Assembly (NCBI GenBank): GCA_005788175.1
Contig: SXYX01000012.1
Location: 62,001 to 126,000 of the forward strand
Length of the DNA stretch: 64,000 bases
Direction of reading: 5' to 3'
From: Acidobacteriota bacterium
GTDB lineage: Bacteria; Acidobacteriota; Holophagae; Holophagales; Holophagaceae
Part shown: positions 1-64,000 of the stretch, piece after piece
Layout of the letters: each line of letters begins with the position of its first letter
Position numbering within the stretch: position 1 is the first letter of the stretch
Notes under the pieces: generated by a model
Database searches by the model: none
Seen by the model: the letters and a program-made list of their open reading frames with translations, nothing else
What the model was told of the DNA's origin: nothing
Position numbers and translations under genes: made by a program

Positions 1-303
1 ATCAAAAGTCACCAACCGACATTTATGGCTGTCGAATCTCCCTTTGTGGAAAAAAATGCAGCTACGGCCATCAAATTAGGACAAATTCGCGGCGCTATTC
101 TCCTAACGGGGTCTCTTTTTGATCTTGAGGTAGGAGATTACAACCCTATGCAAATCAAAAAAGCGGTCAGTGGGTATGGATGGGCGGGTAAAGATCAAGT
201 AGGTAAGATGGTCAAGCTGATTTTGGGACTTAAAGAAGAATTGCCCTCCGATGCAGCCGATGCCGCTGCGACTGCCATTGGACATTTAATGGCAACACGG
301 TGA
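1..303 (+). CDS. ruvC: Crossover junction endodeoxyribonuclease RuvC, C-terminal part (5' end outside window)
   Basis: The reading frame is open from base 1, so the gene starts upstream of the window; the first in-window ATG at 25 is internal. RuvC cuts Holliday junctions together with RuvAB. The visible ~100 residues hold the RuvC core: an acidic residue in AVESPF, the KN..TAIKLGQIRGA helix, the K-x-AVSGYGWAGKDQV segment and the C-terminal catalytic acidic pair in PSDAADAAATAIGH. Those are the second catalytic Glu and the two late Asp residues of the family; the first catalytic Asp lies outside the window. The gene ends with TGA and meets the 3' end of the convergent DUF255 gene 11 bases later. 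The fold and motif match is strong, and only the missing N-terminus limits the call. Confidence 0.9.
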   Translation: MKSHQPTFMAVESPFVEKNAATAIKLGQIRGAILLTGSLFDLEVGDYNPMQIKKAVSGYGWAGKDQVGKMVKLILGLKEELPSDAADAAATAIGHLMATR

Positions 304-314
304 TCGACGAGGCT

Positions 315-2309
315 TCAGTATTTTTTAATTAATTCATTGAAAACTTCGAGTTGATCCAAGGGGACTGAGCAAGTTTGTCCTTCACAGATGTAGATAGACG
401 GCTTGTGAGGTAAACCCTGTCGTCCTTGATAATGCGGAAGAGATCCCGATTTCCCAACGATAAGACTGAGTTGGGGTAAGTACTTCCGATTCAGGGATGC
501 TAAAGCTCCAACAATCAAAGGATGCTCAGGATCACCCACCATAACAACTTCGAGAGAAGGTTTTAGATACGTATCTAATATCGAAAGCATACTGAGCATA
601 GCGCGGGGTCTTTCTTCGAGCCATTTCCCACAGACTTTGAAGGATTGTTCTGCCATTTCAATATAGTTGGGAAGCACGAAGTACCTCGCCAAGCGGATGA
701 GTGCTCGCAGAGCTTGAGAATTCGGGCTTGGTATGGCTTGATCATAGACATTTTTGATGGAAAAGAGGGTATCGGGCCGCTGAGGATCATTGGAATAGAA
801 ACCACCGAGGGCTCGATCATAAAATTTGGTTATCAAACTCTCGACGAGCACCTTTGCTTGATGAAGCCCTTGTTCGTTATGGTCCGCTTCATAGAGATCG
901 ATAAGACCATTAGCCACAAAAGCATAATCTTCACAAAATCCGTGGGTATGGCGTTGTCCCTTTCGGTATACACGATAAAGATTCGTACCATCCCAGAGTT
1001 GTGTCATTAAAAATTGAGCTATTTTTTGTGCTTGATCGAGATAAATTTTTTGGTTGGTTACTCGATATCCTTTTGAAAAAGCAGAGAGCGCTAAACCATT
1101 CCACGATGCCAAGATCTTGTCATCCAAGTGGGGTCGTATGCGTTGATTTCGATAATGTAAGAGTTTGTCTTTACAGATTTTTTCCTTTTCATTGCCCAAA
1201 GGAGCTGCTTGTATACCTGAGAACCGATGAAGAATATTATGCCCCTCAAAATTACCTTCCTTAGTGACTCCAAATATACGCATAAAATCTTTGGCATCTG
1301 AACCGAGACACTTTTGGACCTCTTCTTCAGAGAAAACATAAAACTTACCCTCGACGCCTTCACTGTCTGCATCTTCGGTGGAGTAAATGCCCCCTCCGGA
1401 ATCCGTCATATCACGTAACAGATAATCGAGCGTCTCCTCAGCGATGACACGATAGTTAGACTGTCCTGATCGCAGATAGCCATCAAAATAAATGGAGGCT
1501 AATTGAGTATTATCGTAGAGCATTTTTTCAAAATGAGGAACTAGCCATTCTCTATCGGTCGAATAACGAGCAAAACCACCAGCAAGATGATCAAACAGGC
1601 CTCCTTCCCACATGGCATCTAACGTTTTAAAAGCCATCCTTTGATATGTGGATTCATTATGTTTAAAAATAAGATCAAGAGCCATCTGTTGAGGGAATTT
1701 AGGAGCCGAACCGAAGCCTCCCCACTCATCATCGAATTCTTGAGACAACTGTCTAAGCGCTCGATCTATCACTTTTGAGCTGAGGGGGGCATGATTGCTT
1801 TCAGGGGTAGACATTTTTTGCAACTCTGCGACGATCTCATCGGCTTGAAGTGTTAAATCTTGGGATTTTTCATACCATAGTTTTTCAATATTCTCGAGCA
1901 GCTGAATAAAACCAGGCATTCCTTGGCGGGGTTCTCGTGGGAAATAGGTTCCTCCAAAAAAAGGCTTGAGATCGGGGGTGAGCCATACGCTCATTGGCCA
2001 TCCTCCTCTTCGGGTAATCAATTGAACGGCATCCATATAGAGATCATCTAAATCAGGGCGCTCCTCACGATCGACTTTAATCGACACAAATCCACGATTT
2101 AAGACTTCAGCAACTTGTTCATGTTCAAAAGACTCATGTTCCATTACATGGCACCAATGACAGGCGCTATAACCAATAGATAGGAAAATGGGCTTATTCT
2201 CACTTCGAGCTTTTTCCAAGGCCTCTTCGGACCACGGGTACCAATCCACCGGGTTATTCGCGTGCTGCAGCAAATAGGGACTTAAGCTTTCGATTAATCG
2301 ATTAGTCAT
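315..2309 (-). CDS. DUF255 thioredoxin-domain protein (YyaL / SSP411 family)
   Basis: A protein of 664 residues, the usual length for the family. The first ~165 residues are a thioredoxin-like domain that opens with the family signature (N-R-L[18 protein letters not shown]) and carries a CxxC-type site in [14 protein letters not shown] near residues 50-55, followed by [10 protein letters not shown] and the [12 protein letters not shown] loop. The remainder is an alpha/alpha-toroid region related to N-acylglucosamine 2-epimerase and six-hairpin glycosidase folds ([33 protein letters not shown]). The biochemical role is not established for bacteria; a redox or sugar-related activity is usually proposed. 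It is monocistronic and convergent with ruvC. No signal peptide is visible, so it should be cytoplasmic. Confidence 0.9.
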
Positions 2310-2438
2310 AAAATAGAGGGTCCTCAGGGGAATTGTTGGGTATTTTTATAGTCTCACGCATGATTCTAGGGATCATAAGTCTCTTTCGGCTTGGAAAGAG
2401 CCGTTTCATTGGGTAAACTAAGAAGTTCAGGAGATTCA

Positions 2439-2681
2439 ATGTTATCTATACGCTTAGCTAGAAATGGCACTAAACATAAACCCTTTTATCAAATTGTGGT
2501 TTCTGAAAATGCTCAAATCCCTACCAGTCAATCCATCGAAGTTTTGGGTTATGTAAACCCCAAAAATGATTCTCCCGAAGGTACTAAAATTGATGTCGAA
2601 CGAGCTAAAATTTGGATTGCTAAGGGTGCTAAACCCTCAGAGTCAGTCGCAGAACTCTTCAAGAGACACTCTATTATCTAA
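2439..2681 (+). CDS. rpsP: 30S ribosomal protein S16
   Basis: An 80-residue protein beginning MLSIRLARNGTKHKPFYQIV, the S16 N-terminal signature, followed by the conserved E-V-L-G-Y-V-N-P segment. I chose the ATG at 2439 because a CAGGAG ribosome binding site sits six bases upstream and because family members begin exactly here; an in-frame ATG at 2391 would add 16 residues that have no counterpart. S16 binds 16S rRNA and helps 30S assembly. It is followed by rimM after 81 bases, the usual partner, but the KH-domain gene, trmD and rplS that often complete this cluster are not present. Confidence 0.96.
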   Translation: MLSIRLARNGTKHKPFYQIVVSENAQIPTSQSIEVLGYVNPKNDSPEGTKIDVERAKIWIAKGAKPSESVAELFKRHSII

Positions 2682-2762
2682 TCGGCTTCCTATTATTTAT
2701 CAAAAAGGCTGGGATTCCCGGCGTGTTTACTTTAAGGTCCCCATGAACTTAGAAGTATTATT

Positions 2763-3308
2763 GTGATCCTAATCGGTAAGATCTCCAAGGTTCAAGGCCT
2801 TAAGGGAGAACTGATCCTTTTTTCCACCACAGACCACCCCGCTCTACTCCCCCATCGAGAAGGTCTCCTTCTGGGTCCCCCTAATGTGGATTGGAGTGAT
2901 ATGGATCCTGATCATCGGGCCATAGCGTGTCAAGTCGTGAATGTTCGTGAGCAAAAGAATAAACCTTGTATTCGATTGAAGGGCTTTGATGATCGAACCG
3001 CTGTTGAACCTCTCGTTGGCATGAGTCTTTGGATGCCTGAGGATCAAGCTTCTCTTGCTCCTGGAGAAAGTTTTCGGCATGAATGGGTCGGCTTATCCGT
3101 GACCCTACCCAACGGATCTATTGTAGGTAAAGTTCTTAGGCTAGAATCCACTACGATGGGTTATGACATGGTTATAGTTCAATCTGACAGTTCAAAATCT
3201 ACCATTCTGATTCCTTACATCAAGAAGTGGTGGAAAATCGATCTGTCCCAACATTTGTTGGAAGTCGATCCTCCTGAAGGCTTAACCGATCAGAGTGTAG
3301 ACGAATAG
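2763..3308 (+). CDS. rimM: 16S rRNA processing protein RimM
   Basis: A 181-residue protein starting at a GTG codon; the frame is closed by a TAA at 2733, so little else is possible. It opens with the RimM signature IGKISKVQGLKGEL and continues with a conserved central block (RLKGFDDRTAVEPLVGMSLWMP) and a C-terminal PRC-barrel part (HEWVGLSVTLPNGSIVGKV, then ILIPYIKKWW and LEVDPPEGL). RimM assists maturation of the 30S head and works with S19; its gene usually follows rpsP, as here. The stop is only two bases from the 3' end of the convergent sppA gene. The upstream ribosome binding site is weak. Confidence 0.93.
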   Translation: MILIGKISKVQGLKGELILFSTTDHPALLPHREGLLLGPPNVDWSDMDPDHRAIACQVVNVREQKNKPCIRLKGFDDRTAVEPLVGMSLWMPEDQASLAPGESFRHEWVGLSVTLPNGSIVGKVLRLESTTMGYDMVIVQSDSSKSTILIPYIKKWWKIDLSQHLLEVDPPEGLTDQSVDE

Positions 3309-3310
3309 GC

Positions 3311-5101
3311 CTACTTTATATTGAGATCGTAGGGCATCCGGGCATAAATACCGTTCGGATCATTTAGAGTATTAAACCAATTAAACTGATTTCTGATTTG
3401 TTGAGCTAGGGCATTCATATTGCCAGAACCGATGGGGTCGTCTTTTCCTCCTAAGGATTCGAGAATCTGCTCGACAACACCCTGAGCCGGCTTGGGATAA
3501 TCAATTTGATAATCATTACCTAATTTTGCAATGAGGACTGCATGATCGATCGCTTGTCCAAGGCCTCCGAGTTCATCAACCAGGCCTAATTTGATGGCTT
3601 CTTTACCAGACCAGACTCGTCCTTGAGCTATTTCTTGAACAAATTCAGGTTTAAGACGACGACCTTCTGCAACCTTTTGAATAAAGTCCTCGTAGATCTT
3701 ATCAATGGCTACCTGAATGCGTGCGAGTTCCGCTGGTGTCTTGGGTCGTGAAGTAGTTTCTATCGCAGCAAAATTGGCAGTTTTAACTTCGTCCCAAGTG
3801 ATACCAACAGAGTTAGCCAAGCCTTTGACGCTTGGAAAGAGACCGAAGACTCCGATAGAACCTGTGATGGTGTTGGGCTGGGCAAAAATACGATTTGCAT
3901 ACGTTGAGATCCAATAACCTCCTGAGGCAGCTACGTAACCCATCGAAACAACAACTGGCTTCTCTTTTTTGACTAAAACTAATTCTCTTTGAATGAGTTC
4001 TGACGCATAGGCACTTCCGCCGGGACTATTCACTCGCAAAACAATGGCTTTAACTGCAGAATCTAAACGAAGCCGGCGTAATTCACGACTCAGGTATTCT
4101 CCACCAATTTCTCCATCGGAACCATTACCGTCAACAATCGTGCCTTCGGCAAATACCACCGCAATACGATTTTTACTGCTTCGAGGAGCTGCACCATCAA
4201 CATCGACTTTGAGATAACGTTGCAAAGAAATTTGATTGAATGTTTTATCGGACTCTTTTTTACCGCTTAATTTCTTAAGTTCATTAAGGACTTCGTTATC
4301 TTCTTTAATTTCATCTATCATACCCATAAATTTGGCTTCAGTAGCGAAAAGAAATCCTTTTTCGTCAGCCATGGTTTGGATTTGATCAGGCTGGATTTTT
4401 CGATCTGCGCCTATGGCAATTTTCCATTCGGACCACAGATCAGTAAGTAGTTTAGTGGTTTGTTCTCGGCTTGGTTCGCTCATTCGATTAGTCGTGAAAG
4501 GCTCAACGGCGGACTTATATTTCCCTACGCGCGTGACTTGCACATCAATTCCGTATTTTTTAAAAGCATCGCCATAAAACATAGGCTCAGCAGCTAACCC
4601 ATTCACATCTATGGAGCCCATGGGATCTAGATAGAGACGCGTGGCTCCTGCTACCAACATTAGATCTGCCTTAGACCAACCTACATTGAAGGCATATATG
4701 GGTTTTTTAGCTTTAAAACGAATCAGAGCTTGACGAATCTCCGTGAGAGCTGCAGGACCTGCTCCCGAAAGATTACCTTTCATGTAAAGAGCCGAAATAC
4801 GTTCATCTTTCTCGGCTTTATCAAGACCTTTAATAATATCGGTCATGGATAATGATTTTGAATTTCCTTGACCCGTGAATCGAGAGGTAAGGTCGGCAAA
4901 AGGGTCATCTTCTTGAGATGCTTCAGTGATATTGGTATCCATATTAAAAACCAAAACCGTCTTATTTTTGATTTTGATATCCGCTTTATCATCTGATGAG
5001 CCTGCAGCGACGCCCACAGCAACAATACCGCAAACGGTCATTAAACCAAGAGTCAGAATAGCTAAAATACTAGCAAAAAAGAATTTGAAAAAATCTTTCA
5101 T
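3311..5101 (-). CDS. sppA: Signal peptide peptidase SppA, long (67K) form
   Basis: A 596-residue protein, the length of the tandem-domain 67K SppA type. An N-terminal membrane anchor lies at about residues 5-32 (FFKFFFASILAILTLGLMTVCGIV). Two ClpP-like S49 domains follow. The catalytic lysine is in RVGKYKSAVEPF (about K196) and the catalytic serine in VNSPGGSAYASE (about S363), as in E. coli where the two halves each supply one residue of the dyad. SppA degrades cleaved signal peptides in the inner membrane, facing the periplasm. It is a single gene, convergent with rimM and divergent from the bacilliredoxin gene. Confidence 0.95.
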   Translation of the reverse strand: MKDFFKFFFASILAILTLGLMTVCGIVAVGVAAGSSDDKADIKIKNKTVLVFNMDTNITEASQEDDPFADLTSRFTGQGNSKSLSMTDIIKGLDKAEKDERISALYMKGNLSGAGPAALTEIRQALIRFKAKKPIYAFNVGWSKADLMLVAGATRLYLDPMGSIDVNGLAAEPMFYGDAFKKYGIDVQVTRVGKYKSAVEPFTTNRMSEPSREQTTKLLTDLWSEWKIAIGADRKIQPDQIQTMADEKGFLFATEAKFMGMIDEIKEDNEVLNELKKLSGKKESDKTFNQISLQRYLKVDVDGAAPRSSKNRIAVVFAEGTIVDGNGSDGEIGGEYLSRELRRLRLDSAVKAIVLRVNSPGGSAYASELIQRELVLVKKEKPVVVSMGYVAASGGYWISTYANRIFAQPNTITGSIGVFGLFPSVKGLANSVGITWDEVKTANFAAIETTSRPKTPAELARIQVAIDKIYEDFIQKVAEGRRLKPEFVQEIAQGRVWSGKEAIKLGLVDELGGLGQAIDHAVLIAKLGNDYQIDYPKPAQGVVEQILESLGGKDDPIGSGNMNALAQQIRNQFNWFNTLNDPNGIYARMPYDLNIK

Positions 5102-5270
5102 CGTCTACTCCCTTTAATGACCCACATGGCTGAATGGGATTATCGCAAGATAACGCATCGAAATCTAATACAAACTGACTAGTTGATTGAGAATTGCCCG
5201 AATGGGAAGTTCAAGGGGTGGAATGGCCCTAAATACTAGGATAAAATAGATGTTAGCGAAGGAGTTTGGC

Positions 5271-5693
5271 ATGTCGAATTACCCCGAACATATGGTAGCC
5301 CCCATGAGGCAACAACTAGTGGATGTAGGTTTTATCGAGCTTAAGGAACCTCAGCAGGTTGAACAAACGCTTAATCAGAAGGGGTTGACCCTTTTGGTAG
5401 TCAATAGTGTTTGCGGATGCGCTGCAGCAGGTGCTCGTCCAGGAGTCATTCACGCCCTGAAACAGGGTTTAAAATTTGACTATTTAACAACAGTATTTGC
5501 TGGAATGGAAAAAGAGGCTACGTCTAAAGCTCGTGAATATTTTGAAGGTATATCACCCACCTCACCCCAGGCAGCCATTCTTGAAAACGGCCAATTGAAA
5601 TTCTTGATGCAACGTAGTGATTTTCTAGGTAAAAGTCCTGAAGAAATTTCTACGACTCTTACAAAAGCCTATCAGGAACTTGAACACGCCTAG
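5271..5693 (+). CDS. Bacilliredoxin, BrxA/BrxB (YphP/YqiW) family
   Basis: A 140-residue protein with the CGC active site (C48-G-C50) in VVNSVCGCAAAGARPG, the family hallmark; the opening residues and the region TTVFAGMEKEATSKAREYFEGI-type block also match. I place the start at the ATG at 5271 because a GAAGGAG ribosome binding site lies six bases upstream and because the upstream ATG at 5250 would put that site inside the gene. In Firmicutes these proteins remove bacillithiol from protein cysteines; in diderms without bacillithiol the physiological thiol partner is uncertain. The stop is three bases from the convergent E1 dehydrogenase gene. Confidence 0.93.
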   Translation: MSNYPEHMVAPMRQQLVDVGFIELKEPQQVEQTLNQKGLTLLVVNSVCGCAAAGARPGVIHALKQGLKFDYLTTVFAGMEKEATSKAREYFEGISPTSPQAAILENGQLKFLMQRSDFLGKSPEEISTTLTKAYQELEHA

Positions 5694-5696
5694 TAA

Positions 5697-7736
5697 TTAA
5701 AATGCAAGGGTTTGACGAATCGTCTTGAGCACCTTTTCTGTATTAGGTAGTATTGCTCGTTCTAAAATTCGATTGAACCCAACCGGGGTGAACTCACTTC
5801 CGACACGTTCGATTGGCGCATCGAGCCACACAAAAGCTTTAGATGCAATAAGACCTGACAATTCCCCCCCGAATCCACCAAAAACTTTATCTTCGTGAGC
5901 AATAACTACTCGATGGGTCTTTTTTATGGATTGTAAAATCGCATCTTCATCTAAGGGAGAAAGACTTCGGAGATCGATCACTTCAATGGAATGTCCCTCC
6001 GCGTCGAGGATTTGAGCTGCCTCCAAAGCAAAATGCACAGCTGTTCCATAGGCAAGGACAGTTAAATCATGGCCAGATTTTCTAATTCTTGCTTTGCCGA
6101 AGGGAACCGCGAAGTGGTCTGGGACAGAGGCGTAGGCAAGTTTGGAATTATATAGAAACTTTGGCTCCAAATATAAGGTAGGACCTTCTGATTTCATAGC
6201 AGTTCTAAGGAGTCCCGCCGCATCATCAGCAAAAGCAGGAATCACCACTCGAATACCCGGTAACGTTGTTAGCCAGCCCTCGATATTTTGCGAATGATAA
6301 AGTCCTCCTCCGATATAGCCGCCACTAGCTAGACGAATAGTTACGTTGGGAGAAAATTGTCCATTTGTTTTCCAATATTCATGACTCATTTCTACAATTT
6401 GCTCAGCTCCTGGCCAGATATAGTCTGCGAATTCAGCTCCTTCGATAACAACGCGAATTTTTTTATCAAACCGACTAAAGCCATTTGCCGTTCCTACAAT
6501 GAAATCTTCTGCAATGGGAGCGTTAAAGACTCTTTTGATACCAAATTCTTGTTGCATCCCTTTAGATACATTAAAAATTCCACCCTTATCTAAATTCGCC
6601 ATATCTTGACCCCAAATATAGGTGTCTGGATTGTCTCTGAATTCTTCTTTGAGGGTTTGGTTAAGTGCTTGAATCATACTAATAGGCGCTTCGGTTGATG
6701 TATGCTCTCCCGAGGGATATTCAAAAGAGGTCCACCCATCAGGACAGACAAATTGAAAGATAGATTCAGGATCAGGATTAGGAGCTTTCATGGCTTCATC
6801 GTGAGCTTTATTATGCTTAAGTAAATTCGTGGTTTCGATACCAAGAAGAGCTGACTCTGAGATACCTTGATCGAGACAATATTGTCGAAATTTAGGGAGA
6901 GGATCCGATTGTTTAGCCTCGGTAAGTTCTTGGGGTGATCGGTAAAGCTCATGACGATCCGAATTAGAGTGGGCGCCTATACGAACGCAATGAGCATAAA
7001 CCATAGCCGGGCCTTGTCCTGTCCGAACATACTCTATTGCTGCATCCATAGCATTCTTAGAGTCAATAGGATCTATACCATCACATTTTTTAATAAAAAG
7101 GTTATTTAGGCCTGAAAAATTATCGGCTAGATCGGTATTTGCTGACTGGTCTTTTTTGGGGACCGAAATACCATAGCCATTGTCTTGGATTACGAAAATA
7201 ACAGGTAATTGTTCTCGATCGGCACCAATGATGGCTTCGTAACAATAACCTTCAGAGAGACTCGATTCACCCTGACTACAAAAAACAATCGCATCCGAGT
7301 TATAAGTTTTAACTGCTCGAGCTAATCCTGTTGCATGTTGCGCATGGTTACCCGTCAGGCTTGAAACATTCTGAATACCTATTGAGGGTTTGGCAAAATG
7401 ATTACTCATATGCCTACCCCCGCTAGATGGATCCGAGGCTTTAGAGATACCGTTTAAGATGATTTCTTCGGGAGTGAGGCCGGCTGCAAGACAAGTGGTT
7501 AAATCTCGATAGTACGGAAAAAGAAAGTCTTTGCCTGAACGAAAAGAAAGACCGAGTGCAAGTTGGATGCCGTCATGTCCGGCGCTCGGAGCGTGATAAG
7601 ACCATCCAATAGCTTGTTTTAAATAATTCGGTGCCTTGTCGTCGAGAACACGACCCATCTGCATGAGTTCATACCAATGGATTAATATGTCTTGGGATAA
7701 AATATGATAATTTTTTTTAGATTTTTTCTTCGCCAA
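5697..7736 (-). CDS. 2-oxoacid dehydrogenase E1, alpha and beta subunits fused (paralogue 1)
   Basis: A 679-residue fusion. Residues 1 to about 330 match E1 alpha: APSAGHDGIQLALG, PYYRDL, GGRHMSNHF and the thiamine diphosphate region ending DNGYGISVP. The rest matches E1 beta: an IWGQDMA-type start, FNAPIAEDFIVGTANG, EFADYIWPGAEQI, a conserved GGGLYHSQNIEG block, and the C-terminal VIDLRSLSPLDEDAIL and HEDKVFGGFGGEL. E1 decarboxylates a 2-oxoacid (most likely branched-chain) and passes the acyl group to E2 lipoate. No E2 or E3 gene is adjacent. The usual GDG/GEG motif reads GES here (in SQGESSLSEG), unlike paralogue 2 at 15730-17853. The start is a TTG with a GAGGA site about six bases upstream. 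A first Nfu gene lies upstream on the same strand. Substrate specificity cannot be read from the sequence. Confidence 0.88.
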   Translation of the reverse strand: MAKKKSKKNYHILSQDILIHWYELMQMGRVLDDKAPNYLKQAIGWSYHAPSAGHDGIQLALGLSFRSGKDFLFPYYRDLTTCLAAGLTPEEIILNGISKASDPSSGGRHMSNHFAKPSIGIQNVSSLTGNHAQHATGLARAVKTYNSDAIVFCSQGESSLSEGYCYEAIIGADREQLPVIFVIQDNGYGISVPKKDQSANTDLADNFSGLNNLFIKKCDGIDPIDSKNAMDAAIEYVRTGQGPAMVYAHCVRIGAHSNSDRHELYRSPQELTEAKQSDPLPKFRQYCLDQGISESALLGIETTNLLKHNKAHDEAMKAPNPDPESIFQFVCPDGWTSFEYPSGEHTSTEAPISMIQALNQTLKEEFRDNPDTYIWGQDMANLDKGGIFNVSKGMQQEFGIKRVFNAPIAEDFIVGTANGFSRFDKKIRVVIEGAEFADYIWPGAEQIVEMSHEYWKTNGQFSPNVTIRLASGGYIGGGLYHSQNIEGWLTTLPGIRVVIPAFADDAAGLLRTAMKSEGPTLYLEPKFLYNSKLAYASVPDHFAVPFGKARIRKSGHDLTVLAYGTAVHFALEAAQILDAEGHSIEVIDLRSLSPLDEDAILQSIKKTHRVVIAHEDKVFGGFGGELSGLIASKAFVWLDAPIERVGSEFTPVGFNRILERAILPNTEKVLKTIRQTLAF

Positions 7737-7824
7737 TATATCCTCACAAGGAAAAGAAACACGCCGAGGTGAATTTCCATTATCTCATCAAGGATCAACT
7801 ACTATAAACCCCTTGATTTCTTAA

Positions 7825-8370
7825 CTAATAAGCAATCACACGCACCGAAGGATCAATTTCCGATTGAAGCAAGCCTTCGATATAACGGAGAGTTCCAGAG
7901 GTAGAAGAGGGGCACGAACCGCAAGCTCCGTGATAACTAATTTGAAGGGTTTGGCCATCAAAAGAAATGATCTCGAGGCCGCCTCCGTCTCCAGCCAGGC
8001 CGGGTCTTATTTTTTCATCTAACAATATATGAATCCGCTTTAATTTTTCATCTGACGGCTCGTCTGAGGTTTGAATTTTAGAATTTCCCTGCTGTTCAGG
8101 TTCAATTTTTAGTCCCTCGATGATTTCACATACGGAGTCGATAAGACCGCTCCATTCAGATGTGGCGTCTTTGTTAACCGTAACAAAGCGGTCCATATAG
8201 AAAACACTGGTAACACTGCCTAGGGCGAAGATTGAGCTAGCTAGTGGATCCCCTATTGATGAAGCAAAATTTTGAAAACTACGTGTACCGGATTTTAAAA
8301 TCGCTGGCTGCACAATAAATTTAAGCGCATTTGGATTTGGCGTAGGTTCAATGTTTATAACTTTAATCAA
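7825..8370 (-). CDS. Nfu-type Fe-S scaffold/carrier protein (paralogue 1)
   Basis: A 181-residue protein with two domains. The N-terminal Nfu_N domain has the IEPTPNPNALKF motif and the block DPLASSIFALG...VTSVFYMDRFVTV. A linker at about residues 90-105 is polar. The C-terminal NifU-like domain carries the cluster-binding C-x-x-C in GACGSCPSSTSGTL. Nfu proteins hold and deliver [4Fe-4S] clusters. The start is TTG, supported by GGAG six bases upstream; no better ATG exists. It sits 88 bases upstream of the E1 fusion on the same strand, so the two may share a transcript. A second Nfu (53665-54219) closes the SUF operon, so this copy is probably specialised. Confidence 0.93.
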   Translation of the reverse strand: MIKVINIEPTPNPNALKFIVQPAILKSGTRSFQNFASSIGDPLASSIFALGSVTSVFYMDRFVTVNKDATSEWSGLIDSVCEIIEGLKIEPEQQGNSKIQTSDEPSDEKLKRIHILLDEKIRPGLAGDGGGLEIISFDGQTLQISYHGACGSCPSSTSGTLRYIEGLLQSEIDPSVRVIAY

Positions 8371-8438
8371 TGTAATCTCCGACTTTCAGATTAGCGCTTA
8401 TATTAGTCTTTTATGGACTATATAAATTCAAACAAATT

Positions 8439-8468
8439 AAAAAGGAGGGCCTGTAGGCCCTCCTTTTT
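8439..8468. terminator. Bidirectional intrinsic terminator
   Basis: A perfect 13-bp stem (8439-8451 with 8456-8468) has a 4-base loop. It starts with an A-run and ends with a T-run, so it can terminate in both directions. It lies between the M13 peptidase gene (minus strand, ending at 8484) and the start of the Nfu gene, so its clear job is ending the peptidase transcript. Confidence 0.9.
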
Positions 8469-8483
8469 AGAATCCAGAGCCTT

Positions 8484-10496
8484 CTACCAAATTGACGGAC
8501 GAATTTTTTCCTCACGAACCATGGCAGATGGAGCCTGGCATGCAAAAGCTTCATAAAACTGAGGTAGATTGCTCATGGGGCCTATAACCCGGAATTCACC
8601 TGGGCTGTGAGGATCCGTCTTAAGTTGCTGGAAGAGGGCTTCCTCGCGTTGCAGTTGACGCCAGATCACAGCACCACCAATGAAGAAGCGCTGCTCGCCC
8701 GTAAAGCCGTCAATCACAGGTGAAGGTTTACCATTCAAACTCATTTTCCACGCAGCATATGCAATCTTCATGCCACCCAAGTCTGCGATATTCTCGCCTA
8801 GAGTTAATCTTCCATTGACACGTTCTCCTTGGATGGGTTCATAGGCGTCAAATTGTTTCACAACAAGATCGGTTCGATAATCATAGGCTTTTCTGTCTTC
8901 AGGGGTCCACCAGTTAACCAAATTACCCTCTCCATCATACTTAGAACCACTATCATCAAACCCATGAGTAATCTCATGACCAATTACCCAACCAATTGCT
9001 CCGTAATTAACCGCATCGTCAGCCTCAGGATCAAAGAAGGGTTTTTGCAAGATACCCGCTGGGAAAAGAATGTCATTCAATGAGGGGCTATAACGAGCAT
9101 TGACCGTTGGAGGTGTCATGCTCCATTCCTCTTTATTGGGGCTTTGACCTAACTTGGTAATGTTTTCTTTGAGTCGCATTGCACTATGACGTCGCAGATT
9201 CCCGAAATAATCATCGCGTTTAATGTCAAAGTCGCGAACTTCCCATTTATCCGGATAACCAATTTTGACTCCAAATGCATTGAGTTTGGTGATGGCTTTT
9301 TGTTTGGTCTCAGGGCCCATCCATTCGATTTTATTGATGGAATCTTTCAACGCAAGGCGAAGATTCTTGACCATTTCGATCATCTTCTTTTTGGCAACCG
9401 GACTAAATGCACGAGCAACATAGAGTTGGCCAAACTCGTTAGGAAGAATATTGTCGACAACTGAGAGCATACGTTTATCACGGCTTTCTTGAACCTCAAC
9501 TCCACTAAGTACTTTACTGAACGCAAAGGCTTGATCGCCGAGGGCTTTATTTAAAGCCCCTGCTGAACTGTTGATGACGTGCCATTGGAGGTAAACTTTC
9601 CAGTCTTCCGTAGAATATTGATCGCTCAAGGTTGCGAACGATTTAAAGAAGTTGGGTTGAACGATGTTGAGGTCTTCAATCTTGGGAACCCCACGACCTT
9701 TTATATACGTCGACCAATCAAATCCTGGATTCTCATCTTGAAATTTCTGAGGGGTTCTTACGTTATAACGCTTATTGGGATCGCGCATTTCTGTTCGATC
9801 CATTTGAATTTCAGCTAATTTAGTTTCAATGGTCATAACCCTTTGAGCATTTTTGGCGGCTTGGACTGCTTCAAAACCTGAAAGTTCAAACATTCGAGCG
9901 ACATGCGGAACATATTTGTCTCGGATGTTCTTAGATCGTGAGTCATTTTTGAGATAAAAATCACGATCCGGCAGAGTGGTTCCGCCTTGACTAAAGAAGA
10001 CCATATGGCGCTTACTATTTTTCTGATCCACGCCCACCCCCATGGAGAATCCTCCGGCAAAGCCACGGCTATGAAGTTCGCCTAGAAGTCTTGGGAGATC
10101 GGCTTGACTTTTGAGTGAGCCAGCTAGTGCCAAGAAAGGCTGCATGGGTTCAATTCCCTTTTTTTCCAAAAGTTCAGTGTTCATAGCGCTGGCATAAAAA
10201 TCATGGACTCGCTGCTCAGGGCTTCCTAGCTTAAGCGATTTCGAAGCCGAAAGGTCTTTAACGATGGACATTAAAACCACACGGTTCGAATCCGCGAGCT
10301 GATTAAAACTTCCCCAACGAGCTTTGTCGGCAGGAAGAGTTTGACTCTTGAGCCAACCACCATTGGCGTAACGGTAAAAGTTTTCACAGGGTTGAACAGA
10401 CAAATCCATGTCTTTAACATTGAAGCCTAATTTACCTTGGGCCAGCAGGCAGGCCGAGCTCAAAATTATCGATAGCAATATAAATGGTCGCGGCAT
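8484..10496 (-). CDS. M13-family zinc metallopeptidase (neprilysin/PepO type)
   Basis: A 670-residue protein. A signal peptide of about 20 residues (MPRPFILLSIILSSACLLAQG) suggests export, and the Cys within LSSAC could be read as a lipobox, though the context is not ideal. The mature part opens with the M13 signature DLSVQPCENFYRYANGGWL. The zinc site is IGHEITHGFDD; the third ligand lies in LGENIADLGG, and the family NARYSPSLNDILFPAGI-type block precedes it. These enzymes cut short peptides, in line with a peptide-feeding lifestyle. It is followed by a strong bidirectional terminator and preceded by the 3' end of mfd, 49 bases away. Confidence 0.95.
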   Translation of the reverse strand: MPRPFILLSIILSSACLLAQGKLGFNVKDMDLSVQPCENFYRYANGGWLKSQTLPADKARWGSFNQLADSNRVVLMSIVKDLSASKSLKLGSPEQRVHDFYASAMNTELLEKKGIEPMQPFLALAGSLKSQADLPRLLGELHSRGFAGGFSMGVGVDQKNSKRHMVFFSQGGTTLPDRDFYLKNDSRSKNIRDKYVPHVARMFELSGFEAVQAAKNAQRVMTIETKLAEIQMDRTEMRDPNKRYNVRTPQKFQDENPGFDWSTYIKGRGVPKIEDLNIVQPNFFKSFATLSDQYSTEDWKVYLQWHVINSSAGALNKALGDQAFAFSKVLSGVEVQESRDKRMLSVVDNILPNEFGQLYVARAFSPVAKKKMIEMVKNLRLALKDSINKIEWMGPETKQKAITKLNAFGVKIGYPDKWEVRDFDIKRDDYFGNLRRHSAMRLKENITKLGQSPNKEEWSMTPPTVNARYSPSLNDILFPAGILQKPFFDPEADDAVNYGAIGWVIGHEITHGFDDSGSKYDGEGNLVNWWTPEDRKAYDYRTDLVVKQFDAYEPIQGERVNGRLTLGENIADLGGMKIAYAAWKMSLNGKPSPVIDGFTGEQRFFIGGAVIWRQLQREEALFQQLKTDPHSPGEFRVIGPMSNLPQFYEAFACQAPSAMVREEKIRPSIW

Positions 10497-10545
10497 AGTA
10501 ACTCCCCAAAGCAGTTAGGAAATCATTTTAACCCTATAACAACAA

Positions 10546-13500
10546 CTAAACTATTTCTTGGGCTTTAAGCCATGTTTTGAATAGACTTATCAGCATTCCT
10601 AGGGTTTCTTGTGTGCTAGCTTTTGATGGTAGGCTCAATCTACCATCGACATGAAACTTAGCGCCTGCAATTCGGGCTGTCATTTCAATTATTTTAGCCA
10701 TATCAACAGGAGCTGTTGTTGCGATCTTGATAAAGACATCATTAGTTTTCTCAACAATCTCAAGAATACCTAATTTTTGTGCATATATTCTCAATTTCAT
10801 TTTTTCAAAGAATTCGCGTGTATCGGTATCATCTTTCATAATGGTTCCAAAACGATCCTCAAGTTCATGACAATAAAACTCGAGATCCCTCAATTCCTTC
10901 AAGCGAGACATACGCTTATAAACAACTAAACGATCAGCAGATTGATCGATCCATCCAGCAGAGATTTGGGATTTACCCAAGTCGATATGTACATCTGAAA
11001 GGTCCGGTAGATGTCCACGAGAGTCCTGAACGGATTCCTCAAGCATTTTCATGTAGAGTTCATATCCGATAGCTCCGATATGTCCGCTTTGTTCCGCTCC
11101 TAAAATATTTCCTGCTCCACGTAGTTCAAGATCGAGAGCTGCAATCCTAAATCCTGAACCTAATTCAGAGAAATCTTCAAGCGCCTTGAGCCTTTTACGA
11201 GCCTCATCAGTAATTTCAGTTCGAGCAGGAATCATTAGATAAGCAAACGCAGGTACCTCGCTTCGACCAACGCGCCCCCGCAGTTGATATAGCTGAGAGA
11301 GACCGAATAGATCTGCTCTATGGACAATCAAGGTATTCGCATTGGGAATATCAAGTCCATTCTCAATAATTGTAGTAGATACTAAGACATCTACTCTTCC
11401 TTCCATGAAATCAAGCATGACTTTTTCTAAATCATGCTCACGAAGTTGACCATGGCCAATCCCAATCCGAGCTTCAGGAACTAAACCTTGAATACGTGCC
11501 GCAATGGATTCAATGCTCTCGATCCGATTGTGAACGAAAAAGACTTGTCCTTTTCTTTTTAACTCAAAATGAATGGCACCTTGGATCAATTCATCGCTCC
11601 AAGGTGCAACAATGGTCTCAATCGCAAGACGATTTTTAGGTGGAGTCTCAATTAAGCTAATTTCCCTTAGGCCAGATAGGCTCATATGAAGACTTCGAGG
11701 GATAGGTGTGGCACTCATGGCCAACTGATCCACATTAACTCTTAAATGTTTCAACTTTTCTTTATGGGCTACTCCAAATCTCTGCTCCTCATCGATAATG
11801 ACCAAGCCTAAATCAGCAAAACGCACGTCTTTCCCTAGCGCTTGATGTGTTCCAATAAGAATATCAATAACTCCCTTTTCTAGGTCTTCTCGAATTTGCT
11901 GTATTTTAGATTTATCAACAAAACGATTCATCATTGCTATACGAATAGGAAAAGCTGCAAAACGATCTTTGAGATTACGATAATGTTGAAAACATAAAAC
12001 AGTCGTAGGGCAAAGGAACGCAACTTGCTTGCCTCCAAAAACAACTTTGGCAGCTGCTCGCATAGCAACCTCGGTTTTACCAAAGCCCACATCGCCCACC
12101 AACAGTCGATCCATTGGTTTAGATTTTTCTAGATCCGATTTGATAGCTTCCGAGGATTCGATCTGATCACGAGTGGGTTCGAAGGAAAAACTTAACTCGA
12201 ACTCCGCCATCTCAGGACCGTCAACCTGAAATGCATACCCAACCTCTTGTTGTCTTTTGGCATATAGCTTTAAGAGTTCCTCAGAGAGATCTCGAATTGC
12301 TTTTTTAGCTCGTCGCTTTGTTTTGGCCCACTGTGTACCACCCAATTTATCAAATTTAGGCTGTGCGCCCTCCGCAGAACTGTATCGTTGTATTAAATCT
12401 GCTCGTTCAAGACTTACATCAAGAAATGCGCCATCTGCATAACGAAGGCGAACCACATCATGATTTTCGCCGCCTGCTTCGATGGTCACAAATCCAATAA
12501 ACTCTCCTATGCCGTGATCAAGATGGACGACGGGATCTCCTATCTTAAGATCAGAAAAGTCGCTCAGAAAAGCATAGGTTCGGGAACGCTGATTGGGAAG
12601 GTACACTTTCTTTCGACCGAAGGCCTCCCATTCAGTTATCAGAATATATTTGGGGTCATGGAAAATGAACCCACTACTCAAATCACATTGAATAGATTTG
12701 GGCGTCCTATCTTTAAATTTGATCTGATGCTCTTCGATAAGATCAGAAAAACGATGCGTTGTCCCCTCGGTAGAGCCACACCACAACACCTGATATCCAC
12801 GACTCAAAAAGTCCTCTGAGGTTTTCAAGAGGGCTGAAATATCTCCTTTATGATCTAGGATTGGCTCATAGCCAAAATCAAGAGAAGCTTCAACTTTCCA
12901 CTCTGTGAGCATACATGTTGTTGGCGAGAGATCTTCACTATGAAAACGATCTTCGAAGTCGGGGCAAATGACTCCAGCTTCTCTTAGTTTCATTAGGGCA
13001 TTTTTAACTTCTTCTTCAAACGACTTAGCTATTAAAGAGCTCCATCTAGGATCTAGCTTGAGACGATCATAATTAGTTAGCCATTCATTTAGACTTGCAA
13101 TGGGGTGTCCAAGTAACGGATAAAAAAGCTCTTCGCCTGAGTGATAGCCCTGCGTTTTAATTTTATTGATGCGATAAGATAAATCATCATCTGCGCCGAT
13201 TGTTTTATGAGCACAAAGTTTTAATGCATCAATCATTGCCTGGGGACTTCGATTTCCCTCACATTTTGGGAAAAGCGTAAATATCTCGATAGCCAGTGAT
13301 GTGCGACGTTGAGTCTGTACGTCAAAATAATTGATTGAGTCTATTTCGTCTCCATCGAACTCAATCCGTATCGGCTGATCTTCTTGATGAGGCCAAATAT
13401 CTAGGATTAGGCCGCGCGAACTGAACTCACCAGGGTGAGTCACTAAAGGTGTACGGACATAATCCAAGCCCACGAGCTTAAATAGAAGACGATCGCGATT

Positions 13501-13893
13501 AAAGGAGTTTCCTAGAGCAATACGAACTTGTTGAGTCATGAACCAACTCAGTTGAGGTAATTTCTCTCTAGAAGCCATGGGTCCGGTTACCAAAACCCTC
13601 ACTTTTTGATTGGCCAAGGCTGCAAGACATTTCAATCTAGATTGAAGAATTAACCCTGAGGGTGAAATTTCTCCTGCGATATAGTCGATTAAACTTGGAA
13701 AGAAATAAATTCCTACTGGTCCGAGGGTTTGGGTTAAATCGTTTGCCAATGTTTCTGCTTCTGACTCTGAGGGGGCGTCAACCCACAAGGGCCTTTTGGA
13801 ATCCCATGAAGCAATTAAGGTAGCTAAAGCTGATGGAGAAGTCCATCGCAAGCGATCGCCCTTGGAGGGCGAAGCAATGAAGGGAATGAGCAT
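10546..13893 (-). CDS. mfd: Transcription-repair coupling factor Mfd
   Basis: About 1115 residues. The N-terminal UvrB-like region is followed by the RNA-polymerase-interacting (CarD-like) domain (KIGDPVVHLDHGIGEFIGF), the helicase motor with Walker A LLVGDVGFGKTEVA, DEEQRFG, SATPIPR and the RAR-type VHRADLFGLSQLYQLRGRVGR block, and a C-terminal D7 domain. Mfd removes stalled RNA polymerase at lesions and recruits UvrA. I prefer the ATG at 13893 because it gives the family-typical distance to the first conserved block. A GTG at 13968, with AAGGG six bases upstream, would add 25 residues and overlap the nitroreductase gene by 49 bases, and cannot be excluded. Gene identity is certain; the start is not. 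Confidence 0.95.
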   Translation of the reverse strand: MLIPFIASPSKGDRLRWTSPSALATLIASWDSKRPLWVDAPSESEAETLANDLTQTLGPVGIYFFPSLIDYIAGEISPSGLILQSRLKCLAALANQKVRVLVTGPMASREKLPQLSWFMTQQVRIALGNSFNRDRLLFKLVGLDYVRTPLVTHPGEFSSRGLILDIWPHQEDQPIRIEFDGDEIDSINYFDVQTQRRTSLAIEIFTLFPKCEGNRSPQAMIDALKLCAHKTIGADDDLSYRINKIKTQGYHSGEELFYPLLGHPIASLNEWLTNYDRLKLDPRWSSLIAKSFEEEVKNALMKLREAGVICPDFEDRFHSEDLSPTTCMLTEWKVEASLDFGYEPILDHKGDISALLKTSEDFLSRGYQVLWCGSTEGTTHRFSDLIEEHQIKFKDRTPKSIQCDLSSGFIFHDPKYILITEWEAFGRKKVYLPNQRSRTYAFLSDFSDLKIGDPVVHLDHGIGEFIGFVTIEAGGENHDVVRLRYADGAFLDVSLERADLIQRYSSAEGAQPKFDKLGGTQWAKTKRRAKKAIRDLSEELLKLYAKRQQEVGYAFQVDGPEMAEFELSFSFEPTRDQIESSEAIKSDLEKSKPMDRLLVGDVGFGKTEVAMRAAAKVVFGGKQVAFLCPTTVLCFQHYRNLKDRFAAFPIRIAMMNRFVDKSKIQQIREDLEKGVIDILIGTHQALGKDVRFADLGLVIIDEEQRFGVAHKEKLKHLRVNVDQLAMSATPIPRSLHMSLSGLREISLIETPPKNRLAIETIVAPWSDELIQGAIHFELKRKGQVFFVHNRIESIESIAARIQGLVPEARIGIGHGQLREHDLEKVMLDFMEGRVDVLVSTTIIENGLDIPNANTLIVHRADLFGLSQLYQLRGRVGRSEVPAFAYLMIPARTEITDEARKRLKALEDFSELGSGFRIAALDLELRGAGNILGAEQSGHIGAIGYELYMKMLEESVQDSRGHLPDLSDVHIDLGKSQISAGWIDQSADRLVVYKRMSRLKELRDLEFYCHELEDRFGTIMKDDTDTREFFEKMKLRIYAQKLGILEIVEKTNDVFIKIATTAPVDMAKIIEMTARIAGAKFHVDGRLSLPSKASTQETLGMLISLFKTWLKAQEIV

Positions 13894-13919
13894 TGGTTTT
13901 TGCAACCGATACCTCGAAT

Positions 13920-14621
13920 TTATATTTTTCGATACGTCCAGGTTCGAGGCATAAGTATTCTTTCCCACCAGAGACCCTTAGGAGATCGCTTACCGACAGC
14001 AAGGAACATACAAACTTCCGATTGGCTACTGAGATTTAAAAGCTTCTTGGCTCGCCAAGGATCGAACCCTTCCATTGGGCAAGAATCATAGCCTTCAGCG
14101 CGAAGCGCAAGCATCAACGTTGCTGCAGCGAGAGCCGTTGACTTATGAGACATCACACGAACATCTGTTTGCGTGTGCAACGAGGGGGTGGGTCTAAAAA
14201 ATGAAATCAAACGGCCTACCAAAGGTTTCCAAAATCCTAGAAGATTAAAGGGGCCGTTTGTGTAGATGAAAGGAATCACGGTCGAATAATACCTATGTGT
14301 CGTAGGCCTGATGGATCCCCTACTTTTAAAAATCCTTAGGATTTCATTTCTATTCCTTCTCCAATTAGAGCGGTGAGTTACGATGGCGAGGAGGACCGGA
14401 GCGGTCTTTACTGCCCCCTGGTTCAAGCAAATTTTGTTAGCTTCTTTTCTTTTATCTTGATTCTCAATCCAAACGAACTCCCATAGTTGTAAATTACTGG
14501 AGCTAGGAGCCTTGCAAGCGGCATCAATACATCGCTCAAGGACTTCGATAGGGACGGGATCGGGAAGAAAATCTCGAATTGTTCTTCGAGAATCTACAAC
14601 CTCATGAAAAAGATTTGCCAT
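13920..14621 (-). CDS. Nitroreductase-family protein
   Basis: A 233-residue protein of the FMN-dependent nitroreductase fold. The start EVVDSRRTIRDFLPDPVP and the APSSSNLQLWEFVW loop are the family's flavin-binding elements, and the C-terminal block EGYDSCPMEGFDPWRAKKLL matches the conserved lid and dimer region. These enzymes reduce nitro groups, quinones or flavins with NAD(P)H. The natural substrate cannot be inferred. It sits directly upstream of mfd on the same strand with a very short gap or overlap, so the two are probably co-transcribed. It is divergent from the small membrane protein at 14704. Confidence 0.88.
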   Translation of the reverse strand: MANLFHEVVDSRRTIRDFLPDPVPIEVLERCIDAACKAPSSSNLQLWEFVWIENQDKRKEANKICLNQGAVKTAPVLLAIVTHRSNWRRNRNEILRIFKSRGSIRPTTHRYYSTVIPFIYTNGPFNLLGFWKPLVGRLISFFRPTPSLHTQTDVRVMSHKSTALAAATLMLALRAEGYDSCPMEGFDPWRAKKLLNLSSQSEVCMFLAVGKRSPKGLWWERILMPRTWTYRKI

Positions 14622-14703
14622 ATCTCACCTTATCAAATAACAGCAGAGAACTCTAGATAAAGGCCCTAGAGTCGTATTACCCTAAAGGAACGGAGCACTA
14701 TCT

Positions 14704-15045
14704 ATGATTTCCAATATTTTCTATTTCATCGTTTCCCTTGTTTTGATGTTTCAGGGACTACAACTCCTCGGTGAAAAGAAATCTCCTTTAGGAACAGTCC
14801 CGGATGATGTCAGCCAATCTCTAGAAGCATCTGAATGGACTGGGGTATTTCTCATTACTTGGTCTTCCCTTGCGATCATCGTAGGTCTCGTAGTTCTTCT
14901 TGGTAATAAATTAATAGGTGCACTTCCCCTCATTAAAGTTGCCAATGGGCTTATTTTGCTTACCTACAGCTTTTGGGTAATTTTTAAGGGACGTCAAGTA
15001 GATGTTCTATCATCGCCTACTACTCAAGAGCATGATCATCACTAG
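14704..15045 (+). CDS. Small membrane protein with histidine-rich tail, unknown function
   Basis: A 113-residue protein that I do not recognise. Three hydrophobic segments are visible at about residues 3-21, 47-66 and 73-93. The C-terminus is polar and ends EHDHH, a possible metal-binding tail. The gene overlaps the start of the next gene (ATG at 15032), which is typical of translational coupling. Since that partner carries a heavy-metal-associated domain, a role in metal or redox handling at the membrane is a reasonable guess, but this is inference from context only. Confidence 0.75.
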   Translation: MISNIFYFIVSLVLMFQGLQLLGEKKSPLGTVPDDVSQSLEASEWTGVFLITWSSLAIIVGLVVLLGNKLIGALPLIKVANGLILLTYSFWVIFKGRQVDVLSSPTTQEHDHH

Positions 15046-15733
15046 AAAAACTTTTTTTGTCACAGGTATGCACTGTGATGCATGTATCAATCGCATCGAA
15101 AAGGCTCTTGCTCCATTAGATCCCTCGGTAAAAGTACATTTGGATCCCCCAACAATTGATATAGATGCAACAATCTCTTTTGACCAGGCCAAAAACGCCT
15201 TAGCATCATTGGATTCGTATAGTATCTCTGGGGGAAATGATGCTAATCCCACGCATTCTCTCAAGGTATTCCTGCCTTTGATTTTAATTTTCTTTACTCT
15301 GATCACCATATGCGCTTTGGGTCAACTAATCAATGGTTCTTGGGATATGAACTTGGCAATGAGGCACTTTATGAGTGGTTTTTTTATTATTTTTTCTTTA
15401 TTTAAATTTATAAATCTTCCAGGGTTTGTTACCTTTTATCGATCCTATGACTTGCTTGCACAATATTGGCCCTTTTATGCTTGGGCTTATCCTTTTATGG
15501 AGTTAGGCTTGGGTGTCACATACGCGCTAGGAACTGAATCCCTCTTTTTACATGGATTCACCTTTTTTCTAATGCTTTTTTCTGCGCTAGGAGTTTATCA
15601 AGCACTCCGTACCAATAGAAAGATTCCCTGCGCCTGTCTAGGCACCGTTATTAAACTTCCAATGACCAGGATCACACTAGGCGAAGATTTGCTCATGGCT
15701 CTTATGTCGTTGGCAATGATTAAAAACAGCTAA
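15032..15733 (+). CDS. Heavy-metal-associated domain fused to a MauE/DoxX-like membrane domain
   Basis: A 233-residue protein. Residues 6-65 are a ferredoxin-like HMA domain with the metal-binding motif GMHCDAC (C15, C18). The rest is a four-helix membrane part of the MauE/DoxX type: it has [14 protein letters not shown], then [23 protein letters not shown], and a cytoplasmic or periplasmic C-x-C in PCACLGT before the last helix. Such fusions are found in several diderm phyla and are thought to move metal or electrons, but the reaction is unproven. I use the ATG at 15032, which overlaps the preceding gene's stop; an upstream ATG at 15002 would bury 10 more residues in that gene. It ends overlapping the convergent E1 gene by four bases. 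Confidence 0.82.
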
Positions 15734-17853
15734 TACAACTTAAGTTTTCTATAGGCATCTAGGAAATCATTCGCTTGAGGTAAAATCTCATCCTCTTGAA
15801 GGGGCTGGTAGGAGACCCAAGTATCTTTTGCACCGATACGTCGCACCGGAGCATCTAATTCTAGAAATAACTCATCGGATATCCTAGCTGCAATCTCGCT
15901 CCCGTAACCCCAAGATAACGTATCCTCATGGGCAACCAGGACTCGGTGTGTTTTCCTTACGCTAGCTGTAATTGATTCCCAGTCATAGGGATTTAATGTT
16001 CTTAAATCAATAATTTCAACAGAGATACCTTCTTTTTCAGCCTCTCGTGCTGCTTGTACAGCACGATAAACGGTTGAACCATAAGTAATCACAGATAAGT
16101 CATGTCCTTGTTGAACACGACGAGCTTTACCAAAAGGAATCATGAAATTAGGATCCACTTCGGGGCCTTTGTTATGTGTCTGACGATATAAGTGCTTTGG
16201 TTCTAGAAACAAAACGGGATCATCACAACGAATAGCTGTTCTCAAAAGACCGGCAGCATCCAAAGCAGTACTTGGATAAACTACTCTTAGGCCAGGAATA
16301 TGAGTAAAAGTACTTTCGCCACACTGGGAGTGATAAATTGACCCTCCCATAAGATAACCTCCGATGGGAACACGAATCACCATTGGTGCCTTAAAGGCTC
16401 CATTGCTTCTCCAGCGTATCGTAGCCAATTCATCACGAAGTTGTTGCATAGCAGGCCAAATATAATCAAAAAACTGAACCTCAACAACGGGTTTAAAACC
16501 ACGAACCGCTAGACCAATAGCGCGACCGATAATCGTAGCCTCAGCTAAAGGAGAATTGAACACGCGATGGTCACCAAAAGCTGTTTGAAGACCATGCGTA
16601 GCCTTAAAGACTCCGCCCTTCCCTTTGACTTTACCGAGTAGGGAGGAGCGACTGGCATCCGCAACATCTTCGCCGAAGACCAAAATTCTTGGATTGATGG
16701 TCATTTCTTGTTTTAGGACTTGATTCACACTATCAATCAAAGTTCTAACGCCAGAGGTTTCACTATCAGGAACCTCACGATCAAAATTAGCCGATGTCGG
16801 ATCCACCTCTTCGCTATACAGATGTTTATAAAAGCTATTCGGAGGAGGAAGAGGAGCCTCACAGGCCTCATCCCAAGCCATTTGAATTTCACGATCGATA
16901 TCTTGTTGGAGAAGATACCACTCTTTTTCCTTCAGATCTCCCCACTTTAAAAGTTGTTTGGGAAAATTGATGAAGGGATCTCGGCTTAATTCCTCTTTGC
17001 GTTGTTGGTCTGTTTTGTAGAGTTGCTCATCATCCGAGAGTGAATGACTGTAGGGTCGAATGACTTTAGCACGCACAAGGGCGGGTCCTTTCCGAGCTCG
17101 GGTGTAGCTGACGGCTTTAGTGAGTGCTTGATAACTTTCAATAGGATCGCAACCATCTACTTCATCAATAATCAGAAGGCCATGCGCAGCATAACCCTTC
17201 AACAGATCCGCTACATTGCCCCCTGGATACTGCACTTCACTAGGGACACTAATGGCATATTCATTGTCTTCAACGAGGAAAACTATCGGAACTTTTAAGT
17301 TCACAGCGTTCGAGATTGCTTCCCAAAACTCACCCTCCGAACAAGTTCCATCGCCTGTGGTAGCAAAAACTACTTCATCTTTCTTGATATCAAGATCTTT
17401 AGCAAGTTTCAGTTTCTCTGCTCGAATAATAGCCTCTGCAGCGCCGACGGCCTGAAGAAGATGAGACCCTGTCGGGCTGCTTGTTGTAAAAATATTAATA
17501 TCCTTATGCCCCCAATGGCTCGGCATCTGACGCCCTCCACTCGCAGGATCATCGATCGCTCCCACACTTCCCAGAAACATTTCTTTCGCGGTATATCCTA
17601 GCCCGTAAGCTAGGGCGCGATCTCGATAATAGAGAAAAAACCAATCATATTTTGGCTTTGCTACCAAAGCCATGGCCGATAGAACTGCCTCGTGTCCCGC
17701 GCCATTAATTTGAAAAAAGGCACGGTTTTGACGTTTACCGATAATTTCCTTGTCATCAATTTTTCGAGAGGCGTAGATCGACTTGAGCATTAAGATACGC
17801 TCATCTCGCTTGGGAGAACCGGGTGCCTTTATTTTTTTAGAATAATTTTTCAT
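15730..17853 (-). CDS. 2-oxoacid dehydrogenase E1, alpha and beta subunits fused (paralogue 2)
   Basis: A 707-residue fusion. The alpha half (about residues 1-350) has the [12 protein letters not shown] start, [21 protein letters not shown] and a complete thiamine-diphosphate motif [13 protein letters not shown] ... DNEYAISVP. The beta half (about 375-707) has [58 protein letters not shown] and [17 protein letters not shown]. It belongs to the branched-chain / fused E1 group. Unlike paralogue 1 it has the canonical GDG. There is no E2 or E3 nearby; those must be elsewhere. A strong terminator lies upstream, between it and the decayed gene at 18020. The start is ATG at 17853. Confidence 0.9.
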
Positions 17854-17950
17854 TCATACTTTCACTTGATAAGGAGCTGTAGAGTCGCTGATATTATCTT
17901 TAGATAAGTATAGGCTAAGGGTTTATTAAGAAATCAGTTGAGTTTGAAAT

Positions 17951-17980
17951 TGAAAAAGGGGGCCCGCGCCCCCTTTTTCA
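17951..17980. terminator. Bidirectional intrinsic terminator
   Basis: A perfect 13-bp stem (17951-17963 with 17968-17980) has a 4-base GC loop and A- and T-runs at its two sides. It lies just downstream of the decayed gene 18020-18768 (minus strand), so that gene once had a proper transcription unit of its own. Confidence 0.88.
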
Positions 17981-18019
17981 ATGAACCCTCTAGAAATTTA
18001 CCAGGTCGTTAGCAGGAAC

Positions 18020-18768
18020 CTAGAATAGTTGAAGACCATACGAGAACCCTCTTCTTATTCCATTTTCAGACAAAGCTTGATTATAGTCTTTACTAGATTT
18101 CGCCATCATAGTGGGATCCATTTTGCTTGTATCAGGCCAAAGAGCCAAATAATCTTTGTAGGCGTTAACAATCAGTACACTACCCGCTTGAGCTCCTGAT
18201 ACAACATTTCCTAGCTGAACACGGTTACCCGGTAGCAGTGGATTAGCATCGAAGTATTTTTTCAAAGCGCGAACGATTCTTCCGGGATTTTTAAGTGGTA
18301 CATTTTAGACAGAAACGATTTAAAGAGGCAGTCTAGATGTTTCACCATAGGATTGGATAACTCGTCCGGTAAGATGTTCTACAGCTGAGGGGCCTAGAGT
18401 TTCACGCTCAACAAAAAATTTCATCCATTTTGGATCTATGGAGCCTTCCCAATTAGCCTTTAGGAAATTATTCATGGCTTCCGGGCTTCCGTAATGAACA
18501 ATCTCATGCGTCCCCTTTATACCGCCCGGACGAGAGAAGATTTGGAAAAGAATTATTTGTATGCCGGGAGTAGGGTTTTTTGTGAAATAGTCATTCAGCA
18601 AGGTAAGGAACTTTTCCCAGTTACCTGGGGCAACTTTCACAATTCTTTTGATGAAAATATTGCCTGGGACCGCAGGTGCATATGTTGCGGTTTGTGCAAA
18701 AGTAATATTTGCTAAAAGGCAAAGTTCTCCAAAAGACAGATAGACGAGATCTTTAAAATATTTTTCAT
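18020..18768 (-). pseudogene. Broken gene for a secreted protein with two repeated dimeric alpha/beta-like domains
   Basis: Reading minus strand from an ATG at 18768, with GAGGGG six bases upstream, the first 18 codons begin like a signal peptide (MKNILKISSICLLENFAF) and hit a stop. Adding one T in the run near 18714-18717 restores a frame running through ANITFAQ|TATYAPAV, a plausible cleavage site, into an open stretch up to a TAA at 18320-18322. A second TAA in the same frame follows at 18305-18307, after which 95 more codons read without a stop to 18020. The two halves look alike (PGNWEKFLTLLNDYFTKNP versus PGRIVRALKKYFDANP), as in tandem alpha/beta barrel domains. So one frameshift and two in-frame stops disrupt a once single gene of about 249 codons. 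Function unknown. Assembly error is unlikely to create three such changes, but has not been excluded. Confidence 0.72.
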
Positions 18769-18819
18769 ATTGATCCCCTCCTCAGGATGGAGTGAGTACA
18801 CCACGGATTCTAGTTTCAG

Positions 18820-18848
18820 TTGACCCAAATCGAACACTACGTTGATAA
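18820..18848 (+). promoter_or_regulatory. Putative sigma-70-type promoter of valS
   Basis: TTGACC at 18820-18825 and GATAAA at 18844-18849 are separated by 18 bases. The -35 is good (5 of 6) and the -10 moderate. It would give a leader of about 40 bases before the ATG of valS at 18895. The assignment rests on sequence match only. Confidence 0.4.
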
Positions 18849-18894
18849 ATCAATTGGGTGCCCCCGAAATGTGGCGGTGTAAGATTAAATTACG

Positions 18895-21495
18895 ATGGAT
18901 AAAACATACGAGTTCCAAGCTGCTCAGACCAAATGGTATGAACAATGGGAAAAAGAGGGTGTTTTTGAGGGAAAGCCTTACTCAAAGAAAAAACCTTTTT
19001 CTATGTCTCTACCTCCTCCCAACATCACGGGCAATCTCCATATGGGCCATGCGCTTTGTTACACCCTTCCCGACGTTCTTGCACGCACAAAGCGAGCCCA
19101 AGGCTTCGATGTTTGCTGGGTACCCGGCGTAGACCACGCGGGAATCGCGGCACAAATCATCGTGGAGCGACAACTTAAAGAAGAAGGAACCGATCGTCAT
19201 CAATTAGGTAGAGAAGCCTTCTTGAAGCGTATTTGGGATTGGAAACACAAAAATCAAAATGACATCGAGAACCAAATGAGGCGCCTGGGAGCTAGCGTTG
19301 ATTGGTCTCGTAAACGCTTCACCATGGATGATTCTTTAAATGCCGCAGTCCGAAAAGTATTTGTTGAAGCTCATCAACAAGGGCGCATTTATCGCGGTCC
19401 GCGAATGATCCAATGGGATCCTGTTAGTCAAACAGCTCTTTCAGATCTTGAAGTTAAACATACTGAGCGACAAGGCAAGTTGTGGCATCTTCGCTATCCC
19501 CTCGCAGACGATTCAGGGTCAATCGTGGTGACAACGACGCGTCCTGAGACCCTTTTGGGTGACACTGCTGTTGCGGTTAATCCTGATGATGATCGGTATC
19601 GATCCCTCGTCGGCAAACAGATTCGTCAACCCATCACTGGCCGACTGATCCCTATCGTAGCGGATGCATTTGTCGATCCTGCTTTTGGAACTGGGTGTGT
19701 CAAAGTCACGCCGGCTCATGATCCTAATGATCATGCAGCGGGACTCCGGCTTCATCTAGATTCAATTACTGTTATAGGCTTCGACGCAAAAATGACCGAA
19801 GCCGCTGGGTCTTATCGAGGCCTTGACCGATTTGTCTGTAGGAAAAAGATTCTAGAGGATCTTGAGGCGGTTGGTTGTCTCGTCAAAATCGAAGATCATA
19901 CTTCCCAAGTAGCGATTTCGGAACGCAGTGGCGCCGTTCTAGAGCCTCTTGTTTCGGACCAATGGTTTATAAAGATGAATGAGGGTGCGCAACAAGCACT
20001 TGAAGTGGTCCGTCAAGGAAAGATTAAATTCACACCTGATCATCATGTAGCTGTATGGGAACACTGGCTAACAAATATTCAAGATTGGTGTATTTCAAGA
20101 CAACTGGTTTGGGGACACCAAATCCCTGCTTGGTATTGTCAAGACTGTGGCCATATCAATGTCGCCCTTGAAGCCCCTTCCAACTGCTCTCAATGTTCAT
20201 CTACCAAATTGAAACAAGATCCAGACACCCTAGACACATGGTTTAGCTCCGCCCTCTGGCCTTTTAGTATTTTGGGGTGGCCCGAAGAGACTGGGGATCT
20301 CAAGCGCTACTACCCGAATGACGTCATGTGTACAAGTTACGACATTATTTTCTTTTGGGTTGCCCGAATGGTCATGAGTGGTCTTACGTGGACAGATAAT
20401 ATTCCATTTAAGGAGGTCTATTTTAATTCATTGGTTCGCGATCAGTCTGGACAAAAAATGTCTAAAAGCAAAGGCAACGTAATTGATCCTCTTGAGGTGA
20501 TGGATGAGTACGGAACGGATGCGCTTCGTTTTACATTAATTTCTATGTCTGCTCCGGGTACGGATATTGCTCTATCAAAAGTAAAACTAGAGACTTCTCG
20601 TAATTTCTGTACCAAACTATGGAACGCGGCACGATTCGTTCATCTGAATGTAGATCCTGGTATTACCCTCGATTCCCCAATAATTCTCGGAGAAGCGGAT
20701 CATTGGATGGCCTCAAGACTTCATGAGGTTTCTTCCAAGGTTTCTGAGGCCCTTGCCCATTATCGATTCCACGATGCTGCGGATCAGCTTTACCATCTGA
20801 TCTACGATGACTTTTGTGGTACTTACATTGAACTGGTAAAAGTCCAACTACTACAAGGCAGTAGTGAACAAAAGGCTGTCATTCTTAATTACCTCGATAT
20901 CATCCTTCGCCTGCTTCATCCCATGGTTCCTTTCCTGACAGAAGAGATTCACGCATGGGTCATCAAAGGTCGCCTTGCCTCTTCAGAACCCAACTTGCTC
21001 GGGCAGCGTTCATGGCCTTCCGAACATTTGCTCCTTAAGAAATCACATCCTTCTTCTAGAATTCCAGAATTCCAAGAAGTTCTTTCAGCAATTTTAAGAT
21101 TGAAAGCCGAGCAAGGAATTGACCCAGGTAAGCGCATCAAAGCTTACGCTACTTTGGTACTAGTTAAAGATTTTGAGGAGCCGCTTAAGAGTCTAGGAAA
21201 ATTAGAGAGCATTACCTTTGAAAATCAGATTGAATTCTCAAGTAAGCTCTCTATAGCAATTGTTGGGCGAGGGAAAATAGCTATCGAATTAGACCAAGCA
21301 CCTACCCAAAAGGATCCAGCCCTCCTGACCAAAGAACATGACAAGCTTTCTGAAGAAATCAATGTTCTTTCAAAGCGTCTAGCGAATAAAAACTTCGTTT
21401 CTAAAGCCCCCGCCGAAGCTTTGGCGAAAGTTCAACAAGATTTGAAGGATAAAGAGTCTCGTTTAGATCAACTTAAGGATCTGATGCGTCCCTGA
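18895..21495 (+). CDS. valS: Valine-tRNA ligase
   Basis: An 866-residue class I synthetase. HIGH signature is PPNITGNLHMGHAL (HMGH at residues 49-52), and KMSKS occurs as GQKMSKSKGNV (about 521-525). The CP1 editing domain lies between, with the conserved TTRPETLLGDTAVAVNP and VTPAHDPNDHAAG blocks, and the zinc-like CxxC...CxxC in WYCQDCGHIN ... NCSQCSS. The C-terminal ~70 residues form the coiled-coil arm typical of ValRS (LLTKEHDKLSEEINVLSKRLA). It charges tRNA-Val, which includes the unusual tRNA at 28506-28580. Its own promoter is proposed upstream. Confidence 0.97.
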   Translation: MDKTYEFQAAQTKWYEQWEKEGVFEGKPYSKKKPFSMSLPPPNITGNLHMGHALCYTLPDVLARTKRAQGFDVCWVPGVDHAGIAAQIIVERQLKEEGTDRHQLGREAFLKRIWDWKHKNQNDIENQMRRLGASVDWSRKRFTMDDSLNAAVRKVFVEAHQQGRIYRGPRMIQWDPVSQTALSDLEVKHTERQGKLWHLRYPLADDSGSIVVTTTRPETLLGDTAVAVNPDDDRYRSLVGKQIRQPITGRLIPIVADAFVDPAFGTGCVKVTPAHDPNDHAAGLRLHLDSITVIGFDAKMTEAAGSYRGLDRFVCRKKILEDLEAVGCLVKIEDHTSQVAISERSGAVLEPLVSDQWFIKMNEGAQQALEVVRQGKIKFTPDHHVAVWEHWLTNIQDWCISRQLVWGHQIPAWYCQDCGHINVALEAPSNCSQCSSTKLKQDPDTLDTWFSSALWPFSILGWPEETGDLKRYYPNDVMCTSYDIIFFWVARMVMSGLTWTDNIPFKEVYFNSLVRDQSGQKMSKSKGNVIDPLEVMDEYGTDALRFTLISMSAPGTDIALSKVKLETSRNFCTKLWNAARFVHLNVDPGITLDSPIILGEADHWMASRLHEVSSKVSEALAHYRFHDAADQLYHLIYDDFCGTYIELVKVQLLQGSSEQKAVILNYLDIILRLLHPMVPFLTEEIHAWVIKGRLASSEPNLLGQRSWPSEHLLLKKSHPSSRIPEFQEVLSAILRLKAEQGIDPGKRIKAYATLVLVKDFEEPLKSLGKLESITFENQIEFSSKLSIAIVGRGKIAIELDQAPTQKDPALLTKEHDKLSEEINVLSKRLANKNFVSKAPAEALAKVQQDLKDKESRLDQLKDLMRP

Positions 21496-21527
21496 TGATA
21501 AATTGAAGAAGTTGGAGTACCCTAATC

Positions 21528-22097
21528 GTGGATATTGAACAATTCCTGAATTCTGTTAAATCATTGGGGTGGCAAGGCACCTCTCTTTGGTTTGTTCTTT
21601 TAGGACAGATCATTCTTTGGGTGGGGCTTTTAAGATTACATCTAAGGATTAATTTAGAGAATCCAAACTGGGAAGAATGTGTTGGTAAAATTCGTTCAGC
21701 TTTTTTGCGAAAAATCAACGGAGAGGAAGAAATTGCAGAACTCAAGATTCATCGCTATGCACCCTCGGTAGATCAACTCATTGAGTTAAATTTTCGAGAA
21801 CAAAATCTTGATGTCTCAAGTCGTCATTTACTCCTAAAGTGGAAAGTGAAAGAATGTATTCGTCCCTATTGGATTACATGGGGCTATCTTGTGATCGGAT
21901 TTGGGGTAGTTATTTGGTTCATGTACGGTATTCAAAAAGATATTCCATTCGAGAAAATTGCTAGGACTCCAGTTGACCCTAGAATTCTTTGGGTTTGGCT
22001 TGGAGTCTCAATGATGCAAGCCTGGAGACTTGTGGGCCTCGAGGGTAATTTAGAGCGTGTCAATCGCAGCCTACTCTTTCCACGTATACACGAATAA
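21528..22097 (+). CDS. Hypothetical membrane protein
   Basis: A 189-residue protein I do not recognise, starting at a GTG (GGAG lies about ten bases upstream). Hydrophobic segments occur at about residues 19-36, 119-139 and 152-168. Between the first two lies a long soluble loop rich in charged residues (NPNWEECVGKIRSAFLRKINGEEEIAELKIHRYA). It starts 33 bases after valS and ends about 100 bases before glmS, so it is probably co-transcribed with valS. No catalytic motif is seen. Confidence 0.75.
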   Translation: MDIEQFLNSVKSLGWQGTSLWFVLLGQIILWVGLLRLHLRINLENPNWEECVGKIRSAFLRKINGEEEIAELKIHRYAPSVDQLIELNFREQNLDVSSRHLLLKWKVKECIRPYWITWGYLVIGFGVVIWFMYGIQKDIPFEKIARTPVDPRILWVWLGVSMMQAWRLVGLEGNLERVNRSLLFPRIHE

Positions 22098-22196
22098 CCT
22101 CAGACACGATAAGTGCTTGCCACAATGTGTGGTATCGACGCCACGGAGGTAAGAAATGAGGACTAGGAGAGGATAAGTTCTGAGGTAAATAACATT

Positions 22197-24026
22197 ATGT
22201 GCGGCATTGTTGGATATATAGGATACCGAAAAAGTTCTTCCATACTTCTCGAAGGGCTCCAGAGTCTTGAGTATCGGGGTTATGACAGCGCCGGAATTGC
22301 ACTAATTCATAACGGCTCCTTCGATTTAATCCGTGCGAGTGGAAAATTAGCTAACCTTACAGCAAAAATTGATCTCCAACATAACGCTCAAATTGGCATT
22401 GGCCATACACGTTGGGCTACTCATGGTCGACCCTCAGAAGAAAATGCACACCCTCACCTGAGTAAAAATAGCAAAGTAGTCGCTGTTCATAATGGAATCT
22501 TCGAAAATTTTCTTGAACTCAGATCTCAATTAATTTCTGAGGGCTTTCAATTCAAATCTGAGACCGATACAGAGTGTTTTCCTCACCTCGTAGAAAGATC
22601 AATGGGCAAAGGGCTATCTTTCAAAGATGCTTTCTCGGAAGCTCTCAGTTTTGTTGAAGGTATTTACGCCATTGCTTGCATGAATGCTGATGACCCAGAA
22701 CACATATTTGTCGCTCGTAATGGTCCCCCTCTGGCTATCGGAATTGGTAAAAATGAGATATTTATTGCTTCTGATGCTATTCCGCTCCTCAAACATACCC
22801 AAAGGATCATTTTTCTCGAAGATGGAGATTGGGCTGAGATTTCTAAAGAGGATGTTCGTATCTATACATCCGATAAAAAAGAGATACAACGCCCTATTCA
22901 AGATATTAAGTACGATCCTCAATCTATTGAGAAAATTGGATTCAACCATTACATGCAAAAAGAGATTTTTGAGCAACCCCAAGCCGTTGCAAATACTTTA
23001 TACAATCGTCTTCCTATTGGTTATGAAGAGGTATCTCTCGATTTAAATATTCCAAACGAGGTTTTGAAAAAAATTGAGCGCATTCTAATTGTTGCATGTG
23101 GTACAAGTTGGCATGCAGGGCTCATTGGTAAGTTCTATTTGGAAACCTTTTCGAGAATTCCAGTCGAAGTCGATTACGCTTCAGAATTTCGGTATCGTGA
23201 TGCAGTTGTGGGTCCTCACACCTTAGCCATTGGAATTACGCAAAGCGGCGAAACAGCCGATACTCTCGCAGCCCTCAAAGAATTGAAGCGATTAGGCGCA
23301 ACCACGTTGGCGGTCTGTAATATGCAAGGCTCGTCGGTCACGCGACTTACTGATGCGACCCTACTAACTCATGCAGGGCCCGAAATTGGTGTTGCGTCTA
23401 CCAAAGCATTTACTACCCAACTCATCGCACTCATCTTATTAGCTTTGAAATTAGGAGATATCAAGAGAGCACTTCCCGTTGACAAGCGAAATGAACTTCT
23501 ACAAGGGCTTCGCGAATTACCTTCTCACTTAGAACAAGCTCTGCAAATAGAAGCAGAGGTTAAAAAATGGGCAGCCGAATGGTATACCTCTAGAGACTTT
23601 CTTTACCTAGGTCGCGGACCCCTCTATCCCATCGCCTTAGAGGGAGCTTTAAAACTCAAAGAAATTTCTTATATCCATGCTGAAGGATATCCGGCTGGCG
23701 AGATGAAACATGGTCCAATTGCTCTGATTGATTCACGGTTGCCTATCATCGCCTTATTACCCCAAGATGCCCACCATGCTAAAACCGCATCTAATCTCCA
23801 GGAAGCTGCAGCTCGAGGCGGTCAGATTCTCGCCCTCGTTACTAAGGGAGATACAACGCTTCAGGCTATTGCCAAAGATACCCTTGAATTACCCGAGACC
23901 CATCCATGGTTAACGCCAGTTGTCTTCATGATTCCCTTACAATTATTGGCTTACCATATTGCTTTACTCCGAAAATGCGACGTCGACCAGCCGAGAAATC
24001 TGGCTAAAAGTGTCACGGTGGAATAA
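22197..24026 (+). CDS. glmS: Glutamine-fructose-6-phosphate aminotransferase (isomerizing)
   Basis: A 609-residue enzyme, the normal length. It opens MCGIVGYIG, where Cys2 is the glutaminase nucleophile, followed by the class II amidotransferase blocks RGYDSAGIA, HTRWATHG and AVHNGIFEN. Two SIS domains follow (CGTSWHAGLIGKFY and the IAITQSGETADTLAAL-type block), and the C-terminus ends CDVDQPRNLAKSVTVE, the conserved tail. It makes glucosamine-6-phosphate, the first committed step towards UDP-GlcNAc for peptidoglycan and lipid A. A GAGG site is 12-14 bases upstream of the ATG. No glmS ribozyme is recognisable in the 99-base upstream gap. Confidence 0.97.
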   Translation: MCGIVGYIGYRKSSSILLEGLQSLEYRGYDSAGIALIHNGSFDLIRASGKLANLTAKIDLQHNAQIGIGHTRWATHGRPSEENAHPHLSKNSKVVAVHNGIFENFLELRSQLISEGFQFKSETDTECFPHLVERSMGKGLSFKDAFSEALSFVEGIYAIACMNADDPEHIFVARNGPPLAIGIGKNEIFIASDAIPLLKHTQRIIFLEDGDWAEISKEDVRIYTSDKKEIQRPIQDIKYDPQSIEKIGFNHYMQKEIFEQPQAVANTLYNRLPIGYEEVSLDLNIPNEVLKKIERILIVACGTSWHAGLIGKFYLETFSRIPVEVDYASEFRYRDAVVGPHTLAIGITQSGETADTLAALKELKRLGATTLAVCNMQGSSVTRLTDATLLTHAGPEIGVASTKAFTTQLIALILLALKLGDIKRALPVDKRNELLQGLRELPSHLEQALQIEAEVKKWAAEWYTSRDFLYLGRGPLYPIALEGALKLKEISYIHAEGYPAGEMKHGPIALIDSRLPIIALLPQDAHHAKTASNLQEAAARGGQILALVTKGDTTLQAIAKDTLELPETHPWLTPVVFMIPLQLLAYHIALLRKCDVDQPRNLAKSVTVE

Positions 24027-24043
24027 GAATTTAGTGGACTAAA

Positions 24044-26431
24044 TTACTTCCCTGACTTTGATAGCAAGGTCCAAGTATCTACTACACTATCAGGATTCAA
24101 AGAAATAGATGAAATGCCTTTATCCATCAACCACTTTGCGAAATCCGGATGATCAGAGGGACCTTGACCACATATACCGATGTACTTTCCTTTTGCTCGA
24201 CAAGTTTGAATGGCCCTATCTACTAAGAATAAAACGGCAGAATCTCTCTCATCAAAATCAATAGCCAGTAATTCCATACCAGAATCACGATCTAAGCCAA
24301 GTGTTAACTGGGTTAGATCGTTTGAACCAATAGAAAAACCTTCAAAATATTCTAAAAATTCCTCGGCTAGTATGGCGTTTGAAGGAATTTCGCACATCAT
24401 GATGACGCGTAAGTTATTCTCACCTCGTTTCAAGCCATACTGCCCGAGAAGACCCATGACCTTCTCGGCTTGTTTTAAGGTACGCACAAAAGGAATCATG
24501 ATTTCAACATTGGTTAGCCCCATGTTATTACGAACACGTTTGATGGCCTCGCATTCCATAGCGAAGGCTTCCGAAAAATCCTCAGAAATATAACGTGACG
24601 CCCCACGAAATCCGAGCATTGGATTTTCTTCATCGGGTTCATAGCGAGAACCACCAATCAATTTCTTGTACTCATTGGACTTGAAGTCAGACATACGAAC
24701 TATCACAGGTTTAGGGTGAAAGGCTGCAGCAATAGTCGCAATACCCTCGGCCAATTTGTCTACGTAGAATGCTCTAGGACTAGCATGGCCCCGCGCCATA
24801 CTTTCTATTGCTTTTTTCAGATCTAGATCAATATTCGGGTATTCCAAAATAGCATTAGGATGAACACCAATGTTGTTATTGATAATGAATTCTAAGCGAG
24901 CTAATCCGACTCCATCATTCGGGATCTGACAGAAGTCAAAGGCTAACTGAGGGTTACCGACATTCATCATAATTTTGACGGGAATCTCAGGCAAAGCAAC
25001 GCGACTAATTTCAGTCACTTCGGTTTCTAAATTACCATCGTAAATACGACCCTCATCACCCTCTGCACACGAAACGGTCACTACAGCTCCATCTTTGAGC
25101 ACATCAGTTGCATCTCCGCAGCCTACAACGGCAGGAACGCCCAATTCACGTGCAACGATAGCAGCATGACACGTACGTCCACCGCGGTTGGTAACAATTG
25201 CTGCAGCGCGCTTCATCACCGGTTCCCAGTTAGGGTCAGTCATATCGGCTACCAATACATCTCCAGGTTGAACTCGATCCATTTCACTAGCATCTTTAAT
25301 CACGCGAACAGTACCTATCCCAATTTTTTGGCCAATCGCACGACCCGTGGTGAGTACTGTTGCATTACCTTTCAGTTTGTAGCGCATTTCAACCCTACCT
25401 CGTACCTGACTCTTCACGGTTTCTGGGCGAGCTTGCAAAATATAAATCTTGCCGTCAATACCATCCTTGCCCCACTCAATATCCATTGGACGCTGATAAT
25501 GTTTTTCGATGATCAATGCATATTTAGCCAATTCGGATACATCCTCATCAGTTATGGAATAACAATCACGCTGCTCCGTGGGAACATCAATAGTTTTCAC
25601 TCGACCCTTTTCTCCAGGGTCTGCGAATTGCATTTGGATTAATTTTGAGCCTAATCTCCTGCGAACAATAGGATACTTACCTGCTATTAATATTGGTTTG
25701 AATACATAAAATTCATCAGGATTCACAGCGCCTTGAACCACAGTCTCGCCTAAACCATAGCTTGACGTAATGAATACTACATCTGTAAATCCAGATTCAG
25801 TATCTAAGGTGAACATCACACCAGAAGAAGCCTTGTCGGATCGAACCATGCGCTGAATACCTACTGATAATGCAATTTCAGCATGAACAAAACCTTTGTG
25901 GACTCGATAAGAGATAGCACGATCACTATAAAGCGAGGCGAATACCAAACGAATACGATACAAAATATCGTCAATACCTTCCACGTTTAAAAATGATTCT
26001 TGTTGACCCGCAAAAGATGCATCTGGTAAATCTTCAGCTGTTGCCGATGAACGAACAGCGAAAGAGCCTCTACCATCAGCATCTAAGGTTTTAAAAGCTT
26101 GGGATATTTCTAATACAAGACGTTCTTGGAGCGAAGCTTCCTCGACCCAACGACGAATATCCATACCTGCTTGAGCCAAGGCATTCATATCATCTACATT
26201 TAGATTATTTAGACGGTCATTAATGCGTTCAGTCAATTTATTATGCGAAAGAAAATCACGAAATGCTAATGCAGTCGTTGCAAATCCAGTAGGAACTCGA
26301 ACACCAGATTTAGTAAGCTGAGAAATCATTTCCCCTAGTGAAGCATTCTTCCCACCTACTGACTCAACGTCAGACATGCGCAATTTCTCAAAGGGCAAAA
26401 CGTATGCATTTACATCGTTTTCATTGGACAT
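24044..26431 (-). CDS. ppsA: Phosphoenolpyruvate synthase
   Basis: A 795-residue protein, matching PpsA rather than the longer PPDK. N-terminal ATP-grasp domain: [38 protein letters not shown], and later [22 protein letters not shown]. The swivel domain carries the phospho-histidine in [23 protein letters not shown] (around residue 425). The PEP/pyruvate domain ends with the C-terminal active-site cysteine in [11 protein letters not shown]. It converts pyruvate plus ATP to PEP, AMP and phosphate. It is divergently transcribed from ppsR, its regulator. Confidence 0.96.
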
Positions 26432-26552
26432 AATGACTCTTTAAAGTGATAGTAAGGGGCTGTTAGTATGAAAAACTGGGTCGAACGTAAGATACCTCTG
26501 AGTGAGTAGTTCTATTGTATCCTTTGGAAATAGTCATTTATAAAAAGTCCTT

Positions 26553-27416
26553 ATGAACGCAGAACCTCGAACAGTATTTATTGTGTCTGATGGAACCGGC
26601 ATCACTGCAGAAACGTTTAGTCAATCTATTTTGACTCAGTTTGAATTACCATTTCGGCAAATACGAATGCCCTTCATTGATACGGTTGATAAGGCGCATG
26701 AAGCCGTGAGAGAGATCAATAATTATGGAGAAACATCAGGTCAAGAACCCATCGTATTCACTACCTTAGTCAATACTGAGACTAATGCTATCGTACGAAC
26801 TGCAAATGGTTTGATTATGGATATGTTTCAGAAATTTATTGCTCCGTTAGAGCTGACCTTGGGTATGAAATCTAATCATGAAATAGGAAGTTTTCATCAC
26901 AATACCGATACGCAGGCCTATAAAAATCGTATTGAGGCAATCAATTTCTCCTTAGAGCACGATGATGGACAAACTAATCAAAACTTAGCCGATGCAGATA
27001 TCATCTTACTGGGCGTCTCTAGAAGCGGCAAGACACCAACAAGTCTTTATTTAGCAATGCAATATAGTCTCAAAACTGCAAACTATCCATTGACTCCGGA
27101 TGATTTTGAGAGAAATCAGATTCCTCGAGGATTAATTCCTTTTAAGAAAAAATTATTTGGCTTAACCATTGACCCTATTCGCTTATCAGAAATAAGAAAT
27201 GAGCGAAGGCCTGGTAGTAATTATGCCAAGATAGATAATTGTCGATATGAAGTTAGTGAGGCTGAAGCAATGATGCTTAATAACTCGATATCGTGTTTAT
27301 CAACCACTAATAAATCTATTGAGGAGATTGCAACTACTATCCTGCAAAAGATTAAGCCTGCAAATGAATTGCCGGGTCCTAATGAATCTCCAAAAACTAT
27401 GTTTAATATAAATTAA
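26553..27416 (+). CDS. ppsR: PEP synthase regulatory protein (bifunctional kinase/pyrophosphorylase)
   Basis: A 287-residue protein of the DUF299/PPRP family, starting TVFIVSDGTGITAETFSQSIL, with a P-loop-type GVSRSGKTPTSLYLAMQ near residue 153 and KLFGLTIDPIRLSEIRNERRPGSNYA. It phosphorylates and dephosphorylates a conserved Thr next to the catalytic His of PpsA, so it switches PEP synthase off and on. The close divergent pairing with ppsA (121-base gap) makes PEP synthase the probable target rather than PPDK. The start has no obvious ribosome binding site, suggesting a short or leaderless transcript. Confidence 0.94.
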   Translation: MNAEPRTVFIVSDGTGITAETFSQSILTQFELPFRQIRMPFIDTVDKAHEAVREINNYGETSGQEPIVFTTLVNTETNAIVRTANGLIMDMFQKFIAPLELTLGMKSNHEIGSFHHNTDTQAYKNRIEAINFSLEHDDGQTNQNLADADIILLGVSRSGKTPTSLYLAMQYSLKTANYPLTPDDFERNQIPRGLIPFKKKLFGLTIDPIRLSEIRNERRPGSNYAKIDNCRYEVSEAEAMMLNNSISCLSTTNKSIEEIATTILQKIKPANELPGPNESPKTMFNIN

Positions 27417-27442
27417 TCAATTTTATTGGAGATGAAATACAA

Positions 27443-28462
27443 ATGGACAAAAAAAAATTGACTGAGTATTTGATCTTTGGCCTAATCATTGGAGCTATCT
27501 TTTGGCGATCGAGTGGTCCAACACTTGAAAGTTATTACACATCGAATGAAATGATCAAACAAGGAGGTGTGAAGTACGTAGAGATCACAACGCCTAAAGG
27601 AGATTTCCAAGTTTATACCAAGCGTATTGGAAATAATCCCAGAATCAAGGTTCTTTTACTTCACGGAGGGCCGGGAGGAGATCATCAAGCATTTCTCCCA
27701 TTAGAGGGTTTCCTGCCAAAAGAAGGCATAGAATTTATTTATTACGATCAATTAGGAAGTGGCAAGTCTGATCGACCCAATGATCTCTCGCTTTGGGATC
27801 TGCCTCGCTTTGTCGAGGAAGTTGAGCAGGTACGAATAGCTTTAGGGCTAGATAGTTCCAATTTTTATCTTTTAGGTCACTCTTGGGGTGGGATCTTGGC
27901 GTCGGAATACGCCTTAAAGTATCAAAAGAATCTGAAGGGACTCATTATTTCCAACATGATGATGAGTATCCCAGATTATGTGAAGTATGCCAACGATGTT
28001 CTAGGCCCTAAAATGCCACCAGAGGTTCTTAAACAAATTAAGACTTATGAGGCCCGCAAAGATTTTGAGAATCCGAAATATATGGAGCTGGTGATGGAGT
28101 ATTACTATACGCAACATCTATATCGGGCTCCCCTCAAGGAATGGCCCAACACACTTCTTCGTATTTTTAATGAAATTAATCGCCAAATCTATGTCCATAT
28201 GCAGGGGCCCTCAGAGTTTGGTGTCCCCCCTGAAGCCACACTGTTCAGCTGGGATCGTAAAGTTGATCTTCCTAAGATCACAGTTCCCACACTCGTTATC
28301 GGATCGACATACGACACGATGGATCCCATACATATGGAATGGATATCTAAGCAGGTTCAGATGGGCTTCTATCGGCAGACCAATGGGGGCCATTTGGCCA
28401 TGTGGGATGATCAGAAAGCTTATGCTGATGCATTGATTTGGTATTTAAAACGTTCGCATTAA
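27443..28462 (+). CDS. Alpha/beta hydrolase, proline iminopeptidase (S33) type
   Basis: A 339-residue protein. An N-terminal hydrophobic stretch at about 8-20 (LTEYLIFGLIIGAIFW) is probably a signal anchor, so the enzyme may sit on the periplasmic face. The fold signature is complete: HGGPGGDHQAF (oxyanion region), YYDQLGSGKSDRP, nucleophile elbow LLGHSWGG (about Ser147), and the late Asp/His in YDTMDPIHM and GGHLAMWD. It resembles prolyl iminopeptidases that release N-terminal proline; the exact substrate is uncertain. It follows ppsR after only 26 bases on the same strand. Confidence 0.9.
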   Translation: MDKKKLTEYLIFGLIIGAIFWRSSGPTLESYYTSNEMIKQGGVKYVEITTPKGDFQVYTKRIGNNPRIKVLLLHGGPGGDHQAFLPLEGFLPKEGIEFIYYDQLGSGKSDRPNDLSLWDLPRFVEEVEQVRIALGLDSSNFYLLGHSWGGILASEYALKYQKNLKGLIISNMMMSIPDYVKYANDVLGPKMPPEVLKQIKTYEARKDFENPKYMELVMEYYYTQHLYRAPLKEWPNTLLRIFNEINRQIYVHMQGPSEFGVPPEATLFSWDRKVDLPKITVPTLVIGSTYDTMDPIHMEWISKQVQMGFYRQTNGGHLAMWDDQKAYADALIWYLKRSH

Positions 28463-28505
28463 AAATATCGAAACCACTAGATATCAAAGCGAGTACCAAA
28501 AGGAT

Positions 28506-28580
28506 TGGTTCGCACGGAGGGTCTCGAACCCCCGACCCCTACCATGTCCAGGTAGTGCTCTACCCCTGAGCTACGTGCGA
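28506..28580 (-). tRNA. tRNA-Val (anticodon GAC), G at position 33
   Basis: The minus strand folds into a full cloverleaf with an encoded CCA end. The acceptor stem is 7 bp (UCGCACG with CGUGCGA). The D stem is GCUC/GAGC, the anticodon stem CUACC/GGUAG, and the T stem 5 bp with a UUCGAGA loop. Discriminator is A. The anticodon loop reads UGGACAU, so the anticodon is GAC (valine) and position 33, invariably U in elongator tRNAs, is G. U1-A72 is also unusual. The rest of the anticodon arm matches known tRNA-Val(GAC) closely. The call as tRNA-Val rests on the anticodon plus A73. Functional status with G33 is uncertain. Confidence 0.9.
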
Positions 28581-28623
28581 AAACTCCATCTTATCCTAAA
28601 TACATCATGAGACCAAAAGGCCT

Positions 28624-31600
28624 TTAGAATTGGTATCCAGCTGAAATTAAAATTCCCCTCAATTCCGTCTGTATCTCTATGGGAGTTCGAGGCTTGCTGA
28701 GCAATTTTTTGAAGTCTTGGGCGTATTCAATCTTGACAGGGATACCGATCTTAAAAATGAGGCCCACTCCGATGGTAGTTCTCCACGCAGGAAACGGAGC
28801 GGAGTCTTGAGATAATCGAGGTCCTGGATTTAATTTCGAGTAGACCTGACCTGAGTCTACAAAAATCTCTGCCCATACATCTTGGCCCCACACAGGAAAA
28901 CGATATTCCATACTGGCAAAACTCAGCATTTCACCCCCTGTGGGAACGTATTGATAAGATCCGGGAATAGGTTGTCCCTGGACATTTCGTAGTTGGATGT
29001 TCACCACTGGACCTAATAAATCGGAGCCAACACCTCGAACAGAATTGGGTCCTCCCCCATAGAAACGTTCAGAAAGAGGGAGTTCGATAGCAGAGACCGT
29101 GGGCCTCACAACACCTAGTCGCGACGAAATCATAAAAACCCCGTATCGAGCGTCCATGCCAACAGAAAAATTCCACTGCGCTCTTAAATCTACTTTAAGA
29201 TAACTACTATCTCGACTTGTTCCAGTAAGTTGTGTCGCAAGATCAAAACGTGATGAAAAATAGTAGCCTTTTGTAGGATCAATGGGTCGATCACGCCCTT
29301 CTATAGTGGCCATGAAGTAAGGCGCTGAAATAATGTAGGATTGTTTATTCACTCGGGCGACATCTAAAAGAAAATCAGACAGATTAATCTGATAACTTTG
29401 TGGATTAAAATCCGTACGCTCATAACGCTCGCCTAATCTGTATTGTATATTTGCACTTCGCCATTCGAATTCAGAAGTCACAACTCGACGACGGGCAAAA
29501 TAAGCAGCTTGTGATTCTTCAATATAAGCAGCTTGTGTTCTCCAGTTAACCTTAAGATCGAACCAATCATGAATGAAGCCTGGTGAGGGATCGTTATAGC
29601 CCAGGGCATAAGTATCTATAGATCGATTATTCTGTCCTTGGCCCGTTGGAAACCATTTTCTTAGGGTCTCGTTTTGAATCGTCTTGTCTCCTGCGCGAAT
29701 CGTAAAATCAATTGCCCGTCCTTGGCCATCAATATTATTTCTACGGATTCCTCCGATAAAATAATATCCCTGACTGCGGTCATAACCAAAACCTGTCGTA
29801 TAGTCCCATCGTTTTTTTTCTTCCAAGTTTAAAAGGACATCACCTCTTTTCCAAACTATCTTCTCAGATTTTACTTTTTCTAAACTTTCGAAATCAACAA
29901 GATCAAAGGCATTTAGTGACGAGAGATTAATTTGACTTGCTGAGAATCGCTGAGGATCTACTGGATAATTAGGTTGTATCTTCAATTGATTTAAAACGGT
30001 ATTTGCACGAGTAGTGTCAAGACCACGTACGATGATTCGATTTATAGTATCTGCGGATTGAGTAGGTATGGCGAATTTTACCAAACCGTTCTGTATATCA
30101 ATATTGATGATGGGATTTTTAAAGCCTGCACGAGCTAATTTAAACCTGAGATCGGAATGAACTTCAGATAATAGGGCCTTGGAGATCGGAATAGTTTCAT
30201 CAAGATAAAGAGTTAGACTGATATCGCTCTCCTTACGCGCAGTAGCTTCGTAGCGGCCTTTTCGGCTAGGGGTAAAAGGTCGATCTGAGGTGATCAAATC
30301 ATTATCACTAGCCTGGTTCATGATTAGAAGTGACAAGGAAGATTTTAAATAGTCAGGAGTTAGCGGTAAGCCCTTCGCATAATCTAGTGAGAATTGCTTG
30401 CTTTCCATTTTTTGTCCTTCTTCGATAGTCCACGTCACGTTCACCCTAGGATTCGCAACATCAAGATTCGTCTCAGGGATGAGTTTCATATCAAGATATC
30501 CCTGTGCATCATAAAAGGTCATAATCTGCAATTGGATCTTTTTGATATCCTGAAAAGGATCTTTTGTTTTTTTAAGTGGCATAGTTCGGGTAACGAACGT
30601 CATAATGTCTTGCTCTGAGAAATTAATATTCCCCTGAAAAGTCTGATTGCCTATATAAAAGAGAGGGCCCTTTGAAACTTCGAGTCTGAGAAGTTGACTA
30701 GCTGTATTACTCGATTCTTCATCCAATTTTTCTAGAGTGCAGATTGTTTGAACTTTTAGATAACCCTGTTCTTTGTAAAATTTATCGAGTCGAAATTTTA
30801 CTAATTCGACCATATCGCTACTCGGTGAAACAAGAGCAGTAAACCCAATAATCTCTTTGAGAGATTTAGTGCCTACCCAAGGACCCAACAACTCGCCCTT
30901 ATATTTAATTTCCGTTCGCTTTCCTAATTGTAATTCGAGTACCAAGAGTCCATTGTCATCATAAGAAAAATCAAAAGTGGATTGAAAATAATGCCCATTA
31001 AGCAGAATCTTTTCAAGGTTTCTACTTAGTCTAGATCGTAATGTTTCGCTCCATAGATCTCGTGCAATAGTCGACGTTAATAAACTCTCAATTTTTTTTA
31101 TGATAGGGTTTTTATCTGCATTACGAATACTAATTTTTTGGATTTGACTAGGATTACCTAATTGTAAATCCCAATTAATTTCTTCAGCTATAGCACTTCG
31201 GCTGAAATTTAGTTTTAGATTTGGGTAGCCGCGCTCAGAGCCTAGGCGTATTAAATCTTGACGCCATTTTTCCAACTCGATATCGCCTATGGATCGATCA
31301 ACCGGAAGTCGATTGAAATCTTTTGCCAGTATCGTGGAATCAATGAGGGGATTAATACCCCTATGCCGCTTCACAGTTGGCCAGGGCACAAGAAAAATAG
31401 AGAGTTCTAGTAACGACCCTGCTTGGTTGGTCTGAATTTCTACCTGCCTGAAGCGGTCCGTGAGCATGATGGCTTTTATATAGATCGCTTGGTTTTCAGG
31501 ACGGTAGATTTCGCTGACCTTCAAGCCCGATGCTAAAAGAGCTAAGGCATGATCATCCTCTGTACCTCCAGAAAATTGGATACTACGGATATTGGAATAA

Positions 31601-31689
31601 ATGGGTTTTTCTTGAGCTAAAATAATTGCTTGAGTCCCTAGAGCCAGGAGGACTATGAGTGGAATTAACGCTTTATAAACTAGTTTCAC
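28624..31689 (-). CDS. Omp85-family outer membrane protein (BamA/TamA type)
   Basis: A 1021-residue protein starting at a GTG. An N-terminal signal peptide (MKLVYKALIPLIVLLALGTQ) is followed by repeated POTRA-like segments over about residues 60-600 and a C-terminal 16-strand barrel. The barrel has the Omp85 lid motif in SERFYGGGPNSVRGVGSDLLG (VRG) and ends with the aromatic terminal residue F (SAGYQF) recognised by the BAM machine. It inserts or translocates outer-membrane proteins. Length and POTRA number do not decide between BamA and TamA, so no symbol is given. It lies next to the tRNA and is divergent from ispG. Confidence 0.88.
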   Translation of the reverse strand: MKLVYKALIPLIVLLALGTQAIILAQEKPIYSNIRSIQFSGGTEDDHALALLASGLKVSEIYRPENQAIYIKAIMLTDRFRQVEIQTNQAGSLLELSIFLVPWPTVKRHRGINPLIDSTILAKDFNRLPVDRSIGDIELEKWRQDLIRLGSERGYPNLKLNFSRSAIAEEINWDLQLGNPSQIQKISIRNADKNPIIKKIESLLTSTIARDLWSETLRSRLSRNLEKILLNGHYFQSTFDFSYDDNGLLVLELQLGKRTEIKYKGELLGPWVGTKSLKEIIGFTALVSPSSDMVELVKFRLDKFYKEQGYLKVQTICTLEKLDEESSNTASQLLRLEVSKGPLFYIGNQTFQGNINFSEQDIMTFVTRTMPLKKTKDPFQDIKKIQLQIMTFYDAQGYLDMKLIPETNLDVANPRVNVTWTIEEGQKMESKQFSLDYAKGLPLTPDYLKSSLSLLIMNQASDNDLITSDRPFTPSRKGRYEATARKESDISLTLYLDETIPISKALLSEVHSDLRFKLARAGFKNPIINIDIQNGLVKFAIPTQSADTINRIIVRGLDTTRANTVLNQLKIQPNYPVDPQRFSASQINLSSLNAFDLVDFESLEKVKSEKIVWKRGDVLLNLEEKKRWDYTTGFGYDRSQGYYFIGGIRRNNIDGQGRAIDFTIRAGDKTIQNETLRKWFPTGQGQNNRSIDTYALGYNDPSPGFIHDWFDLKVNWRTQAAYIEESQAAYFARRRVVTSEFEWRSANIQYRLGERYERTDFNPQSYQINLSDFLLDVARVNKQSYIISAPYFMATIEGRDRPIDPTKGYYFSSRFDLATQLTGTSRDSSYLKVDLRAQWNFSVGMDARYGVFMISSRLGVVRPTVSAIELPLSERFYGGGPNSVRGVGSDLLGPVVNIQLRNVQGQPIPGSYQYVPTGGEMLSFASMEYRFPVWGQDVWAEIFVDSGQVYSKLNPGPRLSQDSAPFPAWRTTIGVGLIFKIGIPVKIEYAQDFKKLLSKPRTPIEIQTELRGILISAGYQF

Positions 31690-31761
31690 GATAGGGTCAT
31701 TTTACCAATAGCTTCTAATCGTGTTCTGATAAATATCGCAAAGACTCATCGATATAACAAA

Positions 31762-31790
31762 TTAACCTTATGGGTCTAGTAAACTATAAG
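31762..31790 (+). promoter_or_regulatory. Putative sigma-70-type promoter of ispG
   Basis: TTAACC (31762-31767) and TATAAG (31785-31790) are separated by exactly 17 bases, about 20 bases before the ispG start at 31813. Sequence match only. Confidence 0.4.
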
Positions 31791-31812
31791 ATCTGACTTA
31801 CGAAGGTACCTA

Positions 31813-32913
31813 ATGTCTCAACTTCATCCTCTTTCTCCTAGACGTAAAACTCGTCAAGTCATGGTTGGGAAAGTTCCGATTGGAGGAGATGCTTCTATTA
31901 CAGTTCAGAGCATGACAAAAACGGATACACGTGATATTGAAGCAACCGTTGCTCAAATTTATTCTTATGCAGCGGCCGGTTGTGAAATTGTACGGGTCAG
32001 TGTTCCAACCAAAAAAGCTGCTGATGCCTTTCCAGAAATTTGCGCACGATCTCCGATCCCCGTTGTTGCAGATATACATTTTGATTACCGACTAGCCCTA
32101 GCGGCTGCCGATGGGGGAGCTGCCTGTCTCAGAATCAATCCAGGAAACATTGGTGGGCAAGAACGCGTGCGTGCCGTTGTTGACAAGGCAGGAGAAAAAG
32201 GTCTCTCCATCCGTATAGGTGTCAATGGAGGTTCTCTCGAAAAAGATCTATTGGAACAATTTGGTACTGCAACCCCTGAAGCCATGGTAGAGAGTGCTCT
32301 CCGGCATCTAGAAATGCTAGAAAAAGAAGGGTTTTATCAGACAAAGATCTCTCTGAAGGCAAGCGATGTCATTAGGACAGTTCAAGCTTATCGACTTCTT
32401 GGTAAGCAGGTAGACTACCCATTTCATCTTGGTATCACTGAAGCCGGAACTCCGTTTGGCGGGACCATCCGTTCGAGTATTGGTCTCGGCATCCTTTTAG
32501 GTGAAGGTATCGGCGATACCATTCGGGTCTCGTTGACGGGAGACGGAGAAGAAGAGTCAAAGATTGGACATGAAATGCTTCGAGCCTTGGGGCTTCGACA
32601 GGGCGGAATTCGTATGGTTAGTTGTCCAAGTTGTGGGCGTGTTCAGATTGACCTCCAAAAAGTAGCCAACGAAATTGAAAAGGGGCTCTTGGAAATTGAT
32701 CATCAAGGAATCACGTATTGCGTGATGGGCTGCGTAGTTAATGGACCCGGAGAATCCAAAGATGCCGATCTAGGCGTGGCCGGTGGAAATGGAGAGGGCC
32801 TCATTTATCGTCGAGGCGAGCTTATTCGTAAAGTCAAAGAAGAAGATCTTGTTCCAGCCTTCCTAGAGGAAGCGCGTAAGTTGAAAAAAGAAATGAGCGC
32901 CGTAAAAACATAG
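31813..32913 (+). CDS. ispG: 4-hydroxy-3-methylbut-2-en-1-yl diphosphate synthase
   Basis: A 366-residue protein with the IspG start PRRKTRQVMVGKVPIGGDA, SVQSMTKTDT and the reductase part with C-terminal [4Fe-4S] cysteines in VSCPSCGR and YCVMGCVVNGPGES. It makes HMBPP from MEcPP in the methylerythritol phosphate pathway for isoprenoids. Its cluster presumably comes from the SUF system. GAAGG lies upstream of the ATG. yidD follows after 24 bases. Confidence 0.96.
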   Translation: MSQLHPLSPRRKTRQVMVGKVPIGGDASITVQSMTKTDTRDIEATVAQIYSYAAAGCEIVRVSVPTKKAADAFPEICARSPIPVVADIHFDYRLALAAADGGAACLRINPGNIGGQERVRAVVDKAGEKGLSIRIGVNGGSLEKDLLEQFGTATPEAMVESALRHLEMLEKEGFYQTKISLKASDVIRTVQAYRLLGKQVDYPFHLGITEAGTPFGGTIRSSIGLGILLGEGIGDTIRVSLTGDGEEESKIGHEMLRALGLRQGGIRMVSCPSCGRVQIDLQKVANEIEKGLLEIDHQGITYCVMGCVVNGPGESKDADLGVAGGNGEGLIYRRGELIRKVKEEDLVPAFLEEARKLKKEMSAVKT

Positions 32914-32937
32914 GCCCCGCTAGCTCAAGGAACCCCA

Positions 32938-33267
32938 ATGTTACCTGATATCTTTTCATCAGTCACAAATCTATTCGTGGCCTTCATTGTAGTTTTATTA
33001 TTATTGGAATCATTATTCCCCCCATCTAAACAATTCAGTGCCTGGCTCTTGAAAAAATTAATCATGCTTTATCAACTTGTCCTCTCACCTCATATAACAA
33101 CACAATGCCGATTCCACCCGACCTGTTCACATTATGGATATGGATGTATAGATCGCTTTGGAACACTACGAGGTGTCTTACTAATTCTCTGGCGACTAAT
33201 TCGATGTCATCCGTTCTCTAGAGGAGGGGAGGATCCAATCCCTTCTGTTAAGCACCACTCTCACTAA
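32938..33267 (+). CDS. yidD: Membrane protein insertion efficiency factor YidD
   Basis: A 109-residue protein. A first hydrophobic stretch (~9-24) is followed by the YidD core: YQLVLSPHITTQCRFHPTCSHYGYGCIDRFGTLRGVLLILWRLIRCHPFSRGGEDPIP, given here only as the family's conserved CRFxPTCSxY and RCHPF motifs. YidD is a small membrane-associated factor helping YidC insert inner membrane proteins. AAGGA lies upstream of the ATG. It is not next to rpmH-rnpA-yidC here, unlike in many genomes, but directly behind ispG. Confidence 0.9.
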   Translation: MLPDIFSSVTNLFVAFIVVLLLLESLFPPSKQFSAWLLKKLIMLYQLVLSPHITTQCRFHPTCSHYGYGCIDRFGTLRGVLLILWRLIRCHPFSRGGEDPIPSVKHHSH

Positions 33268-33499
33268 TCGAAAATCGATCTACCTGACCTCGTGCATCTA
33301 CTCGTAGATTTGAGCGATTCAATTTCAGTGAATGTTGGATAGTTTGCATACAACTCATAACAGGAAGTAGGATATTTAATCGCTTGAGATCATCGGCTGC
33401 GAACCAAACTAATGGAGATTGACGCTTACGCTGCTCAAAATCATCCAAGACTTTTTTTAAAATAATTTGAGCCGACTGTGGACGATGAATGGAAATCAT
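33248..33499 (-). CDS. Small unrecognised open reading frame (83 codons)
   Basis: An open frame of 83 codons covers most of the gap between yidD and plsC. It overlaps the 3' end of yidD by 20 bases and is antisense to everything around it. The translation has ordinary amphipathic composition (AQIILKKVLDDFEQRKRQS, then DDLKRLNILLPV), but no ribosome binding site precedes the ATG at 33499, and I recognise no family. It may be a small gene or chance; without it the 313-base gap would hold nothing visible. Confidence 0.35.
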   Translation of the reverse strand: MISIHRPQSAQIILKKVLDDFEQRKRQSPLVWFAADDLKRLNILLPVMSCMQTIQHSLKLNRSNLRVDARGQVDRFSISESGA

Positions 33500-33580
33500 A
33501 GACTATCAGTTTGCCCAAATTGCGACATTTTTTGGATAACCTTTTGGATATCTGTCCCAGTTGCTGATAGGGTTGGAAAT

Positions 33581-34324
33581 ATGAATTGGCGAACAAACCC
33601 TCTTTCTAGCCTACTTTTGGCCCTTTGGGGAATTATCGCCCTTATAGGCATCATTACCTGCATTTTAATTGGCTGCCTTTTCGTGGGACGGATTCGCTCT
33701 TTTTGGTTTTGGGCTCCTAAATTATACAAACTTATTTTTATACCAAGCGGTATTAGTGTTGAGATATTTGATCGACATAAAATTCTAGGTAATATCCTAT
33801 CCGGTACGCAACCTGCGATCTTTATGTCAAATCATGAAACTCAGTTGGACCCGCCTCTCTACGTTGGTGTATGTCCTCCTGGGACAACTATCATTGTCAA
33901 AAAAGAGATCGCATGGATCCCTTTTTTAGGTTGCGCTGCGTGGGCCGCTAATGCTATTTTCATCGACCGTTCCAATAAAGAAAAATCGCGAGTGAGTATC
34001 GAAAAGGCTATCTCGCGAATTCATAACGGACAATCGGTTTTCATGTACCCCGAAGGAACACGGACAAGAACCGGAGAGTTGTTGCCATTCAAGAAAGGTG
34101 GGTTTGTTATGGCTATGAAAGCCCAAGTGCCCATTATTCCCTCCTCAATGACAGGGGGGTTTCGCGTTTTACCTCCTGGAAGCCTGAGAGTTAGACCAGG
34201 AAAAATTATTGTTCGATTTGGCGATCCTATTTGGCCTAGAGATTATCAAAATGTTGATGATCTTATGTTAGCCGTACGCAATCAGATTAAATCAATGATC
34301 GAACAAGACACAATGAGGCTATAG
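33581..34324 (+). CDS. plsC: 1-acyl-sn-glycerol-3-phosphate acyltransferase
   Basis: A 247-residue protein starting at the ATG at 33581; a longer in-frame ATG at 33467 gives 38 unconserved residues overlapping the minus-strand frame. A membrane segment at about residues 10-35 is followed by the PlsC motifs: NHETQLD (H85, D90 of HX4D), the FIDRSNKE region and the EGTRTRTGELLPFKKGG motif. It acylates lysophosphatidate to phosphatidate in phospholipid synthesis at the inner membrane. Confidence 0.9.
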   Translation: MNWRTNPLSSLLLALWGIIALIGIITCILIGCLFVGRIRSFWFWAPKLYKLIFIPSGISVEIFDRHKILGNILSGTQPAIFMSNHETQLDPPLYVGVCPPGTTIIVKKEIAWIPFLGCAAWAANAIFIDRSNKEKSRVSIEKAISRIHNGQSVFMYPEGTRTRTGELLPFKKGGFVMAMKAQVPIIPSSMTGGFRVLPPGSLRVRPGKIIVRFGDPIWPRDYQNVDDLMLAVRNQIKSMIEQDTMRL

Positions 34325-34328
34325 TCTT

Positions 34329-34952
34329 TTATTTTTCAGATGATAGCCACATTTGAATTGCAGGCTTAAATTCTTCCTCTGTCAACAGCTTGTTGATCAA
34401 GCCTGCTTTACGACACGTCATTCCATCCCATACCTCAAGATCTATAAAAAGTTTTAATGCATTCGCCTTGCCTAGTAATTCCTTAAGCCGATAGGTTCCA
34501 CCGAATCCTGTAATCAATCCGTGAATAGCTGCAGGATGATGAAACTTGAGAGGGAGGTTGGTACCCTCAACCGCCCAGCGTTCTTGGCCATGGAGAGCTA
34601 AATCGCAACCTCCCCCCATAACTACACCCGACATCACAACCAAAGTCTTCCAGCCTGGCCAAAGCAATTGTTCGATAACGTGTTGGCCCAAGGATGCAAA
34701 TTCAAGTGCGGTTAAAGGTTCAAGATTGGCTACTTCCCGTAAGTCTGCTCCAGCGCAAAAATTAGCAATTCTTGAGCTATCAAAATCTGCAGTGAGTACT
34801 AAGCGATCACATCCATTCCATTTAAGTAATCTCAATATACGATCAAGATCATACAAAGTTGATTGAGATAGCCTTGGTAGTCCATCGATCGATTGCATTT
34901 GTATCCATGCAGAGTGTCCAAACTCTGTCACTTTAAACGAGGCGTGCATCAT
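34329..34952 (-). CDS. Enoyl-CoA hydratase/isomerase (crotonase) family protein
   Basis: A 207-residue, somewhat short crotonase-fold protein. It has the oxyanion-hole segment FCAGADLREV, then VVMSGVVMGGGCDLALH, and ITGFGGTYRLKELLG. The usual hydratase glutamates are not clear at the expected places, so the reaction (hydratase, isomerase or thioesterase type) is unknown. Its start overlaps the miaA stop by four bases (ATGA), so it is translated with miaA from a purF-miaA transcript. Only a few bases separate it from the convergent plsC. Confidence 0.82.
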   Translation of the reverse strand: MMHASFKVTEFGHSAWIQMQSIDGLPRLSQSTLYDLDRILRLLKWNGCDRLVLTADFDSSRIANFCAGADLREVANLEPLTALEFASLGQHVIEQLLWPGWKTLVVMSGVVMGGGCDLALHGQERWAVEGTNLPLKFHHPAAIHGLITGFGGTYRLKELLGKANALKLFIDLEVWDGMTCRKAGLINKLLTEEEFKPAIQMWLSSEK

Positions 34953-35830
34953 AGTCGACTCAGGTTATCTAAGATTATCGAAGGATCGTCTGGAATAGAT
35001 TCTAGGCGCAAAACATTTTTTATTTGATGTCGAAACCACGTGCTCTGTCTTTTACCATACTGCTGCGTTTCGATCGTAATGAGTTTTTGAGCCATCGATA
35101 TATCGGTTTGATCCATCAAAATCTCATACCCCAAAGGACGTAGACGACGCAAATCTGATTCATGGCCTTGCGCCATCAAAGATTTAACTTCCCTTGGCCA
35201 ACCCGATGAGAATTGATGTTCTATCCGACGGCGAATCGACTCCCGAAGAACATCACGAGGTGGATCTAAAATTATTACTTTCCAATTCTCCGGGATCTCA
35301 AGCGGAAATCCGGATAGTAATCGCGAAGGCAAAACTCCTGATGCTTCATAAAGAGCTAGGGCTCTTTCAACTCGAGCACGGTCATTAGGATGTATTTCAT
35401 TTGCTCGATCGGGATCGATGACCTGAAGTTCTTTATAGACATGGGATGTACCCAAGTTATCTACCCGTTCTCGAATATTTTTAATAATGGATAGAGGAAC
35501 TTCAGGAAGAGGGCTGAATTGGTTCCAAATACCTCTTAGATAAATTCCTGACCCTGTGACACAAATCGTCTCAGATAAACCTTTCATCCAAGCATTAACG
35601 GATACGCCAAAATCTTTGGGATTTAGATGCGTTGATAACGGAAAACAACCGTACCCTTCGGCGGACTGACCATCCAAATCTTGAGGTGTAGGTTGGCCTG
35701 TACCAATAGGGCAACCTTCTAAAGCCTGAAAGGGATCACCATTAATGATAGTTCCGCCCGAGAGTTTAGCGAGTGCGGTGGCTAGTTTGGTTTTCCCAGA
35801 CGCCGTAGGGCCCAGAACGGCAAGTTTCAT
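34949..35830 (-). CDS. miaA: tRNA dimethylallyltransferase
   Basis: A 293-residue protein with the P-loop GPTASGKTKLA (residues 7-17), the family's GTGQPT and LNPKDFG region, GSGIYLRGI and the C-terminal RRRIEHQFSSGWPREV and QSTWFRHQ blocks. It adds a dimethylallyl group to A37 of tRNAs reading UNN codons. It ends overlapping the crotonase gene by four bases, and follows purF after 12 bases on the same strand. Confidence 0.94.
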   Translation of the reverse strand: MKLAVLGPTASGKTKLATALAKLSGGTIINGDPFQALEGCPIGTGQPTPQDLDGQSAEGYGCFPLSTHLNPKDFGVSVNAWMKGLSETICVTGSGIYLRGIWNQFSPLPEVPLSIIKNIRERVDNLGTSHVYKELQVIDPDRANEIHPNDRARVERALALYEASGVLPSRLLSGFPLEIPENWKVIILDPPRDVLRESIRRRIEHQFSSGWPREVKSLMAQGHESDLRRLRPLGYEILMDQTDISMAQKLITIETQQYGKRQSTWFRHQIKNVLRLESIPDDPSIILDNLSRL

Positions 35831-35842
35831 AATTCCTTCGGT

Positions 35843-37207
35843 CTAAGCCAGTGGCGGAACAGCATAGTCCCCATTGAAACAGGCGTAACAATACCCTGAA
35901 CCCTGAGTTTTATCTTGAACAGCCGTCGCTAAATCTTGAAGAGTCAGAAATGCTAACGTATCTGAACCAATAAAAGTATTCATCGTTTCGATATTCATAT
36001 GGCTTGCAATTAAATTCTCTCGAGAGGGAGTGTCGATACCATAAAAACAACTGTGTGTAGTAGGTGGGCTTGAGACTCTGAAGTGCACTTCACTCGCGCC
36101 GGCTTGACGGACCATCTCTACGATTTTTTTTGAAGTAGTACCGCGCACAATACTGTCATCAATAAGGACTACTCGTTTACCCTCGATGAGATGACGAACA
36201 GGATTTAGCTTGATACGAACGCCGAAGGATCGAATACTTTGTTGCGGTTCAATAAAGGTACGGCCAATGTAGTGATTTCTAATTAATCCGAAATCCATTG
36301 GAATACCGCTTGCTTGAGAGTAGCCGAGTGCGGCTGAAACACCACTGTCAGGAACGGGGATTACCAAATCTACCGGAGCAGGATGTCGCTCAGCAAGTAA
36401 ACGACCCATTTCCCTGCGAGACTTCATCACACTTTGCCCAAATACATAAGAATCAGGTCTCGAAAAATAGACATGTTCGAAAACGCAAGGCTTAGCGGCT
36501 TTGCGTGGGAGCGGGGTTCGGCTTTCTAGTGATCCATGATGGATTTGAATTAATTCACCGGGCATGACCTCTCGATCATAAGTAGCTCCAATGAGATCTA
36601 AAGCACATGATTCTGAAGAAAAAATAAAACTAGGGCCCAGTTTTCCCATCACAAGAGGACGAAAGCCATGCGGGTCCCTGATCGCAAATAGATATTCCTG
36701 ATTCATTACTAAAAGCGAATAAGCTCCTTCGGCTTGTTTCAGGGCTTCAATAATAGCCTCTTCGAGAGAAATTGCTTCAGAGAGTTGAATGAGCGCTAGA
36801 AGTACTTCAGAGTCCGAAGAACTCTGAAAAACAACTCCTCGAGCAATGAGTTGTTGGCGCAGTAATTCGGTATTGGTTAAGTTGCCGTTATGACAAAGAG
36901 ACAAGAAACCAAAACGTCCATCGCGCATAAAAGGTTGAGAGGATTCTGAACTATCCCCACCTGTCGTGCTGTAACGGGTATGACCAATGGCCTGATGGCC
37001 TGCAAGAGATTTTATAATATCTTCATCAAAAATATCGGCAACATAGCCTTGGTCTTTATGAAGTCTTAAAACTATTCCGTCGGTAGCGCAAATACCGGCT
37101 GCTTCTTGCCCGCGATGTTGAAGAGCATACAGACCCAGGTAGGTCAGATTGGCAGCTTCGGAATGCTGAGTAATTCCAAATACCCCACATTCGTCCTTGA
37201 AACCCAT
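35843..37207 (-). CDS. purF: Amidophosphoribosyltransferase, iron-sulfur (Bacillus) type
   Basis: A 454-residue protein starting MGFKDECGVFGI; Cys7 becomes the N-terminal nucleophile after removal of a six-residue propeptide. The glutaminase half has LQHRGQEAAGI, HTRYSTTG and CHNGNLTN; the PRTase half has VVLIDDSIVRGTTSKKIVEM. Four cysteines fit the Bacillus subtilis [4Fe-4S] ligands: PCVFEHVYF, HSCFYGIDTP and the C-terminal GYCYACFNG pair. It starts purine synthesis. The Fe-S type links it to the SUF operon in this window. It heads a purF-miaA-crotonase run. Confidence 0.96.
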   Translation of the reverse strand: MGFKDECGVFGITQHSEAANLTYLGLYALQHRGQEAAGICATDGIVLRLHKDQGYVADIFDEDIIKSLAGHQAIGHTRYSTTGGDSSESSQPFMRDGRFGFLSLCHNGNLTNTELLRQQLIARGVVFQSSSDSEVLLALIQLSEAISLEEAIIEALKQAEGAYSLLVMNQEYLFAIRDPHGFRPLVMGKLGPSFIFSSESCALDLIGATYDREVMPGELIQIHHGSLESRTPLPRKAAKPCVFEHVYFSRPDSYVFGQSVMKSRREMGRLLAERHPAPVDLVIPVPDSGVSAALGYSQASGIPMDFGLIRNHYIGRTFIEPQQSIRSFGVRIKLNPVRHLIEGKRVVLIDDSIVRGTTSKKIVEMVRQAGASEVHFRVSSPPTTHSCFYGIDTPSRENLIASHMNIETMNTFIGSDTLAFLTLQDLATAVQDKTQGSGYCYACFNGDYAVPPLA

Positions 37208-37368
37208 GTGCCCCCCTGTTCTTAGTGTAAGGGGTCTTAGTTCCTTTTTCTAAGACCCGATCAATGGAGATTAAAGGCCGCTTGGGTATCCTTTTAGACC
37301 AATTGAAGTTATCCAAAATGAGGGTATTTCAGATCATTCATACTTATCAGTGAGAGTGAAAGGATTTT

Positions 37369-38079
37369 ATGTCCACAATGAAGTCGATAGCAGACCGGTG
37401 TATCAACCTATTCACCGAACCGACTAATGAACTTAAAGATGTCCGTAACGATCTCTCTTGGTCATGGGCTTTTTGGAGCCAGATCATTTTCGGTCTGGTT
37501 TTAGTCATTGCTTGGAGCCAAAGAGTAGATTGGCTAGCTCTCACTGAAAATGCCATGCTAAGTCGAGGTGGAGGATTCGGCGGTGAAGGATTTAGTGCCG
37601 AGGGCCTAGAAAGGGCGGTTGATTTTCAAGAAAAATGGGGTATGACGTTTGGAATCATGGGCGTCCTCATCGGAACACCTGTAGCAACTTTTCTCTCGGC
37701 TGCTGTTTATTGGGGTATTGGACGAGCTTCCTTCATCACACCGGAATCTCCTTCCTATCAACATGCATTGGTTGTTGCAAGTTATAGTGGGTTTGTCCTA
37801 ACGCCTAAAACTTTCCTCGCTACATTATTTTGTTTTATTCAGCCTGTAGGAGGGCTAAGTCCTGAACGACTCAGCCCAACAACCTTATCCTTTTGGATGG
37901 ACCCTGAAAATAGTAAACTTAAAACTCTTTTTCTGTATATTGACCCATTTAGCATTTTCAGTTTGTGTATCGTATATTGGGGAAGTATCCATGTAATGGG
38001 TACGAGCAAAAAAGGAGCTGTAATGGCTACTTTGATTCCCGTCTTATTGATCGCCCTGAGAGTTTACTTCGCGCGATAG
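37369..38079 (+). CDS. Yip1-family-like membrane protein
   Basis: A 236-residue protein with about five hydrophobic segments (about 35-50, 100-120, 142-160, 188-205, 215-232). A glycine-rich loop lies near residues 67-78 (RGGGFGGEGFSAEG). The overall pattern resembles the Yip1 domain proteins that often precede membrane-fusion protein and MacB-type permease genes. Function is unproven. AAGG lies upstream of the ATG, and the next gene follows after 28 bases on the same strand, so these form one operon. Confidence 0.72.
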   Translation: MSTMKSIADRCINLFTEPTNELKDVRNDLSWSWAFWSQIIFGLVLVIAWSQRVDWLALTENAMLSRGGGFGGEGFSAEGLERAVDFQEKWGMTFGIMGVLIGTPVATFLSAAVYWGIGRASFITPESPSYQHALVVASYSGFVLTPKTFLATLFCFIQPVGGLSPERLSPTTLSFWMDPENSKLKTLFLYIDPFSIFSLCIVYWGSIHVMGTSKKGAVMATLIPVLLIALRVYFAR

Positions 38080-38107
38080 ACACTTTTTAATTCATTTTGG
38101 AGTATCC

Positions 38108-39334
38108 ATGGCTATTTTAAACACACAAAAAAAGAAAATATGGGCTATTAGTGGTGCTGTCCTCATTATTTTAATTCTTGGTTATACCGTCGCAAAACCC
38201 AAGGATGATTCCCAAAATTATTCATGGGAACTCGTCGACGAGGGTGAGGTACGAGAGACCATCACTGCTTCGGGACAGGTACGCGCACAACGTCAAAGCA
38301 ATATCGGAACGAGCACTGCTGGTGAAATTAAAGAAATTCATGTCAAAGATGGTGAATTTGTTCAAGCTGGCGATCTTTTGATGACGATTGATAATGTTCG
38401 GGTCTCTGCTCAATTAGAGGCGATTCGCAAAGATGCCCAACGCCTTAAAAATCAAGCTGAACGCACCGGAGAATTATTCAAAAAGACTGAGGTTTTATAT
38501 CGCCAAGGATTAGTATCTGAAGAAGAGTACCGAAATCAAAGAAATAATGCTGAGGCCACATCCCTTTCCTATCAAGCAGCACAAAAAAATATCGAATCGG
38601 CACAGGATAGTGTCAATAAAGCAATCCTCAGAGCTCCATTTGCAGGTCGTATCACTGGGCTCAAAGCCGAAAAGGGAGATACGGCTATTCCGGGTATGTC
38701 GAATATTGCTGGAGCTTTACTTATGGTGATTGCAGACATGTCTCAAATGCAGGCTGAAATTATGGTCAATGAAAGCGAAGTTGTGCGCATTAAGGTTGGT
38801 CAAACTGCACAAGTTACCATCGAATCCTTGCCCGGGGTGGTCTTCCAAGGCTTGGTTGAGGAAGTGGCTACGGGAAGTGAAATTAATCTCACACAAGGTA
38901 ATTTATATAAAGTCAAAATTGATCTTCAGGGAGACCAGGAACAATTAAATCAATTGAGGCCAGGTATGAGCGCTCGTGCAACCATTTTGGCTGCTTCCAT
39001 TCCTAATTCGATGAGAATACCCTTGCAAGCTGTTCAAGAACGGTTTGGGAGCGTGGAGGAGGCTCAAAAAGCAGGCTTGCTCGTTCCGACACCCAAGTCT
39101 GTGGTGATGGTCCACCGAGATGGACGGGCTTATGAAACACCCATCATGACAGGAATTTTCAGCACCAAATTTTTTGAAGTCAAATCCGGTCTCTCTAAGG
39201 GAGATAAGGTTATTACAGGCCCATCAAAAAAATTGAAAGAATTGAAGGATCGCTCAAAAGTAACCTTGAGAAGAAAATCTGATACACAATTGATGGAATC
39301 CTTAAAGTCGAATGACAAAAAAGAAAAAGATTAG
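38108..39334 (+). CDS. Periplasmic adaptor (membrane-fusion protein), MacA/HlyD type
   Basis: A 408-residue protein. An N-terminal anchor at about residues 11-27 is followed by a biotinyl-lipoyl-like half (GEVRETITASGQVRA), a coiled-coil hairpin (residues ~95-170), and the second half with LRAPFAGRITGLKAEKGDTA and beta-barrel blocks (SEVVRIKVGQTAQVTIESLP, LRPGMSARATI). It links an inner-membrane transporter to an outer-membrane channel. It lies between the Yip1-like gene and a MacB-type permease gene, nine bases from the latter. No TolC-like protein is in the window. Confidence 0.9.
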   Translation: MAILNTQKKKIWAISGAVLIILILGYTVAKPKDDSQNYSWELVDEGEVRETITASGQVRAQRQSNIGTSTAGEIKEIHVKDGEFVQAGDLLMTIDNVRVSAQLEAIRKDAQRLKNQAERTGELFKKTEVLYRQGLVSEEEYRNQRNNAEATSLSYQAAQKNIESAQDSVNKAILRAPFAGRITGLKAEKGDTAIPGMSNIAGALLMVIADMSQMQAEIMVNESEVVRIKVGQTAQVTIESLPGVVFQGLVEEVATGSEINLTQGNLYKVKIDLQGDQEQLNQLRPGMSARATILAASIPNSMRIPLQAVQERFGSVEEAQKAGLLVPTPKSVVMVHRDGRAYETPIMTGIFSTKFFEVKSGLSKGDKVITGPSKKLKELKDRSKVTLRRKSDTQLMESLKSNDKKEKD

Positions 39335-39342
39335 GTGATTAG

Positions 39343-40569
39343 ATGGATATCCGAGAACCCCTCGACGCTGCGATTCGATCGATAAAAGCTAACAAACTTC
39401 GCTCAGCTCTAACAGCGCTTGGAATCATTATTGGTGTCGCAGCAGTCATCGTTGTCATTAGTTTGATTCAAGGGCTCGAGAAAAGTGTATTAAAACAAGT
39501 TGAAACAGCCGGAAGTCAAACCCTATTTATTCGCCCGCGCTTTAGAAATGAAACACCTCCCGAAGAATGGAATCGAATACGAAATCGAGATCTCACACTT
39601 GAACATATGAGAGCCCTCAAAGAAGATATACCCAATGTGGTAACGCAAGTGACTCCTGTTTTTTATACAGGGGCTCAAATAAAGTGGTCCGGAAAATCAA
39701 CCTCTACGCAAGTTTTGATGACAGATGAAACATACCTTGATCTCAACGGTCTTGGTTTAAGTTCCGGCAGAAATTTTGTTCCGGCCGATATACGATTGGG
39801 TACAAAAGTATGTATTCTTGGTTCATCGGTTGTCACAAAACTTGGCATACAAGGTAATCCGATTGGACAGATTATCTCAACCGATACCCTTAGCTTAGAA
39901 ATTATTGGGGTACGAGAGACACAGGGAAGCAGTTTGGGTAATGATCCAGATGACCAAATCATCATTCCGCTCAAAACAGGCCTACCTATTCTTCCAGAAC
40001 AAACAAGACGGTCACTTTTTTTTCAAGCGAAGATTGATTCATCTATGAATGCAGATGATGGAGCCGAATTGGTTGAAGACGCTTTAAGGCGTATCAAAGG
40101 GATTAAATCCGGAGAACCCACCAGCTTCAGAGTCTTTAGTTCGAAACAAATTACAGCCTTAGTTGGTAATATCACAGCAATTATTACTAGTGTTGCGGGT
40201 GGCATGGTCTCTATCGCTCTTTTGGTGGGTGGGATTGGCATCATGAATATCATGCTCGTGTCGGTCACCGAACGAACTCGAGAAATCGGAGTTCGAAAAG
40301 CCGTAGGTGCCAAACGAAAAGATATCCTTACGCAATTTTTAATTGAAGCTTCTTTACTATGTGTTCTCGGTGGCGCCGTGGGTATTCTTTTGGGTTACGC
40401 CATGGGGGCCATCGTGGGAATTTTCCTACTAGGCGAAATGGGCGGTATCCCTTTATGGTCAGTTATCAGTGCCTTTGTTGTTCCGGCTGCTATTGGACTC
40501 ATTTTTGGAATGTACCCCGCCAATAAAGCAAGCAAAATGGATCCCATTGAAGCGCTTCGTTACGAATAG
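39343..40569 (+). CDS. ABC transporter permease, MacB type (no ATPase domain)
   Basis: A 408-residue permease with a first membrane helix at about 20-45 (KLRSALTALGIIIGVAAVIVVIS), a large periplasmic MacB-type domain, and three helices at the C-terminus, with the FtsX signature GIMNIMLVSVTERTREIGVRKAVGAKRKDIL. It lacks the nucleotide-binding domain of full-length MacB, so a separate ATPase (MacB/LolD type) is needed; none lies in this cluster. With the adaptor it probably forms a tripartite efflux or lipoprotein-type transporter. The cargo is unknown. Confidence 0.9.
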   Translation: MDIREPLDAAIRSIKANKLRSALTALGIIIGVAAVIVVISLIQGLEKSVLKQVETAGSQTLFIRPRFRNETPPEEWNRIRNRDLTLEHMRALKEDIPNVVTQVTPVFYTGAQIKWSGKSTSTQVLMTDETYLDLNGLGLSSGRNFVPADIRLGTKVCILGSSVVTKLGIQGNPIGQIISTDTLSLEIIGVRETQGSSLGNDPDDQIIIPLKTGLPILPEQTRRSLFFQAKIDSSMNADDGAELVEDALRRIKGIKSGEPTSFRVFSSKQITALVGNITAIITSVAGGMVSIALLVGGIGIMNIMLVSVTERTREIGVRKAVGAKRKDILTQFLIEASLLCVLGGAVGILLGYAMGAIVGIFLLGEMGGIPLWSVISAFVVPAAIGLIFGMYPANKASKMDPIEALRYE

Positions 40570-40596
40570 ACCTCTCGTTACACTAGGCAGAGAGGT
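40570..40596 (+). promoter_or_regulatory. Hairpin covering the ribosome binding site of the DUF1446 gene
   Basis: A 7-bp perfect stem (40570-40576 with 40590-40596) and a 13-base loop lie in the gap between the permease and the DUF1446 gene. The 3' arm contains GAGAGG, seven bases before the start, which is the probable ribosome binding site. If it folds it would hide that site, so translation might be linked to the upstream gene or regulated. This is inference. Confidence 0.3.
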
Positions 40597-40602
40597 TAAT
40601 GG

Positions 40603-41961
40603 ATGGCCAAAGTAGTCCGCATAGCAAATGGGCAAGGCTTCTGGGGTGATAGCGTAGATGCACCTGTTCATCTGATTGAATACGGCAAATTTGATTATCT
40701 AACTCTCGATTATTTAGCCGAAGTTACTCTTAGTATTATGCATAAGCAAAAGCGTAAAGATCTAAACTTAGGGTATGCAACCGATTTCATCACACTCATG
40801 AATCGAATCCTACCTAATCTCAAGAAAAAAGGGATTAAAGTCATCGCAAATGCAGGAGGCGTTAACCCTGAAGCCTGTCGAGAGGCACTTTTAAAAGTGG
40901 CTAAAAATTTGGGGATTAAAGATCTTAAGGTAGCCACCGTTACCGGTGACGATATTTTAGATCGACTCCCTGAATTTAAATCACATGGTCTCGATCTTAA
41001 AAATATGGATACACAAAAGAGTCTTTTCGATGAACCACTCGAGATGGTCGCTGCTAACGTCTACTTACCCACGCAGGCCATAGTTGATGCCTTAGATTTG
41101 GGGGCCGATATTGTGCTGACAGGACGATGTACGGATCCAGGCCTCACGCTTGCAGCTTTAATTCATGAGTTTAAGTGGTCAAGCGAAGATTGGGATCGAT
41201 TAGCCTCGGGAACAGTAGCGGGTCATATTCTCGAGTGCGGTGCTCAGGCAACCGGAGGGAACTTTTCAAAGTGGTGGGAAGTTCCTGATCTATGGAAAAT
41301 AGGATATCCCATTGCCGAAGTATCTGAAGATGGGTCGTTTGTGATTACAAAACCAGAAGGCAGTGGCGGGCTCGTCACAATTGATACCATCAGCGAACAA
41401 TTAGTCTATGAAATGGGCGATCCTCATCAATACATCACTCCAGACTGTGTTGCAGATTTCACCTCTATCCAACTTACCGAAATTAGTACTCACCGCGTAC
41501 GTATATCAGGCGTGAAGGGTCGACCCAAAACCCCATTCTTGAAAGTAAGCGGAGCTTATCTGAAAGGCTATAAAGCAACCGGTCAATTAACGATCTCGGG
41601 GCCCCGAGCAATGGATAAAGCGAAATTATGTTCAGATATTGTATGGAAACGTTTGGATCGTGCCGGTATTCAATTTGAAAGCCGGAATGTTGAGTATTTA
41701 GGAGGCTCAACGGTTCATGAAGGTATTGCTCCGATACCCTCTAGCCCTTCAGAAATTGTCATGCGCCTAAGCGTAAAAGATCGAGATAGGAAGAAAGTTG
41801 AACGGTTTACCCGGGAATGTGCCCCACTCATCACAGCAGGACCCCCAGGTGTTACAGGCTTTGCTGGAGGTCGTCCTAAGCCCGAAGAAATAGTTGCTTA
41901 TTGGCCTGCTCTGATTCCAAGAGATCTAATCCACTGGAATGTAACAATGGTATCCACTTAA
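40603..41961 (+). CDS. DUF1446 (AtuA-like) protein
   Basis: A 452-residue protein. It matches DUF1446 with the start VRIANGQGFWGDSVDAP, NAGGVNPEACREAL, and LGADIVLTGRCTDPGLTLA, then AGHILECGAQATGGNFSKWW. AtuA, a member, is needed for acyclic terpene breakdown in Pseudomonas, but the enzymatic role is unclear, and most relatives are uncharacterised. In other genomes it pairs with a small AtuA-like partner or acyl-CoA carboxylases; here none is adjacent. It follows the permease after 33 bases on the same strand. Confidence 0.88.
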   Translation: MAKVVRIANGQGFWGDSVDAPVHLIEYGKFDYLTLDYLAEVTLSIMHKQKRKDLNLGYATDFITLMNRILPNLKKKGIKVIANAGGVNPEACREALLKVAKNLGIKDLKVATVTGDDILDRLPEFKSHGLDLKNMDTQKSLFDEPLEMVAANVYLPTQAIVDALDLGADIVLTGRCTDPGLTLAALIHEFKWSSEDWDRLASGTVAGHILECGAQATGGNFSKWWEVPDLWKIGYPIAEVSEDGSFVITKPEGSGGLVTIDTISEQLVYEMGDPHQYITPDCVADFTSIQLTEISTHRVRISGVKGRPKTPFLKVSGAYLKGYKATGQLTISGPRAMDKAKLCSDIVWKRLDRAGIQFESRNVEYLGGSTVHEGIAPIPSSPSEIVMRLSVKDRDRKKVERFTRECAPLITAGPPGVTGFAGGRPKPEEIVAYWPALIPRDLIHWNVTMVST

Positions 41962-41965
41962 TACA

Positions 41966-42286
41966 TCAGGAAAGTGGCGCACTTCCAAATCGGTTTTCGC
42001 CGACAGTTCCACGCTGACATAATAGAATCACGTTATAGATAGGGATCAGCAGATACCATCCTGATCGATTTACATCATGAAGCCGTCTCACGGCAGATGA
42101 AATATTCGGCAAGAGAATGGCAATAGACCATAAATCTTGGAATATGATTAGGCCCTCTTTTGTTTCTAATACTGCCGAAACTAAAGTAACAAAAAGAATC
42201 CACCACCAAAAGGTGCTTAGCGTTTCGCGACCTTCAAATTCAGCATAATTATTAAAACCATGACCAATCGATTCTTTGAATTTCAT
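41966..42286 (-). CDS. DUF805 small membrane protein
   Basis: A 106-residue protein with DUF805 hallmarks: a start rich in polar residues (KFKESIGHGFNNYAEFEGRETLSTFWWW), then the conserved RRLHDVNRSGWYLL block, a short loop, and hydrophobic segments at about 26-42, 52-66 and 76-90. Function unknown. It follows mqnD after 20 bases on the same strand. Confidence 0.88.
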   Translation of the reverse strand: MKFKESIGHGFNNYAEFEGRETLSTFWWWILFVTLVSAVLETKEGLIIFQDLWSIAILLPNISSAVRRLHDVNRSGWYLLIPIYNVILLCQRGTVGENRFGSAPLS

Positions 42287-42306
42287 GACCTACTCCTAAA
42301 TGATAA

Positions 42307-43128
42307 TTATCCCTGAATCCAATTCGCTTCTAGATCCAATAGATGATTAACCGCTAGACGGCCACGATAGCCCGGGTCAACGGTGAATTCATTGACCCAA
42401 GCCGATACATAGCGACTGACCATTTCGCGATCCATGTTTCGACCAAATCCTTGAGCATAGTCAACACTTTCATCATGTCGCTCGCGAGCCATCATGACGC
42501 TTTTCTTCATACAGCGAGCAAAGGTTTGTTTAGTGTCTGCTGGTAATGCTCGACGTATAGCATTACCTCCCATGGGAAGTGGTAAGTCAAATTGTTGTTT
42601 CCACCATTGGCCTAGATCAGCAACCAAATGTAGCCCTTTATCTTGGTAGAGGAGTTGGCTCTCATGAATCAGCAAACCTACATCAATCTCACCTCGCTCA
42701 AGGGAGGGAAGAATCTCATCAAAAGCCATGACGCATACTTTGAGATTCGGGTGATATTTACACATCGATAGGTAAGCGCTGGTATGAATTCCAGGAATGG
42801 CAACGGTATGAGAACTAAGATCATCGTAGCCTAGAGATAGTCGACTGACGATAAGGGGCCCGGTTCCCTCCTGAATACTCGATCCAGCAGTTAAAAGATC
42901 GTATTGATTTTGAATATGGGGATAAACACCGAAGCTGATAGCGCTGACATCGAAGCGCTCTTCAAAACTTAGCTGATTTAACTTTTCTATATCAAGACGC
43001 ACAAATTCAAAAGTGAATTCTTGTCGATCTCTATCTTGATCCATCCAGCCCAAAGCTAGGGGTGCCATCATATAGGCATCATCCGAGTCAGGAGAGTGTG
43101 CAATCAGGAGATGAGTGGGCACTCTCAA
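42307..43128 (-). CDS. mqnD: 1,4-dihydroxy-6-naphthoate synthase (MqnD) family
   Basis: A 273-residue periplasmic-binding-like fold enzyme. The start LLIAHSPDSDDAYMMAPLALG and the AISFGVYPHIQ and GPLIVSR blocks match MqnD of the futalosine menaquinone pathway; MqnA is more distant. It acts near the end of that pathway, giving the naphthoate ring, so the cell probably makes menaquinone this way although other mqn genes are not in the window. The start is TTG overlapping the flavin reductase stop by four bases (TTGA), or possibly a GTG six bases further in. Confidence 0.85.
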   Translation of the reverse strand: MRVPTHLLIAHSPDSDDAYMMAPLALGWMDQDRDRQEFTFEFVRLDIEKLNQLSFEERFDVSAISFGVYPHIQNQYDLLTAGSSIQEGTGPLIVSRLSLGYDDLSSHTVAIPGIHTSAYLSMCKYHPNLKVCVMAFDEILPSLERGEIDVGLLIHESQLLYQDKGLHLVADLGQWWKQQFDLPLPMGGNAIRRALPADTKQTFARCMKKSVMMARERHDESVDYAQGFGRNMDREMVSRYVSAWVNEFTVDPGYRGRLAVNHLLDLEANWIQG

Positions 43129-43616
43129 TATCCCAAACCATCTTTTCGGATATGGATATAGGGCTTATCTCCCTCCCCACCCTGTATCCGACCCTCAATG
43201 ACCTCTCCAATGAAAAGTTGGTGATCGCCACCGGTATCCATTTTTTTAATGTACTTCAATAATAACCATGCAAACCCATCTGCGAATAAAGGCGTGGAAT
43301 GCGTATTCAATAAAATTGAAGGGTCTTCTGCCCAAGGATCAATATCAGGATCAAATCCTCTGCCATATTTTTTTAAACTAGCAAAATCACCTTCACGCAG
43401 AAGGTTAAGACCAATCAAACCACTTTCTTCGATCAGGGGTTCAATCGGGCGGCCTGGCTTGATAGACAGAGTCACTAAGGGTGGGTTAAAACTGATTTGC
43501 TGATACCAAGAAGCCAAAAAAGCTGTTCGCCTGTGATTATGCGCAGAGGTTGCAATTGCTAGTCCACTCGGAACCTTCCCCAAGGCGGCTGCTAGTTGAG
43601 TAATAAGAGAAGACAT
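43125..43616 (-). CDS. Flavin reductase-like FMN-binding protein
   Basis: A 163-residue protein of the flavin reductase-like split-barrel family: GKVPSGLAIATSAHNHRRTAFLASWYQQISFNPPLVTLSIK is the characteristic block, shown in part, with FNPPLV and IGLNLLREGD. These bind FMN and reduce it with NAD(P)H for a partner oxygenase or reductase. I choose the ATG at 43616, which has GAGGGG five bases upstream; a GTG at 43622 lies inside that site. It overlaps mqnD by four bases. Why it is coupled to MqnD is unclear. Confidence 0.87.
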   Translation of the reverse strand: MSSLITQLAAALGKVPSGLAIATSAHNHRRTAFLASWYQQISFNPPLVTLSIKPGRPIEPLIEESGLIGLNLLREGDFASLKKYGRGFDPDIDPWAEDPSILLNTHSTPLFADGFAWLLLKYIKKMDTGGDHQLFIGEVIEGRIQGGEGDKPYIHIRKDGLGY

Positions 43617-43632
43617 TGGCACCCCTCAAAAC

Positions 43633-44394
43633 TTAGTTAATACCAGAAACTAATTTTAATAAATGAACAGCTTGATACAAAATAAAGATTCCTAACCCGG
43701 TTATCAATAAGCCACTGAACCGTAGAAGCCGGTATTTCCAATGTTGAGATATTTGGGTCGAAACAAAGCCTAGTGCGAAAAGTAGAGGTAAATTGCCTAG
43801 ACCAAAAGCACCCATGCCCATGGCACCCATTTGCCAGGATCCCATCTCGAGGCTTTTTAATAACATCATGTAAACCAAACCACATGGAATAAGCCCCCAC
43901 GCCATTCCTACCAAATAGGGTAAGTTGGCCCATTTAATACTGCGACCTAAAAAACGCTGGAGCCGTTCAGGTAATTGAAATTCCATCAAAGCATCCACTC
44001 GACGACCTAGTGTTAAAAAGATTCCAAAAGTCATCATGAGAAAACCGATGGCCAATTTGAGCCAAAGTTGCCAGGGCCATGCCTGCATAGATAACAAGAC
44101 TTGTCCCTCGGGCTTACAACAATCTGCCATTTCTTGAACGCTTTGAAGGCGGAATAAAGATCCTAAACTACCGACGCAGGCACCTAAAAACATATAGGTT
44201 GTGACTCGACCTAATTGAAAAAAAAGATGCTGTTTCCATTTGGGACGTTTAGTTTCTGTTTGAGAAATACCAAAACTGAGCACAATAGGTCCACACATTC
44301 CAATACAATGACCCACAGAGCCTAGTAAGCCAGCCATCCACATCACTAAAACTAATGGAATTGCGTGGGGAATATTAAGCCAATTTTCTAACAT
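43633..44394 (-). CDS. SafE-like / DsbD_2-type membrane protein (possible cytochrome or metal handling)
   Basis: A 253-residue protein, six or seven hydrophobic segments. The first membrane block contains GHCIGMCGP (C30, C34), the signature of the sulfite exporter TauE/SafE or DsbD_2 group associated with cytochrome c oxidase assembly or copper handling. A further pair GFLMMTFGIFLTLGRR and a conserved LIPCGLVYMML motif follow. I choose the ATG at 44394 because AAGG lies about nine bases upstream and because 21 residues of a longer frame are unlike the family. Direction of transport is unknown. Confidence 0.82.
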   Translation of the reverse strand: MLENWLNIPHAIPLVLVMWMAGLLGSVGHCIGMCGPIVLSFGISQTETKRPKWKQHLFFQLGRVTTYMFLGACVGSLGSLFRLQSVQEMADCCKPEGQVLLSMQAWPWQLWLKLAIGFLMMTFGIFLTLGRRVDALMEFQLPERLQRFLGRSIKWANLPYLVGMAWGLIPCGLVYMMLLKSLEMGSWQMGAMGMGAFGLGNLPLLFALGFVSTQISQHWKYRLLRFSGLLITGLGIFILYQAVHLLKLVSGIN

Positions 44395-44718
44395 CAATCT
44401 GTGCCTTCTCTCTCCTAATGATTTCACAGATTGTCGTCTCGTTTGGTTCCTTACCAAAGATAAAGATCAATTTCTCCAACTTCAAACCAGTCAAGGTTTT
44501 ACATCCTTTGAAATACACTACCAGTAGGGGTTTCGGGATGGTGATTCGGGATGAAGGGGGAACCGATTAGGTTCCACCGTAAATCACTTGATAGGAATAA
44601 TGTGGAGTTGTATTGAACAAATCCCCTGTCCAGCATTGATTTAATCAACCCGTAATCTCTTAGGGTCAAACTGATAAAATAAAGTTTCCGTTCTATTCGG
44701 AGGTAAGGAGCCTACCTA
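44395..44718. other. Intergenic region upstream of pckG (324 bases)
   Basis: No gene is seen. It holds a nine-base direct repeat (TTCGGGATG at 44532-44540 and 44545-44553), a small hairpin (44559-44564 with 44570-44575), and a strong GGAGGTAAGGAG ribosome binding site just before pckG. A clear sigma-70 box pair could not be fixed. The region is large for this genome, so regulation of the convergent SafE gene and pckG transcription could be concentrated here, but I see no firm operator. Confidence 0.4.
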
Positions 44719-46542
44719 ATGGATCTTAAAATACCGATCTACATGAAAAATTCAAAATTGATTATGTGGATTGAGGAGGTCATTGCTCTTTGCGAGCCTG
44801 AATCCATCCATTGGTGTGATGGCTCCGAAGAGGAATACAACCGTCTCTGCGAAGAAATGGTGCAAAGCAAAACTTTCAAAAGACTAAACCCAGCCAAACG
44901 ACCAAATTCTTTTCTGGCCCTGTCTGATCCTGGTGATGTAGCTCGTGTTGAAGATCGAACCTATGTTTGCTCTAAGGACTCGATAGATGCAGGCCCCAAT
45001 AATAATTGGAAGGATCCTTCAGAAATGAAATCTATTTTGATGGGGCTTTTCCGGGGTTGCATGCGCGGAAGAAAGATGTATGTAGTCCCCTTCAGCATGG
45101 GCCCACTTGGAAGCCCCATTGCTCAAATCGGAATTGAACTCACAGACTCACCTTATGTAGTTGTAAATATGAAAATTATGACGCGTATGGGTAAGGCTGT
45201 TTTTGATATCCTCAAAGATGGAGATTTTGTTCCAGCACTTCATAGCGTCGGGGCTCCATTAAACCCCGGCCAAGCCGACGTTCCTTGGCCTTGTAACCCT
45301 GACAATAAATATATATGTCACTTCCCTGAAACTCGAGAAATTTGGAGTTTTGGCTCAGGGTATGGTGGCAACGCCTTACTTGGAAAAAAGTGTTTTGCAC
45401 TTCGTATCGCAAGCACTATGGCAAAATCCGAAGGCTGGCACGCAGAACATATGCTGATTTTGGGTTTGGAGGCTCCTAATCACAAAAAGACTTATGTTGC
45501 AGCTGCTTTCCCTAGTGCTTGTGGAAAAACTAACTTTGCCATGATGCAGACACCCGAATTATTCAAGGGTTATAAGGTTACGACTGTCGGGGATGATATT
45601 GCCTGGCTCAAGATTGATGATCAAGGTCAAATTCGTGCGATTAACCCTGAAGCTGGTTTCTTTGGTGTAGCCCCCAACACAGCTATGAAGACAAATCCCC
45701 ATGCAATGTATACGATAACTAAAAATTCAATTTTCACAAACGTTGCCCTTACGCATGATGGTGATGTGTGGTGGGAAGGTATGACTGATCAAGTACCTGA
45801 AGGCCTCACAGATTGGACAGGCAAATCTTTTGACCCAACGCTAGGCAAACCCGCGGCACATCCCAACGCACGATTTACAACACCTGCTAGCCAATGTCCC
45901 TGTATTGATGAGGCCTGGGAAGATCCCGCCGGAGTTCCTATTGATGCCTTTATTTTTGGTGGACGTCGAGCTTCTTCTGTTCCTCTAGTCGTTGAGGCAT
46001 CGAGCTGGAACGAAGGAGTGTACCTCGCTGCAACGATTGGATCTGAAACTACTGCCGCAGCTTCTGGAAAAATCGGCGAGGTTCGAAGAGATCCTTTCGC
46101 TATGCTCCCTTTTTGTGGCTACCACATGGGTGATTATTTTCAGCACTGGCTCAATCTAGGGAAAAAGCTTAAAAAAGCACCTAAGATTTTTCTTGTGAAT
46201 TGGTTTCGAAAGAATAATCAAGGTAAGTACATTTGGCCAGGATATACGGAAAATATGCGTGTCCTAAAATGGATTACTGAACGCGTTCATGGACAGGCTC
46301 AAGGTGTTTCCACTGTCCTGGGTATTGTCCCTCGCCCTGAAGATCTTAACCTTGAAGGGATTATGGGTTTCGACCTCTTGCATTTCGACGAACTAATGAA
46401 TATCAGTAAAGATGATTGGACCGCTGAAATTAAAGGGCATGAAAAACTATTTACTGAATTATCAGCACGCTTACCAAAAGAATTCGTTCCGATGATGAAG
46501 TCATTGTCCGAGAAGATTGACAGCACACTTAAGAGTGCATAA
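44719..46542 (+). CDS. pckG: Phosphoenolpyruvate carboxykinase (GTP)
   Basis: A 607-residue enzyme of the GTP type. It has the kinase-1a motif [13 protein letters not shown], kinase-2 GDDIAWLK, the reactive cysteine in SACGKTN, the N-terminal [18 protein letters not shown] region and [23 protein letters not shown]. It turns oxaloacetate plus GTP into PEP, and with PEP synthase gives two gluconeogenic entries. A very strong ribosome binding site (GGAGG with a further GGAG) precedes the ATG. Confidence 0.97.
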
Positions 46543-46600
46543 TTCAATTTTATCGAGCAAGTCTTTCAATAAAATCTTGGGCATCCTTTAGTATGAAGAG

Positions 46601-48454
46601 ATGCCCAATGATCTTTCAGGTTCCTTCTGTCAGAGCTGTCTTTCCTGGAATAGTGGAGAACGAGCAACCTGCAGTAAATGTGGAACTAAACTTTTAATTG
46701 TCACCGGTGAAGAGCGATGGGATGAGTCCATTGACGAACAAAGTGAAGATCTAGAGGAGCACTTTCTTGAACGTATTACTGTCGCCGAAGAAACACTACG
46801 CAGAGCTGAAAGTTATTTAGAATCGATCTCAGAACAATTAGGAAAGCTTGAACGTGCCGAGATTGTCCTACGTAATGGAATGCTGGCTCTTGTTCAAGAA
46901 ATGGAACAACATAAACAGCTCAATGTTCTTGCTTTCAAGGATCGATGGGAAGATCTAGTCGACGATAATCTGCATCTCATTAGCGCAAGAGAAGTTTTTG
47001 GTCGCTATCGGACTCGCATTGTTCCTCTCACCCGTCCCAAAAATCTAGCCCTCATCAAACGAGCCTTGTTAGAAACTAGTGGATTCCTTGAGCAAAGTGA
47101 TTTGAATGGAGCCTGTAAGCGACTCCAAAAGGCCTTATTGCTTGAGCCCAAAAATTACGAACTTCTTTTTCTAACAGCCTCACTTTTGGAATCCGATTTT
47201 CAACTCCAAGAGGCTGAAGGTATGGCCCGAAAAGTTGTGACCTTAAGCTCTCGTCACTTTGAGGGCTGGATGTTACTCGGCAAACTTTATCTAGAAATCG
47301 GAGAGAAGCCGGAGCAGGCAATCGTAGCCCTTAATATGGCTGCTGATTTACGACAAGATGAAGCAGAACCTAGACTTCAATTAGCTACTTTGCTCGAAGA
47401 AACGGATGACTTAGAAGGAGCACTCACCGCAGCGCTAGAAGCTGTGAGTAGACGGAGAGATGGCGAAACGCTCTCGAGATTGGGGGAAATTTATCTTTCG
47501 CGCAGTGATGGGGAACGAGCACAAGAAATTTTCCAAGAAGCAACGTCTCTCTATCCGAGTGATGTCATGTTACGCGAGCGACTGGCTGAATCTTATTTGC
47601 TTCAAAATGAACGGGCCAAGTCCTATGAAATACTTCACGGTCTTTTAGAAAAATCACCTCATAATCGTTCCCTACTTCTCATGTTAGATGCACAAAATCA
47701 CCGCCAATTCCGATCGGCTCGCGACGGATCCAACCTAACCAAAGCGCTTCTCAATGAAGCCGAAGATCTTATCGAAGAAGGTAACTATTCCCTCGCTGAA
47801 CCGTTGCTAAAGAAAGCTCGTAGGCAATTCTCTAGTGACCGTCTTGAGTGGCTCGAAACACTTCTTCAGTTCAAGAAAAATCCTGGCTCAGGCTTAACAA
47901 AGGCTATTAAATTTTCTTCCTCTGAACATCATCCCCGTTTATGTTTTTCAGCTCTACACCTATCTATGGAATACTCAATTAAAGAAAAACAGAATGTTCA
48001 AATCGTTGAGGCACTCAAAGGGTATCTTCAAAAATATCCTCAAACATCGGGGGCCTGGGAAGCGGTTCTAGCCTTCAAGTCATTTTTAATGATGAATGAT
48101 GAAATTACTGAAGATGACCTTGATGAAGTGAAAAATCTATACCTACATCCCCTTCCTGGACAAGTATCACGAGCAAGGACTTTACTTTGCCAAATACTCT
48201 TAAGCCTTAACCATCCCGAGCAGATACCTTCTCTTTTGGAGCCCGTCCTCAACCAGGATCCGGGATTGCTCGATTTTCTCCAGTTAGGAATGGCCTTTGC
48301 AGCTCTTGGTAAGAAGAAAGAAGCCATCGCAACCCTGCGAGAGGGCCTATCGTTCTACTCTAATGAATTCTCGGACAAACAAGCCCTCAATTTGAAGACC
48401 CAAATGGAAGATCTACTGAAGGATCTTTCAAACGGCAACCCTTCCAAAGCTTAA
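46601..48454 (+). CDS. TPR-repeat protein with N-terminal zinc ribbon
   Basis: A 617-residue protein. It opens with a zinc ribbon (C10, C13, C24, C27 in FCQSCLSWNSGERATCSKCG), followed by a coiled-coil-rich part at about 55-135, then a long array of TPR-like helical pairs (about 150 to 600) such as NGACKRLQKALLLEPKNYELLFLTASLLE. It is a likely scaffold for protein-protein binding. The target is unknown. It lies between pckG and the SUF operon. I see no signal peptide, so it should be cytoplasmic. Confidence 0.82.
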   Translation: MPNDLSGSFCQSCLSWNSGERATCSKCGTKLLIVTGEERWDESIDEQSEDLEEHFLERITVAEETLRRAESYLESISEQLGKLERAEIVLRNGMLALVQEMEQHKQLNVLAFKDRWEDLVDDNLHLISAREVFGRYRTRIVPLTRPKNLALIKRALLETSGFLEQSDLNGACKRLQKALLLEPKNYELLFLTASLLESDFQLQEAEGMARKVVTLSSRHFEGWMLLGKLYLEIGEKPEQAIVALNMAADLRQDEAEPRLQLATLLEETDDLEGALTAALEAVSRRRDGETLSRLGEIYLSRSDGERAQEIFQEATSLYPSDVMLRERLAESYLLQNERAKSYEILHGLLEKSPHNRSLLLMLDAQNHRQFRSARDGSNLTKALLNEAEDLIEEGNYSLAEPLLKKARRQFSSDRLEWLETLLQFKKNPGSGLTKAIKFSSSEHHPRLCFSALHLSMEYSIKEKQNVQIVEALKGYLQKYPQTSGAWEAVLAFKSFLMMNDEITEDDLDEVKNLYLHPLPGQVSRARTLLCQILLSLNHPEQIPSLLEPVLNQDPGLLDFLQLGMAFAALGKKKEAIATLREGLSFYSNEFSDKQALNLKTQMEDLLKDLSNGNPSKA

Positions 48455-48494
48455 ATCAAGGAATCCTTGTATTTAGGGGTATGTCCTATATTTT

Positions 48495-48523
48495 TAATTG
48501 TGGACTTTTAAAGTCCACAATTA
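48495..48523. promoter_or_regulatory. Palindromic operator overlapping the sufB promoter
   Basis: A perfect 29-base inverted repeat (two 14-base arms, one central base) lies 28 bases before the sufB start. It is wedged between the -35 (TTGTGG, 48498-48503) and the -10 (TATACT, 48522-48527), covering nearly the whole spacer. A repressor there would block RNA polymerase. A Rrf2-type Fe-S sensing regulator (SufR/IscR) is the natural candidate but none is encoded in the window. The match to any published site was not tested. Confidence 0.7.
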
Positions 48524-48527
48524 TACT
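48498..48527 (+). promoter_or_regulatory. Putative sigma-70-type promoter of the SUF operon
   Basis: TTGTGG and TATACT, 18 bases apart, give a predicted start around 48534 and a leader of only about 17 bases before the sufB ATG. The overlap with the palindrome strengthens the call. Confidence 0.55.
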
Positions 48528-48550
48528 TGCTATATGAATATAGGTTGTTT

Positions 48551-49990
48551 ATGACCCAAGATTTGAGCACTCTGACAAGTCAGACATATAAGTATGGCTT
48601 TGTGACGGATATTGAATCTGAATCGGTCGCTGCGGGTCTTTCTGAGGACGTCATCCGATTGATTTCCGCTAAAAAGAAAGAACCTGAATGGTTGTTAACT
48701 TGGCGGCTCAAAGCCTATCGACACTGGCTCACGATGACTGAGCCGAAATGGGCTCATGTTCATTACACCAAACCGAACTACAACGAGATTGTTTATTACT
48801 CAGCTCCTAAACCTAAACAAGCGAAATATGCATCTATGGATGAAGTAGATCCTGAGCTTTTGCGAACTTTTGAAAAGTTAGGCGTTCCCATCCATGAGCA
48901 AGCTACTCTCGCTGGCGTAGCTGTGGATATTGTCTTTGATTCAGTATCTGTTACAACGACATACAAAGATCGTCTTGCTAAAGAGGGAATTATTTTTTGT
49001 TCCTTTAGTGAAGCCGTCCAAGAACATCCCGAGCTTATCAAGAAGTATCTCGGCACCGTTGTTCCTCCTAGTGACAACTTCTTCGCTGCTCTTAACAGCG
49101 CTGTCTTTACAGATGGATCTTTCGTATTTATCCCCAAGGGGGTCAAGTGTCCAATGGATTTATCCACTTACTTCCGCATTAACAATAAGGAAAGTGGTCA
49201 ATTCGAACGCACGCTTATCGTGGCTGAAGAGGAAGCCTCTGTAAGTTACCTAGAAGGATGTACAGCCCCTCAATTCGATACCAATCAACTTCATGCCGCT
49301 GTCGTTGAACTTGTCGCTCTTGATCGTGCAGATATCAAATACAGCACAGTCCAGAATTGGTATTCCGGCAACGAACAGGGCGTGGGTGGTATTTTTAACT
49401 TCGTAACAAAACGTGGTTTATGTAAAGGTGTAAAAAGTAAAATTAGTTGGACACAAGTTGAGACAGGGTCAGCTATTACTTGGAAATACCCAAGCTGCAT
49501 CCTGTTAGGCGATGAGAGCGTGGGTGAATTCTACTCCGTAGCTCTCACGAATCATTTTCAGCAAGCCGATACGGGTACCAAAATGATTCACTTGGGTCAA
49601 AACACCAAGAGTACTATTATCTCCAAGGGTATCGCAGCCGGAAAAAGTTCTAATGCATATCGAGGCCTTGTTCGTGTTTCACCCAAGGCTAAAGGAGCTC
49701 GCAATTTTAGTCAATGCGACTCTATGTTGATTGGTTCTCTTTGTAGTGCGAGTACATTCCCCTATTTAGAAATCAAGAATACATCAGCCAAGGTTGAACA
49801 TGAAGCAACGACAAGCAAAATTGGAGAAGATCAGATCTTTTATCTTCAGCAAAGAGGTATTAATCCAGAAGAAGCGATTTCAATGATCATTAATGGTTTT
49901 TGTAAAGAAGTCTTCCGAGAGCTTCCCATGGAATTTGCCGTGGAAGCTACTAAACTGCTTAGTCTCAAACTCGAAAATAGCGTTGGATAA
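48551..49990 (+). CDS. sufB: Fe-S cluster assembly scaffold SufB
   Basis: A 479-residue protein. It shows the SufB core: [23 protein letters not shown]-type block, [39 protein letters not shown] and the C-terminal [21 protein letters not shown]. SufB forms the SufBC2D scaffold for cluster assembly and binds the nascent cluster. I choose the ATG at 48551 because the frame upstream at 48527 starts inside the -10 box. It is the first gene of a compact operon with sufC, sufD, sufS, sufU and nfu. Confidence 0.96.
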
Positions 49991-50000
49991 AGGTACTAAG

Positions 50001-50753
50001 ATGCTTACGATCAGAAATTTATCAGCTACAGTTCAAGATACGCCAGTGCTCAAAGGTATTTCTCTAGAAGTTAAAGCTGGTGAAGTCCATGCCATCATGG
50101 GTCCTAATGGATCCGGAAAGAGCACCCTTGGCAAAGTCTTAGCGGGTCATCCTTCCTATGAAGTGACAGAGGGTGAAGCTATATTCCAAGGTAAAAATTT
50201 GTTTGATATGGAAGCTGATGAGCGGGCTCGTCAAGGCCTGTTCTTAGGATTTCAATATCCCATAGAAGTCCCCGGTGTCAGCAATTCACAATTCCTACGT
50301 ATGGCCTACAATAAAAGGGCTGAAGCATTAGGACAGGACGAACTTGATCCTCTCGAATTTCAAGATTTCATCCATACGAAAACATCTCTTGTAGGTATGA
50401 ATGAAAGCTTTCTGGATCGAAGTGTTAATGAAGGTTTTTCGGGGGGCGAAAAGAAGCGTAATGAAATTTTACAAATGGCTGTCCTTAATCCTGTACTAGC
50501 CATCCTTGACGAAACTGATTCTGGTCTTGATATTGATGCTCTACGAATCGTAGGAAGTGCCATTACACAACTTAGACGATCAGATAACGCCACTATTTTA
50601 ATTACCCACTATCAACGTCTTCTTGATCATGTCACTCCTGACTTTGTTCATGTATTACAGGGAGGTCGCATCATCAAATCGGGAGGCCCTGAACTAGCTG
50701 TTCGACTCGAAAAAGAAGGTTACGATTGGCTTCTCGAGGAAATCAACCTTTAA
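50001..50753 (+). CDS. sufC: Fe-S cluster assembly ATPase SufC
   Basis: A 250-residue ABC ATPase beginning [19 protein letters not shown]; Walker A is [16 protein letters not shown], the signature motif is [11 protein letters not shown] and Walker B is [16 protein letters not shown], all typical of SufC. It powers the SufBCD complex. I choose the ATG at 50001, 10 bases after the sufB stop, with AAGG upstream; a longer frame would overlap sufB by about 100 bases. Stop and the sufD start share a base. Confidence 0.97.
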
Positions 50754-51997
50754 TGGTTACATCCTTGGCTCCTCGCTTCCCTGCAGTCGAATTAAAGGCT
50801 GGTGCATCGCCCATTTGGCGAACTCTTCAACGACAAGATCAAGAGGTCTGGTCCTCAATGGCCTTCCCTACCCTTAAAGATGAAGATTGGAAATATTTTG
50901 ACTTAAGTCCCCTCCGAGATGTGACCTATGTTCTGCCTTCCGATCAGCGAGCTCCTTTATCGCTTCAGATTGAACCTTCAGCCCTTCGTCTTTATTGGAA
51001 TCAGGGGTGTCTCCAGATACCTACCAGCCTCCCCAAGGGCATTATTTTACGTCCTCTTGATCCGAAAAAACGATTGAGTTCTAAGCTAGATCAAGATTAT
51101 TTCTTCAGAATGAACCAAGCTTTTTTTTCAGAAGTGTATGAATTAAGAATCCAACAAAGTTTCGAATCTAAGGATCCTATTTATTTAGAAAATATTTTAC
51201 AAGGATCTGATGACCAGGTCAGTTTGGCTTTTTCTCGTCTACACATTGTTGTGGAATCAGGAGTTAAGGTTCAAATCGTTAATCGCTTTAGAGGTTCAAA
51301 TGCTTATCATCTTATCTCCGCAATTAGTTTCAAAATTCAGAATGAGGCACTTGTAGACCTTGAGCGCCTCCAATACGACTCAGCACAATCTTTTCATTTT
51401 TCCTACCTTCAAGCCCATATAGGGCGAGGGGCTCACTTGGGTGTGCGAACCGTGGGTCAGGGCTCGAGACTTCGCCGAGATGTCCCTCATATTCACTTGG
51501 AAGAAGCGTCCACCGTTGAATTGGACGGTTTATGTCTATTAAAAGACCAACAGCTTGCCGATACCCATAGTTTTATTCACCACGCTCATCCTCATGCACG
51601 ATCTCGACAACTCCATAAATGTATTGTTCAGGATCGTAGCAAAGCTATTTTCAATGGCCAAATTCTTGTCGCACTGAATGCTCAGCAAACAGACGCCCAG
51701 CAACAAAGTCGCAATTTAGTACTTGGTGATCACGCCAGCATTGATACTAAACCTCAGCTTGAAATCTACGCTGATGATGTGAAGTGCTCACATGGAGCTA
51801 CCATTGGTCAACTTGATCCAGATGAATTATTTTATTTACAAAGCCGCGGGTTCTCTGAATCTAGCGCTAAAGGACTTCTTACATTCGCCTTTGCCTCAGA
51901 TCTTCTTGGACATATCAGAGTCCCGATTCTTCAAAAAACACTGAAGCAAGAAATGATCGAACAACTTCATGTTCATACCCTAGGAGAACTCTCATGA
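50753..51997 (+). CDS. sufD: Fe-S cluster assembly protein SufD
   Basis: A 414-residue protein. The C-terminal half is the SufB/SufD beta-helix (QDRSKAIFNGQILV, DTKPQLEIYADDVKCSHGATIGQLDPDELFYLQSRG), and the N-terminal region (DEDWKYFDLSPL) is SufD-like. SufD completes the scaffold and helps iron entry. Start ATG overlaps the sufC stop by one base (TAATG), with GAGGA upstream, so it is translationally coupled. Confidence 0.95.
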   Translation: MVTSLAPRFPAVELKAGASPIWRTLQRQDQEVWSSMAFPTLKDEDWKYFDLSPLRDVTYVLPSDQRAPLSLQIEPSALRLYWNQGCLQIPTSLPKGIILRPLDPKKRLSSKLDQDYFFRMNQAFFSEVYELRIQQSFESKDPIYLENILQGSDDQVSLAFSRLHIVVESGVKVQIVNRFRGSNAYHLISAISFKIQNEALVDLERLQYDSAQSFHFSYLQAHIGRGAHLGVRTVGQGSRLRRDVPHIHLEEASTVELDGLCLLKDQQLADTHSFIHHAHPHARSRQLHKCIVQDRSKAIFNGQILVALNAQQTDAQQQSRNLVLGDHASIDTKPQLEIYADDVKCSHGATIGQLDPDELFYLQSRGFSESSAKGLLTFAFASDLLGHIRVPILQKTLKQEMIEQLHVHTLGELS

Positions 51998-53223
51998 ATT
52001 ACCAAGTAAGTGAGATTCGAAAAGACTTTCCTCTACTTGATAAGTCCTTTCATGACAAACCACTTCATTATCTTGATAGCGCTGTAAGCGGACAGATGCC
52101 CTTATCGGTTATTGAGCGCATACGTCAATATGAAATGCACGAACATACTAATGTTCATCGAGGTGTTTCGACCCTCAGCCAAGAGGCAACCGATCATTTC
52201 GAAGCGGCGCGAACAAACGTCGCAAAGTTTCTCAATACGGCCTCTTCCAAGGAAATTGTTTGGACTCGTGGAACGACGGAGTCCATCAATCTTGTGGCCC
52301 AAACATGGGGGCGTCAAAACATAAAACAAGGTGACGAGATCTGTTTAACTGAAATGGAACATCACGCCAATATCGTTCCTTGGCAAATGCTTGCTGAATC
52401 CGTTGGCGCCAGCTTAAAAATTATTCCTGTCGATGATCGTGGAGAGCTCTGCCTGGAAGAACTTTCCAAAGTGTTATCACCTAAAACTAAGCTTCTAGCT
52501 CTGACGCACGTCAGCAACGTACTAGGCACTATAAATCCCATCAAACAAATTATTTCGATGGCCAAACAACAGATTCCTTCTTTAACAGTTCTCGTTGATG
52601 GAGCTCAGGCCGTAGCTCATATACCCGTCGATGTCCGTGACCTCGATGTAGATTTCTATGTTTTCAGTGGACACAAACTCTCAGGTCCAACAGGTATAGG
52701 GATACTCTATGGTCGAGAGGCTCTTCTTGAGGCCATGCCACCATGGCATGGTGGGGGCAATATGATCCTCTCGGTGTCTTGGAATAAAACTACCTATATG
52801 GCATCCCCTGGAAAATTTGAGGCAGGCACTCCTCCTATCGCAGCGGCTATCGGACTAGGCGAAGCGATTAATTACCTATCCAAGTTGGATTTTAAAGAAG
52901 TCCATGCCCATGAACAAAAATTACTCAAGAGAGCCTCAGAAGGTTTGAAAAAAATACCTGGGCTTCGGATTCTAGGTGAATCTTCGGAAAAAGTTAGTGT
53001 GATCTCTTTTGTTGTAGAAGGGGTTCATCCTCACGACTTGGGAACATTGCTCGATCATGAAGGTATTGTCATCCGTGCTGGACATCATTGTGCACAACCC
53101 TTAATGGAGCGATATAAGGTTCCTGCTACTACGCGTGCTTCGCTCGCCTATTACAATAACGAAGCCGATGTGGATGCGCTCATTGAATCTACTCGAAAAT
53201 CAGTGGAGATGTTTCATGGGTAA
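51994..53223 (+). CDS. sufS: Cysteine desulfurase SufS
   Basis: A 409-residue PLP enzyme. The PLP lysine is K228 in FSGHKLSGPTGIG, and the catalytic cysteine is C366 in RAGHHCAQPLM, as in class II desulfurases. MEHHANIVPWQ and DGAQAVAHIPVDV are further signatures. It takes sulfur from cysteine and passes it to SufU. It overlaps the sufD stop by four bases (ATGA) and is overlapped by sufU. Confidence 0.97.
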   Translation: MNYQVSEIRKDFPLLDKSFHDKPLHYLDSAVSGQMPLSVIERIRQYEMHEHTNVHRGVSTLSQEATDHFEAARTNVAKFLNTASSKEIVWTRGTTESINLVAQTWGRQNIKQGDEICLTEMEHHANIVPWQMLAESVGASLKIIPVDDRGELCLEELSKVLSPKTKLLALTHVSNVLGTINPIKQIISMAKQQIPSLTVLVDGAQAVAHIPVDVRDLDVDFYVFSGHKLSGPTGIGILYGREALLEAMPPWHGGGNMILSVSWNKTTYMASPGKFEAGTPPIAAAIGLGEAINYLSKLDFKEVHAHEQKLLKRASEGLKKIPGLRILGESSEKVSVISFVVEGVHPHDLGTLLDHEGIVIRAGHHCAQPLMERYKVPATTRASLAYYNNEADVDALIESTRKSVEMFHG

Positions 53224-53662
53224 TCCACGGGAAATTTATCAACAGGTCATTCTTGAACATAATAAAAAGCCCCGTAATTTTGGAAAAATTGATGATTGTA
53301 CCCACCAAGCCGAAGGTCATAACCCGCTCTGTGGGGATCAACTCCACCTCACCCTCATAGTTAAGGATGAAGTCATCCAGGATATCCAATTCGAAGGTCA
53401 CGGCTGCGCTATTGATGTTTCTAGCGCCTCTCTCATGACGACGGCAGTCAAAGGAAAGAAGGTAGAGGAAGCCTTAAAACTCATCCACGGTTTTAGAGCA
53501 CTAGTTCGTGGTGAATGGAGTCTTTCTAAACATGGAGAACTAGGAAAATTAGTTGTCTTCGAAGGCGTCAAAGATTTACCGGTACGCGTGAAATGCGCTG
53601 TCTTACCTTGGGCCACTCTCCAAAGTGCTCTCAACGGCTCATCCATTGCATCCACGGAGTAA
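53216..53662 (+). CDS. sufU: SufU zinc-dependent sulfurtransferase
   Basis: A 148-residue protein. Zinc ligands and sulfur acceptor are in place: C39 and D41 (NPLCGDQ), C64 (GHGCAIDVSSAS) and C127 (VKCAVLPWATL). The insertion between domains typical of SufU rather than IscU is present (GFRALVRGEWS). SufU accepts persulfide sulfur from SufS. The start overlaps the sufS stop by eight bases. Confidence 0.95.
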   Translation: MGNPREIYQQVILEHNKKPRNFGKIDDCTHQAEGHNPLCGDQLHLTLIVKDEVIQDIQFEGHGCAIDVSSASLMTTAVKGKKVEEALKLIHGFRALVRGEWSLSKHGELGKLVVFEGVKDLPVRVKCAVLPWATLQSALNGSSIASTE

Positions 53663-53664
53663 CC

Positions 53665-54219
53665 ATGCCAAAAATTGCAGAAATTGAATATACCCCTAAC
53701 CCTAATGCTGTGAAATTTCTTTTGAAGGAGAGCGTAGCTTCGGGTTTTCCTAGAAACTTTACCTCGGCCGAGATTGCAGAGACAGATCCTCTCGCTAAAA
53801 GCTTATTTGACGTGGGGCATGTTCTATCTGTATACATGCAGGATAAATGGATCACCGTTACCAAAAATGATCAAACGACATGGACCGATCTTTTACCCAA
53901 ACTCGCTGCTCCTATTCGCTCTTTTCAAGTAAGTAATACTCAGGAAAGCCCTGCCCCTCCAAGAATCCCTAGTGATCTTTATGACCCTAATGATCCTATT
54001 CTTCAGAAGGTTCAGGCCATCCTGAATGAAACGATTTTGCCTGCTCTTGCCTCAGACGGAGGTGGACTTGAGGTCGTAGGGCGCCATGAAAAACAAATCT
54101 TGATTCGCTACCAAGGCGCTTGCGGAACGTGCCCAAGCAGTCTTACAGGCACACTGGCTGCTATTGAAAACCTCATCAATCAAAAGATTGACCCCGAATT
54201 AAAGGTTGTCACGGTATAA
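53665..54219 (+). CDS. Nfu-type Fe-S carrier protein (paralogue 2, SUF-linked)
   Basis: A 184-residue protein with the same two-domain plan as the protein at 7825-8370: Nfu_N (IEYTPNPNAVKF, then DPLAKSLFDVG) and NifU C-terminal domain with YQGACGTCPSSLTGTL. It directly follows sufU (two bases), so it delivers clusters made by SUF to apoproteins. GGAG precedes the ATG. Confidence 0.95.
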   Translation: MPKIAEIEYTPNPNAVKFLLKESVASGFPRNFTSAEIAETDPLAKSLFDVGHVLSVYMQDKWITVTKNDQTTWTDLLPKLAAPIRSFQVSNTQESPAPPRIPSDLYDPNDPILQKVQAILNETILPALASDGGGLEVVGRHEKQILIRYQGACGTCPSSLTGTLAAIENLINQKIDPELKVVTV

Positions 54220-54345
54220 AGCCTCTTTTATTTCTTGGTTTTTCGGGTAATCGTGGGCACACTAATAGTTCTGCCGGAGAGTATGTGCCGGGATTCCAGC
54301 CCCCCAAATGGAAACGGGGAGGCAACTAAAAAAGAGGTGGACTGC

Positions 54346-56106
54346 ATGTCCAAACTACTCAATACCATTAAAGGCAAGGCCCCTAAAAAGATGGGTAACC
54401 TTACCGTTCTTGACGGTTCTCTACTTGAGGACCAAACCCCTGAAACGAACGAATTCCTTGAGGCGCTCTCGGGAGAAGCAAGGGATCTTCGCGAGGATCA
54501 ACTTGCTACCGGTCACGTGGTTGATATCCGCGGTAAAGACGTTATCATTGACGTCGGATACAAAGGGACAGGCACCGTTAATCTAGATGAATTCAATAAT
54601 CCTGACGGTACCAATGTTCTTGCAATCGGCGACGTGGTAGAAGTGCTTTTAGAACATCTAGAAGATGCAAACGGCAATGTTCGTATTTCAAAAGAACGTG
54701 CATCAAAGATGAAAGTCTGGGATGAAGTTGAAAAGGCATTCAAGGAAAATATGACCGTCACAGGTACGGTTGTGGAAAAAGTCAAAGGGGGCCTAAGTGT
54801 TGATATCGGCATTCGTGCTTTCTTGCCTGGATCACAAGTCGATACTAAACCTGTTCGTAATTTAGATCCGTATCTCGGTAAACAATTCGACATGAAGGTC
54901 ATCAAAGTAAATCGACGACGAGGTAATATCGTTTTGTCTCGCAAGGTCTTCATGGAAACTATCAATGCAACTCTTAAGGGAGAGACCCTACTCACTCTCG
55001 AAGAAGGCAAACTCGTAGAAGGTATCGTCAAGAACATTACGGACTACGGCGCCTTTTTAGATCTGGGCGGAATCGATGGACTTCTTCACGTCACAGACAT
55101 GTCTTGGGGCCGCTTAAATAATCCTACTGAGATGTTCCAAATCGGAGACAAAGTAGAAATTGCTATCTTAAAATATGACAAAGAAACAGAACGTGTCTCA
55201 CTTGGCTATAAACAAAAATTTCCTGATCCTTGGCTCTCTGTTCAAGATCGCTATCAAGTCAACGCCACGGTTAAAGGTAAAATCGTCTCGATTACGGATT
55301 ACGGTGCCTTTGTGGAATTAGAGCCCGGCATTGAAGGACTAGTTCATGTCTCTGAAATGTCATGGACCAAAAAGATCAAGTCAGCCAAAGGTATGGTCAA
55401 TCTAGGCGACCAAGTTGAGGCTGTTATTCTTGGTATCGATTTTGATAATCGTCGCATCAGTTTAGGTATGAAACAAATCACGACGAATCCTTGGCTCGAA
55501 TTAGCTGAGAAATATAAACCTGGCATGTCGGTTACGGGAACGGTCCGTAACATTACCGAATTCGGCGCCTTTGTTGAGCTTGGAGAAGGTATTGATGGAC
55601 TTGTTCATGTCTCTGATTTTTCATGGACTAAGAAAATCAAGCATCCTGGAGACGTTGTTAAAAAAGGTGACAGCCTCACGGCTCAAGTCCTTAGTCTCGA
55701 CCCCGAAGCTCAACGCTTAAGCCTTGGAGTCAAACAACTCGAGCCTAATGTATGGGAAATCTTCTTCAATTCCCATCACGTTGGAGATGTTCTAACGGCA
55801 CCTATTGTCCGATTAACAGATTTTGGTGCTTTCATGGATCTCGGCTCAGGAATAGAAGGCCTTGTCCATGTATCCGAACTTGCTGACGTTCCCGTCCAAG
55901 ATATCAATAAAGAATTCCAAGTTGGCCAAGAGCTCATCATGAAGATCGTGAAGCTTGACCCCGAGGAACACCGTATCGGACTTTCAGTTAAACAAATGAA
56001 AGAAGGCAGTACACCTTCTCCTGCGGAAGATGAAAATGCCAAATTAAGACTTGAGCCCTTCAAGAAACCAACTCTTGGAGATGCGTTCAAGGAACTCGAC
56101 CTCTAA
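54346..56106 (+). CDS. rpsA: 30S ribosomal protein S1
   Basis: A 586-residue protein with six S1 RNA-binding repeats, the last four clearly homologous (NITDYGAFLDLGGIDGLLHVTD, ITDYGAFVELEPGIEGLVHVSE, ITEFGAFVELGEGIDGLVHVSD, LTDFGAFMDLGSGIEGLVHVSE). S1 binds mRNA at the 30S platform. I start at the ATG at 54346 with AGAGGTGG six bases before it; an upstream ATG at 54235 would add 37 residues without similarity. The 126-base leader contains a GC-rich stretch that could pair but is not assigned. Confidence 0.96.
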   Translation: MSKLLNTIKGKAPKKMGNLTVLDGSLLEDQTPETNEFLEALSGEARDLREDQLATGHVVDIRGKDVIIDVGYKGTGTVNLDEFNNPDGTNVLAIGDVVEVLLEHLEDANGNVRISKERASKMKVWDEVEKAFKENMTVTGTVVEKVKGGLSVDIGIRAFLPGSQVDTKPVRNLDPYLGKQFDMKVIKVNRRRGNIVLSRKVFMETINATLKGETLLTLEEGKLVEGIVKNITDYGAFLDLGGIDGLLHVTDMSWGRLNNPTEMFQIGDKVEIAILKYDKETERVSLGYKQKFPDPWLSVQDRYQVNATVKGKIVSITDYGAFVELEPGIEGLVHVSEMSWTKKIKSAKGMVNLGDQVEAVILGIDFDNRRISLGMKQITTNPWLELAEKYKPGMSVTGTVRNITEFGAFVELGEGIDGLVHVSDFSWTKKIKHPGDVVKKGDSLTAQVLSLDPEAQRLSLGVKQLEPNVWEIFFNSHHVGDVLTAPIVRLTDFGAFMDLGSGIEGLVHVSELADVPVQDINKEFQVGQELIMKIVKLDPEEHRIGLSVKQMKEGSTPSPAEDENAKLRLEPFKKPTLGDAFKELDL

Positions 56107-56127
56107 TATCGGGCGGGTTTCCTCCTC

Positions 56128-56155
56128 AAAAAAGAGGCCTTTGGGCCTCTTTTTT
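56128..56155 (+). terminator. Intrinsic terminator after rpsA
   Basis: A 12-bp stem (56128-56139 with 56144-56155), a four-base loop and a T-run follow the rpsA stop by 21 bases. It separates the ribosomal gene from purT. Confidence 0.92.
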
Positions 56156-56229
56156 TAATCCTATAATTGTAGTGAATAGACTTAGGGACTCACTCGTAAT
56201 TGGAAACCTAAGAAATCGATGGAGCAATA

Positions 56230-57432
56230 ATGACCACCCTAGGAACACCTTTGTCTCCCTCGGCCACCAAAGTTATGTTGTTGGGCTCGGGTGAGCTGGG
56301 CAAGGAAGTGCTGATCGCATTGCAGCGTCTAGGCGTAGAGACCATTGCGGTTGATCGATACAATAACGCCCCCGGCCAACAAGTGGCCCACCATGCACGA
56401 ACAATCACCATGAGCGATCCAGCCCAGCTCAAAGAGCTGATTGAACAAGAAAAACCACATTTGGTTGTCCCTGAGATTGAGGCGATCGCCACATCCATAT
56501 TGCAAGAGTTAGAGAATGCTGGTGTAGTCAAAGTCATTCCGAATGCACGAGCTGCGCGACTCACCATGGACCGAGAGGGTATACGTCGCCTAGCCGCTGA
56601 AACCCTTAGCTTGGCCACTAGCCCCTATGTATTCTGTGATTCATTAGAGGAACTTCAGACTGCCATTGATACCCATATCGGTTATCCCTGTATCGTGAAG
56701 CCCGTGATGAGTTCCTCAGGCAAAGGTCAGAGTAAGATTGGTGGACCGAATGATGTCAAGACTGCTTGGGACTGCGCGATGGCCGGCGGACGCGTCAGTC
56801 ACGGCCGAGTGATCATCGAGGGTTTCATCGACTTTGACTACGAGATCACCCAATTGACCGTACGTGCGCTCGGCGAGAGCGGTCAAGTAGAGACACATTT
56901 TTGTGAGCCCATCGGTCATGTTCAGGTTGCTGGGGATTATGTGGAAAGTTGGCAGCCACAACCCATGCATCCCAAAGCTCTAGCAGAAAGTCGGCGCATC
57001 GCCAAAGTAATCACCGACAACTTGGGCGGACAGGGTCTGTTCGGAGTGGAGCTATTCATTAAGGGCGAGCACGTATGGTTCAGTGAAGTCAGTCCACGTC
57101 CGCACGATACTGGTATGGTGACCATGTGTACTCAATGGCAAAACGAATTTGAACTGCATGCCCGAGCCATCTTGGGTCTATCTGTTAATACCAATTTGAA
57201 AAGCCCTGGTGCAAGCGCGGTTATTTATGGTGGGGTCGATGCTAAGGCCATCATCTTTGACGGGGTCGACCAGGCCATGCTGATTCCTGGAACCGATGTG
57301 AGATTATTCGGCAAGCCTGAGAGTTTTATCAAACGCCGCATGGGTGTGGTAACGGCATATGACGCCGATATTCAGTTGGCCCGAACAAGGGCCAAGCAGG
57401 CAGCAGCCCTAGTGCGACCGCGCAAGATATAG
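56230..57432 (+). CDS. purT: Formate-dependent phosphoribosylglycinamide formyltransferase
   Basis: A 400-residue ATP-grasp enzyme. Family blocks visible are [50 protein letters not shown] and [16 protein letters not shown]. It formylates GAR using formate and ATP, bypassing the folate-dependent PurN. The DNA is more GC-rich than neighbours (two sampled 60-base lines each have 33 G+C; a sampled rpsA line has 24). That and its isolated position suggest a horizontally acquired gene. Confidence 0.96.
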
Positions 57433-57433
57433 A

Positions 57434-57637
57434 TCAAAACTGAACTGGATTCCTAGGGAAAAAGTACATCAACCAAGCTAACAGAAAGCCGATTCCGACG
57501 AGTCCTAACCAGTACTTAACAATACTTTTCTTTGTACGATCCCAGCGCTGCGTGGGGGTTAATAGACCCATGATGATTGCGATGCCCGTTCCCATCACGA
57601 TGAAATTAAACAGGTGAGAGGAGAGTAATCGAGACAC
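57434..57637 (-). CDS. Small two-helix membrane protein, unknown function
   Basis: A 67-residue protein starting at a GTG (or, at residue 15, an ATG at 57595). Two hydrophobic segments are visible (about 11-26 and 43-61) with a short positively charged loop between (PTQRWDRTKKS). I do not recognise a family. It follows clpX by three bases on the same strand and meets the purT stop one base away. It is likely translated as part of the clpX transcript, but it could be spurious. Confidence 0.55.
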   Translation of the reverse strand: MSRLLSSHLFNFIVMGTGIAIIMGLLTPTQRWDRTKKSIVKYWLGLVGIGFLLAWLMYFFPRNPVQF

Positions 57638-57640
57638 AGT

Positions 57641-58885
57641 CTAGCCTGCTACAAAAATAGAATCTGGAGGAAGACCCAGAACCTTTTCGACTTGTCCTCG
57701 GGTAATGCGTAGCGACTCTTTTTTTTCTCTTATTTTAGAGGGGAGTTCATACATGGGATCTAAAAGAATTTGTTCTAAAAGAGATCTAAGACCTCTGGCC
57801 CCTAGCTTACGAGCCATCGCCTGATTGGCAATCGCCTCAAGGGCTCCCTCTTCAAAACTTAATTCGACATCATCCATCTCCAGAAGTTTTACGAATTGTT
57901 TCGTGACCGCATTTTTAGGTTGGGTGAGAATACGGACCAGTGCTTCACAATCTAAGGCTTCCAGCGTAGCCACGACGGGTAAGCGACCGACCAATTCAGG
58001 GATGAGACCAAATTTGATAATATCTTCGGGCTCAACGAGCGGTAAAAAATCATCTAAGGATTCTTTAGAGCTTGGAGTTGAACCAAATCCCACCGCTTTC
58101 GCTCGAACACGTTGTTTGATGGTGTCTTCAATACCACCAAACGCACCACCACAAATAAAAAGGATATTGCTGGTATCTACTTGAATGAATTCTTGATGAG
58201 GATGTTTACGGCCACCTTGTGGAGGTACATTAGCCACCGTGCCCTCTACGAGTTTAAGTAATGCTTGCTGAACACCCTCTCCACTGACATCTCGGGTGAT
58301 CGATGGGTTCTCACTTTTGCGACCCACTTTATCAATTTCGTCGATGAAAACAATTCCCTTTTGCGCCCTGTCGATATCGTAGTTTGCGGCTTGCAGAAGT
58401 TTGGTAAGAATATTCTCAACATCTTCTCCTACATAACCTGCTTCCGTAAGCGTTGTGGCATCCGCCATCGCTAAGGGAACATCTAAAATGCGAGCTAAGG
58501 TTTGAGCTAAGAGCGTTTTACCGGTTCCGGTAGGACCAATGAGCAAGATATTAGACTTGGCTAATTCAACAGAATTGACCGAGCCTTTTGTGGGATTTAG
58601 GATACGTTTATAATGATTGTAAACCGCAACTGAGAGTCTTTTCTTAGCGCTTTCTTGACCAATCACGTACTCGTCCAGGTACGCTTTAATTTCTTTGGGG
58701 CGGGCTAGTTTTGCCTCGTGCTTAGTGGATGATTTTTCCGTTCGGGACATCTTGATTTGTAATTGACCCGCTTCAATACACTCGTCACAAATAAAAGCTT
58801 CGGGTCCTGCAAGAAGCTGCGCCACTTCAGTGTCTAATTTCCCACAAAAGGAACAAGTTTGAGTTCTTTTGGTTGTTTTGGTCAT
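57641..58885 (-). CDS. clpX: ATP-dependent Clp protease ATP-binding subunit ClpX
   Basis: A 414-residue protein. An N-terminal zinc-binding domain (CSFCGK ... FICDEC) precedes the AAA+ motor with Walker A GPTGTGKT, Walker [11 protein letters not shown], the GYVGEDVE pore loop, the RKH loop and a VGFGS loop for ClpP docking. It unfolds proteins for ClpP. ClpP is not in the window. The tiny membrane-protein gene follows and greA precedes. Confidence 0.97.
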
Positions 58886-58897
58886 AGTTGGCTCAAT

Positions 58898-59374
58898 TTA
58901 TTTTTTTCGATCATGAATGGTTTTGAGTTTGATAATTTCTAAAGTTAAAGTTCCGCGCGGAATGGTGACACGAATTTCATTTCCTTCTTCCTGACCGACA
59001 AGCGCCATTCCCACGGGAGAGGAGATCGACAGATAGCCTGTATGGTCACTAGAAAGCTCTTCAGGTAAAACTAATTGATACGTTTTTTTCTCGTTGGTGT
59101 CCAAATCTAACACAGTAAGTTCAGAGCCATAGGCTGCTTTATCTTTCGGCAAGCGGCTGGTATCTAAGGATGAAATTTCTGTAATACGTTTTTCGAGAGC
59201 GACTACTTTTAATTGGTACATATCTCGTTTAGCAAGCGCTTGTTCATATTCGGCATTTTCCGAAAGATCTCCTTGGCCTGCAGCCCTAGAAATTTCGAGA
59301 GGAATCTCATTCAAAAGAGCGTGTTTCAACTCTCGGAGTTCGCTTTCCAACTTGGCTAATACATGTTTGGGCAT
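58898..59374 (-). CDS. greA: Transcription elongation factor GreA
   Basis: A 158-residue protein. The N-terminal coiled coil carries the acidic tip QGDLSENAEYEQA, and the C-terminal FKBP-like domain contains SPVGMALVGQEEGNEIRVTIPRG. It stimulates RNA cleavage in backtracked polymerase. It lies 12 bases upstream of clpX on the same strand. Confidence 0.95.
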   Translation of the reverse strand: MPKHVLAKLESELRELKHALLNEIPLEISRAAGQGDLSENAEYEQALAKRDMYQLKVVALEKRITEISSLDTSRLPKDKAAYGSELTVLDLDTNEKKTYQLVLPEELSSDHTGYLSISSPVGMALVGQEEGNEIRVTIPRGTLTLEIIKLKTIHDRKK

Positions 59375-59415
59375 AACGCCCCCTTGAAAGGTTAGAGCCC
59401 CACAGGGGCTCCGAT

Positions 59416-60378
59416 TTAATAAGACTTACTTAATTCTAACCACTCCTTGGGAGGAAGAGGAGAAAGGGCTGGATTTTCGTGGTTTGGTCGAGTTTTGAAG
59501 CGGTTATGGAGCCAAAACCACCATCTGGGATCTCGATGGATTTGCTCTTCGAGTATTCGTGTCATCACTTGGGTAGCCACCCAGGTATCTTGATCGGCAT
59601 GACCCGACGGACTTAGACGAACAAGAGGGTGAAACTGCACATGAATTCGCCCTTGATCCATCCAACTAAATACCGGCAGTATGGGAATCTGGTATTTCGC
59701 TACTAAAGCCCCTGCTGACGCATGAGTCGAAGCCCATTGGCCTAAAAATTTTACGAAGATGCCTTCGCCTAATCCATCTTGATCAAGCAGGAAGCCTACA
59801 CCACGACCCTCTTTAATGGCCTTAATGGATTCTCGTAAAGCACCGTTCTTAAGAATGACTCGGTTACCAAAACGAGTTCGAAAAGCTAAACTTATTTTTT
59901 CAAGTAGTGGATTATCAAGAGCTCGACCAATCACATCCAGGGACCTTCCATGTGCACTTTGGGCTAGGGCAATAGCTTCCCAGTGACCGTAGTGACCTGT
60001 TAACTGAATAAATCCCTTACCTTCGTTCAGGGCCTCATCGAAATACTCTAATCCATCCACCTGAATCCATTGCTCAAGCTCTTCTTCAGAAGCGTGTCGT
60101 AATTTAATCAAACTCAAGAAAAATCCGCCGTAATGAGTAAAGGCATGCCGAGTTAATTGATCTATTTTTTCAGGGGTCAATTTAAGATTTGAGGATCGTA
60201 GATTATTTCGGACCACCCGACGATGACGTCCGTCAATAGCCCAAAAACATAGGCCGAGGGTCTCGCCGAGGGTCCAAATCAAGGTCCAAGATAAAGCAGA
60301 CAAGACACCATCAAACGCCTTGAAAAGTCCATATTCAAAGCGATGACGAAAACGGATATTACCTGAGTCAAGATTCAT
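59416..60378 (-). CDS. LpxL/HtrB-type lysophospholipid or lipid A acyltransferase
   Basis: A 320-residue membrane-bound acyltransferase. The catalytic motif is GHYGHWE (H-x4-E form), followed by GRALDNPLLEKI and LKNGALRESIKAIKEGRGVGFLLDQD, and the C-terminus RDPRWWFWLHNRFKTRP is the LpxL/LpxM hallmark. It should add the secondary acyl chain to lipid A, at the inner membrane. The exact acyl position cannot be told. Confidence 0.88.
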   Translation of the reverse strand: MNLDSGNIRFRHRFEYGLFKAFDGVLSALSWTLIWTLGETLGLCFWAIDGRHRRVVRNNLRSSNLKLTPEKIDQLTRHAFTHYGGFFLSLIKLRHASEEELEQWIQVDGLEYFDEALNEGKGFIQLTGHYGHWEAIALAQSAHGRSLDVIGRALDNPLLEKISLAFRTRFGNRVILKNGALRESIKAIKEGRGVGFLLDQDGLGEGIFVKFLGQWASTHASAGALVAKYQIPILPVFSWMDQGRIHVQFHPLVRLSPSGHADQDTWVATQVMTRILEEQIHRDPRWWFWLHNRFKTRPNHENPALSPLPPKEWLELSKSY

Positions 60379-60399
60379 GAAGAAGGTGGGTATTACGCC

Positions 60400-62010
60400 C
60401 TAGAAGGTTCGATAGGCCCAATAAATCGTGGGGATGAAAACTACAACGGCGAATACTACTAAGGTCATGTTGATTGATTTTCGCTCAGTTGACTGCGGGG
60501 AGGCCATTTTGGAATGACGCCATCCGTAGCAAGCGTATATCAATAAGCCCGCTTCCATCCATAGCATGAGTCGAATCCAAGTGTCCTGAGGCAGACCTGA
60601 CATAAGCCATACACAGAACCCCGCTCCAATCAATCCAACAGCCCAAGGAGCAGGTACTTTGAAGGGACGTTCTACATTGGGATTAGTAATGCGAAGAATG
60701 GGAACGCCAATACAAACCAAAAGGAAAGCTAGGAGCGTACCAATACTAACTAATTCCCCCACAAGTCCAAGGGGCATGACGCCACCACAAATCGCCACAA
60801 AAAGACCAGTGAGAATGGTGGCCTTATGGGGAGTTCCATATTTAGGATGTGCATTGTTAAACCATGGCAAAAGACCATCTTTACTCATTGCATAGAAGAT
60901 ACGTGTTTGTCCCATCATCATCACCAAGATGACCGAAGTGAGCCCCGAGATGGCACCGATTTTCACAGCATTACTTAAAAACGCTCCTGCGGCGGGTGAC
61001 CAGTTTCGGAGTTCTACGATCTTATCAATGCCAACAGCCATGGGAGCTGCAACATTCAGTTCTTTATAATTCACGACACCCGTCAAAACGATCGAGATCA
61101 AAATATAAAGGACGGTGCAAATCAACAGAGAAGCCAAGATACCGATCGGCATATCACGTTTGGGATTTTTAGCTTCTTGAGCGGTCGTGCTAACGGCATC
61201 AAAACCGATATAAGCAAAGAAGACGACACCCGCAGCCGTGAGGACACCGCCGTTACCCCAACCAAAACGACCATTCTCTGCAGGAGGAACAAGGGATCCG
61301 AGACCTGTAACATTTGGGTTAACGTTGAGATTGTTCATGTCGATGACAGACAAGCCCAAAACAATGATGGTGATGACGATTGCAATTTTGATGACGACGA
61401 TAATATTGTTAAGCTTGGCACTTTCTTGAATGCCGCGATAAAGAACCGACGCTAAGGCCAGGGCCACGAAGGATGCGGGGATATTCCAAATACCTCGAGC
61501 GATACTGCCATCATTAAGGGTTACATCGACCCACGGACCTGCAAAAAGTCGTAAGGCGAAATCAGTAAGGTGTATGCCAAATTTTTGGAAAATAGATTGC
61601 AGATAACCTGACCATGCAATGCTTACGGTCACGGCACCAAATGCATATTCTAAAATTAAATCCCAACCAATAAGCCAAGCAATAAACTCACCCATCGTCG
61701 CGTAGGAATAAGCGTAAGCTGATCCCGCAACGGGGATCATGGCTGCCATTTCTGCGTAACAAAGGCCCGCAAAGGCACAAAGAATACCACCTAATATAAA
61801 GCTGTAAATAATACCGGGCCCTGCATAATTAGCTGCGGCTGTTCCGGTGAGCGAAAAAATACCCGCACCAATAATTGCTCCAATACCTAACATAGTCAGA
61901 TTGATGGCGCCCAAGTGGCGTTTGAGTGTACCTTGTGAACTCTCAACATTCGGGTCATTGGCTTCACGAATGACACGGTCCAAATCTTTTTTGACTAATA
62001 ATTCATACAT
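60400..62010 (-). CDS. Amino acid permease, APC superfamily (CAT type)
   Basis: A 536-residue protein with about 12-14 membrane helices. The start LGIGAIIGAGIFSLTGTAAANYAGPGI is the APC hallmark for substrate binding in helix 1, and SYATMGEFIAWLIGWDLILEYAFGA is typical of cationic amino acid transporters. It probably brings amino acids in by proton symport, matching the peptidases in the window. The gene stands alone upstream of the acyltransferase. Confidence 0.93.
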   Translation of the reverse strand: MYELLVKKDLDRVIREANDPNVESSQGTLKRHLGAINLTMLGIGAIIGAGIFSLTGTAAANYAGPGIIYSFILGGILCAFAGLCYAEMAAMIPVAGSAYAYSYATMGEFIAWLIGWDLILEYAFGAVTVSIAWSGYLQSIFQKFGIHLTDFALRLFAGPWVDVTLNDGSIARGIWNIPASFVALALASVLYRGIQESAKLNNIIVVIKIAIVITIIVLGLSVIDMNNLNVNPNVTGLGSLVPPAENGRFGWGNGGVLTAAGVVFFAYIGFDAVSTTAQEAKNPKRDMPIGILASLLICTVLYILISIVLTGVVNYKELNVAAPMAVGIDKIVELRNWSPAAGAFLSNAVKIGAISGLTSVILVMMMGQTRIFYAMSKDGLLPWFNNAHPKYGTPHKATILTGLFVAICGGVMPLGLVGELVSIGTLLAFLLVCIGVPILRITNPNVERPFKVPAPWAVGLIGAGFCVWLMSGLPQDTWIRLMLWMEAGLLIYACYGWRHSKMASPQSTERKSINMTLVVFAVVVFIPTIYWAYRTF

Positions 62011-62184
62011 TCTAATGACTCCTCGTAAGGATTGAAAACGAATAGGCTCAATGTATCAGTGATGTCCAAGAAACCCAAGGTGAAAAAGATCTTTCTAAGC
62101 CCTATTCAGGTCTTAGGCTTTGAAATTTACCTATTTTTAAGCCACCCTTAACCTTGAAGAGTCTCATTTTTGTGGGGGCTATCC

Positions 62185-63630
62185 GTGGTTAACAATTGGT
62201 CAGAACGAATTCAATCCCGACGTTCAGAATGGGTTGATTTATTGAGAGGTCTGGCTGTAGTTGTCATGATCGAGGTTCACGTTACAAACGTTTGGTATAG
62301 CGGAGTAGTTCCAGCTTGGCTAAATTTTGTAAATGGTCTAGTCGCGCCCAGTTTTCTTATGTGTGCAGGTTTCGGCATGACACTCTCCACCTTTCAGCCG
62401 GATGGATCCCTTCGTCCATTCAAAGAGGTGATCCCAAGGTATGGTTTTATTCTTTTGTGCGCTTACCTTCTCCATGCGCCTGGGCTTTCGTTAGCCCAAT
62501 GGACAGTCCTTAGTACACCCCAACTTTTCAGAGAACTTTTTAAGGTTGATGTGTTGCAATGTGTGATCTTTTCCTTGCTGATTCTTCAATGTCTCGCCCG
62601 GTCTATTCGCCATCGTGGCTTTTTTGGTCTCGTCGCTCTTATATTAGGTATTGCAATTGCTTGGCTTTCTCCTTATTTATGGATCACTGACTTTGGTGAA
62701 TGGATCAGCCTACCGCTTCGAGGTATCTTCAACGGGCTGCCTGATCGTGGCGTGACAGCACTCTTTCCTCTATTTCCCTGGTTTTCTTTTGTTGCTTTCG
62801 GGAGTGCTTTGGGGGGTTTTTATATCCATCAGCGAACGGAAATCCATGAGGGTCAAGTACGGTGGAGTGAATCCACCTTCATCTATACCCTGATGGGCAT
62901 GGGTTTAATGATTTGGTTTTGGGGTCAATGGCAAAAAGATACGTGGCTCTGGTCGGGCACTTGGGGCATTGATCCAGATGGTATTGAACGTTTAAATGGC
63001 TGGACACGCCAAGAGCTTTACGCACTTTATAATCAAACACTCCCAAGCGTCATGGAGCGATTAGGCTGGGTCTGTATGATTGGGGGCTTGCTAGGGTTTT
63101 TCAAATCACGCTGGGCTTCATTGCGACTATTTTCACTTCTTGATACTGTCAGTCGCGAGTCCCTATTGGTTTATATTTTGCATCTCCAAATTATTTTTGG
63201 AGTTTTACTTTATCCCTTTGTTACAAACCTCACTGGGTGGACTTGGTATTCTCAAGGCGCAATGGGAACACTAATTTTTATCGTGGTCATCACAGCTGTG
63301 AATCTAATGGCAGCCGTGCAATGGCAAAAAATCCGAAAACGACCCGAAGTAATGCGACGACTTCAATTGCAAGGATTATCACTCCTATTGGTCTGGTTTT
63401 TAGCGGGCCATTGGTGGACTTATATCTACTACCTTAAAAGTCCAGAGTTAGCGACAGAACCCTACCCCTTTCTCAATACTGCACGAATAAGAAAAGGGCT
63501 TATTCCCACCTCTGACGGTATGGCACTCAATGAACAAGAATTCTTGAAAGAAATGAACCGGCGTAAAAAAACCTATTCGGAGGCAACATTGCAAAAAAAG
63601 CTCGAGATTATTCGTCAACGTCAGCCCTAA
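62185..63630 (+). CDS. Membrane acyltransferase-like protein (heparan-alpha-glucosaminide N-acetyltransferase/DUF1624 type)
   Basis: A 481-residue protein with about ten hydrophobic segments. The opening SEWVDLLRGLAVVVMIEVHVTN resembles the first catalytic helix of DUF1624/acyltransferase-3-like enzymes (RGxxxxxMxxxH). The rest has loops with LRGIFNGLPDRGVTALFPLFPW. The start is a GTG with GGGGG six bases upstream; a TTG at 62170 would add five residues. Substrate unknown; probably a surface polysaccharide. A hydrolase-like gene starts five bases later. Confidence 0.7.
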   Translation: MVNNWSERIQSRRSEWVDLLRGLAVVVMIEVHVTNVWYSGVVPAWLNFVNGLVAPSFLMCAGFGMTLSTFQPDGSLRPFKEVIPRYGFILLCAYLLHAPGLSLAQWTVLSTPQLFRELFKVDVLQCVIFSLLILQCLARSIRHRGFFGLVALILGIAIAWLSPYLWITDFGEWISLPLRGIFNGLPDRGVTALFPLFPWFSFVAFGSALGGFYIHQRTEIHEGQVRWSESTFIYTLMGMGLMIWFWGQWQKDTWLWSGTWGIDPDGIERLNGWTRQELYALYNQTLPSVMERLGWVCMIGGLLGFFKSRWASLRLFSLLDTVSRESLLVYILHLQIIFGVLLYPFVTNLTGWTWYSQGAMGTLIFIVVITAVNLMAAVQWQKIRKRPEVMRRLQLQGLSLLLVWFLAGHWWTYIYYLKSPELATEPYPFLNTARIRKGLIPTSDGMALNEQEFLKEMNRRKKTYSEATLQKKLEIIRQRQP

Positions 63631-63635
63631 TTTAA

Positions 63636-64000
63636 ATGCTGAATTTGATGAGACGTTTTGCTGCGACCCTGAGTCTTTTGGGGCTACTACTCGTAGTTAT
63701 GACTACTACGTGTCTAGTACTTAAAAAAATTGATAACTACAAACCCCAAGCTCGAGGAATGGTTCTTGGCCTTTATGCCAATGACCCTAAATTTAATTAT
63801 GGAGAAGCGCTGAGGCGTATGGCGTCTCTCGGTGTTCAGGCAGCAAGTCTCCAATTTATATATTTCATGGATGAATTCTCAAGCCTAGAAATCAAACCAC
63901 ACCCTGTCAATACCCCCACTGATGAGAATCTACGACGTACCATTCGTCAAGCGCGATCGCTCGGTATGCGAGTGATGATTTTCCCTACAATCAATATCCG
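63636..64000 (+). CDS. Partial gene: membrane-anchored TIM-barrel hydrolase-like protein, N-terminal 121 residues
   Basis: Runs off the window's right end, so only 121 codons are seen. Residues 5-28 are an N-terminal anchor or signal peptide (FAATLSLLGLLLVVMTTTCLVL). Residues 41-121 look like the first strands of a glycoside hydrolase TIM barrel: GLYANDPKFNYGEALRRMASLGV, then SLQFIYFM, TPTDENLRRTIRQARSLGMRVMIFPTIN. The pattern recalls GH113-like proteins but the catalytic residues lie beyond the window. ATG at 63636, five bases after the previous stop, indicates an operon. Confidence 0.65.
   Translation, partial: MLNLMRRFAATLSLLGLLLVVMTTTCLVLKKIDNYKPQARGMVLGLYANDPKFNYGEALRRMASLGVQAASLQFIYFMDEFSSLEIKPHPVNTPTDENLRRTIRQARSLGMRVMIFPTINI

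Follow-up and report, generated by a model that had tools for sequence, protein, structure and literature searches.

A conserved dyad overlapping the sufB promoter in Holophagaceae: a predicted operator of an Rrf2-family Fe-S regulator

The region upstream of sufB in the 64-kb stretch of Holophagaceae DNA analyzed here (referred to as the window) contains a perfect palindrome whose position poses a question: is it an operator of the SUF operon and, if so, which regulator would bind it? The sequence, TAATTGTGGACTTT-T-AAAGTCCACAATTA, forms a perfect 29-bp dyad (window positions 48495-48523) in which two arms of 14 nt each (48495-48508 and 48510-48523) are 100% complementary around a 1-nt centre, exactly as the first-pass annotation of this DNA had described it. 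The palindrome is far above chance: in 100 trials with first-order Markov-shuffled windows, none with an arm of at least 14 and a gap of at most 1 was obtained, those with an arm of at least 12 occurred at 0.02 per window, and arms of at least 10 arose within the local 96-bp intergenic region in 0.075% of the shuffles. The other long perfect inverted repeats of the window (8438-8469, 17949-17982 and 56128-56155) are found with T runs and are probably ordinary intrinsic terminator stems.

The palindrome lies in front of six genes of Fe-S cluster assembly (Table 1), among which the nfu-type gene may have its true start downstream of the ORF start. The spacer between the candidate -35 and -10 elements of sufB is 18 bp long. 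The palindrome had been said to fill this spacer; it does cover it entirely, but it also includes TTGTGG itself and the first two bases of TATACT. Twenty-seven bases, not the 28 given earlier, separate its end from the sufB ATG at 48551. The sufB promoter itself is plausible, but its -35 element is poor, and it was not called in a strict sigma-70 scan.

Table 1 Features of the sufB promoter region and the SUF operon (window positions), and Fur-family genes in the window's genome (G000)
Feature	Position	Strand	Remark
TPR-repeat gene, upstream	46601..48454	+	stop 40 bp before palindrome
Promoter-operator block	48488..48528	+	37/41 positions invariant within genus
Perfect dyad 14+1+14, predicted Rrf2-family operator	48495..48523	.	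27/29 positions identical in both congeners
Candidate -35 TTGTGG (weak), within left arm	48498..48503	+	from sequence
Operator core TGGAC-TTTTAAA-GTCCA	48501..48517	.	exact RisR consensus match; sole occurrence in 64-kb window
Candidate -10 TATACT, end of conserved block	48522..48527	+	invariant in three species, flanks divergent
sufB (SufB, NCBIfam equivalog), ATG start	48551..49990	+	
sufC (ABC ATPase)	50001..50753	+	
sufD	50753..51997	+	
sufS cysteine desulfurase	51994..53223	+	
sufU scaffold / sulfur-transfer protein	53216..53662	+	
nfu-type carrier (Nfu_N + NifU domains)	53593..54219	+	
Fur-family gene (L181)	G000:C4:66923-67270		also in congeners
Fur-family gene (L183)	G000:C14:89500-89844		also in congeners

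If the palindrome is a regulatory site, it should be preserved in relatives at the same position. The window's genome (G000; 893,751 bases, 84.86% complete) was compared with those of its two congeners (G001 and G002; both 1.2 Mb, 96-97% complete); from these values we infer that the organism may belong to UBA12189 ('Acidiparvus'), a freshwater genus with streamlined genomes of 1.12-1.37 Mb (PMC11561045). Within positions 48488-48528, 37 of 41 positions are kept in both congeners, against 9 of 33 in the upstream flank and 4 of 19 in the downstream flank. Genome-wide, a site with at most three mismatches in 23 occurs once each in G000, G001 and G002, always before sufB. In G002, one differing arm base breaks the pairing, so perfect symmetry of the outer arms is not a conserved feature as such; all three genomes retain the core TGGAC-N7-GTCCA.

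Beyond the genus, the first set sampled comprised 26 further sufB upstream regions of Holophagaceae, and a related dyad, T(T/C)GAC-N7-GT(C/A), was present in the promoter in 24 of them. In these genera, the left half of the dyad is the -35 element, with TTGACA holding the place equivalent to TTGTGG. Since TTGAC doubles as the -35 hexamer there, only the right half-site counts as independent evidence in the other genera. The genus of the window shows a change from TTGAC...GTC(A/G) to TGGAC...GTCC(A) that is symmetrical across both halves, as predicted for an operator bound by a dimer. Conservation upstream of sufB in relatives, the check proposed in the first-pass annotation, was therefore found both within the genus and in almost all the other sufB promoters of the family that were checked, and the earlier picture of an operator overlapping the sufB promoter, at which a bound protein should block RNA polymerase, stands as a prediction.

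Another question is whether the site resembles any operator already described. Footprinting of suf and isc promoters in Myxococcus xanthus gave the RisR operator as T(t/g)GAC-N7-GTCC(t/a), flanked by AT-rich sequence (PMC9973013), and the window core TGGACTTTTAAAGTCCA agrees with it wherever a base is specified. The arm sequence is therefore not an unpublished one, as had been supposed, and the Rrf2-type Fe-S regulators named for comparison were the right family. The type-1 site consensus of Escherichia coli IscR, ATASYYGACTRWWWYAGTCRRSTAT (as quoted in PMC3899308), fits the window site at 19 of 25 positions, and in 24 of the 26 other sufB upstream regions the best type-1 match falls exactly on the dyad, with scores of 17-20 out of 25; random 150-mers from the same loci, a pool that contains the sites themselves, gave a mean of 14 and a 99th percentile of 19. 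The site is thus a GAC-N7-GTC dyad with T(t/g) and C(t/a) flanks in AT-rich surroundings, and it lies in the candidate promoter of genes for Fe-S biogenesis, where it is conserved. It shares with the RisR site (group IS6; PMC9973013) the sequence, the AT-rich flanks and the location inside a suf promoter, and with the E. coli type-1 site an identical GACT-N5-AGTC core. It differs from the RisR operator in that the window dyad is perfect (14+1+14) and the Holophagaceae regulator gene is not beside suf, and from the IscR system in that the target is SUF, not ISC. The operator itself is of an already known Rrf2 (RisR/IscR) kind, with its binding predicted.

Which protein could recognize it? The first-pass annotation had noted that no such regulator is encoded in the window and had left room for a new one. 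The former is true, and in the window's own 85%-complete assembly no Rrf2 gene was found either; nevertheless, this does not indicate an unknown regulator: an orthologous Rrf2 gene is present in both congeners and nearly family-wide, and the block holding it is missing from the window's assembly. A single-copy ortholog was identified in 56 of 61 family genomes, and each congener has exactly one Rrf2 gene (L053 in G001 and L055 in G002). The five genomes lacking it are the window's own and four of one genus (G003, G013, G021 and G026), and in all four of the latter the dyad is missing from the sufB upstream region (L027, L028, L224 and L225). The dyad and the Rrf2 ortholog thus co-occur among the family genomes. 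At 30 of 30 ortholog loci examined from other genera, TTGAC-N7-nTC is present in the rrf2 promoter at -46 to -58, which suggests autoregulation. No dyad was found in the congeners' own rrf2 upstream regions; the putative autoregulatory dyad of rrf2 has been lost in the window's genus, a further difference from E. coli IscR.

The absence of rrf2 from G000 extends to its surroundings. G000 also lacks the xerD ortholog and the gene for a SAM-dependent methyltransferase that neighbours rrf2, and a 13-kb block of G001 (rrf2 flank, fabF, uvrB, accC and ileS) has no match in G000; the same block matches G002 over 12,999 bases with 77% identity. Search sensitivity is an unlikely cause, because the suf locus DNA of G000 was detected at 76-77% identity to the congeners (76.7% over 4.4 kb for G001). 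IleS is essential; therefore, the organism must possess the 13-kb block and, most likely, rrf2 as well. The missing rrf2 is best read as an assembly gap, the presence of the gene being deduced from the relatives, and this case illustrates that a regulator can seem to be lacking when the assembly is incomplete. Elsewhere in the class, two genomes of another family, G038 (L043) and G042 (L054), have a different Rrf2 gene directly upstream of sufB, with cysteines in the central loop, which suggests that one SUF regulator has replaced another during the evolution of the class.

The Holophagaceae protein belongs to the Rrf2 superfamily but falls short of the IscR equivalog. The G001 and G002 proteins score 91-102 bits with PF02082 (cut-off 30), and the two orthologs scanned score 106-115 bits with TIGR00738 (cut-off 73.3); the IscR model TIGR02010 ranks first or second among their NCBIfam matches, at 101.4 and 120.6 bits, far below its equivalog cut-off of 207.55. 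None of the IscR cluster ligands (Cys92, Cys98, Cys104 and His107) is conserved in 34 Holophagaceae orthologs, and RisR, with Cys92/102/108, likewise differs from the Holophagaceae Rrf2, which has no cysteine at the IscR ligand places. The 34 orthologs have instead an invariant Cys at the position equivalent to residue 71 of E. coli IscR and, toward the C-terminus, an invariant CX7CX2CXC motif followed by CX18C, with five to six invariant cysteines overall (L053, L055 and L185-L214). E43 is invariant, as in E. coli IscR, and the wing Arg59 (E. coli IscR numbering) is kept in 32 orthologs and replaced by Pro or Ser in the two congeners. Among 99 genomes across the phylum, matches beyond Holophagaceae end before the C-terminal motif begins. 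A literature search gave nothing on this Rrf2 subtype in Holophaga or Geothrix, and among the papers retrieved for C-terminal-cysteine Rrf2 proteins no title or abstract describes CX7CX2CXC.

A precedent for altered cluster ligation is the IscR of Rhodobacter sphaeroides (Iron-Rhodo-box), a repressor in which the usual three cysteines are absent and the cluster is bound via a single cysteine, C142 (PMC4618611); its sites overlap promoters too, although it has one cysteine where the Holophagaceae Rrf2 has five to six invariant ones, including CX7CX2CXC. The earlier suggestion that the sensor could be new thus applies to the unusual cysteine layout of the predicted regulator, and not to the operator or the family, which are already known. 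We tentatively propose, with slightly less than even confidence, that a distinct Rrf2 subfamily controls SUF in Holophagaceae, in which the cofactor site has moved from the IscR loop to the C-terminal CX7CX2CXC (+CX18C), so that a classical RisR/IscR-type DNA site would be combined with a different sensing chemistry (another cluster type, or zinc/thiol); the loss of the wing arginine in the streamlined genus, together with its longer, more symmetrical operator, would then be a possible case of protein-operator co-evolution.

Other explanations of the palindrome have to be weighed. The dyad could be bound by a regulator of another family, for example one of two Fur proteins, with Rrf2 not involved: G000, G001 and G002 each have two Fur homologs, which in G000, unlike Rrf2, are actually present. 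However, Fur/PerR/Zur boxes are GATAAT- or TTATAAT-like, with no resemblance to TGGAC-N7-GTCCA. The core matches Rrf2 operators exactly, its presence or absence tracks the Rrf2 ortholog across the family, and a like dyad is found in rrf2 promoters. Fur was rejected as the binder, as the site is not Fur-like and follows Rrf2, and we regard such a reading as very unlikely. It is most improbable that the repeat acts at the RNA level, as a terminator or processing hairpin ending the upstream TPR gene or as a leader structure. The TPR gene does end shortly before it, and RNA folding yields a 13-bp hairpin of -15.9 kcal/mol (z about -7), but no T tail is present on either strand, so the sequence does not have the form of a GC-rich stem followed by a T tract, the terminator scan made no call there, and Rfam returned no match to the palindrome. 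Transcription starting 6-8 nt past TATACT would leave the repeat untranscribed from the sufB promoter, its right arm runs into the invariant -10 element, and the arm base that differs in G002 breaks the pairing. The element of other genera is reduced to TTGAC-N7-GTC, which is too short to fold, with its promoter position unchanged. The RNA-level readings were rejected because of the missing T tract, the missing Rfam match and this short form elsewhere.

A third possibility keeps the Rrf2 regulator as the binder and changes its action: it could activate, or act as an apo-form in the manner of E. coli apo-IscR at the sufA type-2 sites. IscR of E. coli both represses and activates, and the Holophagaceae Rrf2 does not have the canonical ligands; with Cys92, Cys98, Cys104 and His107 absent from the ortholog, it is less than certain that it senses clusters. 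We nevertheless consider this unlikely, since the site spans the -35 element and the spacer and reaches into the -10, where a bound protein would hinder polymerase, and its sequence is type-1-like. Moreover, the invariant residues include E43, through which IscR reserves type-1 sites for its holo-form and keeps the apo-form off (PMC3899308), and a site of this kind serves RisR in the repression of suf (PMC9973013).

Taken together, the palindrome is, with high probability, the operator of an IscR/RisR-like Rrf2 Fe-S regulator that would repress sufBCDSU-nfu, where binding, sensing and the direction of repression are all predicted from sequence comparison. On the model of RisR and of type-1 binding by IscR, a cluster-loaded dimer of the regulator would bind the TGGAC-N7-GTCCA dyad and cover the promoter from the -35 element through the spacer to the first bases of the -10, thereby excluding RNA polymerase, so that the cluster-bound form would keep the SUF operon repressed. 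Shortage or destruction of clusters would leave the apo-form, which would release the DNA and allow expression of the operon. Such a circuit would extend the Rrf2 control of Fe-S assembly to Holophagaceae, including a lineage, probably a streamlined freshwater one, with one Rrf2 and two Fur genes found, and the operator-regulator pair may serve as a test case for Fe-S sensing by an Rrf2 protein that does not have the canonical cysteines for cluster binding.
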